Translations under genes and position numbers: made by a program
Source of the DNA: a virus
IMG/VR virus record: IMGVR_UViG_3300024265_000043
Coordinates: 19,715 to 83,714 of that record
Length of the DNA: 64,000 nucleotides
Strand: one strand, 5' to 3'
Part shown: piece by piece, positions 1-64,000 of the stretch
How positions within the stretch are numbered: the stretch's first letter is position 1
How the letters are laid out: every line of letters starts with the position of its first letter
Notes under the pieces: generated by a model
Database searches by the model: none
What the model was told of the DNA's origin: nothing
Seen by the model: the letters and a program-made list of their open reading frames with translations, nothing else

Positions 1-1
1 A

Positions 2-292
2 ACCGCCCAAGCTGGCAAACGCGGGAACAGATTGACCACTATTGGTCACGACTATATCCTTTCGTTATCAAGACTTCACGCAAAATTTTCAGAAGATTTT
101 GGAATTGCTTCAATAAGTCCTGATGCTACCTATCAAATACTTCTTGTATATACCAATACGGAGAACCCAACTTTGACCGAAACACACACCCTGAATGGAT
201 GTCAATTAGCAGGGCGAGCAATAAGAACAAATCTGTTGGAGAACACAGTTCCTTTATCCTGGGCGGTAGGGGATTATGTTCCACCGACATAG
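2..292 (+). CDS. C-terminal part of a probable tail tube (major tail) protein, cut by the window edge
   Basis: The frame is open from the first bases of the window to a TAG at 290-292, so this is the last ~96 codons of a gene that begins upstream. No family motif is recognisable in this piece. The role is inferred from position: in siphophages the gene directly before the frameshifted chaperone pair usually encodes the tail tube subunit. The tail is followed after 8 bases by the chaperone start. It could instead be another virion protein. Confidence 0.55.
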   Translation, partial: TAQAGKRGNRLTTIGHDYILSLSRLHAKFSEDFGIASISPDATYQILLVYTNTENPTLTETHTLNGCQLAGRAIRTNLLENTVPLSWAVGDYVPPT

Positions 293-300
293 GAGGAAAA

Positions 301-909
301 ATGTTAGTGAATACAATTACGGAATTCGTTGAATTCGTCAATCAGCATATTGATGTAGATGGTATGGACGAAGAATCATCGCAAAAATTACAAGAATTGA
401 GCGGCAAGGTAATCAAAGAAGCTGAAGACTCAGTAACTGTCAATGCTGAATATGTGATCAAGAAGGTTGAATCATTTGATGACTTGACTGCAAAAGTTCA
501 CGACACAGTTGAATTTGAGCGTGGCGATTCTATGATTTCAATCCCTGTTCACAGCATCACTGCTGCTGAAATGGCTAAAGTCAGTAAGACAATGATTGAA
601 CTTGAGCCTAAAAAGCCAAAGCCAAGAGACAAAAATGGCGTCCCTGATGAAAATGATCCGCATTATAGTAAAGACTTGGCTGAATATCTGACTAAACACC
701 GAGAATATGTTGCGAAGATAAATCTCATAATTTTTAAATTTGGTCTTGACATTAAGATTCCCGAAGGTACAGAGGCAGAGCAATTAGAACATGTTAATAA
801 TCTTGCGGCTGGAGACGGGGATAAGATCGTTGAAAAGATATTTGAGATTTCAAATCTTAATGAAAGCACAGTCGTCCCTTTCGGAAGTCCCTCACGCCGA
901 GGGAGTTAG
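301..909 (+). CDS. tail assembly chaperone, short form (G-like)
   Basis: A 202-residue acidic protein starting at ATG 301, preceded by a strong AGGAGG at 293-298 region. In-frame earlier starts exist but overlap the previous gene and lack a ribosome site. Tail chaperones coat the tape-measure protein before tube assembly. Identification rests on position (after the tail-tube candidate and upstream of the tape measure) and on the -1 frameshift signal near its 3' end (876-904) that fuses it to a second short frame. Residues about 100-115 contain a charged Lys/Pro/Arg segment. Sequence alone would not identify the family. Confidence 0.8.
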   Translation: MLVNTITEFVEFVNQHIDVDGMDEESSQKLQELSGKVIKEAEDSVTVNAEYVIKKVESFDDLTAKVHDTVEFERGDSMISIPVHSITAAEMAKVSKTMIELEPKKPKPRDKNGVPDENDPHYSKDLAEYLTKHREYVAKINLIIFKFGLDIKIPEGTEAEQLEHVNNLAAGDGDKIVEKIFEISNLNESTVVPFGSPSRRGS

Positions 910-1103
910 AAGGATACGAGCCATCTCCAGGTAGAGAAGTCAAATTGCCTTGGAGATTGCTGGAGATGATTACTGCAAAGGCATGGGGTATCCCGCCTCA
1001 CAAATGGGACCTTATGCCTTTGAATAGTCGCGCAGAAATGATTGCTGTTAATGATATTGAAGGATTAATAACAAGTTATAGGCAAGAACCAGAAGAAAAA
1101 TGA
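301..1103 (+). CDS. tail assembly chaperone, long form (G-T type fusion by -1 ribosomal frameshift)
   Basis: Frame 0 is read from 301 to 882 (194 codons). A -1 slip on CCCTTTC (876-882) then continues in a frame that is open from 864 to the TGA at 1101-1103, adding 73 residues and giving 267 in total. The added part ends with a segment containing AWGIPPHKWDLMPLNSRAEM, a compact conserved-looking domain with no start codon or ribosome site of its own. This matches the classic lambda G/GT arrangement, where a minority product carries the T domain that binds tail tube protein. The stop overlaps the next ATG at 1100. Confidence 0.8.
876..904 (+). promoter_or_regulatory. -1 programmed frameshift signal: slippery heptamer plus hairpin
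   Basis: CCCTTTC at 876-882 fits X XXY YYZ in the correct reading phase (C CCT TTC). A 5-nt spacer (883-887) is followed by a perfect 6-bp hairpin, TCCCTC (888-893) with GAGGGA (899-904), loop ACGCC. The zero-frame stop is at 907-909 and the -1 frame stays open to 1103. Spacing and order are those of known bacterial -1 sites. Confidence 0.85.
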
Positions 1104-1762
1104 TTATAAAGTCCCAACATATCAACAAAATGCGAAATATTGAAGCAGCTTCAATTTATGGAGTAGGCTCCCAGTTGGTTCGCCTTGAGTGGATAACTGA
1201 GACTGGAGGGACATTCGTTCCTTCTCGGAATGCTTATGAAGGTTCTACTAAGGTCACGAACGTCCTTGATAATGTTGCTGCGATATGGGGGCCAGTACAG
1301 AGGGATCAACGCGAAAAGGTGAGCCTCCAAGAACAAGCGATGGCTATTGATCAGCAGGGGTATTGGTATTTTGATAATTCTCTGAATCTTACTGGAAAGC
1401 CAAATCTAATTATCCTTCATCGAATGATGGATGAATTATATAGTGGCGACGGAACAGATGCATCAGATGTATGGACTCCAGATGATGATCCGTCGTGGAC
1501 AGTTAATCAGTGGCGTGGCTATTGGCTAGTATTCGCCGCATCAAGATTTAAGATTCTTAGCAACGATGCCACTTCTGTTACTGTTGATCTTAATGATGGG
1601 ATATTGCCTGTTGGCAGTACCGCTGGAGAAATCCTCACGTTTGTTAAATGGGATCCTGATAGGGATGATTTGAGCAATCCAGGCGGATCACTGTCACCAA
1701 TCGGTCAGGAAGATGTCTTTCAATCATTATTATGCACCCGCTTGGGTATTATAGGTGTATAA
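1100..1762 (+). CDS. tail/virion-associated protein with a W-x-N-x-W beta module
   Basis: 220 residues; ATG 1100 overlaps the TGA of the frameshifted frame. The N-terminal half is unrecognised. Residues about 131-165 contain PSWTVNQWRGYWLVF followed by a SNDATSVTVDL strand, a small beta module that recurs in two larger tail proteins downstream (near 8875 and 11290). Such modules are common in phage structural proteins, so this is probably a virion or tail completion protein. Function beyond that is not supported. The stop overlaps the next start by one base. Confidence 0.7.
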   Translation: MIIKSQHINKMRNIEAASIYGVGSQLVRLEWITETGGTFVPSRNAYEGSTKVTNVLDNVAAIWGPVQRDQREKVSLQEQAMAIDQQGYWYFDNSLNLTGKPNLIILHRMMDELYSGDGTDASDVWTPDDDPSWTVNQWRGYWLVFAASRFKILSNDATSVTVDLNDGILPVGSTAGEILTFVKWDPDRDDLSNPGGSLSPIGQEDVFQSLLCTRLGIIGV

Positions 1763-2259
1763 TGAGTGGAATGACGCTTAAAGGATATACGAGGGTTAAT
1801 GCTCAATTAATGGGACTTGGCAAGTTCCAGAAGAAAGTTCAAACTGCCGTGAACAGAGAATTGCCCGCAATGGAATCACAGGCAAGAAGTGATGTGCTTG
1901 AAGTCGTTTACAGCGCCCCAGAAAATCCTGACTTTCCAAGATCAGGCAATATGGCCGCAGCAACTGATGTAATTATGACAAGCGATCCTGATTCTGTTAC
2001 TGCTAACGTGATGTTGAATCCTGATAAAGCGAATGAGCCCTTCAATTACACTTATGCAGGGAATGTATCGCCATCAGGTCTTAGAAGTTTCTACGATTTG
2101 ACTTCTCGTGGAGGCAAAAAATGGTACCCAATCTATGTTATGCTGGGTATATTCTTTCGTAAAACAGGCGCTCCAAGAGATTATCGCTTGAAGTGGCGAG
2201 AGACGATATATCCTATGTTCAAATCTATTGCAGGGAAGGCAGTAAGGGCTTTTAGATAA
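1762..2259 (+). CDS. probable tail completion / neck-type protein
   Basis: 165 residues from ATG 1762, which overlaps the preceding TAA by one base (TAATG). The protein starts with MSGMTLKGYTRVNAQLMGL and has a basic C terminus. Size, the early helical segment (about residues 15-55) and location between chaperone and tape measure resemble HK97 gp10-type tail completion proteins. This is positional inference. A longer start at 1732 would overlap the upstream gene and has no ribosome site. Confidence 0.6.
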   Translation: MSGMTLKGYTRVNAQLMGLGKFQKKVQTAVNRELPAMESQARSDVLEVVYSAPENPDFPRSGNMAAATDVIMTSDPDSVTANVMLNPDKANEPFNYTYAGNVSPSGLRSFYDLTSRGGKKWYPIYVMLGIFFRKTGAPRDYRLKWRETIYPMFKSIAGKAVRAFR

Positions 2260-2735
2260 TGGCTATTACGACTATATTTGATCCAACCAAGTTTCGAGTC
2301 AGTATTCAAGAAATGATTTTTGAATGGTTGACCGATGCTCTTGGAGATAGTGTATCTGAGATTACTACTAATACCATTAAAGACGAGGATTTGGAGAAAC
2401 TCGATAAATCTATTTGTCAATACAAGGTAAGTTCGCCGTCATCTAGAAGCACTGGGGCTGGGGCTCTTAATCGGGAAGCAGTATTCAAAAACGTTACAGT
2501 AACTATTGGATTTAAAGCGAGATCACAAGTCGAGGAACTTGAATTAGATTTGCTGGATGATATACTTCTTGCTTATATGCAAAGCCCTGATCCAACAAAG
2601 GGGCGCAAAGCACTTGGCGTCGCTGGGCTCAGAAGTGGATTGCTGACTGGGCCTATGGATAACAATAGTAAAATCTATTATTTACATAGATGGATATTAT
2701 CTGTTAGGGTCTTAACGCAAGGGGTAGCACCATAA
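2259..2735 (+). CDS. probable tail terminator-like protein
   Basis: 158 residues, TAATG-coupled to genes on both sides. Mixed alpha/beta composition with no catalytic motifs. In many siphophages a protein of this size beside the gp10-like gene is the tail terminator that caps the tube. Here the assignment is from order and size only. Confidence 0.5.
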   Translation: MAITTIFDPTKFRVSIQEMIFEWLTDALGDSVSEITTNTIKDEDLEKLDKSICQYKVSSPSSRSTGAGALNREAVFKNVTVTIGFKARSQVEELELDLLDDILLAYMQSPDPTKGRKALGVAGLRSGLLTGPMDNNSKIYYLHRWILSVRVLTQGVAP

Positions 2736-5536
2736 TGTCGAATCAATTAGACGACCTGATTCTACAATTAAAGTCCGTTGGATTTATTTCAGCGACTAAA
2801 GAAGTTAATAATCTACGTGCATCTCTCGCGAAACTTAATACTACTGTTTCAAGAACAAATAAGTCTTTTAAGAAAAGCGAAGCTGCTCTAAATAGCGCCA
2901 ATAAAACAATCTCCAAATATGAGAAAAAATTATCTGCCTCTGCCGTTCAAGTTAAAAAACTCAAAACCCAAGTTGATCAATTAAGTGGCAAAAAAGGACT
3001 TGGCGGATTCCTTGGCTTGACCGATTCTATTGGTAAGACCATAGCCAAGGTTGCGCTGTGGAGTTTAGCTACAGGTGTTGTCTTCAGTACAATAAGAGCA
3101 TTCAAGGCGGGTATATCCACGATTACTGAGCACGACGCTCAAATGATTGGACTGAGAAAGGTTTATTCTGGAGCAACGGAAGACCTTGCTGGTGTTGAAC
3201 GTGGCGTCCTTGAAGTTGCTACCGCCATGAAGTCATTGAATGCGAGTGCTTTTGATGCGGCCATTACAGTGGCTAAAACTGGCCGAGTGAATCTTGATAT
3301 TATTGAATTGACCGAAGGCGCATTGATTGCGCAAAATATTGCTGAACTCGAAGCAGCAGATGCTGTCAAATTCCTTAATTCCGCTCTAATCCAATTCAAC
3401 ATAGAAGCCAATCAAACTATCAGGATATTGGATGAATGGAACGAATTGTCCAATAAGACTCCAGCGACCACGAGAGATTTGGCGCAAGCAGTTACTGTTG
3501 CTGGTAGTGTATTTGATCAAGCTGGCGCAAGTATTCAATTCCTGAATGCGACCACGGCGGCTCTCGTTGAAATCACAGCGAAGTCCGGTAATATTATTGG
3601 TCGTGCCGAGCGCACAATGGCTATTTATGCGCAAAGACAGAAAACAGTTTCAATCCTCGGCAGAATTGGCATTGAAGTCTTTGATAAGCAGAATCAACAA
3701 TTCATCGGTATAGATCGTCTCCTATTCTCAGTGGCTGAAAAATGGGAGAATATGACTGATAAGATGAAAACCAATGTTGCTCAGGCAATTGCAGGTACTA
3801 GGCAGCAACAATTCTTTATTGCGTTGATGGAAAATCAAGATATCGTGCTTAAAAATCTTGCCATTCAGTGGAATTCATTTGGATCAGCAGTCAAGGAAAA
3901 TGAGAAATTCCTAGAATCAATTATCAAGGAAGCAAATGCCCTTGTTAATGCCCTTGAGAGACTTGCGATTAAGGCTGGGGATGCTGGGCTTACGGCGGTA
4001 ATAAAGAATCAAATTCGTGCTCTCACTGATCTTGTTAATGGATTGCAATCAGCGAAAGGCGCTCTTGCGGCATTGGCTACAGGCGTTAGTATATTCGCAT
4101 TAGGAATGATTGGTGGGGCAAAGGCTGTTGATGTTATGACGGCATCAATGGCGAGGCTTGGGGTTTCTGTTGGGGCAGTATCAAAATTTATCACAAAGTT
4201 TTTAGTGTGGTTCGTAGCAATTGAAGCTGGTATTTTCATCTTTAATGAGTTGACTGGTGCAACTGATAGATATGCCAGAGAATTAGATAAACTTGCCGAT
4301 AAGCAAAAGGCCATCGCAGATGCAGGCGCTGCGAATAAAAAACAACTGAAAAGTATGGTGGAAACAGTTGAAGATCTGCTTGCAGCAGGACGTAAAGATG
4401 AACTCTCAGATGTTTTGGAAACTATTGATGATATAACTAAAAGAATGTTTGGCGATACAGTTATCACCAATATCAATAATTATGAAGGGGCCTTAGAGGA
4501 TTTACGTAAGAAAATGTTAGAAGTTGGCAATGAAGCCCTTCGTGCTGAAATATCTTTATTGCGTATTTCTCTGGCGAAATTACCCAAGCCTGAATTCAAA
4601 CGGCTTCAACCAACAAAGGGAGCGCCTAAAGGGAAACAAGCGGGAGGCGTAGTAGTACCCCGCGAAGGCTTTGTCGCAGAATTAACTAGCATGACAAGTG
4701 GTCTTATATCTGCAACTACAGCTATTGATAAAACTTTAGCTCAAGGTGCTCGGCAAGTGGCTGGATTTTCAGACGAATTGACCAAGGAAGGCGAGCGTGT
4801 AAAAAAGGAAGCAGAATCAATCCTTGAATTGATTGAAGACCTTGAAAAGAAATTAAGAGATCCTGATAAGCCCAAGGATAGAAAGCCCTTAATTGCTCTG
4901 CCTGACGAAGGTGAACTCAGAAAAATTGAACAGGAAATTCAACGAATATCAAGGATTTTTGAAGGCGGCATTAGCCGTGCAATTGCTTCTGGATTCGAGG
5001 GTGATGAAGTTCGTGCAGCAGCTCGCAATATGGCTGATCAGTTAGGCAATCTTGTCGGGATGAGCATACAAGAATCACTTCAGACTTCCCTTACGGCATC
5101 TGGATTCAGTAAGTTCTTAACTGGCGCTATCAGCGGCGGCGTTGCTGGAATCGCTACTGGTATTATTGGATTCCTAGCCAATCAATTATTTGGAGAACAA
5201 TCAGAATCAGATAAACAATTGAATGCGACTGAAGAGAACACAATTCAACTCAGAGCATTAACGGATACTATGGAGAGTCTATCATCAACATTTGTCAATG
5301 CTCCAACGGGATTTGCATTTCCTGCTGCTAGTGGGGCTGTCTCAAGTGGCGGGACTGCGGCAAGCATCGGGGGATCCCAATCAATACAGTCTATTGACCA
5401 AAGTATTACCATTGCTAAAGGAGCCATCAATGTTAATGCCGCTCAAAATCAATCCCCAGCAGATATATCTAATCAAATAAGCAAAGATTTGACAGATCAA
5501 TTCAGCAAAGGCGCTCATGTAAGGACAGGATTCTAA
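2735..5536 (+). CDS. tape measure protein (TP901 type)
   Basis: 933 residues, the longest helical protein of the tail module. Residues 1-90 form a predicted coiled coil rich in Lys/Ser/Asn; about 100-330 match the TP901-type tape-measure core, including NKTPATTRDLAQAVTVAG and a following SGNIIGRAERTMAIYAQR-like helix. Hydrophobic Ala/Gly-rich stretches near residues 110, 440-480 and 790-810 are typical of membrane-interacting tape measure segments. The C terminus is Ser/Gln-rich. It sets tail length and is probably ejected with the DNA. TAATG overlaps link it to both neighbours. Confidence 0.92.
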   Translation: MSNQLDDLILQLKSVGFISATKEVNNLRASLAKLNTTVSRTNKSFKKSEAALNSANKTISKYEKKLSASAVQVKKLKTQVDQLSGKKGLGGFLGLTDSIGKTIAKVALWSLATGVVFSTIRAFKAGISTITEHDAQMIGLRKVYSGATEDLAGVERGVLEVATAMKSLNASAFDAAITVAKTGRVNLDIIELTEGALIAQNIAELEAADAVKFLNSALIQFNIEANQTIRILDEWNELSNKTPATTRDLAQAVTVAGSVFDQAGASIQFLNATTAALVEITAKSGNIIGRAERTMAIYAQRQKTVSILGRIGIEVFDKQNQQFIGIDRLLFSVAEKWENMTDKMKTNVAQAIAGTRQQQFFIALMENQDIVLKNLAIQWNSFGSAVKENEKFLESIIKEANALVNALERLAIKAGDAGLTAVIKNQIRALTDLVNGLQSAKGALAALATGVSIFALGMIGGAKAVDVMTASMARLGVSVGAVSKFITKFLVWFVAIEAGIFIFNELTGATDRYARELDKLADKQKAIADAGAANKKQLKSMVETVEDLLAAGRKDELSDVLETIDDITKRMFGDTVITNINNYEGALEDLRKKMLEVGNEALRAEISLLRISLAKLPKPEFKRLQPTKGAPKGKQAGGVVVPREGFVAELTSMTSGLISATTAIDKTLAQGARQVAGFSDELTKEGERVKKEAESILELIEDLEKKLRDPDKPKDRKPLIALPDEGELRKIEQEIQRISRIFEGGISRAIASGFEGDEVRAAARNMADQLGNLVGMSIQESLQTSLTASGFSKFLTGAISGGVAGIATGIIGFLANQLFGEQSESDKQLNATEENTIQLRALTDTMESLSSTFVNAPTGFAFPAASGAVSSGGTAASIGGSQSIQSIDQSITIAKGAINVNAAQNQSPADISNQISKDLTDQFSKGAHVRTGF

Positions 5537-5988
5537 TGCCCAGCGTACTCTACCTTGATACGGTAAATACTTTTGACTCAGGGAGCGAATTTCAACTTCC
5601 TATTAACCCCTTGCCGCCTCGGGGGATGGTGGCGAATCAGCCTGCAAAGCCGTTCCAAACTCTTCAAGGTCCAGGCGGGATACAAGCACCGAAAGAATGG
5701 TTTCCTCTAATCATTTTACCGTGGCCCGATATTGTGAAAGGGAATACAAATCACGATGTATTGCTTGCGGCATTTGAATCTAGGCAGTATGTGAAAACAG
5801 GAGTAGATTATTTCATTGGCATTTTGCCCGCTGCATCAATAGATGATGGGTTTCCGTTCCCCACAACTAATAAATATATCAAGATCCGCATCGTCGAAGT
5901 GAAGTCGGCAGAAAATCCAGAAGATAATAATATGGATGCTGTTATATATAATATGGTCGTGAGCGCAATCTGGCTGGATGCTTTCTAA
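5536..5988 (+). CDS. tail protein after tape measure, unknown
   Basis: 150 residues, Pro-rich near the N terminus (PINPLPPRGMVANQP). No family recognised. In many siphophages the gene between the tape measure and the large tail-tip proteins is a distal tail component, so a baseplate or distal tail role is likely but only from position. One-base overlaps with both neighbours indicate translational coupling. Confidence 0.6.
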   Translation: MPSVLYLDTVNTFDSGSEFQLPINPLPPRGMVANQPAKPFQTLQGPGGIQAPKEWFPLIILPWPDIVKGNTNHDVLLAAFESRQYVKTGVDYFIGILPAASIDDGFPFPTTNKYIKIRIVEVKSAENPEDNNMDAVIYNMVVSAIWLDAF

Positions 5989-8900
5989 TGCAACCAGTCA
6001 ACCCATCATTTGAAACTCTTGTAAATAATGCCCAACGCTTCCCTATTGGGCGCGTCTCGGTTTATGAGACAACTAAATCAGTGCCGTCTCTGGGATTCAA
6101 TGCGGCATATTATGCTATAGGACAAGAGACTGATATGGATGTCGTTGATTGGTGGTCGGGATTACCAACAACTAATCCAACAGGCGTTCTTGATGAAGGC
6201 ACATTCCTCAGTGGATCCAGTATCATTGAAGAATCAACTATTATGGCATTTGATTGGGGTGTTGCTGGCGTTCCCCCTCCTATATCGGGGAGAAATGATT
6301 TATGGGCAATGCGCCAATACGGATTCTTTTTTGCTCGATTCAGCGGTGTTTACACATTCCATATGGATTCATCTCCACACACTCAAATGCGGATGGTTTT
6401 TGATAGTTCAGTTGCTCAGTTTGAAGATGATGATAGTGTTGTGGTTGATCGTTGGGCAGGGTCCAATTATGAAAAAACACGACAAGAATTGCATTGGGAT
6501 AGTCCGTCATTGGTTGCTGGTACGTGGTATCCCATCCAAATAGAATTCCATGTCCCCAAACAATCCGATCCACAGAACGTATCTACATATCTTTGTATGA
6601 AATATGAAGAACCTGACGCCACGACTGATCTTGATTTATGGGGCAATAGTGGTGGAGATATCGTTCCTGATTACCAAAGCGATGTGGGGATCAAGAAAGT
6701 ATTATCAGCAGGGGTAGTCAATACAACGAATTCATTTCTATCCCCAATTGTCATTCCTTGGGCTTCTGGATTCTCTGGTTCCCGACGGCAGGGGCAATCA
6801 ACAGATTTTAATTTTACTGTCCCAATCCCTGCTACAACAAATATTGAAGTTCAAACGGCAGCGCTTGATACTGAAATTGAAGTAGATAGCGTTGATGGAT
6901 TCCCAACTGAGGGGGCTCTTGGTATCGGGACAAATCCTGATTCTATGGATATTGTTACGTATACAGGATTAGATACCGCCAACAATAAATTCACTGGAGT
7001 ATCAGGAGTTGGAGTAAATGTCGTAGGAGCCCTTGTCAATCAACTGCTAGGTCTTGATAACAATCAATATGTGGCTGGATATGATGCACTAACAGGAGCA
7101 TTTGGTCCTATCAAAGGATTTAGATTGATCCAAATCGAAGGCGGTTTATATGACGGAACTTCTACGGATTATTATTCTGACAGAATATGGGGGAATTTAT
7201 CTCAAAATCCAATAATTGATAGGGATAATAAATCTGTTTCTTGGATCGTGAGAGATTCTTCATGGATGCTGAATAGAAAATACGATAAGAATTATCCCAA
7301 TCAGGCATCATACTCAATGGCGGGGTATTATGAAGCATTCACATCTACCAATCCTGAGGGCGTGGCTCGCCCTATATGCTATGATAGATGGACTTCTGGC
7401 AACGCCGTGCGCGATATCTTCATGTTGGCAGGCGTTGATCCAGTGTTACTATTTCAACGCGAGAGAATCGCCATATCAGCGTCTCCAGCGTTTGCGTCCG
7501 ATTATGGCAGGTATTTGGTTAGCGGAGATCTAATCCTTGATGGAAACCCTAGATACGGGCATCCTGAGAGCATTGAACAACTCAGTCCTGATGATAGATA
7601 TATGTGGCAATTCGGCTATGGCACAACTCTATTTGAGAATATTGCCGAAATTGTCAGAGTCTTTGCCTATAACTTTGGCTTTACACCGAATGGATTTGCC
7701 AAATCTCAGCCAATTGGATTGCCCGATAATGAATTAATTATCAGTGATGCTGAAGTTACTTCGGTTGATACTGCACAAACATGGCTGGATAAAGCATCAA
7801 CTGGAGCCTTATCAGCATTTAAGGCGAAATATATTGAGCCTGATGGAACGCCTTCTGTAGGAATGAAAGTATTATTAAGTGCTCAATTTTTTAATGATCT
7901 TGATCTTATCGTAGGAAGACATTCTGGAGCCAGCCAGGTGATCAAATTGAAAGTTGATGGAGTATTCCAAACGAGTTTGATTATTGACGGGCAAACAGTT
8001 GCTGGTACTGGTGGAGGCGGTGATGAATTTGATATCACGCGATCTGCTGGAGATTGGTTCTTTAATGATGGGGTTGATACTTCTGGATTCAATCCTAGTA
8101 TTATCAAGATAGCCGCTCCAGTTGCTTATACATCGAAGGCCGTGGAACTTGAAGTTGTCAGCGGGGTAATTCGATTCAATGCTTTCTTCCTATATAGCAA
8201 TAGTTCAAGGACGACAATAAGAGATATTGATGAAACTGTGATGTCCACTCTCCGGATGGAAAAAGATATTGAAAACCAGAGAAATGAAATCGCTGTAATT
8301 GGAGCGCTTCAAGGCGTTGCAAGAACAGTAGACGGTCAGATTATAAATACAAATAATCCAATCTATATACATGTGGTTAGTAGATCAACTGACTTGGGAT
8401 CAATATATGATTCATCATCTAAGAATTATATTGGGCATATCGTATCGACAGAAATTTATGACGAGAGGATTCTTGACCAAGAACGTGCCGATTATGTTTC
8501 TATTTTTGCGCTTAGAGAATATCGAGAACAATTAGCCTCTGGGGCGGCAGAGATCATGTTTGATCCGAGGTTAGACATCTTAGATAGTATTGGGATGACT
8601 GATGTACATAGCAATGTTATGGACGGACGGCAGGTATGGTTATCTTCAATATCTGAAATCTATGCAATTGATGCTGCTGGAATTCCTTCGTATACGACTA
8701 GGATAAATGATGCGACTCAGCGGGAGCCGCTACCAAGTATGCGATTCAAGCCTGAGCCCGATCTTTCAGATTGGGATGGTGAACCAATTGTAAACATAAA
8801 TTTATTCTATCGAGGATATCGAGCTGCGGGGAATGATGCGAGTCAAGTTGCTCAAGTAATAACCATAGCGAATAGTCCTGGCTGGGTTGTTAATATGTGG

Positions 8901-10997
8901 GCTGGCTATTTCATATCCGATGAAACAGGGCATTTATATGAAATTGAATCAAATACTGCCGATACTGTAACTCTCGTTGAATTCCCGTCTATTTGGGAGG
9001 GTATTAATTGGGCGATTACATTTGACCCCTTGGATGCAGAGAATGGCGAACCGATTGATATTAGATACGATCAAATTTCAAATGCCAAGGTTGAAATACA
9101 AATTGTGGGTAAAAATGGAAGACTAATTGCCAATCTGAATGAAGATACGAGAGACACTATTGTTAATTGGGGCCCCAATAAGCGAATCCTATGGAATGGT
9201 GAAGTACAATTTGGAGCGAGAGAAGGACGGGTAGATTATCTCGTATCCAAATATACTCTATTTGAGTTTAGGGAAAAACTTCCTATCGCCATAAGATTTA
9301 TATCCAAGATTCAAAATCAATCCACAGGGGCTGAAGAAACCGTTTCTATTGTGTCTCATTCTGAGAATATTGACGGCACGACAATTTATACTGAGCCATT
9401 CATACATTCAACAACGAGAGAGGGAGAAGTAACGCTACATAATCCAAATGGAGCGGCCAAGATTATTCCCAGGATATTGGATGGCGGTTATTATATTGGT
9501 GCGCGAGCATCTGGAAATGTATCAGGATCAGATAATACTATAATTGATGCGGGAAGACTCATCGAGGTCATTGATCAAGGAGGTGGTCTTTATAGATTGA
9601 TGATTGAAGGAAGAGGATCTGGTGGGTTTAATCCATTTTCGCTGAATGAATTTAATGGCAAATGGGTGATGTCGGGCAAGAGCGGAGCAGTTTCCGAAAT
9701 TATTGATACCGGATTCGACGCTGATGATGGATGGATTGAAATTCAGATGCCAAATGCGGTTACTGCGGCAGATTATTTGAAGCATTCTGGATTTGAGGGC
9801 ACGTTCAATTTATGGAGAAACGGGGATCTATCAGATACGAGAGACGATGCAGAATATCCTTGGCTTAAAATTGTAGAGAATCAACATCAATCTATTGCAT
9901 TCAAACAATCTGACAATAGTGGCCTTGGGCTCAAATTGAAATTCACCTCTCCTGATTTTTGGGTTGAGAATATCAATGAAAATATGTTTCTCGATGGGAT
10001 TAGCATTGTTGCTTCTTCTGGGTCATTAGAAATAATGCTTCAAGCGAAATTCAAAACGATATGTGAAAACGAATTAACAATTAATTATGAGGGGAATATT
10101 TATACTATTCCTGCTGGCTCTGATATAAAACTTGCGCAAAATGGTGCTGGGGGGAATCAATCTGCGCTCGATCCAGATGATAATAATAGATATTCATCAG
10201 GCATCTTGGATTCTGGGTTCAAATCATTAAATATTTCTTTTCAGATATATTGGAGTAAATATTACCCAACAAAATTATGGATGTCTGCTGGGCAATCTCC
10301 AGATGCGCATAATCCCACAGAGGGAACATTTGTAATTGCCGATATAATAAATCTAAAACCCAGAGGGAGATCACAACGGTCAGTATTCATTCGTTGCCCT
10401 AAAATTGCACCAAAGGCAAAATCTTTTGTCATGGCACCATATATGGAGATTCATCAAATAGCCTCAGGAGACATTATAACTCAGGCTCAAATTGATGCGG
10501 GAAGAAGGCCCGTAAATAGAAATACGGCTGGAGAGATCGGCAATATTCTGACAGAAAATTTAGATTTCGAACTTGATTTACCTGCTTATAATGAATTTAC
10601 CGCAGCTAGAGATTTATTTGTAACTGTAAATCCTTCTTCTTTGCAGCAATCCGATGGCCCCAGTGAATCTTTATATTTTTGGAGATCACTTACCAATGGG
10701 AATACACCTGATAGAGTTGTTTGGGAATTTCTGATTAAACAAGTTATATTTGATAGAATTGGGCGCACGCCTTTGAATTTGCCCGATTTTGATATATTTG
10801 ATCAGGAGGATCAAGAGGAAGTGACATCAACAGATTTTACATTCACAGATTGGAATGCGATTGTTGCATTTTGGCACCCAGAATCTGGATTCACCACCAG
10901 ACTTATTCAAGGCGGGACGAATTGGGAATTCATTAAATTCAATGCCAGCAACCTAAATCTACAGAGATTATTGCCTATAAGCGAATGGATTAAATGA
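5988..10997 (+). CDS. large tail tip / central baseplate protein with PA14-like domain
   Basis: 1669 residues, almost all predicted beta structure. Residues about 105-210 look like a PA14-type carbohydrate-binding domain (aromatic SGVYTFHMDSS strand, then a VAGTWYPIQIEFHVP strand). A W-x-N-x-W module occurs near residues 962-1000 (SPGWVVNMWAGYF). The middle third (residues about 430-900) is without recognised motif. Size and place after the tape measure fit a tail hub or host-recognition protein. No peptidase or lysozyme motif was seen. Overlaps the next ATG by four bases. Confidence 0.75.
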   Translation: MQPVNPSFETLVNNAQRFPIGRVSVYETTKSVPSLGFNAAYYAIGQETDMDVVDWWSGLPTTNPTGVLDEGTFLSGSSIIEESTIMAFDWGVAGVPPPISGRNDLWAMRQYGFFFARFSGVYTFHMDSSPHTQMRMVFDSSVAQFEDDDSVVVDRWAGSNYEKTRQELHWDSPSLVAGTWYPIQIEFHVPKQSDPQNVSTYLCMKYEEPDATTDLDLWGNSGGDIVPDYQSDVGIKKVLSAGVVNTTNSFLSPIVIPWASGFSGSRRQGQSTDFNFTVPIPATTNIEVQTAALDTEIEVDSVDGFPTEGALGIGTNPDSMDIVTYTGLDTANNKFTGVSGVGVNVVGALVNQLLGLDNNQYVAGYDALTGAFGPIKGFRLIQIEGGLYDGTSTDYYSDRIWGNLSQNPIIDRDNKSVSWIVRDSSWMLNRKYDKNYPNQASYSMAGYYEAFTSTNPEGVARPICYDRWTSGNAVRDIFMLAGVDPVLLFQRERIAISASPAFASDYGRYLVSGDLILDGNPRYGHPESIEQLSPDDRYMWQFGYGTTLFENIAEIVRVFAYNFGFTPNGFAKSQPIGLPDNELIISDAEVTSVDTAQTWLDKASTGALSAFKAKYIEPDGTPSVGMKVLLSAQFFNDLDLIVGRHSGASQVIKLKVDGVFQTSLIIDGQTVAGTGGGGDEFDITRSAGDWFFNDGVDTSGFNPSIIKIAAPVAYTSKAVELEVVSGVIRFNAFFLYSNSSRTTIRDIDETVMSTLRMEKDIENQRNEIAVIGALQGVARTVDGQIINTNNPIYIHVVSRSTDLGSIYDSSSKNYIGHIVSTEIYDERILDQERADYVSIFALREYREQLASGAAEIMFDPRLDILDSIGMTDVHSNVMDGRQVWLSSISEIYAIDAAGIPSYTTRINDATQREPLPSMRFKPEPDLSDWDGEPIVNINLFYRGYRAAGNDASQVAQVITIANSPGWVVNMWAGYFISDETGHLYEIESNTADTVTLVEFPSIWEGINWAITFDPLDAENGEPIDIRYDQISNAKVEIQIVGKNGRLIANLNEDTRDTIVNWGPNKRILWNGEVQFGAREGRVDYLVSKYTLFEFREKLPIAIRFISKIQNQSTGAEETVSIVSHSENIDGTTIYTEPFIHSTTREGEVTLHNPNGAAKIIPRILDGGYYIGARASGNVSGSDNTIIDAGRLIEVIDQGGGLYRLMIEGRGSGGFNPFSLNEFNGKWVMSGKSGAVSEIIDTGFDADDGWIEIQMPNAVTAADYLKHSGFEGTFNLWRNGDLSDTRDDAEYPWLKIVENQHQSIAFKQSDNSGLGLKLKFTSPDFWVENINENMFLDGISIVASSGSLEIMLQAKFKTICENELTINYEGNIYTIPAGSDIKLAQNGAGGNQSALDPDDNNRYSSGILDSGFKSLNISFQIYWSKYYPTKLWMSAGQSPDAHNPTEGTFVIADIINLKPRGRSQRSVFIRCPKIAPKAKSFVMAPYMEIHQIASGDIITQAQIDAGRRPVNRNTAGEIGNILTENLDFELDLPAYNEFTAARDLFVTVNPSSLQQSDGPSESLYFWRSLTNGNTPDRVVWEFLIKQVIFDRIGRTPLNLPDFDIFDQEDQEEVTSTDFTFTDWNAIVAFWHPESGFTTRLIQGGTNWEFIKFNASNLNLQRLLPISEWIK

Positions 10998-13261
10998 GAG
11001 AGACTTTTACTCAGCAAGTCGAAGATCGCATTGAGCGTGAACAGCGTCGAGGCAGAAATGTGCGCATTGGTAAGGGAAAGTCTGTACTATTTCAGGTTGG
11101 CACTGGGAAACGTCTTCTGGAAAATTTGAGACCAGCACAATTTGAATGGCGATGTGCTTTTCTTCAGGAAACCAAATTTGCACTGACGGGAGTGAATACT
11201 CAAGTTACTCCTTCGAGCATAATTGTGAACACCGTTGATAGTGGTGTGGCTGGCGTATTTGATATAGATGCCCGAACTTATACTGATGGTTCACAAACAT
11301 GGACAATCAATGAATGGGCCCAATTCTACTTAAAAGTTGATACAGAATATTATCAGATAGTATCAAACACAGTTGATGAATTAACCCTTGATATAAATAT
11401 TGGCGTTTCTATTGACGATGGCACATATGATATAGTCCCCTTCGTTCCAAATTCATTAGTGGGGACTTTAATCCAACCAGATGAGAATGATGATCAGATT
11501 TATGTTGTTCAATCAAATACAGAGACGCAGATATTCATAGAATTTGATCGGGGCGCTGCATTTAGAACTATTGCATCAGGCACCGTAACAACTGGTGACG
11601 CAGGGGCTCCATTTGATACTTTTGACGATCTTGCATTTGGGAGCAATTCTGACGATCAATGGAACGATTATACTATATATTTCTATTCAGGAAACAATCA
11701 GGGCGAGTCTCGTCTAATATCTGATTTCCAAACATCAACTGGCAGATTTATTTTAAGTACTGGATTCACAAATGCGATTCAGATTGGCGATACCTTTAGA
11801 ATAAACAGATCACTTTTATGGGTTGGAACAGGAGCGACTTTTAGAATAGAGACTGGTTATACTCCATCAAATTTAGATTTCGAGAATTCATCAACGCCTC
11901 CAGTTTTGAGAATATTAGGGTCATCAAAAGAGGGAGCGATTGACGATCAACAAATGCCTACTCCATATCTCGGCATGTATTCTGCTGAAGTATATGTTGC
12001 AGGGCGAAAATCATTCAAATTAGATATTGATTATGTTGGCGCTCTAAGCATTTACACTGTTAATACGTCTACGAATGAAAGATTGCTGGTGTTTTCATCT
12101 CCTGTTAGGGCGAGAGGGAGTGATTCCATTGTATTTTCATTGCCTGGCAGAGTTTATACAAGAATTGAAATTTACAATTATGTACCAGAGACTCTATATG
12201 GTACCTTAAAAGTATCTGGCATTGCACAATTCCTGAATTCATGGAGAGATTTAACATCAAGTGCGCCGATATGGGTAAGCCTAACTGGTGCAGATTCAAG
12301 TGATGTTGACGATCCTGATACCATGCTATCCGATTCGATTGAATTGGAATGGATCAATAATGTCTTTTTGAGGGAAAACGGCAAGACAGAAATATATATA
12401 TCAGATACCGAAGGTGGGACATTCACTTTGAACGCAACGGTTTTAGCCTCAGAGACTAGGAGAGTTGTGCCGTTGGCTCCAGGCACTACAAAATGGTTCA
12501 AATTGCAACACGTTTCTGCTTCTGGTGTTATTGGCGGGATAACTGATGCACGGAAAGGGGTGACTTCTAATCCAGGTCTTGGCAATGTTGATGTTGATAT
12601 CCAATGGTCAGATAATGGTGGTTCTCAGGTATTCAGAAATGAAAATGGATGGTATAATGATGCCATATTGAGAGCAAAAGTGATAGTCTCTTCTGATTTG
12701 ACTATTTCGGATATAAGATATCAGGAGACTGGTCAATCGGAACAATCTATTGGAAGTTCGTCTCCTGCGTTAGCTCCGGCAATTGTAACTGAAGCAATTA
12801 GTACAATCAGAGTGAAGATCATTTTCACAAATGGCATGTCTACTTCATGGCTAATCTTTAATTTCCAATACGATAAGACTGCTCCAAGCGTCCCTGTATT
12901 TGTAGTTGATAGCGGCAAAGCGCAGAATTATGAAATCACTGTTCCAATTGACAGTGGCGGCGTTGATGCATTATCGGGCTTATCGCATTGGGAGTGGTTC
13001 TTTAATGCTGATGGAACAGATCCAATAAGTAGCGATCCTCCTCTAAGGGTAACAGCATCGGGAGCATTTAGGCTTGGGCTTGCAGATTATGAATTGACTT
13101 CAAATGAATTTTATCTATGGGCAAGATCAGTTGATGTTGCGGGCAATAAATCAATTTGGGTACAATATAATGGTGCCTCAGGATTTTTAGATTTGAATCA
13201 GTCTGAAGTTAAGGGTAGCTTTGAGATCAGAGATATACATGAATTCGCACAACCAATATAG
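10994..13261 (+). CDS. tail protein with Ig/fibronectin-like domains
   Basis: 755 residues starting at ATG 10994 (ATGA overlap). A W-x-N-x-W module lies near residues 100-130 (SQTWTINEWAQFYLKV). Two segments look like fibronectin type III or Ig-like folds: about 440-525 and about 635-740, the second starting TAPSVPVFVVDSG and containing a SHWEWFFNADGT turn. Such domains decorate tail tips and fibres and bind surface sugars. Specific role unknown. Confidence 0.7.
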   Translation: MRETFTQQVEDRIEREQRRGRNVRIGKGKSVLFQVGTGKRLLENLRPAQFEWRCAFLQETKFALTGVNTQVTPSSIIVNTVDSGVAGVFDIDARTYTDGSQTWTINEWAQFYLKVDTEYYQIVSNTVDELTLDINIGVSIDDGTYDIVPFVPNSLVGTLIQPDENDDQIYVVQSNTETQIFIEFDRGAAFRTIASGTVTTGDAGAPFDTFDDLAFGSNSDDQWNDYTIYFYSGNNQGESRLISDFQTSTGRFILSTGFTNAIQIGDTFRINRSLLWVGTGATFRIETGYTPSNLDFENSSTPPVLRILGSSKEGAIDDQQMPTPYLGMYSAEVYVAGRKSFKLDIDYVGALSIYTVNTSTNERLLVFSSPVRARGSDSIVFSLPGRVYTRIEIYNYVPETLYGTLKVSGIAQFLNSWRDLTSSAPIWVSLTGADSSDVDDPDTMLSDSIELEWINNVFLRENGKTEIYISDTEGGTFTLNATVLASETRRVVPLAPGTTKWFKLQHVSASGVIGGITDARKGVTSNPGLGNVDVDIQWSDNGGSQVFRNENGWYNDAILRAKVIVSSDLTISDIRYQETGQSEQSIGSSSPALAPAIVTEAISTIRVKIIFTNGMSTSWLIFNFQYDKTAPSVPVFVVDSGKAQNYEITVPIDSGGVDALSGLSHWEWFFNADGTDPISSDPPLRVTASGAFRLGLADYELTSNEFYLWARSVDVAGNKSIWVQYNGASGFLDLNQSEVKGSFEIRDIHEFAQPI

Positions 13262-13269
13262 GAAATGAT

Positions 13270-15669
13270 GTGGCAAGAGCAGTAATTATAAATGTATCAG
13301 GTATAGATTCCGAAAACGGCGTTGCTGATGAAACACTCGTGGCTGGTCCTTGGGATCCTGCAACTATAGGCATTGCGGGTGGCGTGAATCTTGATTTCTT
13401 TCCTGCAATCTATAGTGAGGATTTTACGCCAGGTGGATCAACTGGCTTTTTCTTAGGTCATTGGGCCGATGGCTTTGGGGGTCAATTCTCTGCCATTAAA
13501 GTGAATATAGGCTTTATCGGAGATTATGTTATACAATCCCCTTATTTGTATAGTTTGTCTTCTGGTACGCCGACAGTATCTCCCAATGATGGTATTGTTT
13601 TGAGCGCGGTTACGGACCAAGCAGGCTTGACTGTTTATGAAGATGCTAATAAACGGATTGAGATTGGCTATTTGTCTGCTGGTGTATTCGGAATAAAGGC
13701 AAATAATACTTCAGGGAATCTTCTATTTGAAATTTCTGACACTCGACAAGTGATTGGCAGAATAGAGATTGATGATGAGTCATTATTTAGCACTGGGTTT
13801 GTTTCTGGGCAACAAGGGTTCAAAATATTTGATGACGGTAGTGCTGAATTTGAAAATATAACAGCTCGGGGCGAATTTAGATCTTCCATTATAGTCCAAG
13901 ATGAAATACATGCTTTGGGCGGTCAATTCATGGCAAATACTGCCGGATTATTGCTCAATGATATGATAACAGTAAGTTCCCCAACGCAATTTTCTATGCG
14001 GATTAAAGACCCTCCATCGGGGCATGCTCAATTATTTGCTGTAAATGATCTTGTAAGAGTAAAGGATGGCTCAGGCAAGGATAATTTCATTAGGGTTGAT
14101 TCTGTATCAGACTCAGGGGATCATTATTTATATACTTGCACTCTACAAAATGGCACAGCGGGTACATTCTATATTGGTACTGCCATAGTTTATTGGGGCA
14201 ACACAACTGTAGGCAATCTCCTTAATATCGTTGGAGTGGGTGCAGATGCGCCGTATATGGATATTTTCAGCCATACGGGGAGTCCTTGGTCAAGTACAAG
14301 CACAAATCTACGTATAGGCAACCTTGATGGGGTTACAGATGCAGATTTCACGAATCTTGGCGGATATGGTCTATATGCTGATAATATCTTCTTAAAAGGC
14401 TCATATCAAAGCAGTGCGGGGAGCGGTCAACGGATTACGCTCAATGAAGATGAAGGCAGTGGTGCTAATAATGCGATGATTTTTTATGAGGCTGGAGGAA
14501 CAGAAACAGTAAGAATAGATGATACAATTCACGGATCCGCTGCTGGAATAAGAATAACAGTCGTTCCGGGGATAACCACAGAAATTACTGGCGCTCAAAT
14601 AGAAATAGTATCTAGTATAGGGGCCGCTACTCCTGCTATTCTTGCTACCTTAACTTCTCCTTCTAGTGTAGTTGATACTGGTGTTGTTAGAGGAGATTAT
14701 GATAGTTCAGAGGCTGATGCTTTTGGATTACTAAGAGCAGGTATCTGGGGAAGATCTGTAATATCTCATGTAAGCGCTACTTCAGATGCAGTCGGTATTT
14801 ATGGAACAGCCACAAACTCTGGCTCAGGCGCTGCCTATGCTGGCTACTTCGCCGCTGGTGATGTCTATATTGCAGATAATTTGGGGGTGGGGACGGATTC
14901 GCCACAGTTCTTTCTTGATATAGGTGATTCTGTTAGTCAACCTGGGATACGAACTCTTGGGTTCACTTATAATGGCATTCGTATGGATACTGATAGTGCT
15001 AACGCGGCTGCTAGAAATTATTTTGCAGGGGCGAATTTTACAGTTTTTGGAGATTATGGAATTGTTCAAAGCAATGCTAAAGATGGAGACCCAGTTGCAG
15101 CAGGAACAACACGATTTTATATTGATTCAGCAGGCAACGTCGGCATCGGGACGAGTTCGCCAAGCGAATTATTAGAGGTAGAAAAAGATCATACTCTACC
15201 GACAGGTATACGTGTTGACAATCCTGATACTGGGGCGGGAGTAAATTCGCTCTCAAAATTTGCAGCCGCTTCAAGCACGGCACTTATTGAAATAATCTCC
15301 CACGGTGGTAGTAGAGTAGTAACAAGGTATGGCGTTACTGTCGCTGACTACGCAGAAGTAGTAGCTACTGCCGGTGATGGCTTATTAATTGGCACTTTTA
15401 CAAATGCTACGCCTATCATATTTGGAACAAATAATGCAGAAAGAATGAGAATTGATTCCTCTGGCAGTGTCGGCATCGGTGGTATCCCAGCCACATCAGC
15501 ACTTCTTGATCTCCAAAGCACCACGGGCGCATTACTCGTACCAAGGATGACCACTACACAAAGAAACGCATTAACGCCAGTTGACGGAATGGTGATTTAT
15601 AATATCACCACAAACGCATTTAATTTTCACGAAAATACCCTATGGCGAACTGGCTCTGGATTAGTATAG
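13270..15669 (+). CDS. tail fibre protein 1
   Basis: 799 residues, read from GTG 13270 with AGGA six bases upstream; nearby ATGs are out of frame. The C-terminal 300 residues carry repeated GxVGIG units (NVGIGTSSPSELLEVE and two variants) typical of trimeric beta-helical fibre shafts. The last ~55 residues share a module (PRMTTTQRNALTP) with the fibre ending at 49910. Last gene of the left plus-strand module; it ends six bases before the convergent minus-strand block and I see no clear terminator between them. Confidence 0.8.
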   Translation: MARAVIINVSGIDSENGVADETLVAGPWDPATIGIAGGVNLDFFPAIYSEDFTPGGSTGFFLGHWADGFGGQFSAIKVNIGFIGDYVIQSPYLYSLSSGTPTVSPNDGIVLSAVTDQAGLTVYEDANKRIEIGYLSAGVFGIKANNTSGNLLFEISDTRQVIGRIEIDDESLFSTGFVSGQQGFKIFDDGSAEFENITARGEFRSSIIVQDEIHALGGQFMANTAGLLLNDMITVSSPTQFSMRIKDPPSGHAQLFAVNDLVRVKDGSGKDNFIRVDSVSDSGDHYLYTCTLQNGTAGTFYIGTAIVYWGNTTVGNLLNIVGVGADAPYMDIFSHTGSPWSSTSTNLRIGNLDGVTDADFTNLGGYGLYADNIFLKGSYQSSAGSGQRITLNEDEGSGANNAMIFYEAGGTETVRIDDTIHGSAAGIRITVVPGITTEITGAQIEIVSSIGAATPAILATLTSPSSVVDTGVVRGDYDSSEADAFGLLRAGIWGRSVISHVSATSDAVGIYGTATNSGSGAAYAGYFAAGDVYIADNLGVGTDSPQFFLDIGDSVSQPGIRTLGFTYNGIRMDTDSANAAARNYFAGANFTVFGDYGIVQSNAKDGDPVAAGTTRFYIDSAGNVGIGTSSPSELLEVEKDHTLPTGIRVDNPDTGAGVNSLSKFAAASSTALIEIISHGGSRVVTRYGVTVADYAEVVATAGDGLLIGTFTNATPIIFGTNNAERMRIDSSGSVGIGGIPATSALLDLQSTTGALLVPRMTTTQRNALTPVDGMVIYNITTNAFNFHENTLWRTGSGLV

Positions 15670-15675
15670 CCGAGA

Positions 15676-16260
15676 TTACTTCTTCCCAATAAGTTTCTCG
15701 CATTGTGTTTTTGCTACGAGAATCTTATCATAAAACTCAATTATCCATGTTGCAGTTTCTTGGATTTGTTCCTCGATATAGCGCTCCATAACGATGAATA
15801 ACTCAAGCATATCATCCCATTTCGGCTGAATAAGCCCCGCGTGTTGATGGAATTCAATCTTGATTTTCTTCTGTCCCTTAGAAGTCAATTCCTCTATGTG
15901 ATTAATTAATCTGTTATGGATTCTCATGGTTGGTAAATCTTTTCCAGCAGTTCTGGGCCCTGATGCGCCACCCATTTGCTGGAATATCTCAACCTTTCCG
16001 TCAGCATCTCTCTCAAATGCTTTCGCTTGGAGAGCCCTTGTAACCATATCCATTTCATCAAAGGTTGGTTTTTCAATCTTCTCTGTCATCATAGATTTAA
16101 AAGCATTGACTGCATTATCCATGTCAACTTCTGACATTTTTGAACTCACATCAACATCCATGAACATTCTAGTCATGCCATGCCCTACAGGTTTAATATC
16201 CCTGATTTCAAGTTCCAGATATACTATATCTTGCTCTTCGTTGTTCTTTTTATCAGCCAT
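15676..16260 (-). CDS. hypothetical protein, 194 aa
   Basis: ATG at 16260 with AAGGAT upstream. Highly charged, Met-rich, mostly helical, with an acidic N terminus; no known motif. It is the last gene of the leftward early block, directly downstream of a zinc-ribbon protein and the DnaB helicase gene, so an accessory replication role is possible but unsupported. Confidence 0.75.
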   Translation of the reverse strand: MADKKNNEEQDIVYLELEIRDIKPVGHGMTRMFMDVDVSSKMSEVDMDNAVNAFKSMMTEKIEKPTFDEMDMVTRALQAKAFERDADGKVEIFQQMGGASGPRTAGKDLPTMRIHNRLINHIEELTSKGQKKIKIEFHQHAGLIQPKWDDMLELFIVMERYIEEQIQETATWIIEFYDKILVAKTQCEKLIGKK

Positions 16261-16264
16261 TATT

Positions 16265-16675
16265 TTATCCTTGTGTTAAGTTGATCTCTGTTATTTTGTG
16301 AGCCTTATCACTCAATGGGATTGTCTCACCATCTTTGAATCTTTTCCATGCAGATATTGTGAATATCCAGGCAACACTAATATTAACATATCCCATAGCA
16401 TCCATGCTCTCATTTACAAGCGGAAATGAAAATTCATGTTTTTTGAATATCTTATTCAATCCCTGCCTTCGACCCGAATGTGAATCCCCAACGATATAAA
16501 CCGTGACAGTTTCCGGTTCTATATCATCTTTCATTTCCACTCTATTTCCGCACTTTATGCACGAGAACATTTGCCCTTTAAGTTCATTCGTTTCAATTTC
16601 ATTTCCAACTAATATCAAAGTCATAATTGGAATTACCATGAAATTGGTTTCACCGCATTGTGGACATTCTACCAT
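16265..16675 (-). CDS. zinc-ribbon protein, 136 aa
   Basis: Two CxxC knuckles (CPQCGETNF at residues 4-12 and CIKCGNRV near 39-46) indicate a zinc ribbon. The remaining part is a mixed alpha/beta domain with no identified function. Strong AAGGAG ribosome site before ATG 16675. Lies nine bases after the helicase gene in the same transcript direction. Confidence 0.75.
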   Translation of the reverse strand: MVECPQCGETNFMVIPIMTLILVGNEIETNELKGQMFSCIKCGNRVEMKDDIEPETVTVYIVGDSHSGRRQGLNKIFKKHEFSFPLVNESMDAMGYVNISVAWIFTISAWKRFKDGETIPLSDKAHKITEINLTQG

Positions 16676-16684
16676 AATTTCTCC

Positions 16685-18058
16685 TTAAAATGGGTTGTCA
16701 TCACCGAAATTAGCATCCACTTGTTGCGCCTCTCTGCTGAATCCTCGACCAACAAATTGCATCTTGTCCTTAAGGAATGTCATATTGATTGATCCGGTGG
16801 GGCCATTCCTCTGTTTTGCAATTATAATCTCGGCAAGCCCTGCGGTACTCTCACCAGTAATTTCATCAAGTTTGAAACCATAATATTCGGGGCGATATAG
16901 AAATACGACCGTATCGGCGTCTTGTTCAATTGAACTTGATTCTTTTAGATGCGAAAGAAGTGGTCGTTTTTTGGGAGCCTCTTCAACCTTTCTCGACAAC
17001 TGAGCTAATATAATGACCCCAATATCTAATTCTTTTGCCAATTGCTTTAGCCCATTAGAATATGCGCCAATTTCAATATCTCGCCTTTCCGCCTTGACGC
17101 CAGTCATCAATTGAATATAATCAACAAAAAGAAAATCCAAATTGTATTTTGCTTTTAATCTCCTAGCTCTGCTACATATACTCCTAAGAGTTTGCCCGCC
17201 GCTATCATCAATATGAATTGGAAGCCCCTTAAAATCAATCGCTCTCTGTCTGAAGGACTCTATTGCTTTTTTGGTGATAAGCCCCTCGCGATGATTAGTT
17301 TCGTCATCAGGCTTGGCATGAAGAAGATATCTAGTTCCAACTTCTTTATCGCCGCTCTCAAGCGAATTGAACGCGCATACATGATCTTTTTTCGCTAGAT
17401 GTTCCATTAGGTCCATTGCCCAAGCCGTTTTGCCCATAGAAGGTCTACCAGCCAGAATCAATGATTCTTGCTTGTGAACCCCACCAGTCATGCCATCAAA
17501 ATCGGACCACCCAGTTGCAGTGCCCGGTATGACCTTATGCTTGTAAATCATCTCCATTACTTCAAGTGCTTTATCAATACCAACGTCCATGCTTTTGAAG
17601 CCGGATACATCCCCTTGGTCGGCGAGCAGGATTAGGGATTCTTGGGCTTCCTCAGCAGTGATTTCTTTACTGTATAGTTTCTCCTCAGCTTCACGACACG
17701 CAAATATCGTCTGCCTTGATTTATAGCATTCAAGAACTATATCTCTATAATATACAATATTTGCGGATGAAGGGCTTACCTCAAGAAGTTTCGTGACATA
17801 AAATGCATCATCAGGATTTTTGAGCAATCCATCTCTCTGCATTCTATCAGTTAGAGTAACAATATCAATGGGCATATTATCATCAACCATGCCCATCATG
17901 GACCGATAGATCACATCATTATAACCGCTATAGAAGTTGTAATGATGCAGCTCTCCTGATACCTCATAAACAGAATTACCATCAATGAGAATGGCACCAA
18001 GGATAGATTTTTCGGCCTCAATGTCGTGGGGCAGAATCCTTATTTCTTCCTGCGCCAT
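16685..18058 (-). CDS. dnaB: replicative DNA helicase, DnaB family
   Basis: 457 residues. N-terminal DnaB domain (residues 1-100, starts with the typical DIEAEKSILGAIL), then a RecA-like ATPase: Walker A GRPSMGKT at 204-211, Walker B FLFVDYIQLM with Asp313, and the RQRNGPTG-like loop near 417-422 (KQRNGPTGS). It would unwind DNA as a hexamer at the phage fork. The last residues, FGDDNPF, resemble the acidic tip of SSB proteins, which is not usual for DnaB. Its start overlaps the upstream initiator-like gene by 19 bases. Confidence 0.95.
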   Translation of the reverse strand: MAQEEIRILPHDIEAEKSILGAILIDGNSVYEVSGELHHYNFYSGYNDVIYRSMMGMVDDNMPIDIVTLTDRMQRDGLLKNPDDAFYVTKLLEVSPSSANIVYYRDIVLECYKSRQTIFACREAEEKLYSKEITAEEAQESLILLADQGDVSGFKSMDVGIDKALEVMEMIYKHKVIPGTATGWSDFDGMTGGVHKQESLILAGRPSMGKTAWAMDLMEHLAKKDHVCAFNSLESGDKEVGTRYLLHAKPDDETNHREGLITKKAIESFRQRAIDFKGLPIHIDDSGGQTLRSICSRARRLKAKYNLDFLFVDYIQLMTGVKAERRDIEIGAYSNGLKQLAKELDIGVIILAQLSRKVEEAPKKRPLLSHLKESSSIEQDADTVVFLYRPEYYGFKLDEITGESTAGLAEIIIAKQRNGPTGSINMTFLKDKMQFVGRGFSREAQQVDANFGDDNPF

Positions 18059-18867
18059 TGCATCTCCCCATTTTCGCCCTTGCCAGCAGGCATGAAATCA
18101 TCGGTGCTCAGTCCTTCTCTACCCACCGTAGCAATCATCTGTGATGGCGACAGTAATCCTTTTTCTTCGGTTATTCCCATAACATCCATTGCTGACACCG
18201 CTTTAATTTTCCCCTTATTCTTATTTAGCAAAGTCCCTAGCTCGGCACCCATTCTTCTCCAGAAACTATCTGTTGGCATCCACGCTAGTAATGCCTTGAT
18301 CTGATCCATTCCCCAGCCCATTTCATTATGAAGACGATCTAATACTGATGCCCCATTCAAATTTAAGTTATCTCTATTATTTCGCCTAAATGCTGGGTCG
18401 AATGGCCGCGTTTTTTCGGTCATGGTATGATATGCGGTAGCCATCTCAAGGAATATCTTATCAGGTGCTTTCATAGGATAGTTTGCTGGAATGATATCCT
18501 CCGGGCTCGTAAGATTGGTTGCCCATCCAATATTCTTTATTATCTCATCTAGCATTGAAGATACGGTTTTCACCTTAAATAGTGTTTTCCTCGAAATGTA
18601 TTCAGCATCATATCTAACGCCAGCCTTGGTACCATCGACAGTTAGATAACCATCACGATTATCACAAGGCTGCTTTGAGAGCAATAATATCAGAGCGTGA
18701 AACGCCCCGTAGAGTGCTTCACCATTTTTGCACCCCATAAGATACGCATATCCTGATCCACCTTGTTTATTTGGTACAATACAAGTAGATCGCTGCCTTT
18801 TATCTATAGATTTGGAATCCTCGAATATAGGTTTCCAGTTATTTATCTGTATTAATGGCGCGATCAT
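18040..18867 (-). CDS. probable replication initiator / helicase loader
   Basis: 275 residues. Residues about 70-125 look like the winged-helix N-terminal region of phage replisome organisers (a segment ISRKTLFKVKTVSSMLDEI followed by a GWATNL turn). The C-terminal half is basic and Met-rich. Directly upstream of and overlapping dnaB, as phage initiator genes usually are. No ATPase motif, so a DnaC-type loader is unlikely. The ribosome site before ATG 18867 is weak, which suggests coupling or low expression. Confidence 0.6.
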   Translation of the reverse strand: MIAPLIQINNWKPIFEDSKSIDKRQRSTCIVPNKQGGSGYAYLMGCKNGEALYGAFHALILLLSKQPCDNRDGYLTVDGTKAGVRYDAEYISRKTLFKVKTVSSMLDEIIKNIGWATNLTSPEDIIPANYPMKAPDKIFLEMATAYHTMTEKTRPFDPAFRRNNRDNLNLNGASVLDRLHNEMGWGMDQIKALLAWMPTDSFWRRMGAELGTLLNKNKGKIKAVSAMDVMGITEEKGLLSPSQMIATVGREGLSTDDFMPAGKGENGEMQWRRKK

Positions 18868-18933
18868 TTACAGAGCCACTGCAAAATTGAAGACATATCC
18901 CATCCAAGATAGCTTGAGCAAATTAGGAGAAAT

Positions 18934-18952
18934 GGGGCGCTCAACACGCCCC
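18934..18952 (-). terminator. GC-rich intergenic hairpin between the recT-like and initiator-like genes
   Basis: GGGGCG (18934-18939) pairs perfectly with CGCCCC (18947-18952) across a 7-nt loop, in a 93-nt gap. On the minus strand the stem is followed by ATTTCTCC, not a clean U-run, so it may be an attenuator or a small palindromic repeat rather than a strong terminator. The TGTAGGGGCG half resembles widespread intergenic palindromes of environmental bacteria (recollection, not searched). Confidence 0.45.
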
Positions 18953-18960
18953 TACAATAT

Positions 18961-19944
18961 TTAGAGTTCCATTTCGCCTTGACTATCTTTGGATTGTTTC
19001 TCTTTGACTATCTGCTTCCATCCAGCCAGGTGCTCTTCCATATATTCTATGGTTTGATGTTCAGGGTCATCTGCATTTTTGCATTCCTCGGAATACTCAG
19101 CCTCTGTAACCAGTCCAGCCTCTTTGGAATCATGCACAAATGAAATGAGCGCATTCTTGGCATCTGAAAGGGTTGGCTTCTTTTCAGGTTCGTCGTCTTC
19201 TGGCTTTTGATCGGATTCATCACGAGCTTCATCAGGAGTTTCAATCTCCTCAAATTGAGCAACAGATTCATCACTCTTAGCGCCTTTAAGCCTTTCTTTC
19301 AATCCATCAGTTTTAGACTCCGTTGCATCTTTAACTTGATCTCCTGTACTTATGACTTCAGCATTTTGGATTCTACCTGCTTCATCTGGATCGTACATGT
19401 TTGAGAGACTATAGGCAACTCTCGCACATTGGATGATAGATTTATGACGAAGCATTCTTTCAGGCCATTGCTGCCATGCTTTGCTTTTCGGCATAAAACA
19501 TTCTGCCAGTCTTTCCGTAATCACAGTCGGATGAGATCTATCTTTTCTGTAGATCGTTGTTGTGCAGGATTCGAGTTCGCCTTCATCATCAAAATTGGCT
19601 ACGCATTCTAATCCATCGTGCTCTGGTCTGGCGTTCATATAACTTAACCATCCATCAATTGGCACTATGATAGAAACAGCGCCATCTTTCTCGAACGCAT
19701 ATATTTCATTCGTGAATGGATTGAGATTATATTCTTTCGCGACGGCGAGGAACATTATCATTACTTCATTAGTTACGGTTTTACCCTTAAAACAAGTCGC
19801 CCTGATTGTATTCAGAAATTGTTCTTGAGTAACACCAACTTTGCCAGCAAAATAGCCGCTAAGGCCCTTTTGATTTACTTCAGGATTTGCTAATGCTGAT
19901 GATTCTTTTTTTGCAACCGCTGTAGTTTCTTTCTTCTTAGCCAT
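18961..19944 (-). CDS. recT: RecT-family single-strand annealing protein
   Basis: 327 residues from ATG 19944, chosen because GGAGAAGG lies just upstream; a longer frame reaches 20004 but overlaps the exonuclease gene. The core (residues about 40-190) has the RecT/Bet pattern: GVTQEQFLNTIRATCFKG, a YNLNPFTNEIYAF segment, PIDGWLSYMNARPEHDGLE and a PERMLRHKSIIQCARVAY helix. The C terminus is acidic and low-complexity. It anneals ssDNA exposed by the neighbouring YqaJ exonuclease. Confidence 0.92.
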   Translation of the reverse strand: MAKKKETTAVAKKESSALANPEVNQKGLSGYFAGKVGVTQEQFLNTIRATCFKGKTVTNEVMIMFLAVAKEYNLNPFTNEIYAFEKDGAVSIIVPIDGWLSYMNARPEHDGLECVANFDDEGELESCTTTIYRKDRSHPTVITERLAECFMPKSKAWQQWPERMLRHKSIIQCARVAYSLSNMYDPDEAGRIQNAEVISTGDQVKDATESKTDGLKERLKGAKSDESVAQFEEIETPDEARDESDQKPEDDEPEKKPTLSDAKNALISFVHDSKEAGLVTEAEYSEECKNADDPEHQTIEYMEEHLAGWKQIVKEKQSKDSQGEMEL

Positions 19945-19955
19945 TTTTCCTTCTC

Positions 19956-20921
19956 CTAGATTGGATATTTTCTGAGTGTTCGTATTGGAGTAATTTTCGT
20001 GCATTCGTCAGCAATATCTGAGTATTTACTTCTCAAAAACTTAGAATCAATGCTCCTTCTAGTTGATTCTCTGAAGTAAATTTTCTGCCCTCCAGAAATG
20101 ACTGCCTGATCATCGCCGATTAACTCTTTGACTTTAGCTTTGGCAATTTCATTCATCGCCTTGGCTTCTTTCTCGATTTTGTCTATTTCATCCCATTCTC
20201 TCACTGCCTCAGCCAAGTCGGGGCGATCAACAAAATCATCTTTGACTGCGTTTTTATCGCCGACCGACAAGAGGTAGTCACCCTTACACGTTGACCTGAA
20301 GTTGCAATGAAGACAACGCTTATCATCATCTGAGAGACCCTGCTGATCAACTCCGCCTTCAACTTCTTGCCAGAATTCATCGGCTTTTGCCTCTAACATT
20401 TCGCCCATCTCTGGGTCATAATCAACTTCAAAATCAATGAATTCCCATGTCTCTGAGCAGAAGATTACGAATGCGCCCCATTTCCAACCCTTAATGTGCA
20501 TACCCCACTGGAGTTGCAGTATATAGGCATCATAAACACCATCATGTCTAAGTTTATGGAATTGGAATTTTGAGGCCATATTCTTGACTTCGAGTACTCC
20601 TGGCCCTCTTTCGTCAAAGGCTACGATATGACGATCAATATGCACGCCACAATGAGGTTTATCATTGATGTAAGCCATTTTGTTAATCTGGAATAATTTC
20701 ACGTCATGCTTATCTGCATATTTTTGAGCAGCTATTGGCTCAATATCATGCCCGCGCTCAAAGCGGTTATCGTCGTGAAACTCTTCATAATCAGGTTCAT
20801 GACCTGTTTTCTCAAGCCAAAGTTTCTTTCTGCAACCCCAAGGGAGTAAACTGAGAACTCCCCACCAATCACTGCCACCAATGGCCCTTGATCTTTCCTG
20901 TTTCTGCTGTTCGGTTAGCAT
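19956..20921 (-). CDS. YqaJ-family (lambda Exo-like) exonuclease with a possible Fe-S cluster
   Basis: 321 residues. The N terminus has the family IGGSD motif (14-18). Nuclease residues of the PD-(D/E)XK core: Glu61 in GHDIEP, Asp96 in HIDRHIV, Glu111 and Lys113 in LEVKNM, and QLQ at 136-138. Cys30 plus Cys203, Cys206 and Cys212 (CLHC then five residues, C) match the split four-cysteine pattern of AddB/Cas4-type iron-sulfur nucleases. Would resect dsDNA ends for the RecT protein 11 bases downstream. ATG 20921 is preceded by GGAGG. Confidence 0.9.
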   Translation of the reverse strand: MLTEQQKQERSRAIGGSDWWGVLSLLPWGCRKKLWLEKTGHEPDYEEFHDDNRFERGHDIEPIAAQKYADKHDVKLFQINKMAYINDKPHCGVHIDRHIVAFDERGPGVLEVKNMASKFQFHKLRHDGVYDAYILQLQWGMHIKGWKWGAFVIFCSETWEFIDFEVDYDPEMGEMLEAKADEFWQEVEGGVDQQGLSDDDKRCLHCNFRSTCKGDYLLSVGDKNAVKDDFVDRPDLAEAVREWDEIDKIEKEAKAMNEIAKAKVKELIGDDQAVISGGQKIYFRESTRRSIDSKFLRSKYSDIADECTKITPIRTLRKYPI

Positions 20922-20930
20922 GATTCCTCC

Positions 20931-21068
20931 TTAATCTTTATCGAACATTTTGGCGAAAATAAGTATTAACATCATTAGAATCCCGACGAGAATATAATTC
21001 CCATCATTCGTTTCGAGTCCTATCAGTCCAATTCCCGCAGCCGCAAACGTTAAAATTACATATCCCAT
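20931..21068 (-). CDS. small membrane protein, 45 aa
   Basis: ATG 21068 with a strong AAAGGAGA site nine bases upstream; ends 9 bases before the YqaJ gene. Two hydrophobic segments (residues 2-18 and 26-40) with a short NDGN turn predict a two-pass membrane peptide ending in KMFDKD. No family recognised. Confidence 0.65.
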   Translation of the reverse strand: MGYVILTFAAAGIGLIGLETNDGNYILVGILMMLILIFAKMFDKD

Positions 21069-21179
21069 TTGTTGTTTCTCCTTTAATTACTGCCAGTGCA
21101 CCAACTCTCTGATCCGCTGTTTGCTAAACTCAGATTTAGAATTTCTTACTCTGTTTAGCGGTAGAAGATGCACCAGCAA
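21069..21179 (-). other. 111-bp non-coding gap with an RNA-type inverted repeat
   Basis: No coding frame. GCTAAAC (21123-21129) pairs with GTTTAGC (21153-21159), and adjoining CAGA/TCTG bases extend the hairpin. TGCACCA occurs near both ends (21097 and 21169 areas) and GTGCA/TGCAC could close the region. It may be a structured leader for the 45-aa gene or a small RNA. Confidence 0.35.
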
Positions 21180-21656
21180 TTATATGTCAAATTTCATCAA
21201 TTCTAAATTATAGCGCAGATATAAAGGGTGCTGAGGATGCCCTTTTCCAGTCAACGCTAGGCAATAAAGTTGCTTGCCGATTGAATATGCCAAGTCACAA
21301 ATCTTTTTGGCTCTCCCAATTTTTGCATGAGCACCCCAGGCGACTATTACCTCATGGCAGTCTTTCATAATTTGCAATAAATGCTTGTCATTGTCGGGCC
21401 CTATCGCATCACCAACCAGTTTTAGTTTCTTGGGATCGGTTGATCTGTATGCGTAGGCATTGCCAACAACGATTCCCCCATATCCCATTTGCTCTGCTCT
21501 CTTCATACAGCGCGATATTGTGGGATCATTGGATTCAGCATCAGCAGTGCTGGGATTCAGCATAATGAATCCGAGAAGCGGTTTATCCTCATCCCATATC
21601 CTATCAAGGCGGTATCTATAATTAGGTTCCCCAAATATTGCATCTGATCTAATCAT
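21180..21656 (-). CDS. DUF1643 family protein
   Basis: 158 residues from ATG 21656, which overlaps the end of the acyl carrier gene by eight bases (ATGATTAG). Family hallmarks: an IMLNPSTADAE segment near residues 30-40, then DPTISRCM and IVVGNAYAYRSTDP, and GHPQHPLYL near the C terminus. Members are scattered in phages and bacteria and have no established biochemical role. A TTG start at 21665 is possible. Confidence 0.85.
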   Translation of the reverse strand: MIRSDAIFGEPNYRYRLDRIWDEDKPLLGFIMLNPSTADAESNDPTISRCMKRAEQMGYGGIVVGNAYAYRSTDPKKLKLVGDAIGPDNDKHLLQIMKDCHEVIVAWGAHAKIGRAKKICDLAYSIGKQLYCLALTGKGHPQHPLYLRYNLELMKFDI

Positions 21657-21909
21657 GTTTGGCAATCAAATCTACGAATCCAGCCATTGTGTACTCGGTA
21701 GATTCCCATTCTTCATCTGTGATGTCTTCGATATCAAATTCATCTTCAATAGTCATCTCTAATTCAACAACATCAAGAGAATCTAACCCAATATCATGGA
21801 TTAAATTTGCTCCCATGACAATTTTGGATTCATCTATGCTAATATCATTGACCCGATCATTTCTCAGCATGATAGTTTTTATCCTGTCAAATATTTCTTC
21901 TTTAGTCAT
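21649..21909 (-). CDS. acpP: acyl carrier protein
   Basis: 86 residues, acidic, four-helix pattern. IGLDSLDVVELEMTIEDEF contains the invariant DSL motif; Ser44 would carry the 4'-phosphopantetheine arm. AAGGAAA precedes ATG 21909. ACPs normally carry acyl chains in fatty-acid or lipid A synthesis and also bind several non-metabolic partners. No other lipid or ketosynthase gene is near; it sits between a DUF1643 gene and a small unknown gene, so its job in the phage is open. Confidence 0.93.
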   Translation of the reverse strand: MTKEEIFDRIKTIMLRNDRVNDISIDESKIVMGANLIHDIGLDSLDVVELEMTIEDEFDIEDITDEEWESTEYTMAGFVDLIAKHD

Positions 21910-21919
21910 AATATTTCCT

Positions 21920-22159
21920 TTATGCTATTCGTTCAACTTTTGCCCCATTGACTCCATCTTCACATGCTGTAGTCACTCGCAAATTTATATCTCTGATACT
22001 ACACCAGCTATCTTTTGCCTTCCTGACGAATGGCACTTTGACGCCTGGCAGGAAATAAGCCTCTCCAACTTCTGCGTTTAACAATATCTCAAATTGATAT
22101 TTCGTCGGTTTTTCGGCTCTTTTAATATCTGTTGCTTTTTTAATTGTTGGTACGGCCAA
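21920..22159 (-). CDS. hypothetical protein, 79 aa
   Basis: Read from TTG 22159, the only in-frame start, with GGGAG ten bases upstream. Begins MAVPTIKKATDIKRAEKPTK, basic, then a mixed beta segment. No family recognised. Overlaps the upstream gene by 20 bases, so the exact start is uncertain. Confidence 0.55.
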   Translation of the reverse strand: MAVPTIKKATDIKRAEKPTKYQFEILLNAEVGEAYFLPGVKVPFVRKAKDSWCSIRDINLRVTTACEDGVNGAKVERIA

Positions 22160-22409
22160 GAGTTCTGCTCCCTATTCTTTCCCCAAATCCACTATTAACA
22201 AAATTATCTACCTTCTTTTGAAGCCCTTTTGATACTGTCCCAGGTGTTTCCGTCAACCCCATTTCTAAATATTTATCAAATCGAACTATTTGACAAGACT
22301 TCAATTTTTCAACCGTTGTTTCATTCCCGCATCCTATACATGCTTTGGCGCAGAAACTAACAAACTTATCTTCATATTCCTGTAGCGTCATATATTGAGT
22401 TAATGTCAT
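22140..22409 (-). CDS. small Cys-rich protein, 89 aa
   Basis: ATG 22409 forms an ATGA overlap with the recombinase stop, which decides the start. CAKACIGCG near residues 20-28 could bind zinc. A longer frame starting at TTG 22466 would add a CWESHIKRAH segment that, with the following TLQEYEDKF, looks like a Ros/MucR-type zinc finger, but it lies wholly within the recombinase gene. Possible DNA-binding protein. Confidence 0.55.
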   Translation of the reverse strand: MTLTQYMTLQEYEDKFVSFCAKACIGCGNETTVEKLKSCQIVRFDKYLEMGLTETPGTVSKGLQKKVDNFVNSGFGERIGSRTLGRTNN

Positions 22410-23317
22410 ATAGTGAGCCCGCTTAATATGGCTTTCCCAACAGTTCCCTTTATGGAGGGGTGGCAATAAGTCTTTGCAATAACTTCTGGAGAGACGCCAA
22501 ACATCATGCTCAATTCTTTCTCGCGAAATATTGGGGTGATACCATCTTCTCCAGTTTGTTCATAAAATTTTGTAATGCAATAATGCCTGAATGCATGAGG
22601 ATGAACCCAGCCCAAATCTATTGACTTTGCAATCTCTTTAATGATCCCCCACATGCGATGTGTTGCGACCTTAAATAATGGATCACTGCTGCTCACATCA
22701 GCATAATCATTGAAAGCCTCCAACAATCTTGGAGTCAAAGGTACCATCCTTTCACCGCCATAGATGGATTTGCCCTCGGTTTTTGTTGATCTCAATGTCA
22801 CAATATTGTTTGGCAAATCGAAATCAGATGCTCTGAGCATTGCAATTTCATGGGCCCTGGCACCGAGACATATCATGCACTCCAGTAAAAATCTATCTCT
22901 GCCGGATGAATTCTCTCTGAATAGTTTAACATCATCTTCGGTGAGAATCTTTTTCGACTTAGCTTTGTCAGAAACGGATTTCCTGATTGGTATATTAAAT
23001 GACGGCGCATTCTTAATCGCTTTAATTTCCACGAGATAATCGTAATATTTCCGAAGTGCCGTCTTGACGTGCTGCCGATACCCAGAAGGATGCCCGCTAT
23101 TTAATAATGCATCGAAATATGCCCTGATATTGGCTCCCGAAGCGGCGGCAAGGCAACCATATTTTTTAATTCTATCAGCGTTTCCTTTTGGAATATCTAT
23201 ATTAGATATTGCCCAACGATTAAACATGCGAAGCCTGCTGACATTCTGACGGATAGTTTCTTCAGAAAGCGTAGATTGTGCAATAAGAAATTCACTAAAT
23301 CGGTTTTCCCAAGTCAC
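22406..23317 (-). CDS. tyrosine recombinase (phage integrase family)
   Basis: 303 residues from GTG 23317 (GAGG upstream). SAM-like N-terminal DNA-binding domain (about 1-100) and a catalytic domain with the conserved Arg in LGARAHEIAMLR, Lys in RSTKTEGKS, HAFRH box near residue 238 and the Tyr nucleophile in AKTYCHPS near 285. The family integrates phage DNA or resolves dimers. It sits inside the early block, not beside an obvious attachment site or repressor, and shares GTGA with a 52-aa gene upstream. Confidence 0.88.
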   Translation of the reverse strand: MTWENRFSEFLIAQSTLSEETIRQNVSRLRMFNRWAISNIDIPKGNADRIKKYGCLAAASGANIRAYFDALLNSGHPSGYRQHVKTALRKYYDYLVEIKAIKNAPSFNIPIRKSVSDKAKSKKILTEDDVKLFRENSSGRDRFLLECMICLGARAHEIAMLRASDFDLPNNIVTLRSTKTEGKSIYGGERMVPLTPRLLEAFNDYADVSSSDPLFKVATHRMWGIIKEIAKSIDLGWVHPHAFRHYCITKFYEQTGEDGITPIFREKELSMMFGVSPEVIAKTYCHPSIKGTVGKAILSGLTI

Positions 23318-23472
23318 GATGTTGGCCTCGTTATAAGTTGGTAGTAAGCGCGTTTTATCAATGGATCATTTTCATACTGTTTAAGTCTTGCAGCAATTCC
23401 GTTGCCCGTCCAGTGTCCCTTTGCATAGCAATCATATCCGAAAACTTTTAAAACTTCAATAGGCTTACTCAT
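23314..23472 (-). CDS. small hypothetical protein, 52 aa
   Basis: ATG 23472 preceded by AAGGGA; the TGA overlaps the GTG of the recombinase gene. Begins MSKPIEVLKVFGYDCYAKGH. No family recognised; may act with the recombinase (for example as a small accessory factor), which is only a positional guess. Confidence 0.6.
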   Translation of the reverse strand: MSKPIEVLKVFGYDCYAKGHWTGNGIAARLKQYENDPLIKRAYYQLITRPTS

Positions 23473-23492
23473 CGGTTTTCCCTTATACTAAA

Positions 23493-23747
23493 TCAGTTAA
23501 TTCTGCGGTCTTTGGTGGTGCGCTTCTCTTCATACTTCATCGCATATTTGATTTGTCCAAGCGATGTAATCGGTTTATCATGGTCTATAGGTTTGTACAA
23601 ACCAGTTATAAATCCGTCTGGGCCATCAATTCGCCTCTCCTCACCTGAGCGACCTTCAATGCCTGCAAGCCTCTTCATCCAATGCGGCCATGCAGCACAT
23701 TCATCGCTAACTTCACGTAGGCGCTCAATAAGTTTTCGTTTACTCAT
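23493..23747 (-). CDS. hypothetical protein, 84 aa
   Basis: ATG 23747 with AAGGAG; ATGA overlap with the gene upstream. Charged protein with a GxYKP segment in the middle and a basic C terminus (EEKRTTKDRR). No family recognised. Confidence 0.65.
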   Translation of the reverse strand: MSKRKLIERLREVSDECAAWPHWMKRLAGIEGRSGEERRIDGPDGFITGLYKPIDHDKPITSLGQIKYAMKYEEKRTTKDRRIN

Positions 23748-24025
23748 GGGGACTCCTTGGGTTGGGGTTTAAAATATCCCAGATACGAAATTTGTTTCAA
23801 CGATAGAAAGCCATTACATAACGAATGTTTTGGGATTGTATCTTCATTATGGTGCCACATAGATTTGCCGAGAAATCGCCAACTTATCGCCAGCCGTCTT
23901 GATGGGAACCCCGTCGTAGATCGCAACGAAAACAACACAACACCCCCACGGCTTTTGTATTCCATTTCATAGAAATACCAATATCGATAGCCCATATAAA
24001 TCAATATCGCTCTTATCCATTTCAT
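23744..24025 (-). CDS. hypothetical protein, 93 aa
   Basis: ATG 24025, AAGGAGGG upstream. Aromatic N terminus (MKWIRAILIYMGYRYWYFYE), then a basic segment rich in Arg and Trp. Not a clear membrane protein because the hydrophobic part is short. Four-base overlaps with both neighbours. Confidence 0.6.
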   Translation of the reverse strand: MKWIRAILIYMGYRYWYFYEMEYKSRGGVVLFSLRSTTGFPSRRLAISWRFLGKSMWHHNEDTIPKHSLCNGFLSLKQISYLGYFKPQPKESP

Positions 24026-24402
24026 CCCCTACCCTCCTTGTAAGCCAGGTAAAACGCCATGAGGAGGTCGGTGAGTTCAGAAAAAGCATAATGAGGTGGT
24101 AATAGTTTACCATATCGCTTGGGATATTGTTTACTCAAAATCTCCATTAAGGCTTTATAAAAGTAGAATTCATTCCTCACAAATTTCCTATCCTTCGTTT
24201 CCTCAAGTAATTCGCGGATCCTGGCGCGGGTTATTGTAGGATGAAAATGTCTTGGCTCCCCTTTTTCATTATTCCACTTAAAGGTTGGCCCGGCTTGATG
24301 TTGTTTATATGGTTCTTCCAATACTGTCCATCCGTTTTTATTGCGCCATGCCTCAAGCACAAACTCTCTGGCCTGGATCAATCCATCTTTAGATGTTTCC
24401 AT
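24022..24402 (-). CDS. hypothetical protein, 126 aa
   Basis: ATG 24402 with GAGGGA upstream. Mostly helical and basic, with a C-terminal Leu-rich helix (SELTDLLMAFYLAYKEG). No motif. Overlaps the 3' end of the HNH gene by 25 bases, suggesting the HNH gene was inserted or extended into its leader. Confidence 0.6.
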   Translation of the reverse strand: METSKDGLIQAREFVLEAWRNKNGWTVLEEPYKQHQAGPTFKWNNEKGEPRHFHPTITRARIRELLEETKDRKFVRNEFYFYKALMEILSKQYPKRYGKLLPPHYAFSELTDLLMAFYLAYKEGRG

Positions 24403-24857
24403 GATTCCCTCTTTTTAATTTTAAGAACATTGCCGTTTGAAATATTATGAGATAGAGCAATAAGCCCCGTGCGCCTTTTGTCATTCAATATTTCTATAAC
24501 TTCATTTGCAGATAATTTTGATTGTGGTGAGCCCTCTCCAACGGCCATTCTGCCTTTACTGAGCGCATCGCGTATGTTATCCTTCTGCGTTCCTAAAAAT
24601 AGATGTTCTGGATTGATACATGATCTAACGTCACATTTATGGCAAACAAGCAGCCCGCTAGGAATAGGGCCGTTATGTCTTTCCCATGAGAGTCTATGCG
24701 CCCTATAATATTTCTTTTTGAATGTTATTTCCCCATATCCGTCAGCCTTAATATGTCCGCCCCATAGCCAGCATCCGGTGTTTGGTTCGGGATATGTGTA
24801 ATAATCAAGTTTATCATTAAGGCTCATGCCTCTAGTGGCGCGCCTATCCAAATCCAT
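24378..24857 (-). CDS. HNH homing-type endonuclease (HNH_3 family)
   Basis: 159 residues. N-terminal GCWLWGGHIKADGYGEI, then RAHRLSWERHNGPIPSG, LVCHKCDVRSCINPEHLFLGT: the beta-beta-alpha metal fold with His in the RAHR strand, Cys pairs CHKC and the catalytic NPEHL. A C-terminal helix-turn-helix-like NUMOD segment (residues about 110-150, LSANEVIEILNDKRRTG) probably binds DNA. Free-standing HNH genes of this type are mobile in phages. ATG 24857 has AAGGAA upstream. Confidence 0.9.
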   Translation of the reverse strand: MDLDRRATRGMSLNDKLDYYTYPEPNTGCWLWGGHIKADGYGEITFKKKYYRAHRLSWERHNGPIPSGLLVCHKCDVRSCINPEHLFLGTQKDNIRDALSKGRMAVGEGSPQSKLSANEVIEILNDKRRTGLIALSHNISNGNVLKIKKRESWKHLKMD

Positions 24858-24860
24858 CTT

Positions 24861-25229
24861 TTATTCCTTTATTTTAGTGAGTGATTCAGCGATAGCAATG
24901 ATGAGGTCAGAACGGTCAGAGGTATATGTTTTGCTATTGATAAATGCTGGATTTCCAACCATAATATTTACACGATACAACCTGCTCCCATTAACTGTTA
25001 ATGGTCGTTTTATCTCCCAATACCTCCCCAGAGTGTTGTCTTGCCACCACTCCAGCAATCCCATGATGATGTTGAGGTCGAGAAAATTGACCATCGTTAA
25101 AAATGCGTCTTCTGGTTTTGCAAAGCGCATACAACCTTCAATAATATTATACGAGTCAACCCCCTCCTTCTCCGCATACATCTCAGCTAGGGTATTTAAT
25201 TGCTCGGTAGTCAATTCTGGCTTATCCAT
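24861..25229 (-). CDS. phage hypothetical protein, 122 aa
   Basis: Begins MDKPELTTEQLNTLAEMYAE; resembles the small family of phage proteins with an alpha-beta-alpha sandwich (a Trp pair EWWQDN and conserved Ala/Ile-rich end). Role unknown. Start ATG 25229 overlaps the stop of a 33-aa gene by eight bases. Confidence 0.6.
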   Translation of the reverse strand: MDKPELTTEQLNTLAEMYAEKEGVDSYNIIEGCMRFAKPEDAFLTMVNFLDLNIIMGLLEWWQDNTLGRYWEIKRPLTVNGSRLYRVNIMVGNPAFINSKTYTSDRSDLIIAIAESLTKIKE

Positions 25230-25323
25230 CTTGCCAGTCTCCCCATGTTTTATTATACGCCCACCCGATTAAAGAAATGCCTATGATTATAAAAATGATG
25301 ATTCCTGCTAGAATCCACTTCAT
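25222..25323 (-). CDS. single-pass membrane peptide, 33 aa
   Basis: ATG 25323 with AAGGAAA upstream; ATGA overlap with the previous gene. Residues 4-23 are a continuous hydrophobic helix (GIIIFIIIGISLIGWA) followed by a polar tail NKTWGDWQDG. No homolog recognised. Confidence 0.55.
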   Translation of the reverse strand: MKWILAGIIIFIIIGISLIGWAYNKTWGDWQDG

Positions 25324-25619
25324 GATTTTTCCTTAAGAGCTATTCGTATAAGTTCTCCCAGCGATAACATTGCCCCTTCAAGATTTGGATGCTTTGGGTT
25401 AGCAATAATGCTCATTTTTAGTAATGATCCCTTGAGTCGCTCATTCTCAGCAGTTATGGCAACAATCTCATCACCCAATAAGTTCACAGAACAATTCGCC
25501 ATAGCAGATGAAATTTGCTCACTAAACAAGTCTTCAATGCACGACAGCGCCTCTTTTTGCGTTATGCGCAAGGAACTATAATTCATAAGTATGTTCTTCA
25601 AAACTAACGGTCTATTCAT
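25320..25619 (-). CDS. hypothetical protein, 99 aa
   Basis: ATG 25619 chosen because GAGGG lies seven bases upstream and it forms an 8-base overlap with the preceding gene. Helical with a short coiled coil near residue 60 (ITAENERLKGSLLKM). No family recognised. Confidence 0.6.
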   Translation of the reverse strand: MNRPLVLKNILMNYSSLRITQKEALSCIEDLFSEQISSAMANCSVNLLGDEIVAITAENERLKGSLLKMSIIANPKHPNLEGAMLSLGELIRIALKEKS

Positions 25620-25974
25620 CTTTAAACCCTCTCGCCCTTGCATGGGCTAATATGCGGCGATCGAGGGAGGCGTTGTGGAATGCTTGTGGATCAGTGTACC
25701 TAGTCCCGTCAATAATTTCCTCTAAAGCATATGCGTAAGAACTATGATTGCTCTTCTTCCAATCTTCAATTTCGATAGATGATATGCATTCATAGGAGTA
25801 TACACTATCCAAATTATGGCAACAATTCCCCTTCGGAGTATGCCAGTGAGGTGTGAATAATTCCTGTACGCCCTTCTCTCCAGTCTCTATTTCTTCCACA
25901 GAAAGGGAACAATCTGTTACAATCTCGGCATATGTCCAGCCTAAATTCTTCAATAGCCATTTGAATACTTCCAT
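25612..25974 (-). CDS. hypothetical protein, 120 aa
   Basis: ATG 25974 with GAGGGA spaced eight bases; GTG 25977 is an alternative. Contains TPHWHTPKGNCCHNLD, a His/Cys cluster that could bind metal, and a basic C terminus (RRILAHARARG). No family recognised. Confidence 0.6.
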   Translation of the reverse strand: MEVFKWLLKNLGWTYAEIVTDCSLSVEEIETGEKGVQELFTPHWHTPKGNCCHNLDSVYSYECISSIEIEDWKKSNHSSYAYALEEIIDGTRYTDPQAFHNASLDRRILAHARARGFKDE

Positions 25975-26153
25975 CACATTCCCTCATGTAGATACTGATG
26001 CACTGCATCAATGATTATCAAAGAGGCCCAAAACCCAAGCCCATAGACAATGCCGTAGACTATGCTGCCGATGAGCCCATGGAAGAACATCTCCCATCTT
26101 TCATCTGCTGTGGTATTCTTGATGCGTTGCCGCCATTTTGCGAGATTATTCAT
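25974..26153 (-). CDS. small membrane protein, 59 aa
   Basis: ATG 26153 with GGAGGAA site; TGATG junction with the next gene. Polar N terminus (25 residues) then a hydrophobic segment GLIGSIVYGIVYGLGFWASL. Predicted single-pass or hairpin membrane protein of unknown role. Confidence 0.6.
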   Translation of the reverse strand: MNNLAKWRQRIKNTTADERWEMFFHGLIGSIVYGIVYGLGFWASLIIIDAVHQYLHEGM

Positions 26154-26383
26154 TCTTCCTCCGCCTTGTATCCCGTTACTACAACTCCAAATATTCGTTC
26201 TATATCAGAGCATACGCTATCCGCATAAGAATCTCGGGCTTTACGATTAAGAAAATTGCTAATGTCAGACGGATCTCTTTCTAGCATTGTAGCCAGTCTT
26301 CTTTGGGTTGTTATCCCTCTTCCTCGAAAATGTTCAAGTAGATCATCAAGAGGAATATTTATCGTATTTACAATATTTACCAT
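26150..26383 (-). CDS. helix-turn-helix DNA-binding protein, 77 aa
   Basis: Residues about 24-50 (TTQRRLATMLERDPSDISNF) form a helix-turn-helix like that of XRE/Cro regulators. The protein is too short for a sensor domain. ATG 26383 has only a weak ribosome site, and the 77-base gap upstream (26384-26460) may hold a promoter. Could be a transcriptional regulator of the membrane and small genes that follow. Confidence 0.65.
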   Translation of the reverse strand: MVNIVNTINIPLDDLLEHFRGRGITTQRRLATMLERDPSDISNFLNRKARDSYADSVCSDIERIFGVVVTGYKAEEE

Positions 26384-26460
26384 TGGTTTGTCTTCATTAT
26401 TTCCATTTGTTCGTGTTCTGGGGTTCCAAACCTACATCCCGCTAATCACAATGTCAAATC

Positions 26461-28386
26461 CTATTTAGTAATTCTTTCTATTAATTCATCTACAGTGTTG
26501 AAATCGTCCCCTTCGCTAATAATTCCATCGGTGGCGGCATTCACTACCTTCCGCTTCGCTTCGATGATATCTTGAATCTCCAAATCAATAGTCTCTTCTC
26601 CGATAAGGTAATATGCTGTGACGGCATTCTCCTGACCAATCCTTAGCGCCCTATCTTCGGCCTGATCGTGCTCTGCTGGTGTCCATCCAAGTTCCAAGAA
26701 TACTAGATTGGAAGCCGCTGTTAAAGTGATGCCAACGCTACCTGCTTTAAGTGAGCATATAATAATTTTGCAGTCAGAATTTTGAAATCTATCTACATTA
26801 GATGCCCTAGTTGCAGCGTCATCTTCTCCCATGATTCTAGCAGCGTCTGGGTACTTTCCCAAGAGGGCTTTCTGGATTTCGATATGATTGGCAAAGACGA
26901 TCAATTTTTCATCAGTTTCAAGAAAGTTATCAATCCATTCGATTGCTGGATCCATTTTGCCCTTAGCGGATAATCCCTTCAGATGCTCAATTCTCGTGAG
27001 TTGGAGAGCCTTTTCGGCCTTGACTGCCTTTGATGCTCTATGAGTTTTAATAGCAACATCCTTCGCTTCTTGATTCATGTGCTGGATAGTATCTAGAAAA
27101 TTTTGCTCTACCTTGGCATTGTCCTTCAGCCATAGGATCAGATCTTTCTCAGCCGCTTTATATTGGGTTAAATTGGTGATCTGGATGGGTATATCAACGC
27201 GTTGCTTAGTAGGAAGGTCTGGAAGCACCTCGGCCTTAGTTCTCCGGATAAAACATGTGGCACGTAGTCTCTCATGCAATTCGGCCAAGTTTGATGATCC
27301 AGTTATATCATTCCCGAAGAATCCTTTCTTTCTATCGCAATATCTGCCAGTGAAATCATACCATCCGCCGAAATCTTCAAGCCTTCCAAGAATTTGAAGC
27401 TGAGAGATCAATTCAGATGGTCGGTTCATAATCGGCGTACCTGTGAGGGCAAATCTATATTGAATCTTTTTTGATAATTGAATCAATCCCCTTGTGCGTT
27501 GGCTTTTACCTGATTTCGCCATTTGAGATTCATCAATAATGAGAGTCTTGGGGAATATGTCCAGCAATCGCTCAATGATGCCGTTGCTACTGGAGCCGAG
27601 CCCCTTCTTTTTGCAATGCTCTTTTACATAAGCTTTGTCATCCGTTTTCCAAGGCTTTGTGGGTTCCTTGATGATAGCGCCAACATTTAATTCTTTCCCG
27701 TCCATATTCATTGGGTGAATGACTTCCCAAGTGTTGGGTTGCGGCTTGAGAATATCATAATTGAGGATCACGACATCATAAGAGCCAGGTAAATTGTGTA
27801 CATCAGGAGCCATATGCATCCTGCCATTGATGATATACGCATGGTAGAATTGCTTTTTCTCCGCTACGGATACTCTCTTGCCCTCTAGCCATTCTAAGGT
27901 CTCTTGGGCCCACTTGTGCTTCATTGACGCAGGCGTTATGACAACGGCTGGATAAGCGCCAAGGTCTTGAATGGTGGCGAGGGCTTGTATGGTCTTGCCT
28001 ACCCCCATATCATCGGCCATGAAGGTTCTCTCAGCCTTTATGGCGTATTCAACTCCCGCCTTCTGGAATGGATAGAGAGTTTTGCCCAATCCATCAACTT
28101 CGTATTCAGATGTAATTGCGCGGGACATATTGAGAAGGCTATTTTTATCTTTCCCGATATTGAGTAGCGCATGTTCGGCCTCTGGGGTGATCGTGAAGCC
28201 ATGTTTGGCTACGATATCGAATATTGGATTGACATTTTCCTGATTAATGGGAGCCGTCCACCATTTATTATCGCCGTCGTAAGTTCTAGCGGGGAGAGTC
28301 TTCACATCATCTACGACTGTTCTATTGAAGTCAAACAAGATGTATAGGCGTTGATTCTTGAGGAATATTTGACGGCCTTTATTCAA
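26461..28386 (-). CDS. SNF2/RAD54-type DEAD-like helicase
   Basis: 641 residues from TTG 28386. This start is chosen because AAGGAG lies seven bases upstream and it makes an 8-base overlap with the upstream zinc-ribbon gene; GTG 28428 has a poor site. N-terminal HARP-like segment (about 1-50), then SNF2 ATPase: Walker A DDMGVGKT near residues 125-132, DESQ box (LIIDESQMAKSG), ALTGTPIMN motif III, and C-terminal motifs V/VI (SVGITLTAASN, EDRALRIGQ). Acts on dsDNA as a translocase in recombination, repair or host takeover. Confidence 0.92.
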   Translation of the reverse strand: MNKGRQIFLKNQRLYILFDFNRTVVDDVKTLPARTYDGDNKWWTAPINQENVNPIFDIVAKHGFTITPEAEHALLNIGKDKNSLLNMSRAITSEYEVDGLGKTLYPFQKAGVEYAIKAERTFMADDMGVGKTIQALATIQDLGAYPAVVITPASMKHKWAQETLEWLEGKRVSVAEKKQFYHAYIINGRMHMAPDVHNLPGSYDVVILNYDILKPQPNTWEVIHPMNMDGKELNVGAIIKEPTKPWKTDDKAYVKEHCKKKGLGSSSNGIIERLLDIFPKTLIIDESQMAKSGKSQRTRGLIQLSKKIQYRFALTGTPIMNRPSELISQLQILGRLEDFGGWYDFTGRYCDRKKGFFGNDITGSSNLAELHERLRATCFIRRTKAEVLPDLPTKQRVDIPIQITNLTQYKAAEKDLILWLKDNAKVEQNFLDTIQHMNQEAKDVAIKTHRASKAVKAEKALQLTRIEHLKGLSAKGKMDPAIEWIDNFLETDEKLIVFANHIEIQKALLGKYPDAARIMGEDDAATRASNVDRFQNSDCKIIICSLKAGSVGITLTAASNLVFLELGWTPAEHDQAEDRALRIGQENAVTAYYLIGEETIDLEIQDIIEAKRKVVNAATDGIISEGDDFNTVDELIERITK

Positions 28387-28555
28387 TTGAGGTCTCCTTG
28401 TTCCGGTGTAATTTATCAGGCCAGCCACTATTGCTCTGGTGTCCTTCGGGTCTGCATCCAGTACATGATTCTTGTTCGTCTTGATCCTCAGTCCAATAAT
28501 AATCTGTGGCAGTATTAGCTATAGTCAAACATGTCGGACAAATGAATATTGACAT
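28379..28555 (-). CDS. small zinc-ribbon protein, 58 aa
   Basis: ATG 28555 starts right after the Thg1-like stop (the TAG is 28558-28560). CPTC at residues 6-9 and CTGC at 31-34 form a two-knuckle zinc ribbon. The stop overlaps the helicase TTG. Ribosome site is weak, so translation may be coupled to the gene upstream. Short but supported by the paired CxxC spacing and the overlap pattern. Confidence 0.55.
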   Translation of the reverse strand: MSIFICPTCLTIANTATDYYWTEDQDEQESCTGCRPEGHQSNSGWPDKLHRNKETSIE

Positions 28556-28557
28556 AA

Positions 28558-29259
28558 CTATTCTTCCATATCTATGAACACTAAATCTTCAATATATTCT
28601 CGTGCTTGAGTAAAAATAGGAATCTCATAATCGGTTGACAAATCCTTCGACGATACGCAGAAACCACGCTTTTCTTTCGTTTGAAGGTCATTCCAATTCA
28701 CGCCATGCTCTTCAAATAGCATATCTTGAATTTGATCGTTTTTCAGTCCTTGCATTTTTTTATGGCTGATTAAAGATTGCCCCAAAGACTGGATGCTGTT
28801 CCTGGTGGCATCCTGTTGTCTCCAAATGAAATAGTTTGCAACTTCTTCTTTTGGCAGGATAAAAGCCCTTGAGTCAAACGTTACTAATCCTGGGATCGAA
28901 AATCCTGTTGATTGTGCGGCGGCATTGAATTGATACGTAGATATGCCAGCACTCACGCTCACGATTTTTTGCAGGGAATTATCAAACCAAGAAGAAGTAT
29001 CTCGTTTCTTGTAATTTATCATCAGAATAGAAATCTCATCGCTCTGCACATAGGCTAGAACGGCATTCTGCATTTCAGATACTAGCCTTCGAGCCGTTTG
29101 CGCCATTAATTCCATCATCCTTGGGTCAAAAGGCTTTTCCATGCCTCTAGTGACTGTATGAAATGCCTTGCCGTCTATGCGAACTATTACTGGAGATCGC
29201 TCAGGCATCTTTATGGAAAATGCCTTCTCATATTTTTTCATTCTATCGCTTAAATTCAT
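28558..29259 (-). CDS. Thg1-like protein (tRNAHis guanylyltransferase / 3'-5' polymerase family)
   Basis: 233 residues. Matches the family along its length: VIVRIDGKAFH with metal ligand Asp29, AYVQSDEISIL with Asp74-Glu75, SVSAGISTYQFNA, then TFDSRAFILP and YFIWRQQDATRNS in the second half. Family enzymes add nucleotides 3'-5' to tRNA 5' ends, either G-1 on tRNAHis (Thg1) or repairing truncated tRNAs (TLPs). Strong GGAGGA before ATG 29259. No tRNA gene was recognised in the window, so the substrate would be host or distant phage tRNA. Confidence 0.88.
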   Translation of the reverse strand: MNLSDRMKKYEKAFSIKMPERSPVIVRIDGKAFHTVTRGMEKPFDPRMMELMAQTARRLVSEMQNAVLAYVQSDEISILMINYKKRDTSSWFDNSLQKIVSVSAGISTYQFNAAAQSTGFSIPGLVTFDSRAFILPKEEVANYFIWRQQDATRNSIQSLGQSLISHKKMQGLKNDQIQDMLFEEHGVNWNDLQTKEKRGFCVSSKDLSTDYEIPIFTQAREYIEDLVFIDMEE

Positions 29260-30213
29260 TTAATCCTCCACTGATTTAGCGATTTTATCCAAAACTTTTC
29301 TCTCTTTTTCCTGGCTTTTTACTGCCGCTTTATAAATATCTATATCACAATACTCCAGTATGCTATCTTTTGTGACTTGCGCCAACACTTCTGGCTCTAA
29401 GGCGTCAAGCTCCCATGAGTTTCTTCCATACTCAGCGATGTAACCTTTGCCGCGAGAATCTGATAATTTTGCGGGGTCTGGCGGTGGATTGTACTCCTGA
29501 ATCTGGTGCATATTGAGTGCAACTCGATACACAAGTGGGAATGCCGATTGGCAGAATGTATTCAATCTATCTTGAATATCTCTGGTCATATCAATACCGG
29601 AAGGGTCGTGATCTCCCATGTGAATGATAACTACTTTCTGCCCGTCCACCCGAGTATGATTATCGAATCTTAATGATGCCTTCCACATCTCTGATTGAGA
29701 CATGTACCCGCGACACGATAGATATGGGATATCAAGCGATTCGCAAACAGGCCCTATTATTCCAGTGAGAGCATCTTTCTCTACCCAAACTTCAATTCTC
29801 GTACCTTGATCAGCCCATAGATCATGGTGGAATGCTTTAACGCAATCCTCAAGAATTTCTTTGGGCGAATCCCAATGGGACAATATTTTCTGCCCTCTTG
29901 TTCGATCTTCTATGTGATCCCAATCCAAATTCCCTGCCATACGAGCATCGTTTACAATGGATCCCAGCCATTTATAATTTGGGTCGGCATTTCTCGTGCC
30001 ATTAATATCCCTGACCCATTTCTTTGTGTGCTCAACATAGCGCCATCGTCGGTCATCAGGAAACATCCCGCGAGCGACAAATTGATAATACAATTGCCTT
30101 AACGTTAAAGTATAGCCCTGTTCGGCATAATCATCTAATATCATATTGGCTAGTGAAATTATGTACCACGATGCATCACCAAAGTTTTTTGTGATATATG
30201 GGATTTTGGGCAT
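29260..30213 (-). CDS. Toprim-domain protein related to Spo11/TopoVI-A
   Basis: 317 residues. N-terminal winged helix (LTLRQLYYQFVARG near 36-49) followed by an ARMAG...DRTR segment, then a Toprim fold: Glu145 in VWVEKDALTG and Asp191/Asp193 in HMGDHDPSG. This layout is seen in a phage and plasmid group related to the A subunit of topoisomerase VI. The N-terminal Tyr residues (YYQF) could be nucleophiles but this cannot be decided. Ends immediately before the Thg1-like gene (TAA then ATG), so the two are co-translated. Confidence 0.78.
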   Translation of the reverse strand: MPKIPYITKNFGDASWYIISLANMILDDYAEQGYTLTLRQLYYQFVARGMFPDDRRWRYVEHTKKWVRDINGTRNADPNYKWLGSIVNDARMAGNLDWDHIEDRTRGQKILSHWDSPKEILEDCVKAFHHDLWADQGTRIEVWVEKDALTGIIGPVCESLDIPYLSCRGYMSQSEMWKASLRFDNHTRVDGQKVVIIHMGDHDPSGIDMTRDIQDRLNTFCQSAFPLVYRVALNMHQIQEYNPPPDPAKLSDSRGKGYIAEYGRNSWELDALEPEVLAQVTKDSILEYCDIDIYKAAVKSQEKERKVLDKIAKSVED

Positions 30214-30416
30214 TATTTCTTCTCCCGCTTCTTATCATATTCAATCTGAGCAATGACCCGACGACGATCTCTTGCGTTGAGTTTGCTTTTCTTCTTCATA
30301 ATCAAGTCATATTCCTTTTTAAGGTCAATGCCAGCGAGAGGATCTTTTATGTTTCCGACTCCAACGGTTCGGCTGTATTGCTTGTCCATATCTCGTATTT
30401 TTTGTGGTCTACTCAT
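30213..30416 (-). CDS. small basic protein, 67 aa
   Basis: Very Lys/Arg-rich helical protein (C terminus RRRVIAQIEYDKKREKK). GAGGT upstream of ATG 30416; TAATG overlap with the Toprim gene. Could bind nucleic acid by charge alone; no domain recognised. Confidence 0.6.
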   Translation of the reverse strand: MSRPQKIRDMDKQYSRTVGVGNIKDPLAGIDLKKEYDLIMKKKSKLNARDRRRVIAQIEYDKKREKK

Positions 30417-30420
30417 GATT

Positions 30421-30657
30421 TTACCTCAAAACTATTTTGTTAATGATTAATCCTTGAAGATCAAGCGATTCTATTTCCGTAGCTGCTTCTTCATAGGGCC
30501 CATCAAGATCGTCAAGCAACGGGTGGTCTTCACCAGAATGTATTACTGCGCTCACGTATTCAGGCTCTATGAATTTCGCTTTAATCACTGAGCCACGCCC
30601 TGGATCCGATAACCTTACGGCATAATGGCCGTCTGGTGCTTCCCACAGTTGGATCAT
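30421..30657 (-). CDS. hypothetical acidic protein, 78 aa
   Basis: ATG 30657 in an ATGA overlap. Acidic centre (SGEDHPLLDDLDGPYEEA). No family recognised. Confidence 0.6.
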   Translation of the reverse strand: MIQLWEAPDGHYAVRLSDPGRGSVIKAKFIEPEYVSAVIHSGEDHPLLDDLDGPYEEAATEIESLDLQGLIINKIVLR

Positions 30658-30917
30658 CCGTTCAATTCCTTGACGATAACATTGATTAGAGATTCTTCAT
30701 CCTTGATGGCGCATTTAATCTTTGGTAATCCCTCTAGAGTTATCTCTATCTGAACACTCTTACCGCCAATGAATACGACATATTTCTTTATGTAGAATTT
30801 GTCGTTTACTCCCTTGAAGATAGTTTTCGCCGCCAGTTCAATAGTTGTAAAAACTTGGCAGTGATAATTATCCTTGTTGAAGACTTGAAGGATACATTGA
30901 GAATCAGGGCTTTTCAT
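30654..30917 (-). CDS. hypothetical protein, 87 aa
   Basis: ATG 30917 chosen for its GGAGG site; an earlier ATG (30950) lacks one. Alternating beta strands (KYVVFIGGKSVQIEITLEG). Unknown function. Confidence 0.6.
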   Translation of the reverse strand: MKSPDSQCILQVFNKDNYHCQVFTTIELAAKTIFKGVNDKFYIKKYVVFIGGKSVQIEITLEGLPKIKCAIKDEESLINVIVKELNG

Positions 30918-31083
30918 AATGCCTCCAAACGATTTTTCTATGCGCCCCATATGCTATTTGAAACATGACGACTAAGCAAAACAGCGAAATCGCGATGTTT
31001 TCTTGATTCCAAGCAAAGGAAAATATTATCAACTTGTAGATAAGTATGCCTATGAACATGCATGAGATTGTGTAGAGTTTCAT
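30904..31083 (-). CDS. two-pass membrane protein, 59 aa
   Basis: ATG 31083, GGAGAAA upstream, ATGA overlap with the previous small gene. Hydrophobic segments at about 5-23 and 31-46, then a basic tail (GAHRKIVWRHYEKP). Overlaps the next gene start by 14 bases. Confidence 0.55.
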   Translation of the reverse strand: MKLYTISCMFIGILIYKLIIFSFAWNQENIAISLFCLVVMFQIAYGAHRKIVWRHYEKP

Positions 31084-31232
31084 GATTTCTCCAATTTATG
31101 TGCTATATGGAATAAGAATGTTAATATTACAAATAGTAGCCCAACCAGTGGGTTTGGCCCCTCTATTTCAACCGCATACCAGATTATAGTGAATACTCCA
31201 GATATATACCAAAATGTTAATATGGTTTTCAT
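31080..31232 (-). CDS. two-pass membrane protein, 50 aa
   Basis: ATG 31232 with AAGGAGAAA; ATGA overlaps on both sides. Two hydrophobic helices around a EIEGPNP turn. Adjacent to another two-pass peptide of similar size, perhaps a duplicated or cooperating pair. Confidence 0.55.
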   Translation of the reverse strand: MKTILTFWYISGVFTIIWYAVEIEGPNPLVGLLFVILTFLFHIAHKLEKS

Positions 31233-31645
31233 GGTTTCTCCTTAATCCAGCGGTGAAACGATACTTTGTAAATAGCCCCATCATCATTGCGGCTTACAAT
31301 TCTATGTCCATTCTGTGCATCAGCAACATAACCAGTCCAGCCGTCTTTTTCGGCATCTGATACCGCTTTCTTAGCTACGGCATCTCCATCCTTATAATCG
31401 TGATTCGGGACGAAAATATCCATTGATTTGCGCTCTTGTTCGCATCCAATGTAGTCTAAGCCCATTACTTCTAAAGATGCAGGTCGCATGCCAAGTCCCG
31501 CAATGCATTGGGCGAATTCAGTAAACGATACTGACGCTTCAACAAATCGTATCCCAGATATTTTATCTTCTATTGCAATTTGTATGCATCCTTCTCCTAC
31601 CGTATTGGTAATTCTACTAATTGTGATAAGTCCGTCCAGTTTCAT
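31229..31645 (-). CDS. hypothetical protein, 138 aa
   Basis: ATG 31645, GAGGAGAAA upstream. N-terminal half (residues 1-65, including FTEFAQCIAGLG) resembles a small phage domain often fused to other parts; C-terminal half is polar. Function unknown. Confidence 0.6.
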   Translation of the reverse strand: MKLDGLITISRITNTVGEGCIQIAIEDKISGIRFVEASVSFTEFAQCIAGLGMRPASLEVMGLDYIGCEQERKSMDIFVPNHDYKDGDAVAKKAVSDAEKDGWTGYVADAQNGHRIVSRNDDGAIYKVSFHRWIKEKP

Positions 31646-31670
31646 GATTTCTCCTCGGTTGATGTGTTAA

Positions 31671-32063
31671 TTAATACTTGTGTTGTACTCTAACGGTAAG
31701 AATTGTCCTAGACAACTCATCGTTTTGGAACGGTCTTTCAAACCCAATCGTCTTTGAAACAAAATCAATGCTATGAGAAGGAGGGGCGCATTCAACGGTA
31801 GCAGAGTCTTCGGCAACCAATTCCAATCTGCCATCTAGGTCCCGCAAAAACGCTGAGAAGATTATGCTAGGTTTGTCTGTTCCATAACCTATTCTGATGA
31901 CGTTATTAGTTACCAATATAGAGTAGCCGCCAGGGATAGGGCTTGTCATATATCCCATGTTTGTAACGGCAAACTCTGAATGCTCTACTTCTGGTCCCTG
32001 TTCTGGCTCAAAAGGAGTAGAGCAGCCAACAGCAAATATAATTCCGAGCAGTAAATGTTTCAT
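31671..32063 (-). CDS. predicted lipoprotein, 130 aa
   Basis: Starts MKHLLLGIIFAVGCST: a short signal peptide with lipobox AVGC, so Cys14 would be lipidated and the mature protein anchored to a membrane. The mature part is beta-rich. Phage lipoproteins can block receptors or superinfecting phages, or act in lysis; either would fit, neither is shown. GAAGGAGA precedes ATG 32063. Confidence 0.75.
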   Translation of the reverse strand: MKHLLLGIIFAVGCSTPFEPEQGPEVEHSEFAVTNMGYMTSPIPGGYSILVTNNVIRIGYGTDKPSIIFSAFLRDLDGRLELVAEDSATVECAPPSHSIDFVSKTIGFERPFQNDELSRTILTVRVQHKY

Positions 32064-32065
32064 GG

Positions 32066-32311
32066 TTATCTCCTTCTTTCCTTGAACAAATCGGTTAGCG
32101 GCTCCATAAGTTTTTGCATAAGCCGTTCTTCGGCTCTCTCCATCGCCAAGATAGGCAAATCTTCATTCCCTGATATGATTTCTTCAAATCCCTTGATTCG
32201 CCAATGGAATGTCCCGTTAATTTTGTCGTGACGAACGCTCAATTTGAATGGTCCCGTGCTCGCATCCCATTTATCTTTGAACTGTTTCGCTTCCCAATCT
32301 AGCCGTGTCAT
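32066..32311 (-). CDS. hypothetical protein, 81 aa
   Basis: ATG 32311 with GGAGAAA; ATGA overlap upstream. Trp-containing N terminus (MTRLDWEAKQFKDKW) and basic end (DLFKERRR). No family recognised. Confidence 0.6.
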   Translation of the reverse strand: MTRLDWEAKQFKDKWDASTGPFKLSVRHDKINGTFHWRIKGFEEIISGNEDLPILAMERAEERLMQKLMEPLTDLFKERRR

Positions 32312-32553
32312 AGTTTCTCCTCAGGATATCGTGGTTCAAGTACTGCTCGCCTCAGTGTCCTTTCCATAGTCGTCACATTAGCATCAAGAAAATCGTGATC
32401 GCCTCGCAATTTGTTTTGTAAAATGCTGGACGTTTCAATAGCAATGTAAATTAGACTAACACAAATTGTAGTGTAAATGCCTGCTTCTGAATACACCCCA
32501 AATATTAAGAGAACAGTTAAACAAACACGAATTATAGAAGTAATCTTTTTCAT
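32308..32553 (-). CDS. membrane protein, 81 aa
   Basis: ATG 32553 with AAGGAG ten bases upstream; TTG 32562 is too close to that site. Hydrophobic segments about 9-24 and 27-43, then a charged cytoplasmic-type tail. Unknown role. Confidence 0.55.
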   Translation of the reverse strand: MKKITSIIRVCLTVLLIFGVYSEAGIYTTICVSLIYIAIETSSILQNKLRGDHDFLDANVTTMERTLRRAVLEPRYPEEKL

Positions 32554-32580
32554 TCTATTCAATCTCCTTTTTGACTATCC

Positions 32581-32796
32581 TCATTTAAATATAAACCTGC
32601 CCACCACCGATGCGACGACCAAAAACATCACGATAAAGGCTAGTATGGCGGCGTTCTTTTGCTGTCTAGTGTATGAGCTACCCCGATATGCCTCAGCAAG
32701 GAAAGCGGCAGCGCAACCGAGGAGAAAGAGCGCCACTAAAAGTGCCTGAAATGCTCTGGATTGTAGCCAGGTTTGTAATGTTTCAAGATGTTCCAT
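32581..32796 (-). CDS. two-pass membrane protein, holin-like size, 71 aa
   Basis: ATG 32796 with AAAGGAGGAAA, the strongest site in this stretch. Hydrophobic helices at about 17-36 (ALLVALFLLGCAAAFL) and 50-68. Size and topology are compatible with a class II holin, but no endolysin gene is adjacent, so this is only one possibility. Confidence 0.55.
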   Translation of the reverse strand: MEHLETLQTWLQSRAFQALLVALFLLGCAAAFLAEAYRGSSYTRQQKNAAILAFIVMFLVVASVVGRFIFK

Positions 32797-32989
32797 TACT
32801 TTCCTCCTTTAAATATTCCATGCGCCAAGTTGGGTGGCACAACAAAATCCTACCACCATCGTCGGGGCGTATTCTCAAATGGGCATTTCTGGCGCTCACA
32901 ATTGTTCCCCCGCGCCCATCGAAAACAACTCTCCCCCCGCGCTTGGCGGGTACGTCGTAAAATTTTCTGATGTACTCCATTCTGTTCAT
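32783..32989 (-). CDS. hypothetical phage protein, 68 aa
   Basis: ATG 32989 follows AGAAAGGCAGAA, the same ribosome-site pattern used by other genes of this block. Begins MNRMEYIRKFYDVPAKRGGR; a compact beta-rich basic protein of a type common in phages, function unknown. Confidence 0.65.
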   Translation of the reverse strand: MNRMEYIRKFYDVPAKRGGRVVFDGRGGTIVSARNAHLRIRPDDGGRILLCHPTWRMEYLKEESNGTS

Positions 32990-33012
32990 TTCTGCCTTTC
33001 TGTTCAATGTTT

Positions 33013-33101
33013 TCGCGCCCCCGCTATTCGGTATATCAGCGGATGTTAGGATTCACTATTTCACCTATTGGCGGATCGCCAGTCGTAGGACGGAGGCGCG
33101 A
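33013..33101 (-). ncRNA. multibranched RNA element upstream of the 68-aa gene
   Basis: Non-coding gap 32990-33115. Outer stem of 7 bp closes 33013-33019 with 33095-33101 (TCGCGCC on either strand end). Inside on the minus strand are hairpins TGGCG/CGCCA (3-nt loop), TAGG/CCTA and CCGCT/AGCGG, the last lying almost against the 3' outer strand. This is a larger version of the element family at 35.9-42.0 kb, placed just before a GAAAGGCA ribosome site. Confidence 0.5.
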
Positions 33102-33115
33102 TGTTTAGTTCTGTT

Positions 33116-33451
33116 CTACGAATAATAAAAAGTTCCGCATTTGAAAATCACCTTCAAATCGTATCCTAGAGATTCCAGCAGATCAAGCAAAAAGTCATCA
33201 GCGTAAAGATGCCCGCTTTCGCAATCACTGGAAGCAATTATCATCTCTAATTTTTCTGCTGCCTTTTCTGGTGATATAGGAGCACCGACTTCTGGTTTTA
33301 TAGTGCTGTGCACATCTCTAAGGCTCGTGTAAATCGTTGCACCCTCTCCAGGCTCTGAATTATCAGGCGTTGTTGTGTAGATGCGTTGATAGTTGCGGGT
33401 TGCCGCCCAAAATGTGGTCCCGCGAACTGTGGCTACTCTATGCCATTTCAT
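33116..33451 (-). CDS. hypothetical protein, 111 aa
   Basis: ATG 33451 (ATGA overlap). The C-terminal half ESGHLYADDFLLDLLESLG resembles a helix found in other small phage proteins. No function known. Confidence 0.6.
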   Translation of the reverse strand: MKWHRVATVRGTTFWAATRNYQRIYTTTPDNSEPGEGATIYTSLRDVHSTIKPEVGAPISPEKAAEKLEMIIASSDCESGHLYADDFLLDLLESLGYDLKVIFKCGTFYYS

Positions 33452-33918
33452 AATTTCACTCTTCTTTCTGCCCGTTCAATCATTTCGGCGGCAGTGTCTC
33501 TTAATAAATCATCCATCATTTTACTTTCAATCTCAATCGCTGATGGGTTGCGATGCCTACTCAAAACCGTTGCCATAAAATCTTTAGCGGCCAATATGAA
33601 CGATTTATTCTTGGCGTAAATTTCTGGATTTAGTTGCCTTGCAAGTGATTCTTGGCTGGCGCTCAAATATGCTGTTCCTGTAGCTGGATGCGGCAGGAGC
33701 GCGGGCTTTCTGTGAATTGTGGTAGTATAGCCAATAATATCGCCGCTATCTGCCTTAATGGGAACCTGTTCAATCTTGGCAAATTCCTTATGCGCCATAA
33801 CGATTTTTCGCCACCCCTTCACGCTTAATATGACCATTTCACCCTTTCGAGGTTTCTTAAATGGCACAAAGAAAACATCGTTCTTCACTAGCGCAAGTTC
33901 TTCTTTGGTCAGTTTCAT
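33448..33918 (-). CDS. hypothetical protein, 156 aa
   Basis: ATG 33918 with AGGAT upstream; a longer frame to 33954 overlaps the methyltransferase-like gene. Beta-rich N terminus with KGEMVILSVKGWRKI, helical basic C terminus. Unrecognised. Confidence 0.6.
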   Translation of the reverse strand: MKLTKEELALVKNDVFFVPFKKPRKGEMVILSVKGWRKIVMAHKEFAKIEQVPIKADSGDIIGYTTTIHRKPALLPHPATGTAYLSASQESLARQLNPEIYAKNKSFILAAKDFMATVLSRHRNPSAIEIESKMMDDLLRDTAAEMIERAERRVKL

Positions 33919-33934
33919 AATTCCATCCTGAATA

Positions 33935-34552
33935 TTATCCCCATTGTTCTGCAAAGGCGTTGGCGATTCCAGGCAGTATCAATGCCCGATCTTTCCCGCG
34001 ATTTGGTCCCGGTGACATTTTATGAATGCGTGCCTCTCTGCCATCTACAATATTCGTCGGTTTAAGTAGTGGGAGTCCCTTAACTTGCAATTGAGTCGCC
34101 TTGGTTTCTCCATGTCCGAACATCCACGGTTGAATTATTTGACACAAAAAATCGTCAAGCGTCCCAATTATTTTTTGGCCCCATCCATGCATGATAGGGT
34201 TCTCCATGACGATTTTCTCAATCTCTGCATGAGCAATATCACGGTAAAACACCGCGCCATCTATCAAATCTTTCCATCTCTGGGTGCCTCTTTGCACCTT
34301 TGCGATATCTAAGTATTTAGTGCTCGGATATAACCATCTTACTCCAGAATTCGCCAAGTATGTGCATGGGGGGAATGCAATCATCATGTCCCATCCATCA
34401 TTTATAATATCCATCACATCGCCTTGATAGTGTGGCCCCGGCGATTCAGTTGGTAAAATATCGCAACTTGTCGCGTCGTGCCCCTTCGCAAGGAAAGCAT
34501 TCCGAACACGCCCTGAATACTCACAAGCGATTAGAATTTTCTTGGGGTTCAT
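33935..34552 (-). CDS. cytosine-C5 methyltransferase-like protein
   Basis: 205 residues. N-terminal Rossmann start KKILIACEYSGRVRNAF, then a GDVMDII strand, the catalytic-type motif IV IAFPPCTYLANSG (Pro-Cys), and a motif resembling ENP (VMENPIMHGWG). Shorter than typical C5 methyltransferases because no separate target-recognition domain is visible. Such short homologs are frequent in phages; they may modify phage DNA or be inactive relatives. ATGA overlap with the gene upstream. Confidence 0.75.
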   Translation of the reverse strand: MNPKKILIACEYSGRVRNAFLAKGHDATSCDILPTESPGPHYQGDVMDIINDGWDMMIAFPPCTYLANSGVRWLYPSTKYLDIAKVQRGTQRWKDLIDGAVFYRDIAHAEIEKIVMENPIMHGWGQKIIGTLDDFLCQIIQPWMFGHGETKATQLQVKGLPLLKPTNIVDGREARIHKMSPGPNRGKDRALILPGIANAFAEQWG

Positions 34553-34971
34553 AGCCCTAGAACCGAATCTAAAGTTTCATTAATTTTATCCATAACCGAT
34601 TCATATTCATTCGTCGTATAGCCTTCTTGTTCAAGCAATGACTTCGCGCTTCTGATTGTTTCTAGCATATCGTTGCCAAAAATCGCAAATCTGATATCTT
34701 GCGCTGGTTCGCTCGCCAAAACTCCCTTTGATTTATGCAATAAATCCTTAAACCATTCTTCATTTTGGATTAATCCCGTCGCCAAAACATCATCGGCTAT
34801 TGCTTCCGCTGTTTTAACCGTGTCCAATATGGACGAGCGCTTGTTATAAAATTCAATTATTGATCTCCCAATATCCTGGCTTTCACTATACAGAGATGCT
34901 ACACGTTGTTCACCCTGCATTATTATCGCCGTTTGAGCTGGCCCGCTACGTTTGATTGTTAAAATATCCAT
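34549..34971 (-). CDS. hypothetical protein, 140 aa
   Basis: ATG 34971 with AAAGGAAAA. All-helical, acidic protein with no motif. Sits between the methyltransferase-like gene and a small gene set. Confidence 0.6.
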   Translation of the reverse strand: MDILTIKRSGPAQTAIIMQGEQRVASLYSESQDIGRSIIEFYNKRSSILDTVKTAEAIADDVLATGLIQNEEWFKDLLHKSKGVLASEPAQDIRFAIFGNDMLETIRSAKSLLEQEGYTTNEYESVMDKINETLDSVLGL

Positions 34972-35014
34972 TTTATTTTCCTTTAATTAATTAGCCAAAA
35001 TCCAATCATTTATT

Positions 35015-35242
35015 CTAGTTCAATACCTGCATTCTGTTCAGGATCGCCCCTATATCGGTAACGGATCCACCAAGGCTAAAGTGCCCGCAATCTGCGCATA
35101 GTTCAATCAGGCCCTGTTCTTTAAAATTGCCTAAAGCCTTTTTCGCTTCGTCGAAGCTGCACCCTGTAATATCCTGGGCATATGCAAGAAAGCCTATTTC
35201 TGCGTTGCTGATATTGGTTGCCAGTTCTTTGAATCTGTTCAT
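35015..35242 (-). CDS. small protein with winged-helix character, 75 aa
   Basis: ATG 35242 after AAAGGCATAGC, the block's typical site. ITGCSFDEAKKALGNFKEQGLIEL resembles a winged-helix recognition region; CADCGH may bind metal. Possible regulator. Confidence 0.5.
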   Translation of the reverse strand: MNRFKELATNISNAEIGFLAYAQDITGCSFDEAKKALGNFKEQGLIELCADCGHFSLGGSVTDIGAILNRMQVLN

Positions 35243-35243
35243 G

Positions 35244-35441
35244 CTATGCCTTTGGGTTTCCGAATGGTGAAAAAGGTCCGCCGTTACCGCCTAAAGTATT
35301 ATCAAAGGGCTGGTCATCATATTCTTCTTCTCCGCAATCATAGCATAAATGTGTGTATTCGGGATGGGTGCATTCATCACAAATCTGATCATTACATCCG
35401 CTACAATTAAACCAATCTCCCCTGCATATGTGATTGCCCAT
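35244..35441 (-). CDS. Cys-rich zinc-binding protein, 65 aa
   Basis: Eight-cysteine-type spacing (CRGDWFNCSGC, ICDEC, LCYDC) in the first 40 residues suggests two zinc sites, RING- or treble-clef-like. C terminus is Gly/Pro/Asn-rich. AAAGGGATAAT before ATG 35441. A 71-aa frame on the same strand (35291-35506) overlaps it and is judged a shadow. Confidence 0.65.
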   Translation of the reverse strand: MGNHICRGDWFNCSGCNDQICDECTHPEYTHLCYDCGEEEYDDQPFDNTLGGNGGPFSPFGNPKA

Positions 35442-35442
35442 A

Positions 35443-35547
35443 TTATCCCTTTGCCAGTATGATGAATAAAGTAACAGCTATCCCGCGAAATACCAAGCAT
35501 TGCCAAGGCATCTTATTAAAATAGGCTCTGATCGGTGAGTAGTTCAC
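35443..35547 (-). CDS. single-pass membrane peptide, 34 aa
   Basis: GTG 35547 with AGGTGA upstream; GTGA overlap with the gene before it. Residues about 18-32 are hydrophobic (GIAVTLFIILAKG). Small, but ribosome site and overlap pattern support it. Confidence 0.45.
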   Translation of the reverse strand: MNYSPIRAYFNKMPWQCLVFRGIAVTLFIILAKG

Positions 35548-35882
35548 GATTTATCACCTAAGTTTAATTTAGCCCTTGGGTCGCCTTCTTCCTCGTAAGA
35601 CTGTTTAATAAGTTCTTCACAAGGCACATATTCACCGTTTATCCACTCGCAAATCCCAAAGTAATCACCCGTATAATAAACATGCAATTCTTGACCATTA
35701 AGCCATTTCAAAAGGGGCTTTTCTTTGTCGCTCCCCTGTACATCATAAGAAAGCCGTGCCGCATTGTATGCACTGTGATACATGCCCACAACAGCATTGT
35801 CATATAAAATTACAAATTCATAAAGAGACAGCCACAAAACACTTATATGATCATCAATTTTGTTTACTTGCTGGTAGTTCAT
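35544..35882 (-). CDS. hypothetical protein, 112 aa
   Basis: ATG 35882 follows AGAAAGGCACGAA. A longer frame to 36011 runs through the structured element at 35905-35944 and lacks a ribosome site, so it is rejected. Contains a WLNGQELHVYYTGDYFG segment, beta-rich; function unknown. Confidence 0.65.
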   Translation of the reverse strand: MNYQQVNKIDDHISVLWLSLYEFVILYDNAVVGMYHSAYNAARLSYDVQGSDKEKPLLKWLNGQELHVYYTGDYFGICEWINGEYVPCEELIKQSYEEEGDPRAKLNLGDKS

Positions 35883-35904
35883 TTCGTGCCTTTCTAAAGT
35901 TAGC

Positions 35905-35944
35905 GCCAGCTCCCGAATCGAACGAGAGCAAGTACCATACTGGC
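35905..35944 (-). ncRNA. three-way-junction RNA element, copy 1 (T-loop type)
   Basis: Minus-strand sequence of 40 nt. Outer stem GCCAG/CTGGC (5 bp). First hairpin around TATGG/TAC. The second, touching the 3' outer strand, is CTCTCG/CGGGAG (one G-T pair) with loop TTCGATT, which is the canonical tRNA T-loop form. It begins at the stop of the upstream gene and ends just before the GAAAGGCA site of the 112-aa gene. It is not a full tRNA: no anticodon arm and no CCA. Confidence 0.55.
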
Positions 35945-36216
35945 TAATGACGGTCGTCGTCGAACTCGTGCATATAAACACGCCCTTTGCCGTCGGTTTC
36001 CAGCCCGTCAATGATAGTCCCGTTATCTACGTTTCGGTACATTTGTCCGGTGGTGTACATTGTAACGACCTTGCGGCTCAAACCCCCAGGATTCCGCGCC
36101 AATAGGCACACCTGAGATTTTTTATTCGCGTAGTCGAGCGAATATTCTATTACCGGAACATCTGGCTTTGCTGGCTCTCTGCCAAGGATTCTGTTAATCA
36201 CGGATGGCTTAGTCAT
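35944..36216 (-). CDS. hypothetical protein, 90 aa
   Basis: ATG 36216 with AAGGAGAAA upstream, itself downstream of RNA element copy 2. The C terminus is acidic and His-rich (HEFDDDRH). No family recognised. Confidence 0.65.
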   Translation of the reverse strand: MTKPSVINRILGREPAKPDVPVIEYSLDYANKKSQVCLLARNPGGLSRKVVTMYTTGQMYRNVDNGTIIDGLETDGKGRVYMHEFDDDRH

Positions 36217-36239
36217 CTTTTCTCCTTCGGTTAGTTAGC

Positions 36240-36284
36240 GCCGCCGCTGGTAGTCAACCAGGCAATGAGTACACATTCGGCGGC
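36240..36284 (-). ncRNA. three-way-junction RNA element, copy 2
   Basis: Outer stem GCCGCCG/CGGCGGC (7 bp, 36240-36246 with 36278-36284). On the minus strand: AATG/CATT hairpin with 6-nt loop, linker GC, then CTGGT/ACCAG hairpin with 5-nt loop abutting the 3' outer strand. Lies between the methyltransferase stop and the ribosome site of the 90-aa gene. Confidence 0.65.
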
Positions 36285-36294
36285 TGGGTAGAAA

Positions 36295-37953
36295 CTATTT
36301 ATCTATTGTTACCATCCTTGCATTTACTCCCGTTTGCCTGAATGATTCAGCTCCCTTAAACGAACCTTCTTCCAGTTTTTCAGCGCATCCATTGACATCT
36401 TCCAGCCATTCCCGAAACTCCACGGCCTTGGCGTCTGTTCTGAAAAATGGGCTTTCACTCATTAGACAGACCACTCGCCCGCCGTCGTTCAGCATCTCAA
36501 AGGCTCTCTTGATGTGGTCAATATCTGCCATTTTCTCAAAGGGCGGATTCATTATGATGCGGTCAAATGGTGAGCAATTCCGCCAGAAATCCACGTCTAG
36601 GAAATCCCACCCGCCTAAATCGTGTCCCTTGGCTTTTAGAATCTTCCGAAGGGTAGAATTTACCTCCACGGTTTTTAAATATGCGTTGGGCCACAATTCC
36701 TTGATAGCGTCGGCAATATCGCCCTTGCCCGCCGATGGCTCTAAAATGGTGTTGCTCTCTTCAATGGCTGCTCTCTCAATCATCAAATCAATTACAGGGC
36801 GTGGAGTGGGGAAAAATCCGTCTATTTTGCACCCGATTAATTCCCGTTCAAGTTCTGCAATTGTTCGCGCCTTAATCTCCGCTTCTGTTGGTGGCTTAAT
36901 ATATGCCTCCAGCGCTGCCATGACTTCGGCGGAATTAGATTCCTTCACACCTGCCTTTTTCGTTCTGTCGGTCCCGTACCATTTCCAACCCTCGGGATGA
37001 TAAGAGGCACGGGCGGCATTATCTAAAATATCAGCGATAACCGCCTTGGATCTGATAGCCTTTAAACAGTCTGGAAGTGTTCCCGCTTCGATATCATTAG
37101 CAAGACCGTAGAGCACAGATTGAATTTTTTGCAATCGTTCGCCGTCTTTTCGCATGGATTCGGCAATCCTTGCCCGCCTAGCTGTTGGGTTCTGCTGGCT
37201 GACTCCAGAATTAAATTTCCCGTCAATTTGTGCGGTCATCTTGTCGGCCATTGCCCGCAATTTATCGCCGTTCTCTTTTATCAAGGTTTCCCCCTTCGGC
37301 CTGGTGGACTTGGCGGTCTGTTCTACTGCTTGCCCTGCCAGTTCCTCAGCTAATAGCCTTTGCTGTTCGTGGTCCTTGGCATACCAAAAGCCGTATTTCC
37401 GATGCCAACGAAAGCCAGTATTTTTTAAACGATCCCTGATTTCTGCCGAAGGTTTGGCCGTGAATATCAATTCAATACCGTTTTTATTTGGATTCTCTCG
37501 CAATTCGCAAAGTGCGCTCGTGCTGGTTGCCTGTTCTTTGGGTGCCTGTTCTGGTTTTGCGTCGGTTTTGGGTAGTTGGTTTCCCCCCTCTTCCATAATA
37601 ATCAGCGCCAATTGATCCACATAATGAGAGCCTTGCAGGTCATATTTGCGAATTTCCCACCCTGTATCATGTCGATAACCGCCTTTGAGGAAATAGCCCG
37701 CACCCATCGAATACTTTTGGCGGTGTTCTTGCTTTTTGTCGTCGCCTGTTAGGTGTTGAACCTCTTCAAAGCCTGAAGCCTTGGCAATTTTCCGCATTTC
37801 TGAGAAAATATCGCGATTGTGCCCGCTGAATCCTAACAACACCGCTCGCACTTCACGAGAACCGAAATAATCGCTCTGCATGTCGCTGGTATCTTCTTTA
37901 TAGATAGCAACGATTGCCCCTTTGGTGCCTATTGGCATCAGTTCAGCCAGCAA
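36295..37953 (-). pseudogene. adenine-specific DNA methyltransferase, C-terminal part of a gene split by a 19-bp duplication
   Basis: 552 residues read from TTG 37953 (AGGG upstream). Residues about 165-205 (GIELIFTAKPSAEIRDRL and a following GFRW...WYA) are a small domain seen in large plasmid and phage proteins; residues 380-550 form a Rossmann methyltransferase with SAM motif LEPSAGKGDIADAI and catalytic NPPF, the signature of N6-adenine enzymes. The N-terminal 20 residues join smoothly to the upstream frame if one copy of the tandem repeat at 37975-38012 is removed, giving one protein of roughly 670 residues. The separated C-terminal part may still be translated from TTG. Confidence 0.75.
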
Positions 37954-38335
37954 TATTTTGCCCTGTTCTCGCTTGGTCTCTCGATCTTCCAGTGGTCTCT
38001 CGATCTTCCAGTGCTCGCTCGTTGTTCTGCTTGCGCTGCTCTTTTGCCCTCATAGCAATATCACGCGCCGCCAAAGCTTCTTCTGCTGTTCTCATTTCGC
38101 CAGTTAGACGGAATCCATAGCGGTTGCCTCCCACTGGCTCAATTTGGCTATGTGCAACTTGTGTGGTGCCAGGCGTGTCGGTCCAGGCAATGTTTATCAT
38201 GTTACCCACTTCAAAGATGATACCTTTATCATGGGTGCCCCTGTTCTCATATTGAACGACTGCACCAACTTTAAGGCCTTCGGCGGTGTTCGGCTGATGC
38301 CCGTTGTTCATATCAAAAATACTAATGACTGTCAT
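37943..38335 (-). pseudogene. N-terminal part of the split methyltransferase gene, 130 aa
   Basis: ATG 38335 with AAAGGG. N-terminal beta domain (IGLKVGAVVQYENRG-like KOW/SH3 character), then a charged helix (EEALAARDIAMRAKEQRKQ). After the repeat at 37975-38012 the frame reads out 15 unrelated residues and stops. Without one 19-bp copy it would continue in the frame of the gene at 36295-37953 through a coherent charged helix (DRETKREQGKILLAELMP). Confidence 0.7.
37975..38012 (-). repeat. 19-bp perfect tandem duplication causing a frameshift
   Basis: GGTCTCTCGATCTTCCAGT occurs at 37975-37993 and again directly at 37994-38012. Nineteen is not a multiple of three, so the second copy shifts the frame of the methyltransferase gene. 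Loss or gain of a copy by replication slippage would restore or break the reading frame. Confidence 0.95.
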
Positions 38336-38345
38336 GTTTTGCCCT

Positions 38346-38948
38346 TTATGCGCCTAGTTTTGCTAGTGTGGTTTTGGTTGCTTCGCCATTTTCCAGCATG
38401 TCCTCTAGTTCGTCACGGTGGCGCGTATCGCCTATCCTGTTATGGCTGTGGTTAATCTCATTCCCTCTATTAAATAACACTGAATGAGTTATTGCCCCGT
38501 CATTGACCGCAATCACTGTAGAACCAATAATATAATATTCCACCGTGTGAAAGATTGCCGTAATATCAGCGGCCAATTCCCGCACGTTATCAAGTGCCGT
38601 TTTTGGAGGTTGCGCCATGTCTGCGCATGCTTCCCTTACTTGTGGGGTTGCTAAATATCTTTCAGCCTGTTCTAAGACATTAACCACGTTATTTAATGGA
38701 TGATGTTCATCAAGTAAGATAAAGACATAACCGCCACCGCATTTTTCGCCACCAATCATGGTCGAACCAAGAAGGCAATATCGCACTCGCATTTCTTTGG
38801 CCGCTTGTTCGTGACATTCCTCAATCCTTTTGGACATGTCGCGGTCAATTATTACTGTTTCATTATCCCAGGTTGCTTTAATCCTAGAGCCGTGATAATC
38901 ATCAGGCCCTAAAAATTCTGTTTGAATCACGTAACTATCCGTTATCAT
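38346..38948 (-). CDS. phage hypothetical protein, 200 aa
   Basis: ATG 38948 with GAGG seven bases upstream. The N terminus (QTEFLGPDDYHGSRIKATW) matches a segment recalled from small phage and plasmid proteins; residues about 75-100 contain a GGGYVFILLDE strand. Function unknown. Preceded by RNA element copy 3. Confidence 0.7.
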   Translation of the reverse strand: MITDSYVIQTEFLGPDDYHGSRIKATWDNETVIIDRDMSKRIEECHEQAAKEMRVRYCLLGSTMIGGEKCGGGYVFILLDEHHPLNNVVNVLEQAERYLATPQVREACADMAQPPKTALDNVRELAADITAIFHTVEYYIIGSTVIAVNDGAITHSVLFNRGNEINHSHNRIGDTRHRDELEDMLENGEATKTTLAKLGA

Positions 38949-38985
38949 CGTCTAACCTCATTATTTATTATTTTGTTCTATCCGT

Positions 38986-39033
38986 GCCGCCGTCGGTATC
39001 GCTCCGAATCAAGGGCTAAACCCTTTCGGCGGC
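38986..39033 (-). ncRNA. three-way-junction RNA element, copy 3
   Basis: Outer stem GCCGCCG/CGGCGGC (38986-38992 with 39027-39033). Minus strand: AAGGG/CCCTT hairpin (loop TTTAG), short linker, then TCGG/CCGA hairpin (7-nt loop) abutting the 3' outer strand. Sits between the 75-aa gene stop and the 200-aa gene start. Confidence 0.65.
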
Positions 39034-39044
39034 TAGCTGTGAGG

Positions 39045-39272
39045 TTAAACAGCCAAATTCGCAAAGTAAATATCTGCATTGTCGCGTCTATCGGCTGGAA
39101 AACTTTGCCCATAATTCACCCCGTCTATTGAGAAGGTGACGGAAATACAGGCCTTGTTTTTGCGCACACCAGCACCAGCAACGACCAGACCGTCACCAAT
39201 AGTCACCATTTTTAGTGGATTGCCATTTGCCGTGGTGCCTGTTTTGATTATTTTTCTTGTCGCCATTTCCAT
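39045..39272 (-). CDS. hypothetical protein, 75 aa
   Basis: ATG 39272 chosen: GAGGTTAAAATC precedes it. The longer frame to 39332 would be translated through RNA element copy 4. Gly/Ile-rich beta protein (VTIGDGLVVAGAGVRKN). Unrecognised. Confidence 0.6.
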   Translation of the reverse strand: MEMATRKIIKTGTTANGNPLKMVTIGDGLVVAGAGVRKNKACISVTFSIDGVNYGQSFPADRRDNADIYFANLAV

Positions 39273-39297
39273 GATTTTAACCTCGTTTTCTGTTAGT

Positions 39298-39339
39298 GCC
39301 GCCGTTGGATTTGACTCCGTGCCTCCATGCATCGGCGGC
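39298..39339 (-). ncRNA. three-way-junction RNA element, copy 4 (weaker)
   Basis: Outer stem GCCGCCG/CGGCGGC (39298-39304 with 39333-39339) is intact. Inner hairpins are shorter: TGC/GCA (6-nt loop) and GGA/TCC (6-nt loop), with two extra bases before the 3' outer strand. Lies between the clamp gene stop and the 75-aa gene start. Confidence 0.5.
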
Positions 39340-39353
39340 TGTTCATGTCCCCC

Positions 39354-40436
39354 TTAGATTCTTATGGGCATTAACAGTGCGGTTATATCGACGCCACAAG
39401 GTAATTTGTCCTTAATGATCGTGGCACCATAGTTATAAAAATCCCTATCTTCTCGTGGCTGCGTGCGCTTTGAATACTGCACTTCCACAATTTCGGACTT
39501 AAGACTTTTAAGTACGGTTTCTAAAAGGGCTAAGTCATAAGCCACCGGGGCGTCGTCGCCACACTGTTCTTGTAGCTGCACTGTGTTTTCCCATTCCGTG
39601 CAGCTCTCAATATCTTCAACGAATACCCTTAGATCTTTTGGGGAAAAAGTAAATACACCCTTTTTGGTTTCCTTGTTAGCAAATCCTAGACCTTCTTTAA
39701 TCGTGCCGATTAAATCGGTTCTGTTAATATCAGCCAAGCCGCCGAAATCAGAAGGGAAAACCGAGCGAAAATCTGGATAGACTTCATCAACAAGATGAGA
39801 ATATATTTTCATTCCCTCGGTTGTGACTCTCAAATACTTATCTCCAATTTCCACAAATGGGGCCTCCGTCCCTTTCTTGTCGATAAGTTTTAGCCATTCA
39901 GGGCTAATAATTCCCTCAAATTCGCCTGCATCGGCTGTAAATCCTTCACGTAGGCACATTTTGTGCCCATCCGTGGAACACATTTCCAATAGCCCGTCTA
40001 TTTGCTTCACATAGACGCCCATCAGCGACGGCTTTAGTTCGTCCTTTGAGATAAATCCAACTTGTACTTGCAGGTTCTCAATAATGGATCTTGACCACCT
40101 GCCAAGGGGTGTAAAAGTATCTTCTGGATGGATTGGGAATTGTTCAGGGTCAGTATTGGGAAATTTCACCTTTTTCCCATCATACCCCAGGACTACCTTG
40201 TCCCCGTCGGTTTCAATCTCAATATTGGCTGGTTTGGTTGCCAGTACCTTTTTTAAGACCTTCAACGGTATTGCATAATTGCCCGCTATATCTATCGGAA
40301 TTGTGACGGTTGTATCAAGATTTGTAATTCTTGCAATTCCGCCACTTATGCAGATCATCCCAAGTATTGGATAAGTTGGGTTTGCAGTCAAGATTTTGGT
40401 TGATAGTTTTGTTAGTCGTGTTAGTTCGTTAATCAT
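39354..40436 (-). CDS. dnaN: DNA polymerase III beta subunit-like sliding clamp
   Basis: 360 residues, the usual clamp length for three topologically equal domains. Features: N-terminal ILTANPTYPILGMICI, LPL-type strand IPLKVLKKVLATKP, LMGVYVKQIDGLLEMCSTDGHKM typical of domain 2, and a C-terminal ALLMPIRI ending like bacterial clamps (ending ...MPMR...). Encircles DNA and tethers polymerase, ligase and MutS-type partners. No phage polymerase gene is seen in the window. RNA element copy 5 and a GAGGTTAAAC box precede it; AAAGGCAG is the ribosome site. Confidence 0.9.
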   Translation of the reverse strand: MINELTRLTKLSTKILTANPTYPILGMICISGGIARITNLDTTVTIPIDIAGNYAIPLKVLKKVLATKPANIEIETDGDKVVLGYDGKKVKFPNTDPEQFPIHPEDTFTPLGRWSRSIIENLQVQVGFISKDELKPSLMGVYVKQIDGLLEMCSTDGHKMCLREGFTADAGEFEGIISPEWLKLIDKKGTEAPFVEIGDKYLRVTTEGMKIYSHLVDEVYPDFRSVFPSDFGGLADINRTDLIGTIKEGLGFANKETKKGVFTFSPKDLRVFVEDIESCTEWENTVQLQEQCGDDAPVAYDLALLETVLKSLKSEIVEVQYSKRTQPREDRDFYNYGATIIKDKLPCGVDITALLMPIRI

Positions 40437-40477
40437 TTTTCTGCCTTTCGATTGTTGTTTAACCTCATTCGTTAGTT

Positions 40478-40522
40478 GCTACCGTAGGCAATGAGCCTAG
40501 TAATGCCGTCGCATTCGGTAGC
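40478..40522 (-). ncRNA. three-way-junction RNA element, copy 5 (upstream of the clamp gene)
   Basis: Outer stem GCTACCG/CGGTAGC (40478-40484 with 40516-40522). Minus strand: AATGC/GCATT hairpin (loop GACG), linker AC, then TAGGC/GCCTA hairpin (loop TCATT) abutting the 3' outer strand. All three stems differ in sequence from the other copies but stay paired. Confidence 0.7.
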
Positions 40523-40528
40523 ATTCCT

Positions 40529-40744
40529 TTATTTCCTTATAAATTCCCCCACTTCATAAAATACATGTCGTGTTATTAAGTCGCCATTTTCATCGGTGAA
40601 ATCCGCCCTTGCACGCTTGCCCCTAGTTTCCAGCAGTTGCCCGCACTGAATCCGTGCCCCTTCGATAATTTGGTCTAGGCTACCGATAGCCTTGTATTCC
40701 TTAACCGGGACATGAGAAGCACTATAAATAGTTACTGTGGTCAT
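40529..40744 (-). CDS. hypothetical protein, 71 aa
   Basis: ATG 40744 with AGGGCAGG upstream. Small beta-rich protein (TVTIYSASHVPVKEYK) ending in an acidic-basic mix. No family. Confidence 0.6.
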   Translation of the reverse strand: MTTVTIYSASHVPVKEYKAIGSLDQIIEGARIQCGQLLETRGKRARADFTDENGDLITRHVFYEVGEFIRK

Positions 40745-40755
40745 AGTCCTGCCCT

Positions 40756-41091
40756 CTAATAATCGTCGTTACGTGATAATTCTAAGCAGTCAACGCTGCA
40801 ATAAGTATCATCTAAATCGCTCGGGTGAATCTCACCTCCGCATTGTTCACAAGATCCTTTGGCAGTTTGTGGATCATTAGACAGTTTTAAATCTGGATCA
40901 TCAAATGGTGTGCTTTCCTTCTCTCCATACTCATAAAGAATATCGGCAATCTTCTGCATTATTTCCGTGGGCAATGATAGCCAATGCGTGGAGGTGTCCC
41001 CGTGGTGCATTTTTATTTGTCCCTTATATTCTGAATCCTTGCACGAATCCAAAACAGGCTCAATTTGGTTTTTGTGGTAGTTGTAGCTCAT
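40756..41091 (-). CDS. zinc-finger hypothetical protein, 111 aa
   Basis: CEQC (about residue 80) and a later CSVDC form one zinc site at the C terminus. N-terminal part is helical. ATG 41091 follows AAGGGGAAATAA, overlapping the previous stop region. Function unknown. Confidence 0.6.
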   Translation of the reverse strand: MSYNYHKNQIEPVLDSCKDSEYKGQIKMHHGDTSTHWLSLPTEIMQKIADILYEYGEKESTPFDDPDLKLSNDPQTAKGSCEQCGGEIHPSDLDDTYCSVDCLELSRNDDY

Positions 41092-41271
41092 TTATTTCCC
41101 CTTTCCCCGAATGTGCCCAGTAACAACAAACCGCCTAAATGATGCAACGACGCCCGCAACCGTACCTTTATAGGTAGGTCCGAAGGATACGCCAGTCCAG
41201 CCACAAGGCCTTATTTCTAATGATAGCCACACCCTACTTTTGGATATATTGCCAATGCTGAAATGCTTCAT
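41092..41271 (-). CDS. hypothetical protein, 59 aa
   Basis: ATG 41271 forms a TAATG overlap with the gene before it, which decides the start over a longer frame to 41361. Basic, Gly/Val-rich, with a FGPTYKGTVAGVVASF core. Unknown. Confidence 0.55.
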   Translation of the reverse strand: MKHFSIGNISKSRVWLSLEIRPCGWTGVSFGPTYKGTVAGVVASFRRFVVTGHIRGKGK

Positions 41272-41570
41272 TAGGTTGCCCCTTCGACTAGGAATTGACC
41301 AACAGCGACAAAATATGCAGGGTGATCTTTGGGGAGTCGGTCCCGCAATAGATCGGCACAACAGGCGCTTAACTCGGTGCCGTCTATTTCGTCAGATTCG
41401 TCACTATAGCGACCATTAAGGGTAAAGTCTACTAGCCCCGTAGAATCGAAAGCAGCCGTAAACCTATTGCCTTGAAGGGTCGAACAAGGCCAGCCTACGC
41501 TTAACCAGTCGTATACATCCCCTTGGCTGGCGTACAGGGTGACAAAATTCTCTGTTATTTCTACTCTCAT
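41271..41570 (-). CDS. hypothetical protein, 99 aa
   Basis: ATG 41570, AAAGGGCAATT upstream. Contains DWLSVGWPCSTLQGNRF and an acidic centre (YSDESDEIDGTEL). Unrecognised; likely a small early protein. Confidence 0.6.
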   Translation of the reverse strand: MRVEITENFVTLYASQGDVYDWLSVGWPCSTLQGNRFTAAFDSTGLVDFTLNGRYSDESDEIDGTELSACCADLLRDRLPKDHPAYFVAVGQFLVEGAT

Positions 41571-41582
41571 TGGAATTGCCCT

Positions 41583-41900
41583 TTATCTTAGGTGTTGATG
41601 TGCCGCACAATAAGTATTGTCTGTGAGCGCCATATAAACACGGTGGCAAGTATGGCAATTAAATAATTCATCTGGGTTTACTTCAACCGCAACCCCATTA
41701 ACAATATGCGCTTGGAAATCATCGTCCCAATAATCATCTGGTAAATAAACGTGCTGCGCTTCATCAATTTGGCCCCATTCCCCTTCACCGCAGGCACGAT
41801 CTACGATGCCGTTATTTACGCGCAAGAATATCGTGCTAACGCCACCCTTATCTTTATAAAATGGGTCGTCGTTTTTAATTTCTGTCTGATAATACCTCAT
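41583..41900 (-). CDS. hypothetical protein, 105 aa
   Basis: ATG 41900 after GAAAGGCAAGAATT, with RNA element copy 6 just upstream. Acidic middle; CHTCHR near residue 88 may bind metal. No family recognised. Confidence 0.6.
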   Translation of the reverse strand: MRYYQTEIKNDDPFYKDKGGVSTIFLRVNNGIVDRACGEGEWGQIDEAQHVYLPDDYWDDDFQAHIVNGVAVEVNPDELFNCHTCHRVYMALTDNTYCAAHQHLR

Positions 41901-41936
41901 AATTCTTGCCTTTCGATGTGTTTAACCTCAGTGAGT

Positions 41937-41982
41937 GCCGTCGTAAGTAATGGACTTAGTAAGGGCTGTACCCTTCGACGGC
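41937..41982 (-). ncRNA. three-way-junction RNA element, copy 6
   Basis: Outer stem GCCGTCG/CGACGGC (41937-41943 with 41976-41982). Minus strand: AAGGG/CCCTT hairpin (loop TACAG), linker AC, then TAAGT/ACTTA hairpin (loop CCATT) abutting the 3' outer strand. Followed by ACTCACTGAGGTTAAAC and the next ribosome site. Confidence 0.7.
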
Positions 41983-41992
41983 GGGAATTATG

Positions 41993-42208
41993 CTAGAGTA
42001 TCAATTCTTGCTCGGTTTCAATTATACACGCTTCCCAATATTCAGCCAGCCAGGAAAGATCGTCTGATGCGTCACTAATTGCGCTATCAACTTGGTGGCA
42101 TTCACCATATGTGGGCTGAATAATATCATCAACATAAGACCTCAATTCTTCCACCACCATAATGGCTCTTTTTAAATCGGTGATTTGCTCGGATGTTGGT
42201 TTTGGCAT
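41993..42208 (-). CDS. hypothetical protein, 71 aa
   Basis: ATG 42208, AGAAGGACATACTAAA upstream. Acidic helical protein (SAISDASDDLSWLAEYWEAC). Unknown. Confidence 0.6.
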   Translation of the reverse strand: MPKPTSEQITDLKRAIMVVEELRSYVDDIIQPTYGECHQVDSAISDASDDLSWLAEYWEACIIETEQELIL

Positions 42209-42209
42209 T

Positions 42210-42488
42210 TTAGTATGTCCTTCTGTCAGATAATGGTCGTTTAGTTGCGTATGCCAATTCGTCGCGTAATTGAAATTCGATTTCTTCTTTTGCGGCTTTC
42301 AACGTATCCCAAATGCCAGCATATTGATATAGTGTCCCATCATTATAATGTAATTCAGCATACCAGCCTTGTTTTTCACCATAACGGGCTTTACGGATCT
42401 GACCAAATTTCTCCCCAGCACTATAGCGATAATAGCCCTTTACAGGGTCATTCCGTCGCCATTCGCCTAGTTTGTTGTTGTCGGTCAT
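42210..42488 (-). CDS. hypothetical protein, 92 aa; first gene of the leftward block
   Basis: ATG 42488 preceded by GAAAGGCAATCATCAA and, further up, GAGGTTAAATAAC, the same two boxes as before the clamp gene and the 105-aa gene. Contains GYYRYSAGEKFGQIRKARYG. A TTG at 42506 is a worse start. No family. Confidence 0.65.
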   Translation of the reverse strand: MTDNNKLGEWRRNDPVKGYYRYSAGEKFGQIRKARYGEKQGWYAELHYNDGTLYQYAGIWDTLKAAKEEIEFQLRDELAYATKRPLSDRRTY

Positions 42489-42496
42489 TTGATGAT

Positions 42497-42521
42497 TGCC
42501 TTTCAACTGTTATTTAACCTC
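42497..42521 (-). promoter_or_regulatory. conserved leader box (GAGGTTAAA...GAAAGGCA) upstream of the first leftward gene
   Basis: On the minus strand GAGGTTAAATAACA then TTGAAAGGCA leads into the ATG at 42488. Near-identical pairs occur at 41907-41929 and 40442-40466 before other genes. It is a leader that includes the ribosome site. The role of the GAGGTTAAA part is unknown (second ribosome site, operator or RNA motif). Confidence 0.6.
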
Positions 42522-42734
42522 AATTCTAGAATCAATTTCGCCCCTCACTACCTCATTGTCAAGTCTTTTCTTATCTTTTTTATTATCTCATTCGTACTCC
42601 TTATATATAGGGCATACCACCCCAAACTTTATTTTAAAGCAAATGTGTGAATATTACGTCACATCATCGCCTAGCAACTCTTAATATATAAAGTACCCCA
42701 TAGCGTCCCCTTATATCTCTTGTATATACTCTCT

Positions 42735-42771
42735 ACTCATGCCCTTTTAAAGGACTTACACCATATATCAC
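42735..42771. repeat. 36-nt direct repeat, copy 1
   Basis: ACTCATGCCCTTTTA followed by an ACTTA and CCAT pattern; matches copy 2 at 42931-42967 with about six mismatches. The 15-bp core is identical. Could be a protein-binding site or part of two parallel promoters. Confidence 0.7.
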
Positions 42772-42930
42772 ACTTATTATATGTTGCTTATATCTTATAT
42801 ACTGGTAATCATTCAGTAATACTAACCTGCTACTACACCACACCACCTAACTAGAACAGCAACAAGGCACCCCTAAAGTATATATATTCTCAATATGATA
42901 CACTGCACATAGCACAGCACACAACGCCCC

Positions 42931-42967
42931 ACTCATGCCCTTTTACTGAACTTAGCCCATGTATATA
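42931..42967. repeat. 36-nt direct repeat, copy 2
   Basis: Second copy of the ACTCATGCCCTTTTA element, 196 bp from the first, followed by CCATGTATATA. Confidence 0.7.
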
Positions 42968-43119
42968 TATAAGATAGTGTATGTGAAGATATACTACATG
43001 TATCATAATGAGACATAGAATCATTTAATAGAGGACAAGCAATACTTGTTTTCGTTCGCAGCCCCTTTTGACGATTCGCCCCAAATTTTCCACTTACCAT
43101 ATACCCAGCCATACCGCAC

Positions 43120-43140
43120 AATAATCTAGTGTAGATTATT
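43120..43140. promoter_or_regulatory. inverted repeat, operator-like
   Basis: AATAATCT and AGATTATT (8-bp perfect arms) around AGTGT. Size and symmetry fit a dimeric repressor site in the intergenic region. Confidence 0.5.
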
Positions 43141-43198
43141 ACATTGGATGTGTGCCCCGTCGTGATAGGTATGCTAAGGGATGGGGGTTAGTTACATT

Positions 43199-43236
43199 TG
43201 GGGGAGTCCCACCGCTTGAACCGGGGAGGTCCCCCA
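43199..43236. terminator. GC-rich hairpin in the AT-rich region
   Basis: TGGGGGA (43199-43205) pairs with TCCCCCA (43230-43236); inside, TCCC pairs with GGGA, giving an almost continuous stem. No T-run follows on either strand. Possible transcription barrier or structured leader. Confidence 0.4.
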
Positions 43237-43344
43237 CCATTACTACCCATTCCGTGCCTTATTTTTACTTGTAAGGGAAATTATATTTAATTGCGGCTAG
43301 TGTATTGGTGTTGTGTTCGGTTGTTTATTTCTTGGAGGTATGGC

Positions 43345-43358
43345 TATATACGTATATA
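43345..43358. promoter_or_regulatory. 14-bp palindrome next to a repeated box
   Basis: TATATACGTATATA is a perfect palindrome six bases before repeated box 1 (43364-43381). Typical of a dimeric regulator site. Confidence 0.45.
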
Positions 43359-43363
43359 ATTAC

Positions 43364-43381
43364 ACCATCCAGAAATGGACC
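43364..43381. promoter_or_regulatory. repeated operator-like box 1
   Basis: ACCATCCAGAAATGGACC, identical to box 2 at 43515-43532. The core TCCAGAAATGGA is an inverted repeat with 4-bp arms. Located upstream of the GntR-type gene, so it may be its operator. Confidence 0.6.
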
Positions 43382-43514
43382 AGTTTTGTTTGAATCACCT
43401 AGACAATTATGTGATATCACACTTTATTATGTTAATTAGAATGATTTGTCTTAATTAGAAGATATTGATTTCATGGGACTTAAGTGTTATGCTTGTATGT
43501 AGTACTATAAACAT

Positions 43515-43532
43515 ACCATCCAGAAATGGACC
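43515..43532. promoter_or_regulatory. repeated operator-like box 2
   Basis: Exact second copy of the 18-bp box, 151 bp after box 1 and 216 bp before the GntR start. A spacing of about 14 helical turns could allow looping. Confidence 0.6.
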
Positions 43533-43697
43533 TTTTGCCCCTGCATATATGTATTCTAGTAAGCTTTGATTCTTAAAGAAAAGAATATATCCCCCCTCCA
43601 AAAGTCTATTTCGGGATGCGTGTGTAGGATGATAGCATGTATGTATGTTAGCATGCAACCAAAACGATTTTATTTCTTGTTGTTATGCGTAGGTATG

Positions 43698-43726
43698 TTT
43701 ATATTGTTGCATGTAGATAGTATAAC
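43698..43726 (+). promoter_or_regulatory. possible promoter of the GntR-type gene
   Basis: TTTATA (43698-43703), 17-bp spacer, TATAAC (43721-43726), 21 bases before the ATG at 43748. The -35 is weak; a better TATAAT at 43731 is too close to the ribosome site. Low confidence. Confidence 0.3.
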
Positions 43727-43747
43727 ATAATATAATAAGGAGAGCAA

Positions 43748-44131
43748 ATGTTGTATGATTATTCGCGTGCGGTTTATGTTCAGGTTGCTGAATTTATTCG
43801 TGAGTCAATTCTGAGCGGGGAGTATCCCGAGGGTGAGAAAATCCCATCATCGGGGGAGTTGGCGGAAATCTATGAAACCTCTAGGCAGACCGTGCTCCTC
43901 GCTGTGAAGGAACTTAGGTTTGAAGGATACCTAGATAGCCAAATTGGACACACAATCAACGTCATAGACGGAGCAAGGCTGGGAGTCAAGGCTTGGATAT
44001 TAAAACTCCTGAACGAACGAGATGTGCCGAAAATTGTGAAAACGGCAAGGTTGCTCGAAATGACACAGACCGAGTTGATTGGTCTACTGAAAGCAGAATT
44101 TGAGAAACCAGAGCCTGAAAAATCTTCTTGA
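43748..44131 (+). CDS. GntR-family transcriptional regulator, short form
   Basis: 127 residues. Residues 1-75 are the GntR winged helix: PEGEKIPSSGELAEIYETSR and the recognition helix TVLLAVKELRFEGYL. No large effector domain follows; the C-terminal 50 residues are helical. AAGGAGA precedes the ATG. First gene of the rightward block, directly after repeated boxes that may be its operators, so it probably controls the divergent region. Confidence 0.85.
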   Translation: MLYDYSRAVYVQVAEFIRESILSGEYPEGEKIPSSGELAEIYETSRQTVLLAVKELRFEGYLDSQIGHTINVIDGARLGVKAWILKLLNERDVPKIVKTARLLEMTQTELIGLLKAEFEKPEPEKSS

Positions 44132-44164
44132 CTTTTTGATATCTCATGTTTTAAACTTACGCAG

Positions 44165-44413
44165 ATGGTAGATAACTCAAATATCAAACAATGTTCAGTC
44201 CAGGGATGCCAGGGGAAATACTACTGTAAAGGCCATTGCCGGAAACATTATTTGAGAGTTCGCCGAGGAAATTCTAATATGTCGCTTGATAATTTGAGAG
44301 GCAGAAACACAACCCGTGAAACAGCAGTAGCTGCTTTAAATATTGCACATGACAGACGAGCGCTGCGAAACGAATTACCTGCTGACATTAGAATCGGATA
44401 TGGTTTTGCTTAA
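44165..44413 (+). CDS. small zinc-finger protein, 82 aa
   Basis: Residues 9-35 carry CSVQGCQGKYYCKGHCRKHY, the Cx4C, CxxxCxxH pattern of small phage zinc fingers often found beside or fused to HNH nucleases. No catalytic HNH residues follow, so it may be DNA-binding only. Weak ribosome site. Confidence 0.6.
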   Translation: MVDNSNIKQCSVQGCQGKYYCKGHCRKHYLRVRRGNSNMSLDNLRGRNTTRETAVAALNIAHDRRALRNELPADIRIGYGFA

Positions 44414-44603
44414 TCCTATCAAAAATACTCGGGCTGCTTCGCTGCTCTCCAACCTACCCAAGTTCGTGAGTTCTTTAGTTACCTCTGCGAGGCAGTCCTT
44501 GAGTAAAAAGTATGTTCCAAAAGGAAAACTCGTGGGAGAAATAACTATAAAATTCACAGATTTGAATCAAGTGCTTCCTTCGGTGAAGGGGACGGCAGGA
44601 TGA
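44400..44603 (+). CDS. hypothetical basic protein, 67 aa
   Basis: ATG 44400 overlaps the previous gene by 14 bases; ATG 44349 is an alternative with a 65-base overlap. Basic, Ser-rich (VSSLVTSARQSLSKK). Its TGA overlaps the next ATG. Start uncertain. Confidence 0.5.
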   Translation: MVLLNPIKNTRAASLLSNLPKFVSSLVTSARQSLSKKYVPKGKLVGEITIKFTDLNQVLPSVKGTAG

Positions 44604-44926
44604 CCGAGCAACTCCCAAACAATGAGTCTATACTTGAAGGCGAAGGATTTAAAATCGACCTGGAAGGAAATTTGACTTTCGATAGTTGCTCATTCAGACG
44701 CATTGAAAAAATTAAACCCCCTTGGCATAAAAGGCTCTCGATTTGGATTCAAAGGCTGTTTTATTCAAAGCGCAAAATTGATGCTAGACTCGTGGAGGCT
44801 CGCGAAAAACATCTCAGAGAGGTTGCTGACAAAGCATTATTGAGGGAATCGCTACGGGATCAAATTAATGACACATTGAGACATCAAATTAATTCACAGC
44901 CACTTACAAATTGGAATCTGACGTAA
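44600..44926 (+). CDS. hypothetical coiled-coil protein, 108 aa
   Basis: ATGA overlap at the start. C-terminal half is a long charged helix (REKHLREVADKALLRE). Ends before a strong terminator at 44971. Confidence 0.6.
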   Translation: MTEQLPNNESILEGEGFKIDLEGNLTFDSCSFRRIEKIKPPWHKRLSIWIQRLFYSKRKIDARLVEAREKHLREVADKALLRESLRDQINDTLRHQINSQPLTNWNLT

Positions 44927-44970
44927 TGAAAAATTGATCCCACCTGGTCGATGTATAGGTTATCCCACGA

Positions 44971-45011
44971 GGGGGAGGAAGTTCGTGATTGCTTTCTCCC
45001 CCCTTTTTATT
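44971..45011 (+). terminator. rho-independent terminator
   Basis: GGGGGAG (44971-44977) pairs with CTCCCCC (44996-45002), followed by C and a T-run TTTTTATTT. Ends the four-gene regulatory unit before the structural genes. Confidence 0.8.
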
Positions 45012-45021
45012 TGGAGGCAAT

Positions 45022-45060
45022 ATGAATTATAAAATCTCAAGCCAATGGACTAATCTATGA
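45022..45060 (+). CDS. 12-codon leader peptide
   Basis: ATG 45022 with TTGGAGGCAAT upstream encodes MNYKISSQWTNL and stops at TGA 45058-45060, which overlaps the ATG of the next structural gene (ATGA). That gene has no ribosome site of its own, so the leader probably drives it by coupling. Confidence 0.55.
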   Translation: MNYKISSQWTNL

Positions 45061-45842
45061 ATATGCCCGCCACCCCACAGGATCGACAATACCAAGCATT
45101 CACGCTTGCCGAAGAAGGCAATGTAGCATTAAGAGTACATGCCCCTCCCCTTGATTTTGGCGAAGCAGACAACCTCGGCCAAAACGAAAATGATACAGTT
45201 ACAATCCAAAACAATCTTGGGCACAACACAGCCGGGTTTCGCTGCACTCCTCCTACGGGAGGCACAGTTGTATTTGAAACGACCTATGATGGCATCAACT
45301 GGGAAGCAACCAGCATACGCGGAGTCACCAGCGATCAAGTAACATCTGTCATAACCGTGGCGGGGAATTTCATTGGTTCTATTTCGACGAATAGAGCCAT
45401 AAGGCTCAGAACTTCAGTTGCTGGATCTGCGCCAGGAACAGTGATGGGTAGACTCCATCGAGGTGTTTCTGTCATTGAAACAGTTGAATTTGGACACCCA
45501 CCCCACAAAATAGGGTTCGTGACCCAGAGATATCACGATGCATTTTCATCCGCTCAGACTGATGCAGTTCTATGGACACCAGCGGCCGGAAAGGCAATTG
45601 TTCTTACAGATTTATTTGTATTTGCGGGAGGCAACACTGATGGGAATATGTCGATATTCTCAGATACGAATGTGAATGGTAATATAATCTTCAAAAACGA
45701 TATCAAAGTTTCAACGAATGTGCCATATAGCCAACCATTATCATGGAAATTAGGGCTGGTTAGCGGAACAGATAAAGCCATAAAAATCACAACAGATGCT
45801 GCAATAAGCTGCAACATAATGCTGTTCGGTTACGAGATATGA
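45057..45842 (+). CDS. virion/tail-associated protein, 261 aa
   Basis: ATG 45057, coupled to the leader peptide. Beta-rich, Thr/Gly-rich. N terminus MNMPATPQDRQYQAF resembles that of the next protein (TTRTDREYQKF), suggesting a shared attachment or docking segment. Structural role inferred from composition and from the fibre gene two genes on. Confidence 0.65.
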   Translation: MNMPATPQDRQYQAFTLAEEGNVALRVHAPPLDFGEADNLGQNENDTVTIQNNLGHNTAGFRCTPPTGGTVVFETTYDGINWEATSIRGVTSDQVTSVITVAGNFIGSISTNRAIRLRTSVAGSAPGTVMGRLHRGVSVIETVEFGHPPHKIGFVTQRYHDAFSSAQTDAVLWTPAAGKAIVLTDLFVFAGGNTDGNMSIFSDTNVNGNIIFKNDIKVSTNVPYSQPLSWKLGLVSGTDKAIKITTDAAISCNIMLFGYEI

Positions 45843-45843
45843 T

Positions 45844-46221
45844 ATGGTACTGCCAACCACAAGAACCGATAGAGAATATCAAAAGTTTGTAGAGACTTCT
45901 GATGAACAAACCGCCGTAAAAGTAGTTATTGTTGGCGGGGCCAATATACAAAGCATCGCAACAAAAACAGAAGACTACACTCTCGTAGATTCAGACTCTA
46001 CAATTTTAGCAGATGCAACCAATAACACCGTTACCATATCGCTACCAGTAAGCCCCACACATGGACAGGTTTTTAATGTAAAGGCCATCAACAGCACATT
46101 CGCCGTCACCGTTGATAGGAATGGAAAATTAATAGATGGCGTAGCTAGCGATCTCAATCTTGTGGCAACCGACAGCGCCACTCTAATATACGATACAAAT
46201 TATGGTTGGGCTCAGATCTAA
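45844..46221 (+). CDS. virion/tail-associated protein, 125 aa
   Basis: ATG 45844, two bases after the previous stop. Starts MVLPTTRTDREYQKFVE; the rest alternates beta strands with Thr/Asp (DYTLVDSDSTILADATN), like a domain used in phage fibres and capsid decoration. Overlaps the fibre ATG by one base. Confidence 0.65.
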   Translation: MVLPTTRTDREYQKFVETSDEQTAVKVVIVGGANIQSIATKTEDYTLVDSDSTILADATNNTVTISLPVSPTHGQVFNVKAINSTFAVTVDRNGKLIDGVASDLNLVATDSATLIYDTNYGWAQI

Positions 46222-49200
46222 TGAGTTACAATTCTTCAATCAAGGACGGCAAGTTTTACCTGAATAACGGCAAAGAAGACGTTAATGGTAGTGAAAGATT
46301 TTGTATTGATCCAGACACAGGACATATAACCGTCCAGAAACGCATAAATGGGATTTGGGGACCCACCTCTTTTGAAACAGGGCCAAATTCTCTTTGGTGT
46401 GGAATGAATGTTGGACTGGCTGCGGCTGGGCAACACCTATTAAGTGAAACATCTTTTGGAGACCACCACACTCTTGTACATGGGCACTTTGAAAACGGTC
46501 TGTCTGTAGGCGATACTAAAGCATTATTTGCTTACGGCAAGCAAACAAGATATATTCCTCAATCTGATTATTCAAATGAATGGGTAGGTACTGAATATAG
46601 TTGGGCATCTGCTGCATCAACATCTCACTTTTTTATGGAGATGGGGTATTGGAAGACTGGTTCGATAGCTGCTTCAGATATAATAAGAATACAAACTTGG
46701 GCAGGACCAGACGAAAATGGCCTCTTAATATTTGATCAACGATACCCGCCATCTGATTTCCCAGCAAACAGCGAAGTAGCCTCAAATAAAGAAGGTTTTA
46801 TAGAAATTGAAGAGGGAGAAACGTACTATACAAAAATAAGTAGCAGTGAACCCTTCTCAATATTATTAAATGCCGCAGGAACAGAACCCTGGAACGCCAT
46901 TGATATGAGTTTTATCAGGGAAGAAAATATATTGCAAACTAAGGCATGGGAAGATGGCGCTACTTATACCCAGGGGGATTATTATATAGGCAATAGAAAA
47001 ATTTATGTCTGTAATGTGACTGGGGCCCAAACAGGAACATTTGAAGACAACTCAGATAAGTGGGATGAGTTAGGTAGCCACCTTATAACCGAAACTGATC
47101 CTATATTCAATGCGTGGGATAAATCAACAGGAATTATCATAACCGAATCGCAAATATCTGATTTGCAAAGTTATTTAATCACAGAGAGCGATCCCATATA
47201 TTCTGCAAGTCCTGCCAGCAACATTACTGATGCGGGAAGCGGATTGATTGTAACTGTTGCCGAAAGAACCAATTGGAACGCAGCGTATGGATGGGGCGAT
47301 CATTCTGCGCAAGGCTACTTAACTTCATATAACGAAACGGATCCTATATTTTCGGCGTGGGACAAAAGCGACGGGATATCTATATATGGATCACAATTAA
47401 AAGGTTTTGATGATGGAAAAATTCCATTTGGCAGCGGCTTTGGAGGATTGAGTTTTGACAATCTGCTTGAGTGGGATAATGTAAACAAGCGTCTTGGTGT
47501 AAACAAAATAAATCCCACCTCAACAGTAGATGTTGCTGGCACTGTAAAAGCTACTGGTATGAAGGTTAATGGGGTTAATGTACTTACCTCATACACAGAA
47601 ACCGACCCAATATTTACAGCATGGGATAAGAGCACTGGAATTTCAATTACTGAATCACAAATATCCGATCTTTCCCATTTTAATGAATTGGCTGGAAACT
47701 TATCTGGTATAACACAATACAGAGTGTCATTTGGAAATGCGAGTGGTGGTTTAACCGATAGTCCCAACCTTACGTACTCAGATAGTGCATTAAGAGTAAG
47801 CAATGGTGGAATATATCTTGACAGGCCGGGCGCTGATTCATTTATAGTATTTAGCAGGAATGCTGCTCAAGTTGGTCAGATCAGAGGCGCGGATGGATCC
47901 ATAGATATTACAGAATCAGGAGGTAGTCCGGTTCACCTCTCAGTGGACGTTGTATCTGGGATTACGTCCATGAGCGGCGTGAATACTCCAGAGATTTCTA
48001 ATATTAGTGGATTGTTGAAAATCCAACCCGATGTTCAGGGAGATGTTGAACTCTTTGGCGATACTGACGTAGCCAACAACGAAAACAGTAAAATACTCAA
48101 AATATGGAGAAGGGCTCCAGAAGGAAATGATTATATAAGATTTTATATTAGCCAAACCAAAAACGCTTATATACACTCTTCTACTCATCTAACATTACAG
48201 GCACAGAACCCTTTCACTATAAACTCTGTGACCGAGGACATAATTTTCAAGGTTGGTGACAACGCTGGAGTAAAGAAATTCTATTTTAGAGACAGTGATG
48301 CTAATGACCTTATTACTATAGACAGTAATGGTCAAATGATCATAGATGCAAATCTAGGAGGAAGCCTAAAAGTTGTTAGAGGTTCCAATAACACTATTAA
48401 AACTTTTCTGGATTCGACATACACCGATCTTAGGTTTGAAGGATCGAAAGACTACAACAGAATTGGAACTTGGATACCTAAGCCGTTTCAGATTGTAACA
48501 AACTCTATTGATAGGATTGTAGTAAGCAGCGATGGATTAGTAGGTATAGGAAAAACACCTGAAACTTTTCCGCTAGAAATATTATCAACTATCCCTACAG
48601 TTGTGCTTGAAAACTCAAGAACAATTATGGGTACTGGATATTATGTTGGTGGATTAGTCTTCAACGCTGGAGAAGATACTCATGAGGATGTTGCACAAAT
48701 ACGAGTAAACGCAGCAGAAGATTGGACCAGTACTTCATCTCCAACAAGGATGAGTTTTTACACAACTCCCTCCGGTTCGATACATGCTGCTGAAGCAGGT
48801 TTTATTGACTCTAAAGGTTTTTGGGGATTAGGAACATTAGACAGTGTTGATCACCGCTTGCATGTTAGGGAAGGTATTAAAGCAGAAGGTGGTTTTGTAT
48901 ATCACGACAACTCAACTCAAACTACCAATCATTGTCATTGGAATACTAGAACGGCGAAGTATAATCAAACAAAAGGATTAGGTACGTGGGGAAACGGACC
49001 ACACGCAGTAGCGTGGAAACCAGATGGAACAAAAGTATTCATTGTTGATAATCAATCTGAAGAAATAAACGAATTTTCAGTAACTACTCCCTGGGATGTG
49101 TCTACATTAACGCACATTAGGGCTATGAGTACTACATCTGAAGAAAGCAATCCAATGGGCCTATGTTTTGATCCTACTGGAACCAAAATGTATATTGTTG

Positions 49201-49910
49201 GTTCTGGAGGAGACGAGGTTAATTATTACGGCCTCACGCAAGCTTGGGCGACCAACACAGCAGTAGCCGTATCTATAAAAGACTTATCAGGAAATTCTGG
49301 CACACCTAACGGCATACAATTTAGTCCAGATGGAATGAAGATGTTTATTGCTGATGGAAGTTTAAATGAAATACAATTGTGGACATTAACTAAACCGTGG
49401 GACGTAACTACAGCATCTTATGATTCTAAGTTCGATGCTTCTATGAATAATACCGAAGGGTTTAATTTCAGCCATGATGGGCGTAGGCTTTACGTAGTAG
49501 ATGGTTCCGCCGAAGATGATATACATCAATATTATATGTCAACTCCTTGGGATATTTCCACAGCAAGTCTAGAAGGATCGTTGGATCTAACTGGTATAGC
49601 TTCAGTTCCTAACAGTATTACATTCAATACTGCTGGTACAAAGATGTACGTGACAGACAATAATGTTGGAGTAGATGGGTTATTGGAATTTGATCTTGGG
49701 ATCTCTACTTTAGGAAAAGTAGCGATAGGTGCCGACGCACCAGCAGAAAGCGCTGCGTTAGATATAACATCAATAACGGGGGCTCTGCTGCTGCCAAGAA
49801 TGACAACCACCCAAAGAAACGCGCTGACGCCTGCAAATGGGATGCTTTTATACGACGCCACCCTGAATCAGTCAATGACATATGAAAATGGTGGGTGGAG
49901 ACAAGTTTAG
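46221..49910 (+). CDS. tail fibre protein 2 with beta-propeller
   Basis: 1229 residues from ATG 46221 (TAATG); a TTG at 46206 is less likely. Residues about 285-490 have four related units (TETDPIFNAWDKSTG, NETDPIFSAWDKSDG and two more), a fibre shaft repeat. Residues about 915-1160 contain repeated blades with PWDVSTLTH, PDGTKVFIVD and WDISTASLEG patterns, predicting a beta-propeller for receptor binding. The C-terminal ~55 residues repeat the PRMTTTQRNALTP module of the fibre ending at 15669. Confidence 0.82.
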   Translation: MSYNSSIKDGKFYLNNGKEDVNGSERFCIDPDTGHITVQKRINGIWGPTSFETGPNSLWCGMNVGLAAAGQHLLSETSFGDHHTLVHGHFENGLSVGDTKALFAYGKQTRYIPQSDYSNEWVGTEYSWASAASTSHFFMEMGYWKTGSIAASDIIRIQTWAGPDENGLLIFDQRYPPSDFPANSEVASNKEGFIEIEEGETYYTKISSSEPFSILLNAAGTEPWNAIDMSFIREENILQTKAWEDGATYTQGDYYIGNRKIYVCNVTGAQTGTFEDNSDKWDELGSHLITETDPIFNAWDKSTGIIITESQISDLQSYLITESDPIYSASPASNITDAGSGLIVTVAERTNWNAAYGWGDHSAQGYLTSYNETDPIFSAWDKSDGISIYGSQLKGFDDGKIPFGSGFGGLSFDNLLEWDNVNKRLGVNKINPTSTVDVAGTVKATGMKVNGVNVLTSYTETDPIFTAWDKSTGISITESQISDLSHFNELAGNLSGITQYRVSFGNASGGLTDSPNLTYSDSALRVSNGGIYLDRPGADSFIVFSRNAAQVGQIRGADGSIDITESGGSPVHLSVDVVSGITSMSGVNTPEISNISGLLKIQPDVQGDVELFGDTDVANNENSKILKIWRRAPEGNDYIRFYISQTKNAYIHSSTHLTLQAQNPFTINSVTEDIIFKVGDNAGVKKFYFRDSDANDLITIDSNGQMIIDANLGGSLKVVRGSNNTIKTFLDSTYTDLRFEGSKDYNRIGTWIPKPFQIVTNSIDRIVVSSDGLVGIGKTPETFPLEILSTIPTVVLENSRTIMGTGYYVGGLVFNAGEDTHEDVAQIRVNAAEDWTSTSSPTRMSFYTTPSGSIHAAEAGFIDSKGFWGLGTLDSVDHRLHVREGIKAEGGFVYHDNSTQTTNHCHWNTRTAKYNQTKGLGTWGNGPHAVAWKPDGTKVFIVDNQSEEINEFSVTTPWDVSTLTHIRAMSTTSEESNPMGLCFDPTGTKMYIVGSGGDEVNYYGLTQAWATNTAVAVSIKDLSGNSGTPNGIQFSPDGMKMFIADGSLNEIQLWTLTKPWDVTTASYDSKFDASMNNTEGFNFSHDGRRLYVVDGSAEDDIHQYYMSTPWDISTASLEGSLDLTGIASVPNSITFNTAGTKMYVTDNNVGVDGLLEFDLGISTLGKVAIGADAPAESAALDITSITGALLLPRMTTTQRNALTPANGMLLYDATLNQSMTYENGGWRQV

Positions 49911-49947
49911 TAACGCACAGAGTAATACCTTAAAGGAGGAAATCAAC

Positions 49948-50292
49948 ATGAAGAAAATCGACTTGAACAAATCGTTCACATTGGAATTTGATAATAATTG
50001 CCCAACGTGCAATACAAGTCTAGCCAAAAAATTTACCAAAGAGATTACATATATGGGCACGGTTGAAGACGCATTAGAATACGTGCCTCAAGGCGGTTTG
50101 AGTTTTAAAGAAATGGCGGTGCGCCTGGCTATTAAAGAAAAAATTAAAAAAGGCGGCACAATCAGCCTTGATGATGCGGATGTAGATAAGATTCTCGATC
50201 TAGTGAATAATATGGCTTTTCGCGTTCTGAACAAAGGGTACGTTGAATTCTATAATTACATAAAATCAATAAAGGAAAGCAAAGGCAAATAA
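49948..50292 (+). CDS. hypothetical protein, 114 aa
   Basis: ATG 49948 with AAAGGAGGA, a strong site; a longer frame from 49882 lies in the fibre gene. CPTC near residue 16 may bind zinc. Position directly after the fibre suggests a fibre chaperone or structural accessory, unproven. Confidence 0.6.
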   Translation: MKKIDLNKSFTLEFDNNCPTCNTSLAKKFTKEITYMGTVEDALEYVPQGGLSFKEMAVRLAIKEKIKKGGTISLDDADVDKILDLVNNMAFRVLNKGYVEFYNYIKSIKESKGK

Positions 50293-50363
50293 TTAATTCA
50301 TGGATGTTGTAATAAAATGTCTTAAATTCAAATAGATTCAATGCAGTTCCAAGATCCCTCATA

Positions 50364-50440
50364 GAAACACCGCTCTCTCATAGGCGGTCCTTGCCCCACG
50401 GAGTTATTTGCCTTTCGCCGTGGGGTGTTTCTTTTCCTGA
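50364..50440 (+). terminator. terminator with an alternative three-way-junction fold
   Basis: CCCCACGG (50394-50401) pairs with CCGTGGGG (50418-50425), followed by TGTTTCTTTTCC: a plausible terminator. The same bases sit in a bigger fold: GAAACA (50364-50369) pairs with TGTTTC (50426-50431), CCGC pairs with GCGG (50370-50387), and the 8-bp hairpin abuts the 3' outer strand, the same architecture as the minus-strand elements. Confidence 0.6.
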
Positions 50441-50520
50441 ACCTTTTTAAAATATTGCTTGCATAATATTTAGTTAGGAACTAACTTGTGTAGTTGAAGG
50501 CACAACCAAAAAGGAAAAAC

Positions 50521-50733
50521 ATGAGATTCCAAAAAAAGATATATCCTCCCGCAATCTATTTGTTCGCCACCCTTTTTATGTTCACAGCATATGGGTTGCC
50601 TCTTCTTAAATATCATAATGTAATTGATTGGTCATGGTGGTGGATCTCGCTTCCCTGGTGGGGCGGGATGATTGCTGTTGTGGTTGTTTTCTTCTTTATA
50701 AAGGCAAAGCCCATTGTACCGGAGGGGAAATAA
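50521..50733 (+). CDS. two-pass membrane protein, 70 aa
   Basis: ATG 50521 with AAGGAAAAA; a longer frame starts at 50494. Two hydrophobic helices (about 10-27 and 44-61) with a Trp-rich loop (DWSWWWISLPWWGG). Unknown; holin-like topology but no evidence. Confidence 0.6.
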   Translation: MRFQKKIYPPAIYLFATLFMFTAYGLPLLKYHNVIDWSWWWISLPWWGGMIAVVVVFFFIKAKPIVPEGK

Positions 50734-51122
50734 TGATCAATCTAAAATTCAGAGCTATTCTATCGAAGAATACAATTATCCATTTTACATTAGCAGAGTT
50801 GTGTGATAACAACAGATTCATAAATCGCGAACTCCTTCGCCCTTGGCTGGCCGCTGGGAATAAGCCTGATGTACGGACTGCTCATAAGGACGATAATGGC
50901 GTCGAGACTTATAGTGGTGACATTATCAAGGTTATGAATTGGGGCGAGAGTGCAGGGGAAATCCTCGGGTACACTACTGTCGTTTGGGATTTAGACGACC
51001 AAGGATGGCGGTATGAAGATTACTGTTTAGTAGAAAGTCACTATTATCAATTCAGGACATTTGAAGTCATCGGCAACAAAACCCTTAACCCAGAACTCTT
51101 GAAATCGTTGGAGGAAAAATAA
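50733..51122 (+). CDS. YopX-family protein
   Basis: 129 residues from ATG 50733 (TAATG, GGAGGGG upstream). The family pattern is visible: MINLKFRAI start, SGDIIKVMNWG in the middle and RTFEVIGNKTLNPELL at the end. YopX proteins are widespread small phage proteins of unknown role. Confidence 0.85.
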   Translation: MINLKFRAILSKNTIIHFTLAELCDNNRFINRELLRPWLAAGNKPDVRTAHKDDNGVETYSGDIIKVMNWGESAGEILGYTTVVWDLDDQGWRYEDYCLVESHYYQFRTFEVIGNKTLNPELLKSLEEK

Positions 51123-51478
51123 TGCCTGATACACCCAATCTTAAACCATGCGCTCATTGTGGGGAAGAATTATTTGATGCCGAATTCCAATTCATGCATC
51201 CCAAAAACGATTGCTATCTGAGCGAACATGAAGTCTATCTTGAAGATTTTGATTCGTGGAATTCCCGCCCCATAGAGGAATCGCTCCAAGCCGAGAATGA
51301 GCGACTGAAGGACGAATTGCGACGAGTTAAGAAAATGTTAGTTCGTGTAATTGGGGATCACGACGCGCCTAGCGATTGCTATAGCACGGGTCCACTAGAA
51401 GGGAATCGAATGGATGATATCTGTCCGTCTTGTGAAGGGCTACATTATTTGAACCACCCAGACACGGAGAAACCATGA
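51122..51478 (+). CDS. Lar-like zinc-finger protein, copy A, 118 aa
   Basis: N terminus LKPCAHCGEELF, then a segment ending DSWNSRPIE, the layout of Lar-type (restriction alleviation) zinc proteins, followed by a coiled coil LQAENERLKDELRRVKK and a second Cys pair (CPSC). The first 50 residues are like the protein at 61588. Role in countering host restriction is known for Lar in Rac prophage, not shown here. Confidence 0.65.
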   Translation: MPDTPNLKPCAHCGEELFDAEFQFMHPKNDCYLSEHEVYLEDFDSWNSRPIEESLQAENERLKDELRRVKKMLVRVIGDHDAPSDCYSTGPLEGNRMDDICPSCEGLHYLNHPDTEKP

Positions 51479-51675
51479 TAGGCGAAATAACAATAAATAT
51501 ATCTGCTCCTCTGAACAATGGGGTCAGAGTAGAAGTGATCCGAACATTCCAGTCGGGCACTTTGCGCCAACTTTTATCTAGTGAATCGCTGGGGAAAGAT
51601 ATTGAGGACACTATGATCTCTGCGGTAGAGGCCATAGAGAAAGTCAGAAAACATAAAAATGCCGAAGATGAGTAA
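51475..51675 (+). CDS. hypothetical protein, 66 aa
   Basis: ATGA overlap with the previous gene. Beta strand then helix ending in KVRKHKNAEDE. No family. Confidence 0.6.
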   Translation: MIGEITINISAPLNNGVRVEVIRTFQSGTLRQLLSSESLGKDIEDTMISAVEAIEKVRKHKNAEDE

Positions 51676-51967
51676 ACGCATTCTCCACCTGACCCTCCAT
51701 CGTAAATGGTTTGATCTCATTGCGACGGGTGAGAAGACCGCCGAGTTTCGGCAAATCACGAAATATTGGTACAAGCGACTATGGAGCCAGACGGCGGAGG
51801 AGCATCGAATTTATGACGAGATACACTTTCGCAATGGGTATAATCCAAAGAACCCGTTTATGAAAGTCAAGTTTCTAGGTACGGTTATTGATCGTCATCG
51901 TAAAAGATTCAAAATCTTGCTCGGAGAAATCCTCGAAATCAAAAACTGGGAAGGGCCCAAAAAATGA
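51668..51967 (+). CDS. ASCH-domain protein
   Basis: 99 residues from ATG 51668 (8-base overlap ATGAGTAA); ATG 51659 also possible. LHLTLHRKWFDLIATGEKTAEFR plus DEIHFRNGYN match the ASCH fold, a PUA-like RNA-binding or RNA-modifying domain. Substrate unknown. Confidence 0.8.
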   Translation: MSKRILHLTLHRKWFDLIATGEKTAEFRQITKYWYKRLWSQTAEEHRIYDEIHFRNGYNPKNPFMKVKFLGTVIDRHRKRFKILLGEILEIKNWEGPKK

Positions 51968-52224
51968 AAAAGATAAAACTGCATAAAGATTTTATAACGG
52001 AGTTTACAGCAAACGGTAGAACCTACCTGCTCGCTGAAGTCAAGGTTGTTTTGCCTGGCGGGATTACTTCTCAAAAACTCGCCTATGTGAATATATCTGA
52101 GGGACGTACCGCTCAAATAGCATTGAGCGCGGGCGCGGCAGTTACAGATGATCTACAGCCAATAGACGATGATGATATTATCAGGTTGATAGGTCACGAA
52201 ATTGTTAAGAAAGAGACCAAATAA
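51964..52224 (+). CDS. hypothetical protein, 86 aa
   Basis: ATGA start, TAATG end. Beta-rich with a DDDD tract near the C terminus (PIDDDDIIRLIGHE). Unrecognised. Confidence 0.6.
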   Translation: MKKIKLHKDFITEFTANGRTYLLAEVKVVLPGGITSQKLAYVNISEGRTAQIALSAGAAVTDDLQPIDDDDIIRLIGHEIVKKETK

Positions 52225-52442
52225 TGGCACGCAAAAAAATGTATCGAGTTGGCGATTATATTGAAACCTTCGATGAACTTGAAGAAATATTCAAGGTATC
52301 TAATTTTATAATGCTGGATTGCGGAGACCGAGGTGAGCCGAGATGGCTTCCCAAGCATAAGGGATTTATAGTTTCAATGATGTATCATGTGGTTCGCAAT
52401 CGGCTTGCATCTAAAAAATTGGCAGTCGCGATTAAGAATTAG
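52224..52442 (+). CDS. hypothetical protein, 72 aa
   Basis: TAATG start. Basic, with VSNFIMLDCGDRGEPRW in the middle. No family. Its stop lies in the first RNA stem of the next intergenic region. Confidence 0.6.
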   Translation: MARKKMYRVGDYIETFDELEEIFKVSNFIMLDCGDRGEPRWLPKHKGFIVSMMYHVVRNRLASKKLAVAIKN

Positions 52443-52800
52443 CCCCAAAGATTGGCTTTTGCATCCTTGTCCAGAGGAATGCGAAGGGGCGCGGTTTAAT
52501 TCCGTGCGGGGCTGCTATTTGAAATGCTGGTAGTGTGCAGAATGCTAATAAAGACTAAAGCACGTAGGGCTGAAGTCTGAAGAAGGCTGGTCGTCCCTCC
52601 CTACATTATGAGGCACCACAGCCCAAGAATCCAACCTTCTACCAGCAGATTTTTGAAATATGGGAGTGCGGATGATCACATCACGTCTCTTAAGGGGGAT
52701 TCCGGGTATCCGGGGACACCGCACTCCCATTTAACTTGCTGACTGAAGGGCTCATGTCGCACTAAATATGGTGCAAGAAAATTCTGGCATGAGCCCGTTG
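52440..52800 (+). ncRNA. intergenic region of four consecutive structured RNA elements
   Basis: 377-base gap without a gene, filled by stems: AGCCCC/GGGGCT (52441-52446 with 52508-52513) enclosing hairpins including GCGCGG/CCGTGC with a 7-nt loop abutting the 3' strand; GCTGGT/ACCAGC (52526-52531 with 52641-52646) enclosing AGACT/AGTCT and AGAAGG/CCTTCT; a 12-bp stem ATGGGAGTGCGG (52660-52671 with 52719-52730); GGGCTCATG/CATGAGCCC (52748-52756 with 52788-52796) enclosing GCAC/GTGC. Ends just before the TTGGAGGAATT ribosome site of the next gene. Could be leader elements, decay blocks or small RNAs. Confidence 0.65.
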
Positions 52801-52819
52801 GCATAACATTGGAGGAATT

Positions 52820-53116
52820 ATGGTAAAATGTACACAATGCGAACAAGATACGGCTGGGAATCATGCGCTAGATTGTCCTACTCTTATTGGTAAAACGGTT
52901 CTGTTTCCCGAGAATGCTCCATTCCAATTCATTCCCGAGACGCCAACCGTTCGACAATTCTTTGCAGCTCACGCTTTGCAGGGGATAATTAGCAACGCCG
53001 ATACGATGCGAGAAATCACAAGAAAATGCGAATACGCCCGCAAGGAGGACGAATTTTTCGAAATTGTTGCGGCGATGGCATATCTATACGCTGACGCCAT
53101 GATTGAGGTTAAGTAA
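52820..53116 (+). CDS. zinc-finger hypothetical protein, 98 aa
   Basis: ATG 52820, GGAGGAAT upstream. MVKCTQCEQDTAGNHALDC carries a CxxC and a later Cys. Remaining part helical. TAATG overlap with the next gene. Unknown. Confidence 0.65.
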   Translation: MVKCTQCEQDTAGNHALDCPTLIGKTVLFPENAPFQFIPETPTVRQFFAAHALQGIISNADTMREITRKCEYARKEDEFFEIVAAMAYLYADAMIEVK

Positions 53117-53583
53117 TGAGCCAATATGCTGCAAATACATCCGTCTCTGGGGAAAAGAGCCGTGGCGAAATAGAACGAACGCTCACCAGATACGGTGCTG
53201 ATTCATTCATGTATGGATGGGAGAGTGATCGCGCAGTCATTCAGTTTCGACTGGGCGGCAAGATGGTTCGCTTTACTCTTCAGATGCCCGAGAGAGAATC
53301 AGACGAATTTCGCCTAACGCCATCTGGGAAACGCAGAAGAGATGGCGATGCGCAACTAAAAGCATGGGAACAGGCGGGCAGGCAGCGATGGAGAGCATTG
53401 GCTCTCGTAATTAAGGCAAAACTTGAGGCTGTAGAATCCCAAATTACTACGGTGGAAGAAGAGTTTCTTGCCCATATACTTTTGCCCAGCGGAGAAACAG
53501 CGGGTGCATTTATGTTGCCACAATTAGAAATCGCTTATAAAACGGGCAATATGCCCTCACTTTTACCAGAATTTACTAAATAG
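53116..53583 (+). CDS. conserved phage hypothetical protein, 155 aa
   Basis: TAATG start. Basic, beta-rich N-terminal half (AVIQFRLGGKMVRFTLQMP), helical Arg/Trp-rich C-terminal half (QAGRQRWRALALVIKAKLE). Resembles proteins frequently seen next to recombination genes in phages. Function unknown. Confidence 0.6.
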   Translation: MSQYAANTSVSGEKSRGEIERTLTRYGADSFMYGWESDRAVIQFRLGGKMVRFTLQMPERESDEFRLTPSGKRRRDGDAQLKAWEQAGRQRWRALALVIKAKLEAVESQITTVEEEFLAHILLPSGETAGAFMLPQLEIAYKTGNMPSLLPEFTK

Positions 53584-53591
53584 GAGAAACC

Positions 53592-55502
53592 ATGAAACTA
53601 CTCTCAGCATATTACAAGAATTTCCAAAATCACGCAGATACCAAGATCGTATTTGATAATCTCCTAGATATTTTTCAGGGCGCAAACGAAGCTGGCAAAA
53701 CAGCCCTTCTGGATGGACTCAAGTTTCTGTTTACTGATAAATGCCGCGATGTGAAAATGGTTAAGGATCATCCTGTATTAATCAAGCATGGCGAACAATC
53801 GGCAGCGCTCGGATGTACGTTTGAACACAATGGTACAGAATATCAAATCAAAAAAACTATTGAGCATAATAAGTCTGGAGCGATATTTTATAAGGACGGC
53901 GATATTATAGCAGTCAAGCCAGGAGATGTAAAGGCAGAAATTCTCAAGGCGTTGGGGATCACTGAGGCTATGCTTGGATTCCTATTTGATGCATTTGCAT
54001 TATCCAAAGAGAAGCCCGAAGATTTGAAGAAAACCTTACAGGGTCTGTTTACATCAAGCGATCCAGAGGTCATGCGGCAATATCTGAGAGAGGAAATCAA
54101 ACAACTCGACGGTACCACGTACATGGATGAAATCCTTAAGCGATACTCCAGCGGCGGCGTAGAGGCAGCGAGCAAATATGCTATCGAACTTCGCCTTGGA
54201 TATAAACGTGAACTGAGGGACATGAAAGAACCTGAGAAGCCAAGCGTTTATCCCAGCAAGGACGAAGTTGAGATTGCGAAGGAAACCCTCGAAGCCTCAA
54301 AGAGTAGTAGAAATTCACTGGCTGGCGAGATTAAGAATAGCGCGAAAAGAGCCATGACCCTTGAAGTGGAAATTTCTCAATTGAAAGAAGCCACTCGTCC
54401 AGAGAAGCCCGTGAAACCTACGGCAACTCTTATTCCAATTGATGGTCTTCAGAAGTCTGCCGATGATACCGCAGTAATCTCAAATAATGCTCAAGTGGCG
54501 CTCAATGAATGGCGAGAGGAAAAAGAATCAAGTACAGATATTGGTGATCTCTCTAGTGCTGTACCATATCTGAAAAATATGGGAGATCGCATAAGTGATC
54601 AATCTCTAAAATCCATCGAAGATGAAATTTCGCAAAAAGCCGAAATGATAACCGCCTCGAATGAAGAAGGGGAATCCCTTCAGGATCTCTTCAATGATGC
54701 GCGTGGGGCGGAGATGGGGGCTGATCGGGCTTTAGTTCGGGTTGTTGAACAAAATGAAAATATCCAATCGGCTATTGATGGATACCAGTCAAGTCTTGAT
54801 CAATGGCAAGCATCTATTGATGCATTCGACAAATCAATCGAGGATAGATCAGAAGAACTCGAAAAATTGAACAAGATCCTTGATGGACGGACTGTTTCCA
54901 GTATTGATAAGACGATTGAGGAACTTGACCAAGAAATTGATGAAATGAACGCTGTTATCAATGCGGCGCAACACGCAGAAAGTTACAAAACCCGAATTCA
55001 GGAAATCTCCAAAGAGAAGGAACTTCTAACGAAGAAGATCAAGAATTGGAATTTCATCTGTGAATGCTTAGACCCCAAAAACGAGAAACTTGTTGCCCTG
55101 TTTAGTAGCGGGAAAGATGAATTTGATGAGATATTCGGTCGAATTAACACAGAATTGGGGCTTGAAGTCACTTTAAGGGCTGATTACACCTTCTTATCGA
55201 AGGAATATGGCAGTTCTGATGCAATGAAGCGGGTTTCACCATCGCGTCAGCTTCGTATCAGTGCGGCTCTTTTAATCGCTATTTGTCACCAAATTGGGTG
55301 GAAAACCATATTAATTGACTGGTTGGACGCTCTTTACGGTAATTCAAAGGAAGATATGATCAGAGTCCTGCTTGGATTAGACAAATACGGTATGAATACG
55401 CTGGCATTCTGTGCTGGCCCCGTTCAATATAAGGGGGAATTTCATCCAGATTGGGCAAAATACGTGAGGCCAGTCATTGATGGAGAGGTGGTGACGCTAT
55501 GA
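53592..55502 (+). CDS. RecF/SbcC-like SMC-type ATPase
   Basis: 636 residues. Walker A GANEAGKT at 30-37, long coiled coil about 200-480 (EKPSVYPSKDEVEIAKETLE and more), then signature-like SPSRQLRISAALLIAIC and Walker B KTILIDWLDALYG in the C-terminal lobe. Resembles the ATPase half of SbcC/gp46-type recombination complexes. No SbcD/gp47 nuclease is next to it. Its TGA overlaps the next ATG. Confidence 0.85.
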   Translation: MKLLSAYYKNFQNHADTKIVFDNLLDIFQGANEAGKTALLDGLKFLFTDKCRDVKMVKDHPVLIKHGEQSAALGCTFEHNGTEYQIKKTIEHNKSGAIFYKDGDIIAVKPGDVKAEILKALGITEAMLGFLFDAFALSKEKPEDLKKTLQGLFTSSDPEVMRQYLREEIKQLDGTTYMDEILKRYSSGGVEAASKYAIELRLGYKRELRDMKEPEKPSVYPSKDEVEIAKETLEASKSSRNSLAGEIKNSAKRAMTLEVEISQLKEATRPEKPVKPTATLIPIDGLQKSADDTAVISNNAQVALNEWREEKESSTDIGDLSSAVPYLKNMGDRISDQSLKSIEDEISQKAEMITASNEEGESLQDLFNDARGAEMGADRALVRVVEQNENIQSAIDGYQSSLDQWQASIDAFDKSIEDRSEELEKLNKILDGRTVSSIDKTIEELDQEIDEMNAVINAAQHAESYKTRIQEISKEKELLTKKIKNWNFICECLDPKNEKLVALFSSGKDEFDEIFGRINTELGLEVTLRADYTFLSKEYGSSDAMKRVSPSRQLRISAALLIAICHQIGWKTILIDWLDALYGNSKEDMIRVLLGLDKYGMNTLAFCAGPVQYKGEFHPDWAKYVRPVIDGEVVTL

Positions 55503-55864
55503 CTGACCAATACATCAAAATGTGCCAAGAGGCGAAAGAGATACAGGCGCTGTGGGAACCTATCAACGGAGATAGATATGGAAGTCCAAGAATAGATGCA
55601 CAATCCATAATGGACGATGCTATGCTAAGGGAGCCGATTGACAGAATTAAGAACGAATTAATCTGGCTTCCTCGAATTGAGGATTTGATAAAAATTTCAT
55701 CAGATGGAATCTTCGGATGTGACAGCGACGATCATTGGCTAGATGAATTTTATGGCTATAACGAGGTATTCCCAAATGCAAACGATTCAATCATTATTAG
55801 AATATTAAAATTTACCATGCTCAATTTATACAGCAAGTCTTGGAATGGCGAAACCTGGATATGA
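55499..55864 (+). CDS. phage hypothetical protein, 121 aa (paralog of the last gene)
   Basis: ATG 55499 in an ATGA overlap. Begins MTDQYIKMCQEAKEIQALWE, the same opening as the gene at 63843 (MDQYILMCREAKEIQEGWE). Two Trp-rich strands follow. Common phage family with no known role. Confidence 0.7.
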   Translation: MTDQYIKMCQEAKEIQALWEPINGDRYGSPRIDAQSIMDDAMLREPIDRIKNELIWLPRIEDLIKISSDGIFGCDSDDHWLDEFYGYNEVFPNANDSIIIRILKFTMLNLYSKSWNGETWI

Positions 55865-55868
55865 TTCT

Positions 55869-56060
55869 ATGGCTAATTGCAGGGCATGCAACCATTACAC
55901 ATTCAGGCACGGCAAGCCGTATTGTATTTTTGGAATATTCATGATTAATTGCCAGAAGTACGAAAAGAAGGCTGAGATCGTCGAGGCTATTCCCGTCGAA
56001 GGGCTTGACATTAAAAAATTTGTTGACAGACTGCATGACATGCAGGGTACAAAGGACTAG
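55869..56060 (+). CDS. small zinc-binding protein, 63 aa
   Basis: ATG 55869 just after the previous stop. CRACNHYT and later Cys residues (YCIFGIFMINCQ) form a four-Cys site. A longer start at 55845 overlaps the upstream gene. No family recognised. Confidence 0.6.
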   Translation: MANCRACNHYTFRHGKPYCIFGIFMINCQKYEKKAEIVEAIPVEGLDIKKFVDRLHDMQGTKD

Positions 56061-56069
56061 GAGAAAATT

Positions 56070-56486
56070 ATGGATGAACTGGTAGAGCAAGCAGAATTCA
56101 TTGAGCATTATTACCCAATAGCTGCTCAGAGCAATAATGATTTTGTGAGAATAGCGCTAAGTATTCAGGCAATGATTGTTGCTTTAGATCTCAGCGATGG
56201 TGATATGATCATCAGTAATAGAGGGCTGGCAACGATTGATGTGGGAACAAGCACAATCGCCAGAGGTATGCGATATGCAACTGAAGTCCTTCAGATAACT
56301 GTTTCAAGCAGCGGAAAACGCGTTATTGTTGCTCAAGGAGGCAGAAAAAGAGCCGGAGATAATATATTATCTCAAATTGAAGATGTTGATTTATTTTGCG
56401 CCATTAAAAGGGCGAAAATATTGGGGATCAGAAAATCCAGATTTATGGCTATTGTTGAAGAGAAATGGAGAGAAATTAATGCTTAA
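56070..56486 (+). CDS. hypothetical protein, 138 aa
   Basis: ATG 56070, AGGAGAAAATT upstream. Alpha/beta protein with a VDVGTSTIARGMRYATEV centre. Unknown role. Confidence 0.6.
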   Translation: MDELVEQAEFIEHYYPIAAQSNNDFVRIALSIQAMIVALDLSDGDMIISNRGLATIDVGTSTIARGMRYATEVLQITVSSSGKRVIVAQGGRKRAGDNILSQIEDVDLFCAIKRAKILGIRKSRFMAIVEEKWREINA

Positions 56487-56817
56487 GCAAATGCTGACTC
56501 TTACGTTTAAACAATACAAAGTGCTCGGCTCACTAATTGATGCCAATGCAGGTATATCGCCTATACAAAATAAAATGAAAATGAACGACTTTGAAGTATT
56601 GAGAAAACGTGGATTAGCAATATCTAGTAATCACTACGGCAGAAGAATCTATTTCATTGCCCCAAAATTTAACACGGATCATGTAATTGCCTATCAGAAT
56701 ATCAAATTTGAGACGGAATGTTGTAACGAACCTGGCAATCACGAATTCATTGCAGATGGGTATGTGCATTGTTTAGATTGCGACAATACGCACGCAAAAC
56801 TAAAAATGGTGAAATAG
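56479..56817 (+). CDS. small regulatory-type protein with zinc site, 112 aa
   Basis: ATG 56479 with GGAGAGAAATTA and an 8-base overlap; a longer frame lies in the previous gene. N-terminal helices suggest a winged-helix (LTFKQYKVLGSLIDANAG). CC and CLDC near the C terminus may bind zinc. Confidence 0.55.
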   Translation: MLKQMLTLTFKQYKVLGSLIDANAGISPIQNKMKMNDFEVLRKRGLAISSNHYGRRIYFIAPKFNTDHVIAYQNIKFETECCNEPGNHEFIADGYVHCLDCDNTHAKLKMVK

Positions 56818-56818
56818 T

Positions 56819-57121
56819 ATGGATAAAAAGAAACCCATTATGATTGATGATGTACTTTACGGAGGGATTGTAGAATTCTCCCAAGGTGAATTTGATGATC
56901 CCCCTGAAAACACCGATAAGACAAGGAAGCCCGAATTAGATGTTACGATTCGATGTGAATTTTATCGGCAAACAACGGCGGAAGAATGCGCAGCTACGCT
57001 GATGCTCTTATCATTAAATATTGATGAAATCGAAAAGCAAATAATGACAAATCTCACTGATAAAGGAATCAGAACGGCAGTGGCTGCACTTCAATTTCTC
57101 TTATCGCTACGGAGGATGTAA
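56819..57121 (+). CDS. hypothetical protein, 100 aa
   Basis: ATG 56819. Acidic N terminus, then helical (LMLLSLNIDEIEKQIMTNL). TAATG overlap with the next gene. Confidence 0.6.
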   Translation: MDKKKPIMIDDVLYGGIVEFSQGEFDDPPENTDKTRKPELDVTIRCEFYRQTTAEECAATLMLLSLNIDEIEKQIMTNLTDKGIRTAVAALQFLLSLRRM

Positions 57122-57720
57122 TGAGTAAATATACAGAACAATTAATTGCACAGGGACAATCATTCAGAGGGTTCGCCTTTCTGTGCGCGAGAAAACTAAG
57201 CCCATTCATTTTTATGGCGGATCGACCAAGTTATGAGGAGCCGCCCGAAGAAATCAGTGGAGTGGATCCACAAGTTGAATCGGATTGCGAAGATGCCAAA
57301 GGCCTCATTAAAGAATTGTCAGGAATTGATTCCAAGGACATTGAGAAATATGTAGCGAAACGAATTAAAAAGGCGAAGAATCAATCCGCGCATGATATCA
57401 AATCTATTGATCAAGAGATTTATAAGCTGATGAATATGCAGGCGGAGACGTTGGAGTGGATTCCTGGCGGCGTGATAATGTCGCTTCGTCAAATAATGCT
57501 ATCAGAATTGTCCAGTGCGCTAACTGATGCGAATAAGCGAAGGACTGAATTGTATCTGTCTATGGCGGAAGATATTGTTCCCGAGAAGTATTTCCAATCT
57601 CTGATTGAGAAAGCATCCAGAGACCTCGCTGCCGCTGAGAGCAAATTGAACGCTGGCGAACAAGAGCGCGAAAGTTACAAAAAGTGGTATACGGATTTGA
57701 CAGACTCCTTGCCGAAATAG
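57121..57720 (+). CDS. coiled-coil hypothetical protein, 199 aa
   Basis: TAATG start. Almost entirely helical; residues about 75-190 have heptad-like charged helices (SIDQEIYKLMNMQAETLE). No enzymatic motif. May be a structural partner in the recombination cluster. Confidence 0.6.
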   Translation: MSKYTEQLIAQGQSFRGFAFLCARKLSPFIFMADRPSYEEPPEEISGVDPQVESDCEDAKGLIKELSGIDSKDIEKYVAKRIKKAKNQSAHDIKSIDQEIYKLMNMQAETLEWIPGGVIMSLRQIMLSELSSALTDANKRRTELYLSMAEDIVPEKYFQSLIEKASRDLAAAESKLNAGEQERESYKKWYTDLTDSLPK

Positions 57721-57728
57721 TTTAATCG

Positions 57729-57898
57729 TAAACCAAAATGAAAGGGTTAAGTGGATTGCTTGCCCGATTGGTTTAGCGACGAAGCCCCGGCCTTGCCATA
57801 GACATCATGTTCGGGGCAAATTTGAGGTCTTGTGACCAAGTACCTCAGAATAGTGAGCAGAGGGGGATATGTTTCGTAATGGTCGTATCCCCGCTCAC
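57729..57898 (+). ncRNA. intergenic chain of four hairpins
   Basis: 193-base gap: TAAACCAA/TTGGTTTA (57729-57736 with 57768-57775), GCCCCG/CGGGGC (57784-57789 with 57812-57817), GAGGT plus CTTG paired with CAAG and ACCTC (57824-57846), and GTGAGC/GCTCAC (57853-57858 with 57893-57898) enclosing GGGGATA/TATCCCC that abuts its 3' strand. Ends next to the ribosome site of the following gene, like the 52.4-52.8 kb region. Confidence 0.6.
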
Positions 57899-57913
57899 AA
57901 AATTGGAGGAAAG

Positions 57914-58183
57914 ATGAGAGAGATAAAATTACAGCCCGCAATAAATAGAATGGCATTCGAGATTGATGGCGGTAACGGCGCTACTATAAGTGCTGTCCTT
58001 GAGCAAACAGGCAAGTCTACGAAAGTATCTTTGGAGGCATGGCGTTCGCCAGGGACGGTTTCTAAAATGAGCCCGCCCGTGCAATCAGATATGATTTTGT
58101 CTGCTAATCTTGGGGATGATTTTGAAATTGCAATATCAGTGGCAGAAAATATTATTGAACAACTATTAGGAATATGGGGATGA
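57914..58183 (+). CDS. hypothetical protein, 89 aa
   Basis: ATG 57914 with TTGGAGGAAAG; a longer frame runs through the hairpin region. Beta-rich N terminus (MREIKLQPAINRMAFEID). Unknown; coupled by ATGA to the resolvase gene. Confidence 0.65.
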   Translation: MREIKLQPAINRMAFEIDGGNGATISAVLEQTGKSTKVSLEAWRSPGTVSKMSPPVQSDMILSANLGDDFEIAISVAENIIEQLLGIWG

Positions 58184-58650
58184 TATTAGCACTTGATTTA
58201 GGCACCAAAACAGGCTACGCTATTGGCGATAAAAAGGGCCCGATATCATCAGGAATGATGAATTTTGCCACCAAGCGCAATGAGGGCGGCGGGATGAGAT
58301 ACGTCAGGTTCTCCAGATGGTTGAAACATATAATCGCCCAACAGAGAATTACCGAGATATATTACGAGGAAGTCAGGCGTCACGCAGGTACTAACGCAGC
58401 TCACGTCTATGGTGGATTCATGTCTCACCTGACGGCGATCTGCGATGAGGTAGATAACGAGTTACCCTACCAGAGCATTCCAGTTGGAAGCATAAAAAAA
58501 CATGCAACAGGCCGAGGAAACGCTAGTAAGCCCGAGATGATCAGGGCGGCTATTACTAAGGGCTGGATGCCAAAAGGTAGCGAAGAAGACAACGAAGCGG
58601 ACGCGCTGCACATACTTGATTATGCAATAAATATATTGGGTGCCGAATGA
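58180..58650 (+). CDS. RuvC-like Holliday junction resolvase
   Basis: 156 residues from ATG 58180 (ATGA overlap). RNase H fold: MILALDLGTKTGYAI with Asp6, YYEEVRRHAG with Glu63/64, and a C-terminal DNEADALHIL with Asp138/Asp141. Resolves branched DNA produced by recombination before packaging. Fits with the RecT/YqaJ and SbcC-like genes. Short for RuvC but normal for phage versions. Confidence 0.9.
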   Translation: MILALDLGTKTGYAIGDKKGPISSGMMNFATKRNEGGGMRYVRFSRWLKHIIAQQRITEIYYEEVRRHAGTNAAHVYGGFMSHLTAICDEVDNELPYQSIPVGSIKKHATGRGNASKPEMIRAAITKGWMPKGSEEDNEADALHILDYAINILGAE

Positions 58651-58964
58651 GCGTCTACACTATCGGCTATACAATGTCCTACGATGTGGGGCTTAAGGAT
58701 CTAGGCGAAAACTTTAAAAAGGCTGGCAGGGATATGGCGGTTCAAAGAAATCATATCCCCTCAGACTATCCGGGTGGCATCATATTTGAGACCGTTAAAT
58801 TGGCAGAAAAATATATTGAGGCAAAGCGACTTCGAGGCTATGCTATCTATGAAGTAGATGCCGATTGGAATAATGACTGTGAGATTGATGAGAATGACGG
58901 AGAACTTGCATTTTGGAAGCACTTGATGATAACAAGTCAGATATTGAGAAAAGTATGTCCATAA
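58647..58964 (+). CDS. hypothetical protein, 105 aa
   Basis: ATGA overlap with the resolvase. A DADWNNDCEIDENDG acidic segment near the C terminus. Resembles small phage proteins with no known function. Confidence 0.6.
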   Translation: MSVYTIGYTMSYDVGLKDLGENFKKAGRDMAVQRNHIPSDYPGGIIFETVKLAEKYIEAKRLRGYAIYEVDADWNNDCEIDENDGELAFWKHLMITSQILRKVCP

Positions 58965-58983
58965 CAGCAACAATTGAGTTTAT

Positions 58984-59634
58984 ATGCTGAGAATCCTCTT
59001 TAAGATCAGTTTTTTGACATTAATCCTAAACGCGCAGGAAATACCTCCTGCCTACAAGATAGAAGCCCGTAATTGGTGGAATTCGGCCACTCAGGCGCAA
59101 AAAGACAACGCACTTGAGTATTCACGCTCCTTTGGCATAGATATCGGATCGAAAGCCATCCTTGAAACATCTGGCGGGAAGTATACCGATCATGGTGATG
59201 AGAAATCGTATGGGGATTTAGGTCTTAACATATCCTTATATCCATATCGAGCGCCAAAAGAATTTCAGGGAGCATTACAGCATTGGCTGGACAAAACAGG
59301 GATTGCCTTGCCAGTTATGAGCAAAAAAGCGTTTGTAGATTCGCTAAAGAATGGCTCAATGGCTTGGCATGGTCAACTTTGTAGAGATAAGCTTGATCAT
59401 GACATGTATTTGATGCGGAACAAGGGGAATAAGGACTTTGATGTTGCTTTCACTTACCCCGGGTGGAATCTGTGGGGTAAGAGAAAAATTGTTTGGATGA
59501 TAATGTCAAATCGAAGTGTGACCTCTATTGATGATGAAGTGTTGCTACATAAGTGGCGACGACGAACCCATCGGGCGCTTCTGGATTTGGCTTTTCAGGA
59601 ATTATTAAGAGGAGAATTGAAGAAATCACAATGA
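58984..59634 (+). CDS. secreted protein, possibly a lytic transglycosylase-like enzyme, 216 aa
   Basis: MLRILFKISFLTLILNA is a signal peptide. Residues about 55-80 (KAILETSGG then KSYGDLGLNI) resemble the catalytic Glu and SxG turn of soluble lytic transglycosylases; the rest does not show the whole fold. Could degrade peptidoglycan in lysis. Confidence in function is low. Its TGA overlaps the next ATG. Confidence 0.45.
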   Translation: MLRILFKISFLTLILNAQEIPPAYKIEARNWWNSATQAQKDNALEYSRSFGIDIGSKAILETSGGKYTDHGDEKSYGDLGLNISLYPYRAPKEFQGALQHWLDKTGIALPVMSKKAFVDSLKNGSMAWHGQLCRDKLDHDMYLMRNKGNKDFDVAFTYPGWNLWGKRKIVWMIMSNRSVTSIDDEVLLHKWRRRTHRALLDLAFQELLRGELKKSQ

Positions 59635-59984
59635 TTAGAATATTAACCACCGTCGAAAAATGGTTTGAGAGAATGCTAAAAAAGGCTCCTTACTATTTGG
59701 TATCTGCGCCTGATGATTATTTGCAATCAAATTACAAAAGATACCGAGTCATATATTGGGATTCGGGTAAAGTCAAACTCGCTGATTTTCGCGACCCAAT
59801 GTATACGAGGTACGGGCCCGACGTTCTCGCCACAATGTCATCATTAAAGCCAACCGGATTATGGCAGCAACGCAGAGAAGGCATAACTGACGAAGAATAT
59901 TTATTTATGAAAAGGGTATTCTCAGATACTTGTAAACTTCCTCTATTTGATTTAAACACTCTTAGAAAAAAGGCAAGAGAATAG
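59631..59984 (+). CDS. hypothetical protein, 117 aa
   Basis: ATG 59631 (ATGA overlap); the longer frame from 59553 runs inside the previous gene. Basic, mixed structure (YRVIYWDSGKVKLADFRDP). Unknown. Confidence 0.6.
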   Translation: MIRILTTVEKWFERMLKKAPYYLVSAPDDYLQSNYKRYRVIYWDSGKVKLADFRDPMYTRYGPDVLATMSSLKPTGLWQQRREGITDEEYLFMKRVFSDTCKLPLFDLNTLRKKARE

Positions 59985-59985
59985 G

Positions 59986-60552
59986 ATGGATGCTCAAAAT
60001 GCTCAATACTATCTCATTTACTCAATACTCGTTGCTGGGAAGTCTGCCAAATTTGCTGAGAAGAAAACCAATCTTTTTGTATCCGGTCGAAACGATGACG
60101 AATCACCTTTTGATCTCATTCGCAGATTAATGCGGGACGATATCTTAATGGATTATCTCAAGGTGTGCAAAACTGGTTGCTATACCAAACTGAACAAAAC
60201 ATTTCGAGGCATTGTAAACCTTGATGCTCAAACCTGCGACCTCACCGAATTAGAGGCTATCCACGGGATCGGCCCAAAGACCTCTAGGTTCTTCATTATG
60301 TGGACGAGACCCGATGAGCGATATGCAGCACTCGATACACACATATTAAAGTGGCTGAAGTATCTTGGCTATGACGTTCCAAAATCAACGCCAAGCGGGA
60401 ATAAATATATGGAGGTACAAGAGATCTTCCTGAAAGAAGCAGACGAGAGGGGCAGGAGCCCGCAAGAACTTGATGGGCAGATTTGGGAACATTGCCAACA
60501 AGGATTGCAGCGCGGTGGCTATTGGCCTGAAGAATTAAAGAAAAAAGGATAA
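59986..60552 (+). CDS. HhH-GPD-type DNA glycosylase (8-oxoG glycosylase-like)
   Basis: 188 residues. Helix-hairpin-helix LEAIHGIGPKTSRFFI with Lys98, the position of the lyase lysine in OGG/AGOG-type enzymes, and Asp117 in AALDTHILKWL, the catalytic aspartate. The N-terminal part is helical. Would excise oxidised bases from DNA. Followed at once by a MazG-like gene, linking nucleotide-pool cleaning with base repair. Confidence 0.72.
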   Translation: MDAQNAQYYLIYSILVAGKSAKFAEKKTNLFVSGRNDDESPFDLIRRLMRDDILMDYLKVCKTGCYTKLNKTFRGIVNLDAQTCDLTELEAIHGIGPKTSRFFIMWTRPDERYAALDTHILKWLKYLGYDVPKSTPSGNKYMEVQEIFLKEADERGRSPQELDGQIWEHCQQGLQRGGYWPEELKKKG

Positions 60553-60556
60553 AATA

Positions 60557-61093
60557 ATGGCGGAGAAAACGCTATCTCAATTCGCTGATGAGCATTATGA
60601 ATGGATTGAATCTGTTGGATGGGCTGGCGTTAGAACGCCTTTAGAAAGCCTAGGCAGAATTGGATCAGAAATTGGCGAACTCGTTAATGAGTGCCGTGGT
60701 GACAAATTGGGCGATGGGTTTGAAGCGGAATTATCCGATGTGATTTTGGCGTCCATTACTGCTATAAAAGAATCCCAGCGACTCAGTACCTTTGAAGATC
60801 GTGAAATTTGGATGATAGCCAAGAGATGTTATGAGAGCCGTTATTATCCTGAATTTGAAGTAAGTGAATTCCCCACAATATTCGGAGCAATCAGTTATGG
60901 ATTTGTGGTGCTAGGCAATGCAATCAATGAGCAGAATAGACGAGGGGATCAAGGTATAGTTGTGCATCGAATACACGAGATCATTAATTATTTTTTAGCA
61001 GTAGCTCACAAAGCAGGCATCAACATCAATGACGCCCTCACTGAGAAAATGGCAAAGAATCAGATCAAAGGCAATCGCGGGAGGAAGAAATAA
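60557..61093 (+). CDS. MazG-like nucleotide pyrophosphohydrolase
   Basis: 178 residues. RIGSEIGELVNEC and ELSDVILASI give the ExxE...ExxD metal-binding pattern of the all-alpha NTP-PPase group. A second helical half (about 95-170) may be a dimerisation part. Hydrolyses NTPs or (p)ppGpp-like substrates in known members. AAGGATAAAATA precedes the ATG. Confidence 0.8.
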   Translation: MAEKTLSQFADEHYEWIESVGWAGVRTPLESLGRIGSEIGELVNECRGDKLGDGFEAELSDVILASITAIKESQRLSTFEDREIWMIAKRCYESRYYPEFEVSEFPTIFGAISYGFVVLGNAINEQNRRGDQGIVVHRIHEIINYFLAVAHKAGININDALTEKMAKNQIKGNRGRKK

Positions 61094-61341
61094 TGGCTAG
61101 AAAATATTACTTCGCCTCTTATGCAAAACATCATAAGAATGTAGCGTTGCGCGAAATGGCTGCGGAATTTTATAGCGTAGTAATTCATCAATATCATCCA
61201 ATAGAATTCATTGAGCGGTGCAATAAATTGCCTGGGGATCAGAGATATGTATTAATCAACTGGCAAGAAATGTCCACGGATTCAGGTAGGGGAGCCTACA
61301 AAAATCAATCAAATCGAATGATAAGATTTATAGAGGGATAA
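61093..61341 (+). CDS. hypothetical protein, 82 aa
   Basis: TAATG start after MazG. Helical, aromatic-rich (AAEFYSVVIHQYHPIEF). No family. Confidence 0.6.
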   Translation: MARKYYFASYAKHHKNVALREMAAEFYSVVIHQYHPIEFIERCNKLPGDQRYVLINWQEMSTDSGRGAYKNQSNRMIRFIEG

Positions 61342-61342
61342 C

Positions 61343-61591
61343 ATGGAATTAAAAACCAAATTCAAATATATTTACTTCGAGAAAGTACATGACAGCGGCA
61401 AAACTTCGCGATGGGCTTGTTATAATAATAAGTCTCACGATTTGCTTGGAGATATTTATTGGTATTCAGGTTGGCGGCAATATTGCTTCTTCCCATCTTA
61501 TGAAACTTTTTTCAGCGGCGGATGCTTGGAGGATATTACATCGTTTATGAAAGAGCTGAGAACATTTGAATTAGAGGAGAGGGAGAAATGA
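61343..61591 (+). CDS. hypothetical protein, 82 aa
   Basis: ATG 61343 with GAGGGATAAC. Trp/Tyr-rich beta protein (GDIYWYSGWRQYCFF). ATGA overlap with the next gene. Confidence 0.6.
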   Translation: MELKTKFKYIYFEKVHDSGKTSRWACYNNKSHDLLGDIYWYSGWRQYCFFPSYETFFSGGCLEDITSFMKELRTFELEEREK

Positions 61592-61893
61592 ATATAGAAT
61601 ATGTTGAAAAATGCCCAAGATGCAACGGGGTTTCAGTTCAACCATATCAAATTCTATCTGATATTTTGAAGTCTCGTAAGATGTGGAAAATAGATTGCAG
61701 TGAATGCGCCTTGTCTATGATTATGGACGACAGGCAATCTCTTATTAAGGCATGGAACTCGCGTCCCGTAGAAAATGCTCTACAAGCCCATATCAAGGAA
61801 TTAGATGGACTTGTTCAACAGGCCGTTAATGGCGCAATTAATCCTAGGCTTTTAGTGGAGAAATTAAAATTAGTAAGGGAGCGCCAACCATGA
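61588..61893 (+). CDS. Lar-like zinc-finger protein, copy B, 101 aa
   Basis: EKCPRCNGVSVQP, then DCSECALSMIMDDRQ and KAWNSRPVENALQA follow the Lar layout, with a helix after it. Resembles the gene at 51122 in its AWNSRP/SWNSRP ending. Possible protection from host restriction (inference). Confidence 0.65.
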   Translation: MNIEYVEKCPRCNGVSVQPYQILSDILKSRKMWKIDCSECALSMIMDDRQSLIKAWNSRPVENALQAHIKELDGLVQQAVNGAINPRLLVEKLKLVRERQP

Positions 61894-62231
61894 GCAAGAT
61901 AACGGATATACCAAGTTTTGAAAAAGAAATGAATGGTGAAATTGATTCCCTCGTTGAAGATATTGAAGCCAGTATAGATAGAAGTTTAGAAGGCGATTAT
62001 GGCTTAGAAGGTAGCATTGAGGCAACCAAGGATAATATAGCAAATGCTGCTTGTTATCTTCAAAGAGCAATCATCGCCTCATTTTGGACTGATGGCGGCA
62101 TTAAGAATGGCGACGGAAAATATGTAATTGAAACCGAACGGAGCCAGCAACTCGTAATGATGAGCGCTGGCGGCTCAATGGGTTCGATTGCTGAGAGCAA
62201 AATCATACGTCATTTCAAGATGCCTTCGTAA
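61890..62231 (+). CDS. hypothetical protein, 113 aa
   Basis: ATGA start. Acidic helical N terminus, Gly/Ser-rich end (MMSAGGSMGSIAESK). Unknown. The last gene before the TnpB insertion. Confidence 0.6.
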   Translation: MSKITDIPSFEKEMNGEIDSLVEDIEASIDRSLEGDYGLEGSIEATKDNIANAACYLQRAIIASFWTDGGIKNGDGKYVIETERSQQLVMMSAGGSMGSIAESKIIRHFKMPS

Positions 62232-62293
62232 TATCATAATTAAGGGAATAAAATAATTCTTGCAAGTAAATAAGCAGAGTTGTAACATCACTT

Positions 62294-63448
62294 ATGCATA
62301 GAGGATTTACAGTCAAGATATATCCAAACAAGGCTCAAGAAGAGTTGCTTGGAAAAAATTTCGGGTGCTGTCGATGGGTTTATAATCATATGCTTGTTAT
62401 CAGTCAGAAAAAATATCATCGGACTGGAAAGACTTTAAGTGGTAGAGATATGCAATATTACTTACCTAAACTCAAAAAACAATATCCTTGGCTCGCAGAA
62501 GCGGGTAGCCAATCGCTTCAAATTGTTTGTCATAATTTGGCCGATGCATACAATCGTTTTTTTAAAGGTCTTGCGAAATACCCAAAATTTAGGAAAAAGG
62601 GTAGTAGAGGTTCTTTTACATGCATTAATAATTCGCGGATTAATGAAACGCATGTTCGTATCCCCAAAATTGGGGAAATCCGATATCGCGGTGGAGATAT
62701 ACCAAATGGGATTGCCAAAAGATTTGTTATAAATGAAAGAGCGGGAAAATATTATTGTTCAATATTATTTGAAATTCCCCAGAAAAAGCCCTCCCCACTT
62801 CCAATAGATAATATTTTGGGGATTGATCTTGGAATCACAGATATGGTAGTAACGAGCCAGGGGCTTTCTGTAAAATCTACTCGTCCTATGAAAGAGGCCA
62901 AATCCAAATTGCAAGCGGCATCTAAGGCTTATTCTCGAACTGAAATAGGGAGTAACCGTCGCAAAAAAGCAAAGCAAAAGTTAAAATTGCTCCACGAAAA
63001 AGTCGCGAATCAGCGCAAAGATTTTAATCATAAATTATCAAGAATGTTCGTTGATAAAGGCGATAACCAAGCCTTTGCCGTTGAGGATTTGAATATTAAG
63101 GGAATGATGTCAAATCATAAATTGGCTTTTCATATATCCGATATGGGATGGCATCAATTTCTTACTTTCCTAGAGTATAAGGCCGCTGCTGTTGGCAAGC
63201 ACGTTATAAAAGTGGATAGGTATTTCCCGTCCAGCAAAACCTGCTCTGTATGTGGACTTGTACTAGAATCTTTGCCGCTTAATATCCGAGAGTGGACTTG
63301 CGAATGCGGAAGTATTCATCATAGAGATATTAATGCTGCAATAAATATTGCTTATGAGGCGGCGAGGAACTCCGTCTCTAAGCGTGGAGATCAGGTAACT
63401 CCATCAATATTGATGGCTCCGATCAATGAAGCGCGAAGTCCCGCTTAG
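62294..63448 (+). CDS. tnpB: TnpB, RNA-guided nuclease of the IS200/IS605 group
   Basis: 384 residues, full length. The RuvC catalytic residues are intact: Asp178 in GIDLGITD, Glu264 in VEDLNIKG, Asp345 in HRDINAAINIA. Zinc ribbon Cys317, Cys320, Cys336, Cys338. N-terminal helix-rich OrfB domain (MHRGFTVKIYPNKAQ). No TnpA transposase is beside it, so it is a lone element or uses one elsewhere. No ribosome site precedes ATG 62294. The stop codon lies in a hairpin that could be the end of its guide RNA. Confidence 0.95.
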   Translation: MHRGFTVKIYPNKAQEELLGKNFGCCRWVYNHMLVISQKKYHRTGKTLSGRDMQYYLPKLKKQYPWLAEAGSQSLQIVCHNLADAYNRFFKGLAKYPKFRKKGSRGSFTCINNSRINETHVRIPKIGEIRYRGGDIPNGIAKRFVINERAGKYYCSILFEIPQKKPSPLPIDNILGIDLGITDMVVTSQGLSVKSTRPMKEAKSKLQAASKAYSRTEIGSNRRKKAKQKLKLLHEKVANQRKDFNHKLSRMFVDKGDNQAFAVEDLNIKGMMSNHKLAFHISDMGWHQFLTFLEYKAAAVGKHVIKVDRYFPSSKTCSVCGLVLESLPLNIREWTCECGSIHHRDINAAINIAYEAARNSVSKRGDQVTPSILMAPINEARSPA

Positions 63449-63469
63449 GCGGAGCATTCCGATCTGCTC
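63380..63469 (+). ncRNA. putative omega/reRNA scaffold end of the TnpB element
   Basis: Hairpins CCGC/GCGG (63441-63444 with 63449-63452), containing the TnpB stop, and GAGCA/TGCTC (63452-63456 with 63465-63469) follow a GAAGTCCCGCTTAGGCGG pattern typical of IS605-type right ends. In known systems the guide RNA begins within tnpB and ends at the right end, so the guide would start near 63470. Exact limits are not visible. Confidence 0.4.
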
Positions 63470-63494
63470 ATGATTATTACTTAGAGGAGGAATT

Positions 63495-63665
63495 TTGGAA
63501 TCAAACTGCTGTAACACACCGATAGATAACGATAGTGATATTTGTGAATCTTGCGGCAAAATTTGTCAACCGATTGAGACAGAAGAAGAAGTCCGCGAAA
63601 GACTTCAGGGGCAGGATTCTGACTACGAATACATCAAAAATAATATTGGACTAACAGATCACTAG
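63495..63665 (+). CDS. small Cys-rich protein, 56 aa
   Basis: TTG 63495 with GAGGAGGAATT, a very strong site. CC, then CESCGKIC, suggests a zinc site in the first 25 residues; the rest is acidic. No family recognised. Confidence 0.5.
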   Translation: MESNCCNTPIDNDSDICESCGKICQPIETEEEVRERLQGQDSDYEYIKNNIGLTDH

Positions 63666-63675
63666 GAGGAATAAT

Positions 63676-63843
63676 ATGTATCTCATATCTCAAATCATTT
63701 CATCCATACCGATCATCGGGATTATAGGTTATGCCGTGTTGCTTTGCGTAGGAGCCCGCGAAAATAATGGCCGGATATTCTTTGGTGGTATTGCAGCTAT
63801 ATTTCTCATGGCGTTGGCCCACATCTGGAATTGGTGGGCATAA
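63676..63843 (+). CDS. two-pass membrane protein, 55 aa
   Basis: ATG 63676 with AGGAGGAATAAT. Hydrophobic helices at about 3-24 and 34-53 with a REN turn. TAATG overlap with the next gene. Confidence 0.6.
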   Translation: MYLISQIISSIPIIGIIGYAVLLCVGARENNGRIFFGGIAAIFLMALAHIWNWWA

Positions 63844-64000
63844 TGGATCAATACATACTGATGTGCCGAGAGGCGAAAGAGATACAAGAAGGGTGGGAGC
63901 CGAAGAGAGGGGATCAAGTAAGCGAATTCGCTGGGCCAACGAGTTTCCCTTGGGCATTCCCTCCTCGGTGGAAAGAATCATTTCCTACTACGCACTGGCT
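63843..64000 (+). CDS. N-terminal part of a phage hypothetical protein, cut by the window end
   Basis: ATG 63843 (TAATG). Begins MDQYILMCREAKEIQEGWEP, a paralog of the protein at 55499, then a Pro/Trp-rich loop (TSFPWAFPPRWKESF). Open to the window edge, 52 codons seen. Confidence 0.65.
   Translation, partial: MDQYILMCREAKEIQEGWEPKRGDQVSEFAGPTSFPWAFPPRWKESFPTTHW

What the first reader, a model, noticed from the sequence alone, without database searches (positions are those of the whole stretch)
52440..52800. Gap of 377 bases filled by four large structured RNA elements
Four successive stems of 6-12 bp (including a perfect 12-bp stem closing 47 nt and a 9-bp stem closing 31 nt), each with inner hairpins, occupy the whole gap up to the ribosome site of the 98-aa gene. 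The first looks like a degenerate cloverleaf (stem AGCCCC/GGGGCT, last hairpin with a 7-nt loop abutting its 3' strand), but it lacks a usable anticodon arm and CCA. Such density suggests functional RNA, perhaps plus-strand relatives of the minus-strand family.
Basis: partly seen in the sequence, partly recalled or inferred. Interest (0 to 1): 0.65.

Follow-up and report, generated by a model that had tools for sequence, protein, structure and literature searches.

The report
Structured untranslated RNA between phage genes
A 377-base untranslated gap inside a gene cluster of an orphan bacterial virus is packed with RNA folds much stronger than chance, probably signals in the messenger RNA, but no relative exists in the searched collections to show that they are conserved.

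Summary
The window is part of an 83.7-kb phage contig with no close relatives found. The described stems are all present. The gap folds well beyond chance on the + strand (z -5.5, 0 of 100 shuffles; the - strand is weaker). In a scan of 72-nt windows over 64 kb, the windows at elements 4 and 3 rank first and second of 5,328. Elements 1, 3 and 4 are predicted three-way junctions. Element 2 is only marginal. There is no Rfam match, no credible tRNA (relaxed ARAGORN hits are as common in shuffled DNA), no supported ORF, no above-chance promoter and no terminator. I therefore read it as an untranslated intercistronic segment of the plus-strand mRNA; a cis-acting processing or translation-control role is most likely but inferred. 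A covariance model of them does not match the plus-strand gap, so the two are not shown to be related. Conservation could not be tested, so function remains unproven.

The parts
52443..52819 (+). untranslated intercistronic gap, 377 nt, in a plus-strand gene cluster
   Evidence: neighbouring gaps in the cluster are mostly overlaps to about 20 nt
52441..52513 (+). E1: predicted three-way junction; outer 6 bp (7 with a flanking U-G), 9-nt linker, 13-bp hairpin with a 1-nt bulge, 6-bp hairpin with 7-nt loop UUUAAUU abutting the outer 3' strand; 4 G-U pairs
   Evidence: (z -3.0 on +, -0.3 on -)
52525..52647 (+). E2: 9-bp stem closing 105 nt with uncertain interior
   Evidence: (z -1.8 on +, -2.7 on -)
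52660..52730 (+). E3: predicted three-way junction; 12-bp perfect stem (16 bp with bulges) enclosing two adjacent hairpins
   Evidence: z -4.5; second of 5,328 windows
52748..52796 (+). E4: compact predicted three-way junction; 11-bp outer stem (one G-U), 6-bp and 3-bp hairpins; optional outer extension 52737-52803 of low probability (0.14-0.35)
   Evidence: z -6.2; first of 5,328 windows
52811..52815 (+). ribosome site GGAGG of the 98-aa gene, unpaired in the predicted fold
52224..52442 (+). upstream 72-aa gene, no family match; its stop codon overlaps the start of E1
52820..53116 (+). downstream 98-aa gene, weakly related to phrog_2201/20565 (unknown function)

Best explanation
The gap is an untranslated segment of a polycistronic phage plus-strand mRNA that folds into several stable modules, three of them three-way junctions. 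I think it acts in cis: the long paired stems separate the upstream genes from the 98-aa gene and those after it, by serving as double-strand cleavage and end-protection signals and by leaving the GGAGG ribosome site free on a structured 5' end. Shown here: folding far beyond chance, strand preference for E1, E3 and E4, an unpaired ribosome site in the model, no promoter-like site in the gap and no intrinsic terminator. Inferred: that it is transcribed as one RNA, and the processing and translation role.
For: z -5.46 for the gap plus edges; E3 and E4 windows rank second and first of 5,328; E1, E3 and the E4 region each carry 4 G-U pairs and are 5-13 kcal/mol more stable on + than on -; E1 z -3.0 on + against -0.3 on -. 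There is no promoter-like site inside the gap, the regional count is no higher than in shuffles, and none of the terminator-like sites lies in the gap. E1 begins inside the preceding stop codon and the ribosome site is left unpaired, which fits a co-transcribed intercistronic element. The phage demonstrably carries structured RNA-like elements just upstream of other genes (minus-strand family).
Against: No relative of the locus was found, so there is no covariation or conservation. E2 is marginal and folds better on -. No ribonuclease site can be proven from sequence. The host and its promoters are unknown, so absence of a sigma-70-like promoter is weak evidence. Homologues of the 155-aa gene two genes downstream sit, in other phages, directly behind another gene with no such gap.
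Confidence: 0.42

Rival explanations
1. A separate phage non-coding RNA (one of about 370 nt or several small ones), cut from or transcribed apart from the mRNA, that acts in trans on the host or on another phage, for example as a regulator, a decoy or an unintended trigger of defence.
For: Self-contained domains in a row that fill the whole gap. Stable RNA domains without coding capacity. Precedent for a structured phage RNA of about 400 nt sensed by a defence enzyme: cabRNA (PMC10686824).
Against: No promoter-like site in the gap, and no terminator. No Rfam family. No copy elsewhere in the contig.
Confidence: 0.25
2. A cis-acting site that modifies RNA polymerase or binds a phage regulator, in the manner of HK022 put RNA antitermination or of a translational repressor site.
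For: Stable nascent hairpins within a long operon; put RNA is a precedent for a structured cis-acting phage RNA that suppresses termination (PMC9378689, abstract). The phage has a repeated junction element upstream of five minus-strand genes.
Against: It lies in mid-cluster rather than at an operon start. No sequence or structure match to a known element. The plus-strand elements are not repeats of one another.
Confidence: 0.13
3. DNA-level feature, such as a replication, recombination or packaging site that extrudes hairpins.
For: E3 and E4 stems are largely Watson-Crick and fold on both strands (z -3.8 and -4.7 on -), and E2 folds better on -.
Against: G-U pairs in E1, E3 and E4 stabilise only the + RNA; E1 has no excess structure on -.
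Confidence: 0.07
4. Degenerate tRNA genes.
For: E1 has a 6-bp arm with a 7-nt T-loop-like loop UUUAAUU stacked on a 6-7 bp acceptor-like stem.
Against: No tRNA at normal settings. Relaxed hits are as frequent in shuffled DNA: 177 against 157-211. No D arm, usable anticodon or CCA.
Confidence: 0.02
5. No function: non-coding DNA that happens to fold, for example the remains of an inserted element.
For: No conservation can be shown. Strong windows occur elsewhere, also inside genes. The 155-aa gene two genes downstream lacks such a gap nearby in other phages.
Against: Three of the top-ranked windows of the 72-nt scan fall in one 377-nt gap and all favour +. Phages rarely keep unused gaps of this size.
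Confidence: 0.11

Closest known systems
RNase III processing hairpins between early genes of phage T7 (from general knowledge; not compared by sequence)
   Same: stable stems in intercistronic mRNA of a phage, just upstream of ribosome sites
   Different: here several branched three-way junctions in a row; no cleavage shown; T7 sites are simpler hairpins
HK022 put RNA (PMC9378689)
   Same: structured cis-acting RNA in a phage transcript
   Different: put elements act in early phage transcription; this gap is mid-cluster and matches no Rfam family
cabRNA of staphylococcal phages (PMC10686824)
   Same: phage RNA of about 400 nt with secondary structure
   Different: cabRNA comes from terminase coding sequence and was shown to bind a CBASS cyclase; this is an untranslated gap with no such test
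Minus-strand three-way-junction family of the same contig (36240-36284, 38986-39033, 40477-40523, 41937-41982, degenerate 39296-39341)
   Same: three-way junction just upstream of a start codon
   Different: 45-48 nt, conserved AA..UU arm and flanking motifs; its model does not match 52442-52820

Membership tests
tRNA / degenerate tRNA | detected by a tRNA model above background | tested here: not met
   0 genes at normal settings; relaxed hits no more frequent than in shuffles
minus-strand three-way-junction family of this phage | match to covariance model R1 | tested here: not met
   filters off, E up to 10: no hit within 52442-52820
minus-strand three-way-junction family of this phage | three-way junction within about 25-40 nt upstream of a start codon | tested here: met
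   E4 ends 23 nt before the ATG at 52820; resemblance of position only
any Rfam 15 family | score above the gathering threshold | tested here: not met
RNase III-type intercistronic processing site | double-stranded stem in intercistronic mRNA | tested here: met
   predicted E3 and E4 stems in the gap; prediction only
RNase III-type intercistronic processing site | cleavage by RNase III | not testable with these tools
   needs an infection transcriptome or an in vitro cleavage assay
HK022 put RNA | suppresses pausing and termination by the host polymerase | not testable with these tools
   functional assay needed
phage trans-acting sRNA | discrete RNA with its own promoter and terminator or processed ends | tested here: inconclusive
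   no promoter-like site in the gap, no terminator, but the host promoter type is unknown

The most novel reading that the evidence does not exclude
A previously undescribed multi-domain phage RNA of about 370 nt, made of tandem three-way junctions, that works as a discrete RNA during infection, in a phage that also uses a separate repeated three-way-junction element to control a set of minus-strand genes.
Probability: 0.2. Interest if true: 0.65.

Novelty: new member of a known kind. Interest (0 to 1): 0.4.

Why it matters
If it is functional, it adds an RNA element without a described family to a phage lineage without known relatives, and it can be tested with a simple infection transcriptome. 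The accompanying minus-strand family, which shows covariation among its own copies, suggests that this phage relies on structured mRNA elements more widely.

Tried and rejected
Search for the gap by DNA similarity in phage records: only chance matches of about 36 nt. Relatives through the 98-aa gene gave four distant loci in unrelated settings. The ATPase, tail protein and terminase gave none in viral contigs; the capsid gave one weak 45-residue match whose locus shares nothing else, and nothing in genomes. Tail protein, terminase, capsid and ATPase had no match in phage records. The Thg1 gene gave 80 loci, but almost none share other genes and none has a good match to the minus-family model. 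Pattern scan for the minus family found two chance hits inside coding-like sequence and a leader pattern found none. The nearest TnpB-bearing genome gave no match to the family model or to the ATPase. tRNA reading rejected. Reading of the antisense and short ORFs as genes rejected: no family match. A genome-wide scan for three-way junctions by local folding proved uninformative because such folds are common at modest energy. Group I intron, riboswitch and large ornate RNA readings find no support, since nothing matches Rfam.

Full report
What the sequence is. The window is positions 19715-83714 of an 83,714-base virus record that carries tail, helicase, nuclease, sliding-clamp and terminase-like genes. 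It is a phage without close relatives in the collections searched: its terminase, capsid, tail protein and ATPase have no usable counterpart. The finding lies in a plus-strand gene cluster in which neighbouring genes overlap or are separated by few bases, with a few larger gaps.

The observation. The stop codon TAG of a 72-aa gene ends at 52442 and the next supported gene (98 aa) starts at 52820. The stretch 52430-52822 folds at -144.1 kcal/mol on the plus strand against a mean of -117.2 for dinucleotide-preserving shuffles, z -5.46, none of 100 as good. The untranslated part alone gives z -4.0 on plus and -2.2 on minus. Coding stretches of the same length nearby give z between +1.3 and -1.8. 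In a scan of 72-nt windows on both strands the windows at E4 and E3 are first and second of 5,328, and E1 is also among the strongest places. In 50-nt and 100-nt scans other places score as high or higher, so the rank depends on window size.

Anatomy. E1 (52441-52513), E3 (52660-52730) and E4 (52748-52796) are each predicted as a three-way junction: an outer stem enclosing two hairpins, the second abutting the outer 3' strand. Pairing probabilities of the outer stems remain at about 0.85-1.0 when 1.4 kb of context is folded, apart from a frayed end pair of E3. E1, E3 and the E4 region each contain four G-U pairs and are 5-13 kcal/mol more stable on plus than on minus, which speaks for RNA of the plus strand. 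E2 (52525-52647) is different: only its 9-bp closing stem is well determined, its energy is marginal on plus (z -1.8) and it folds better on minus. So the claim of four equal elements should be reduced to three strong and one weak.

What it is not. No Rfam family matches at the gathering threshold, and the permissive search gives one chance hit. ARAGORN finds no tRNA; with relaxed thresholds E1 is called, but so are 177 places in the window, as many as in shuffled sequence. Short and antisense ORFs in the gap match no phage family. No terminator-like site lies in the gap, no promoter-like site lies in it, and the regional counts do not exceed those of shuffles. The gap has no second copy in the contig.

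The minus-strand family. A descriptor scan for compact three-way junctions found four on the minus strand, at 36240-36284, 38986-39033, 40477-40523 and 41937-41982. Aligned, eight of sixteen pairs show changes on both sides, 97% of cells pair, and none of 500 shuffles reaches the covariation score; with only four copies from one genome this counts few events. The covariance model recovers all four and a degenerate fifth at 39296-39341 (E 0.029). Each lies about 23-40 nt upstream of a minus-strand start codon, and most are followed by similar leader sequence such as CTAAC and GAGGTTAAA. The model finds nothing in the plus-strand gap.

How it most likely works. I favour a cis-acting intercistronic element: one transcript runs through the gap, the stable modules are cut or protect a new 5' end, and the exposed GGAGG leads the 98-aa gene. 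Folding, strand preference for E1, E3 and E4, and absence of an obvious separate transcription unit are shown; transcription, cleavage and translation effects are inferred. A separate RNA acting in trans is the main rival; a structured phage RNA of about 400 nt that a defence enzyme senses is a published precedent for such behaviour, though not for this sequence (PMC10686824). HK022 put RNA (PMC9378689) is a precedent for action on the polymerase.

Limits. Homologues of the 155-aa protein two genes downstream occur in Mycobacterium and Leptospira phages, directly behind other genes and without such a gap, so the element is not tied to that gene. The host is unknown. The finding is a credible structured RNA with an unproven role.

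Noticed in passing
36240-36284, 38986-39033, 40477-40523, 41937-41982 (-), degenerate 39296-39341 (-): Family of compact three-way junctions with compensatory changes, each about 23-40 nt upstream of a minus-strand start codon, most followed by CTAAC and GAGGTTAAA-like leader sequence; likely a repeated cis-regulatory or processing element, no Rfam match.
   Followed up: partly
39039-39050 and 38950-38962 (-): At the 38986-39033 copy, the ribosome-site sequence TGAGGTTAGAC can pair with GTTTAACCTCA at the end of the preceding gene, closing an outer helix around the junction and hiding the ribosome site (fold).
   Followed up: no
50363-50432 (+): Another predicted three-way junction of about 70 nt in an intergenic gap, z -3.6 on plus.
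   Followed up: partly
976-1022 (+): Perfect 9-bp stem around a 29-nt loop, strongest 50-nt window of the whole scan (z -6.3), probably inside a short coding sequence between 909 and 1100.
   Followed up: no
28558-29259 (-): Thg1-like (tRNA-His guanylyltransferase family) gene in a phage stretch with no tRNA gene in the window; related genes occur in many viral contigs.
   Followed up: partly
62294-63448 (+): TnpB-like (OrfB_IS605, Cas12f1-like) gene in the phage; nearest relative found is 54% identical, in a Rhodospirillaceae MAG; its guide RNA was not sought.
   Followed up: partly
42728-42964 and 43355-43532: Short direct repeats (41 nt, 78%; 27 nt, 89%) in the divergent AT-rich region between the minus and plus gene clusters, possibly a control or replication region.
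   Followed up: no
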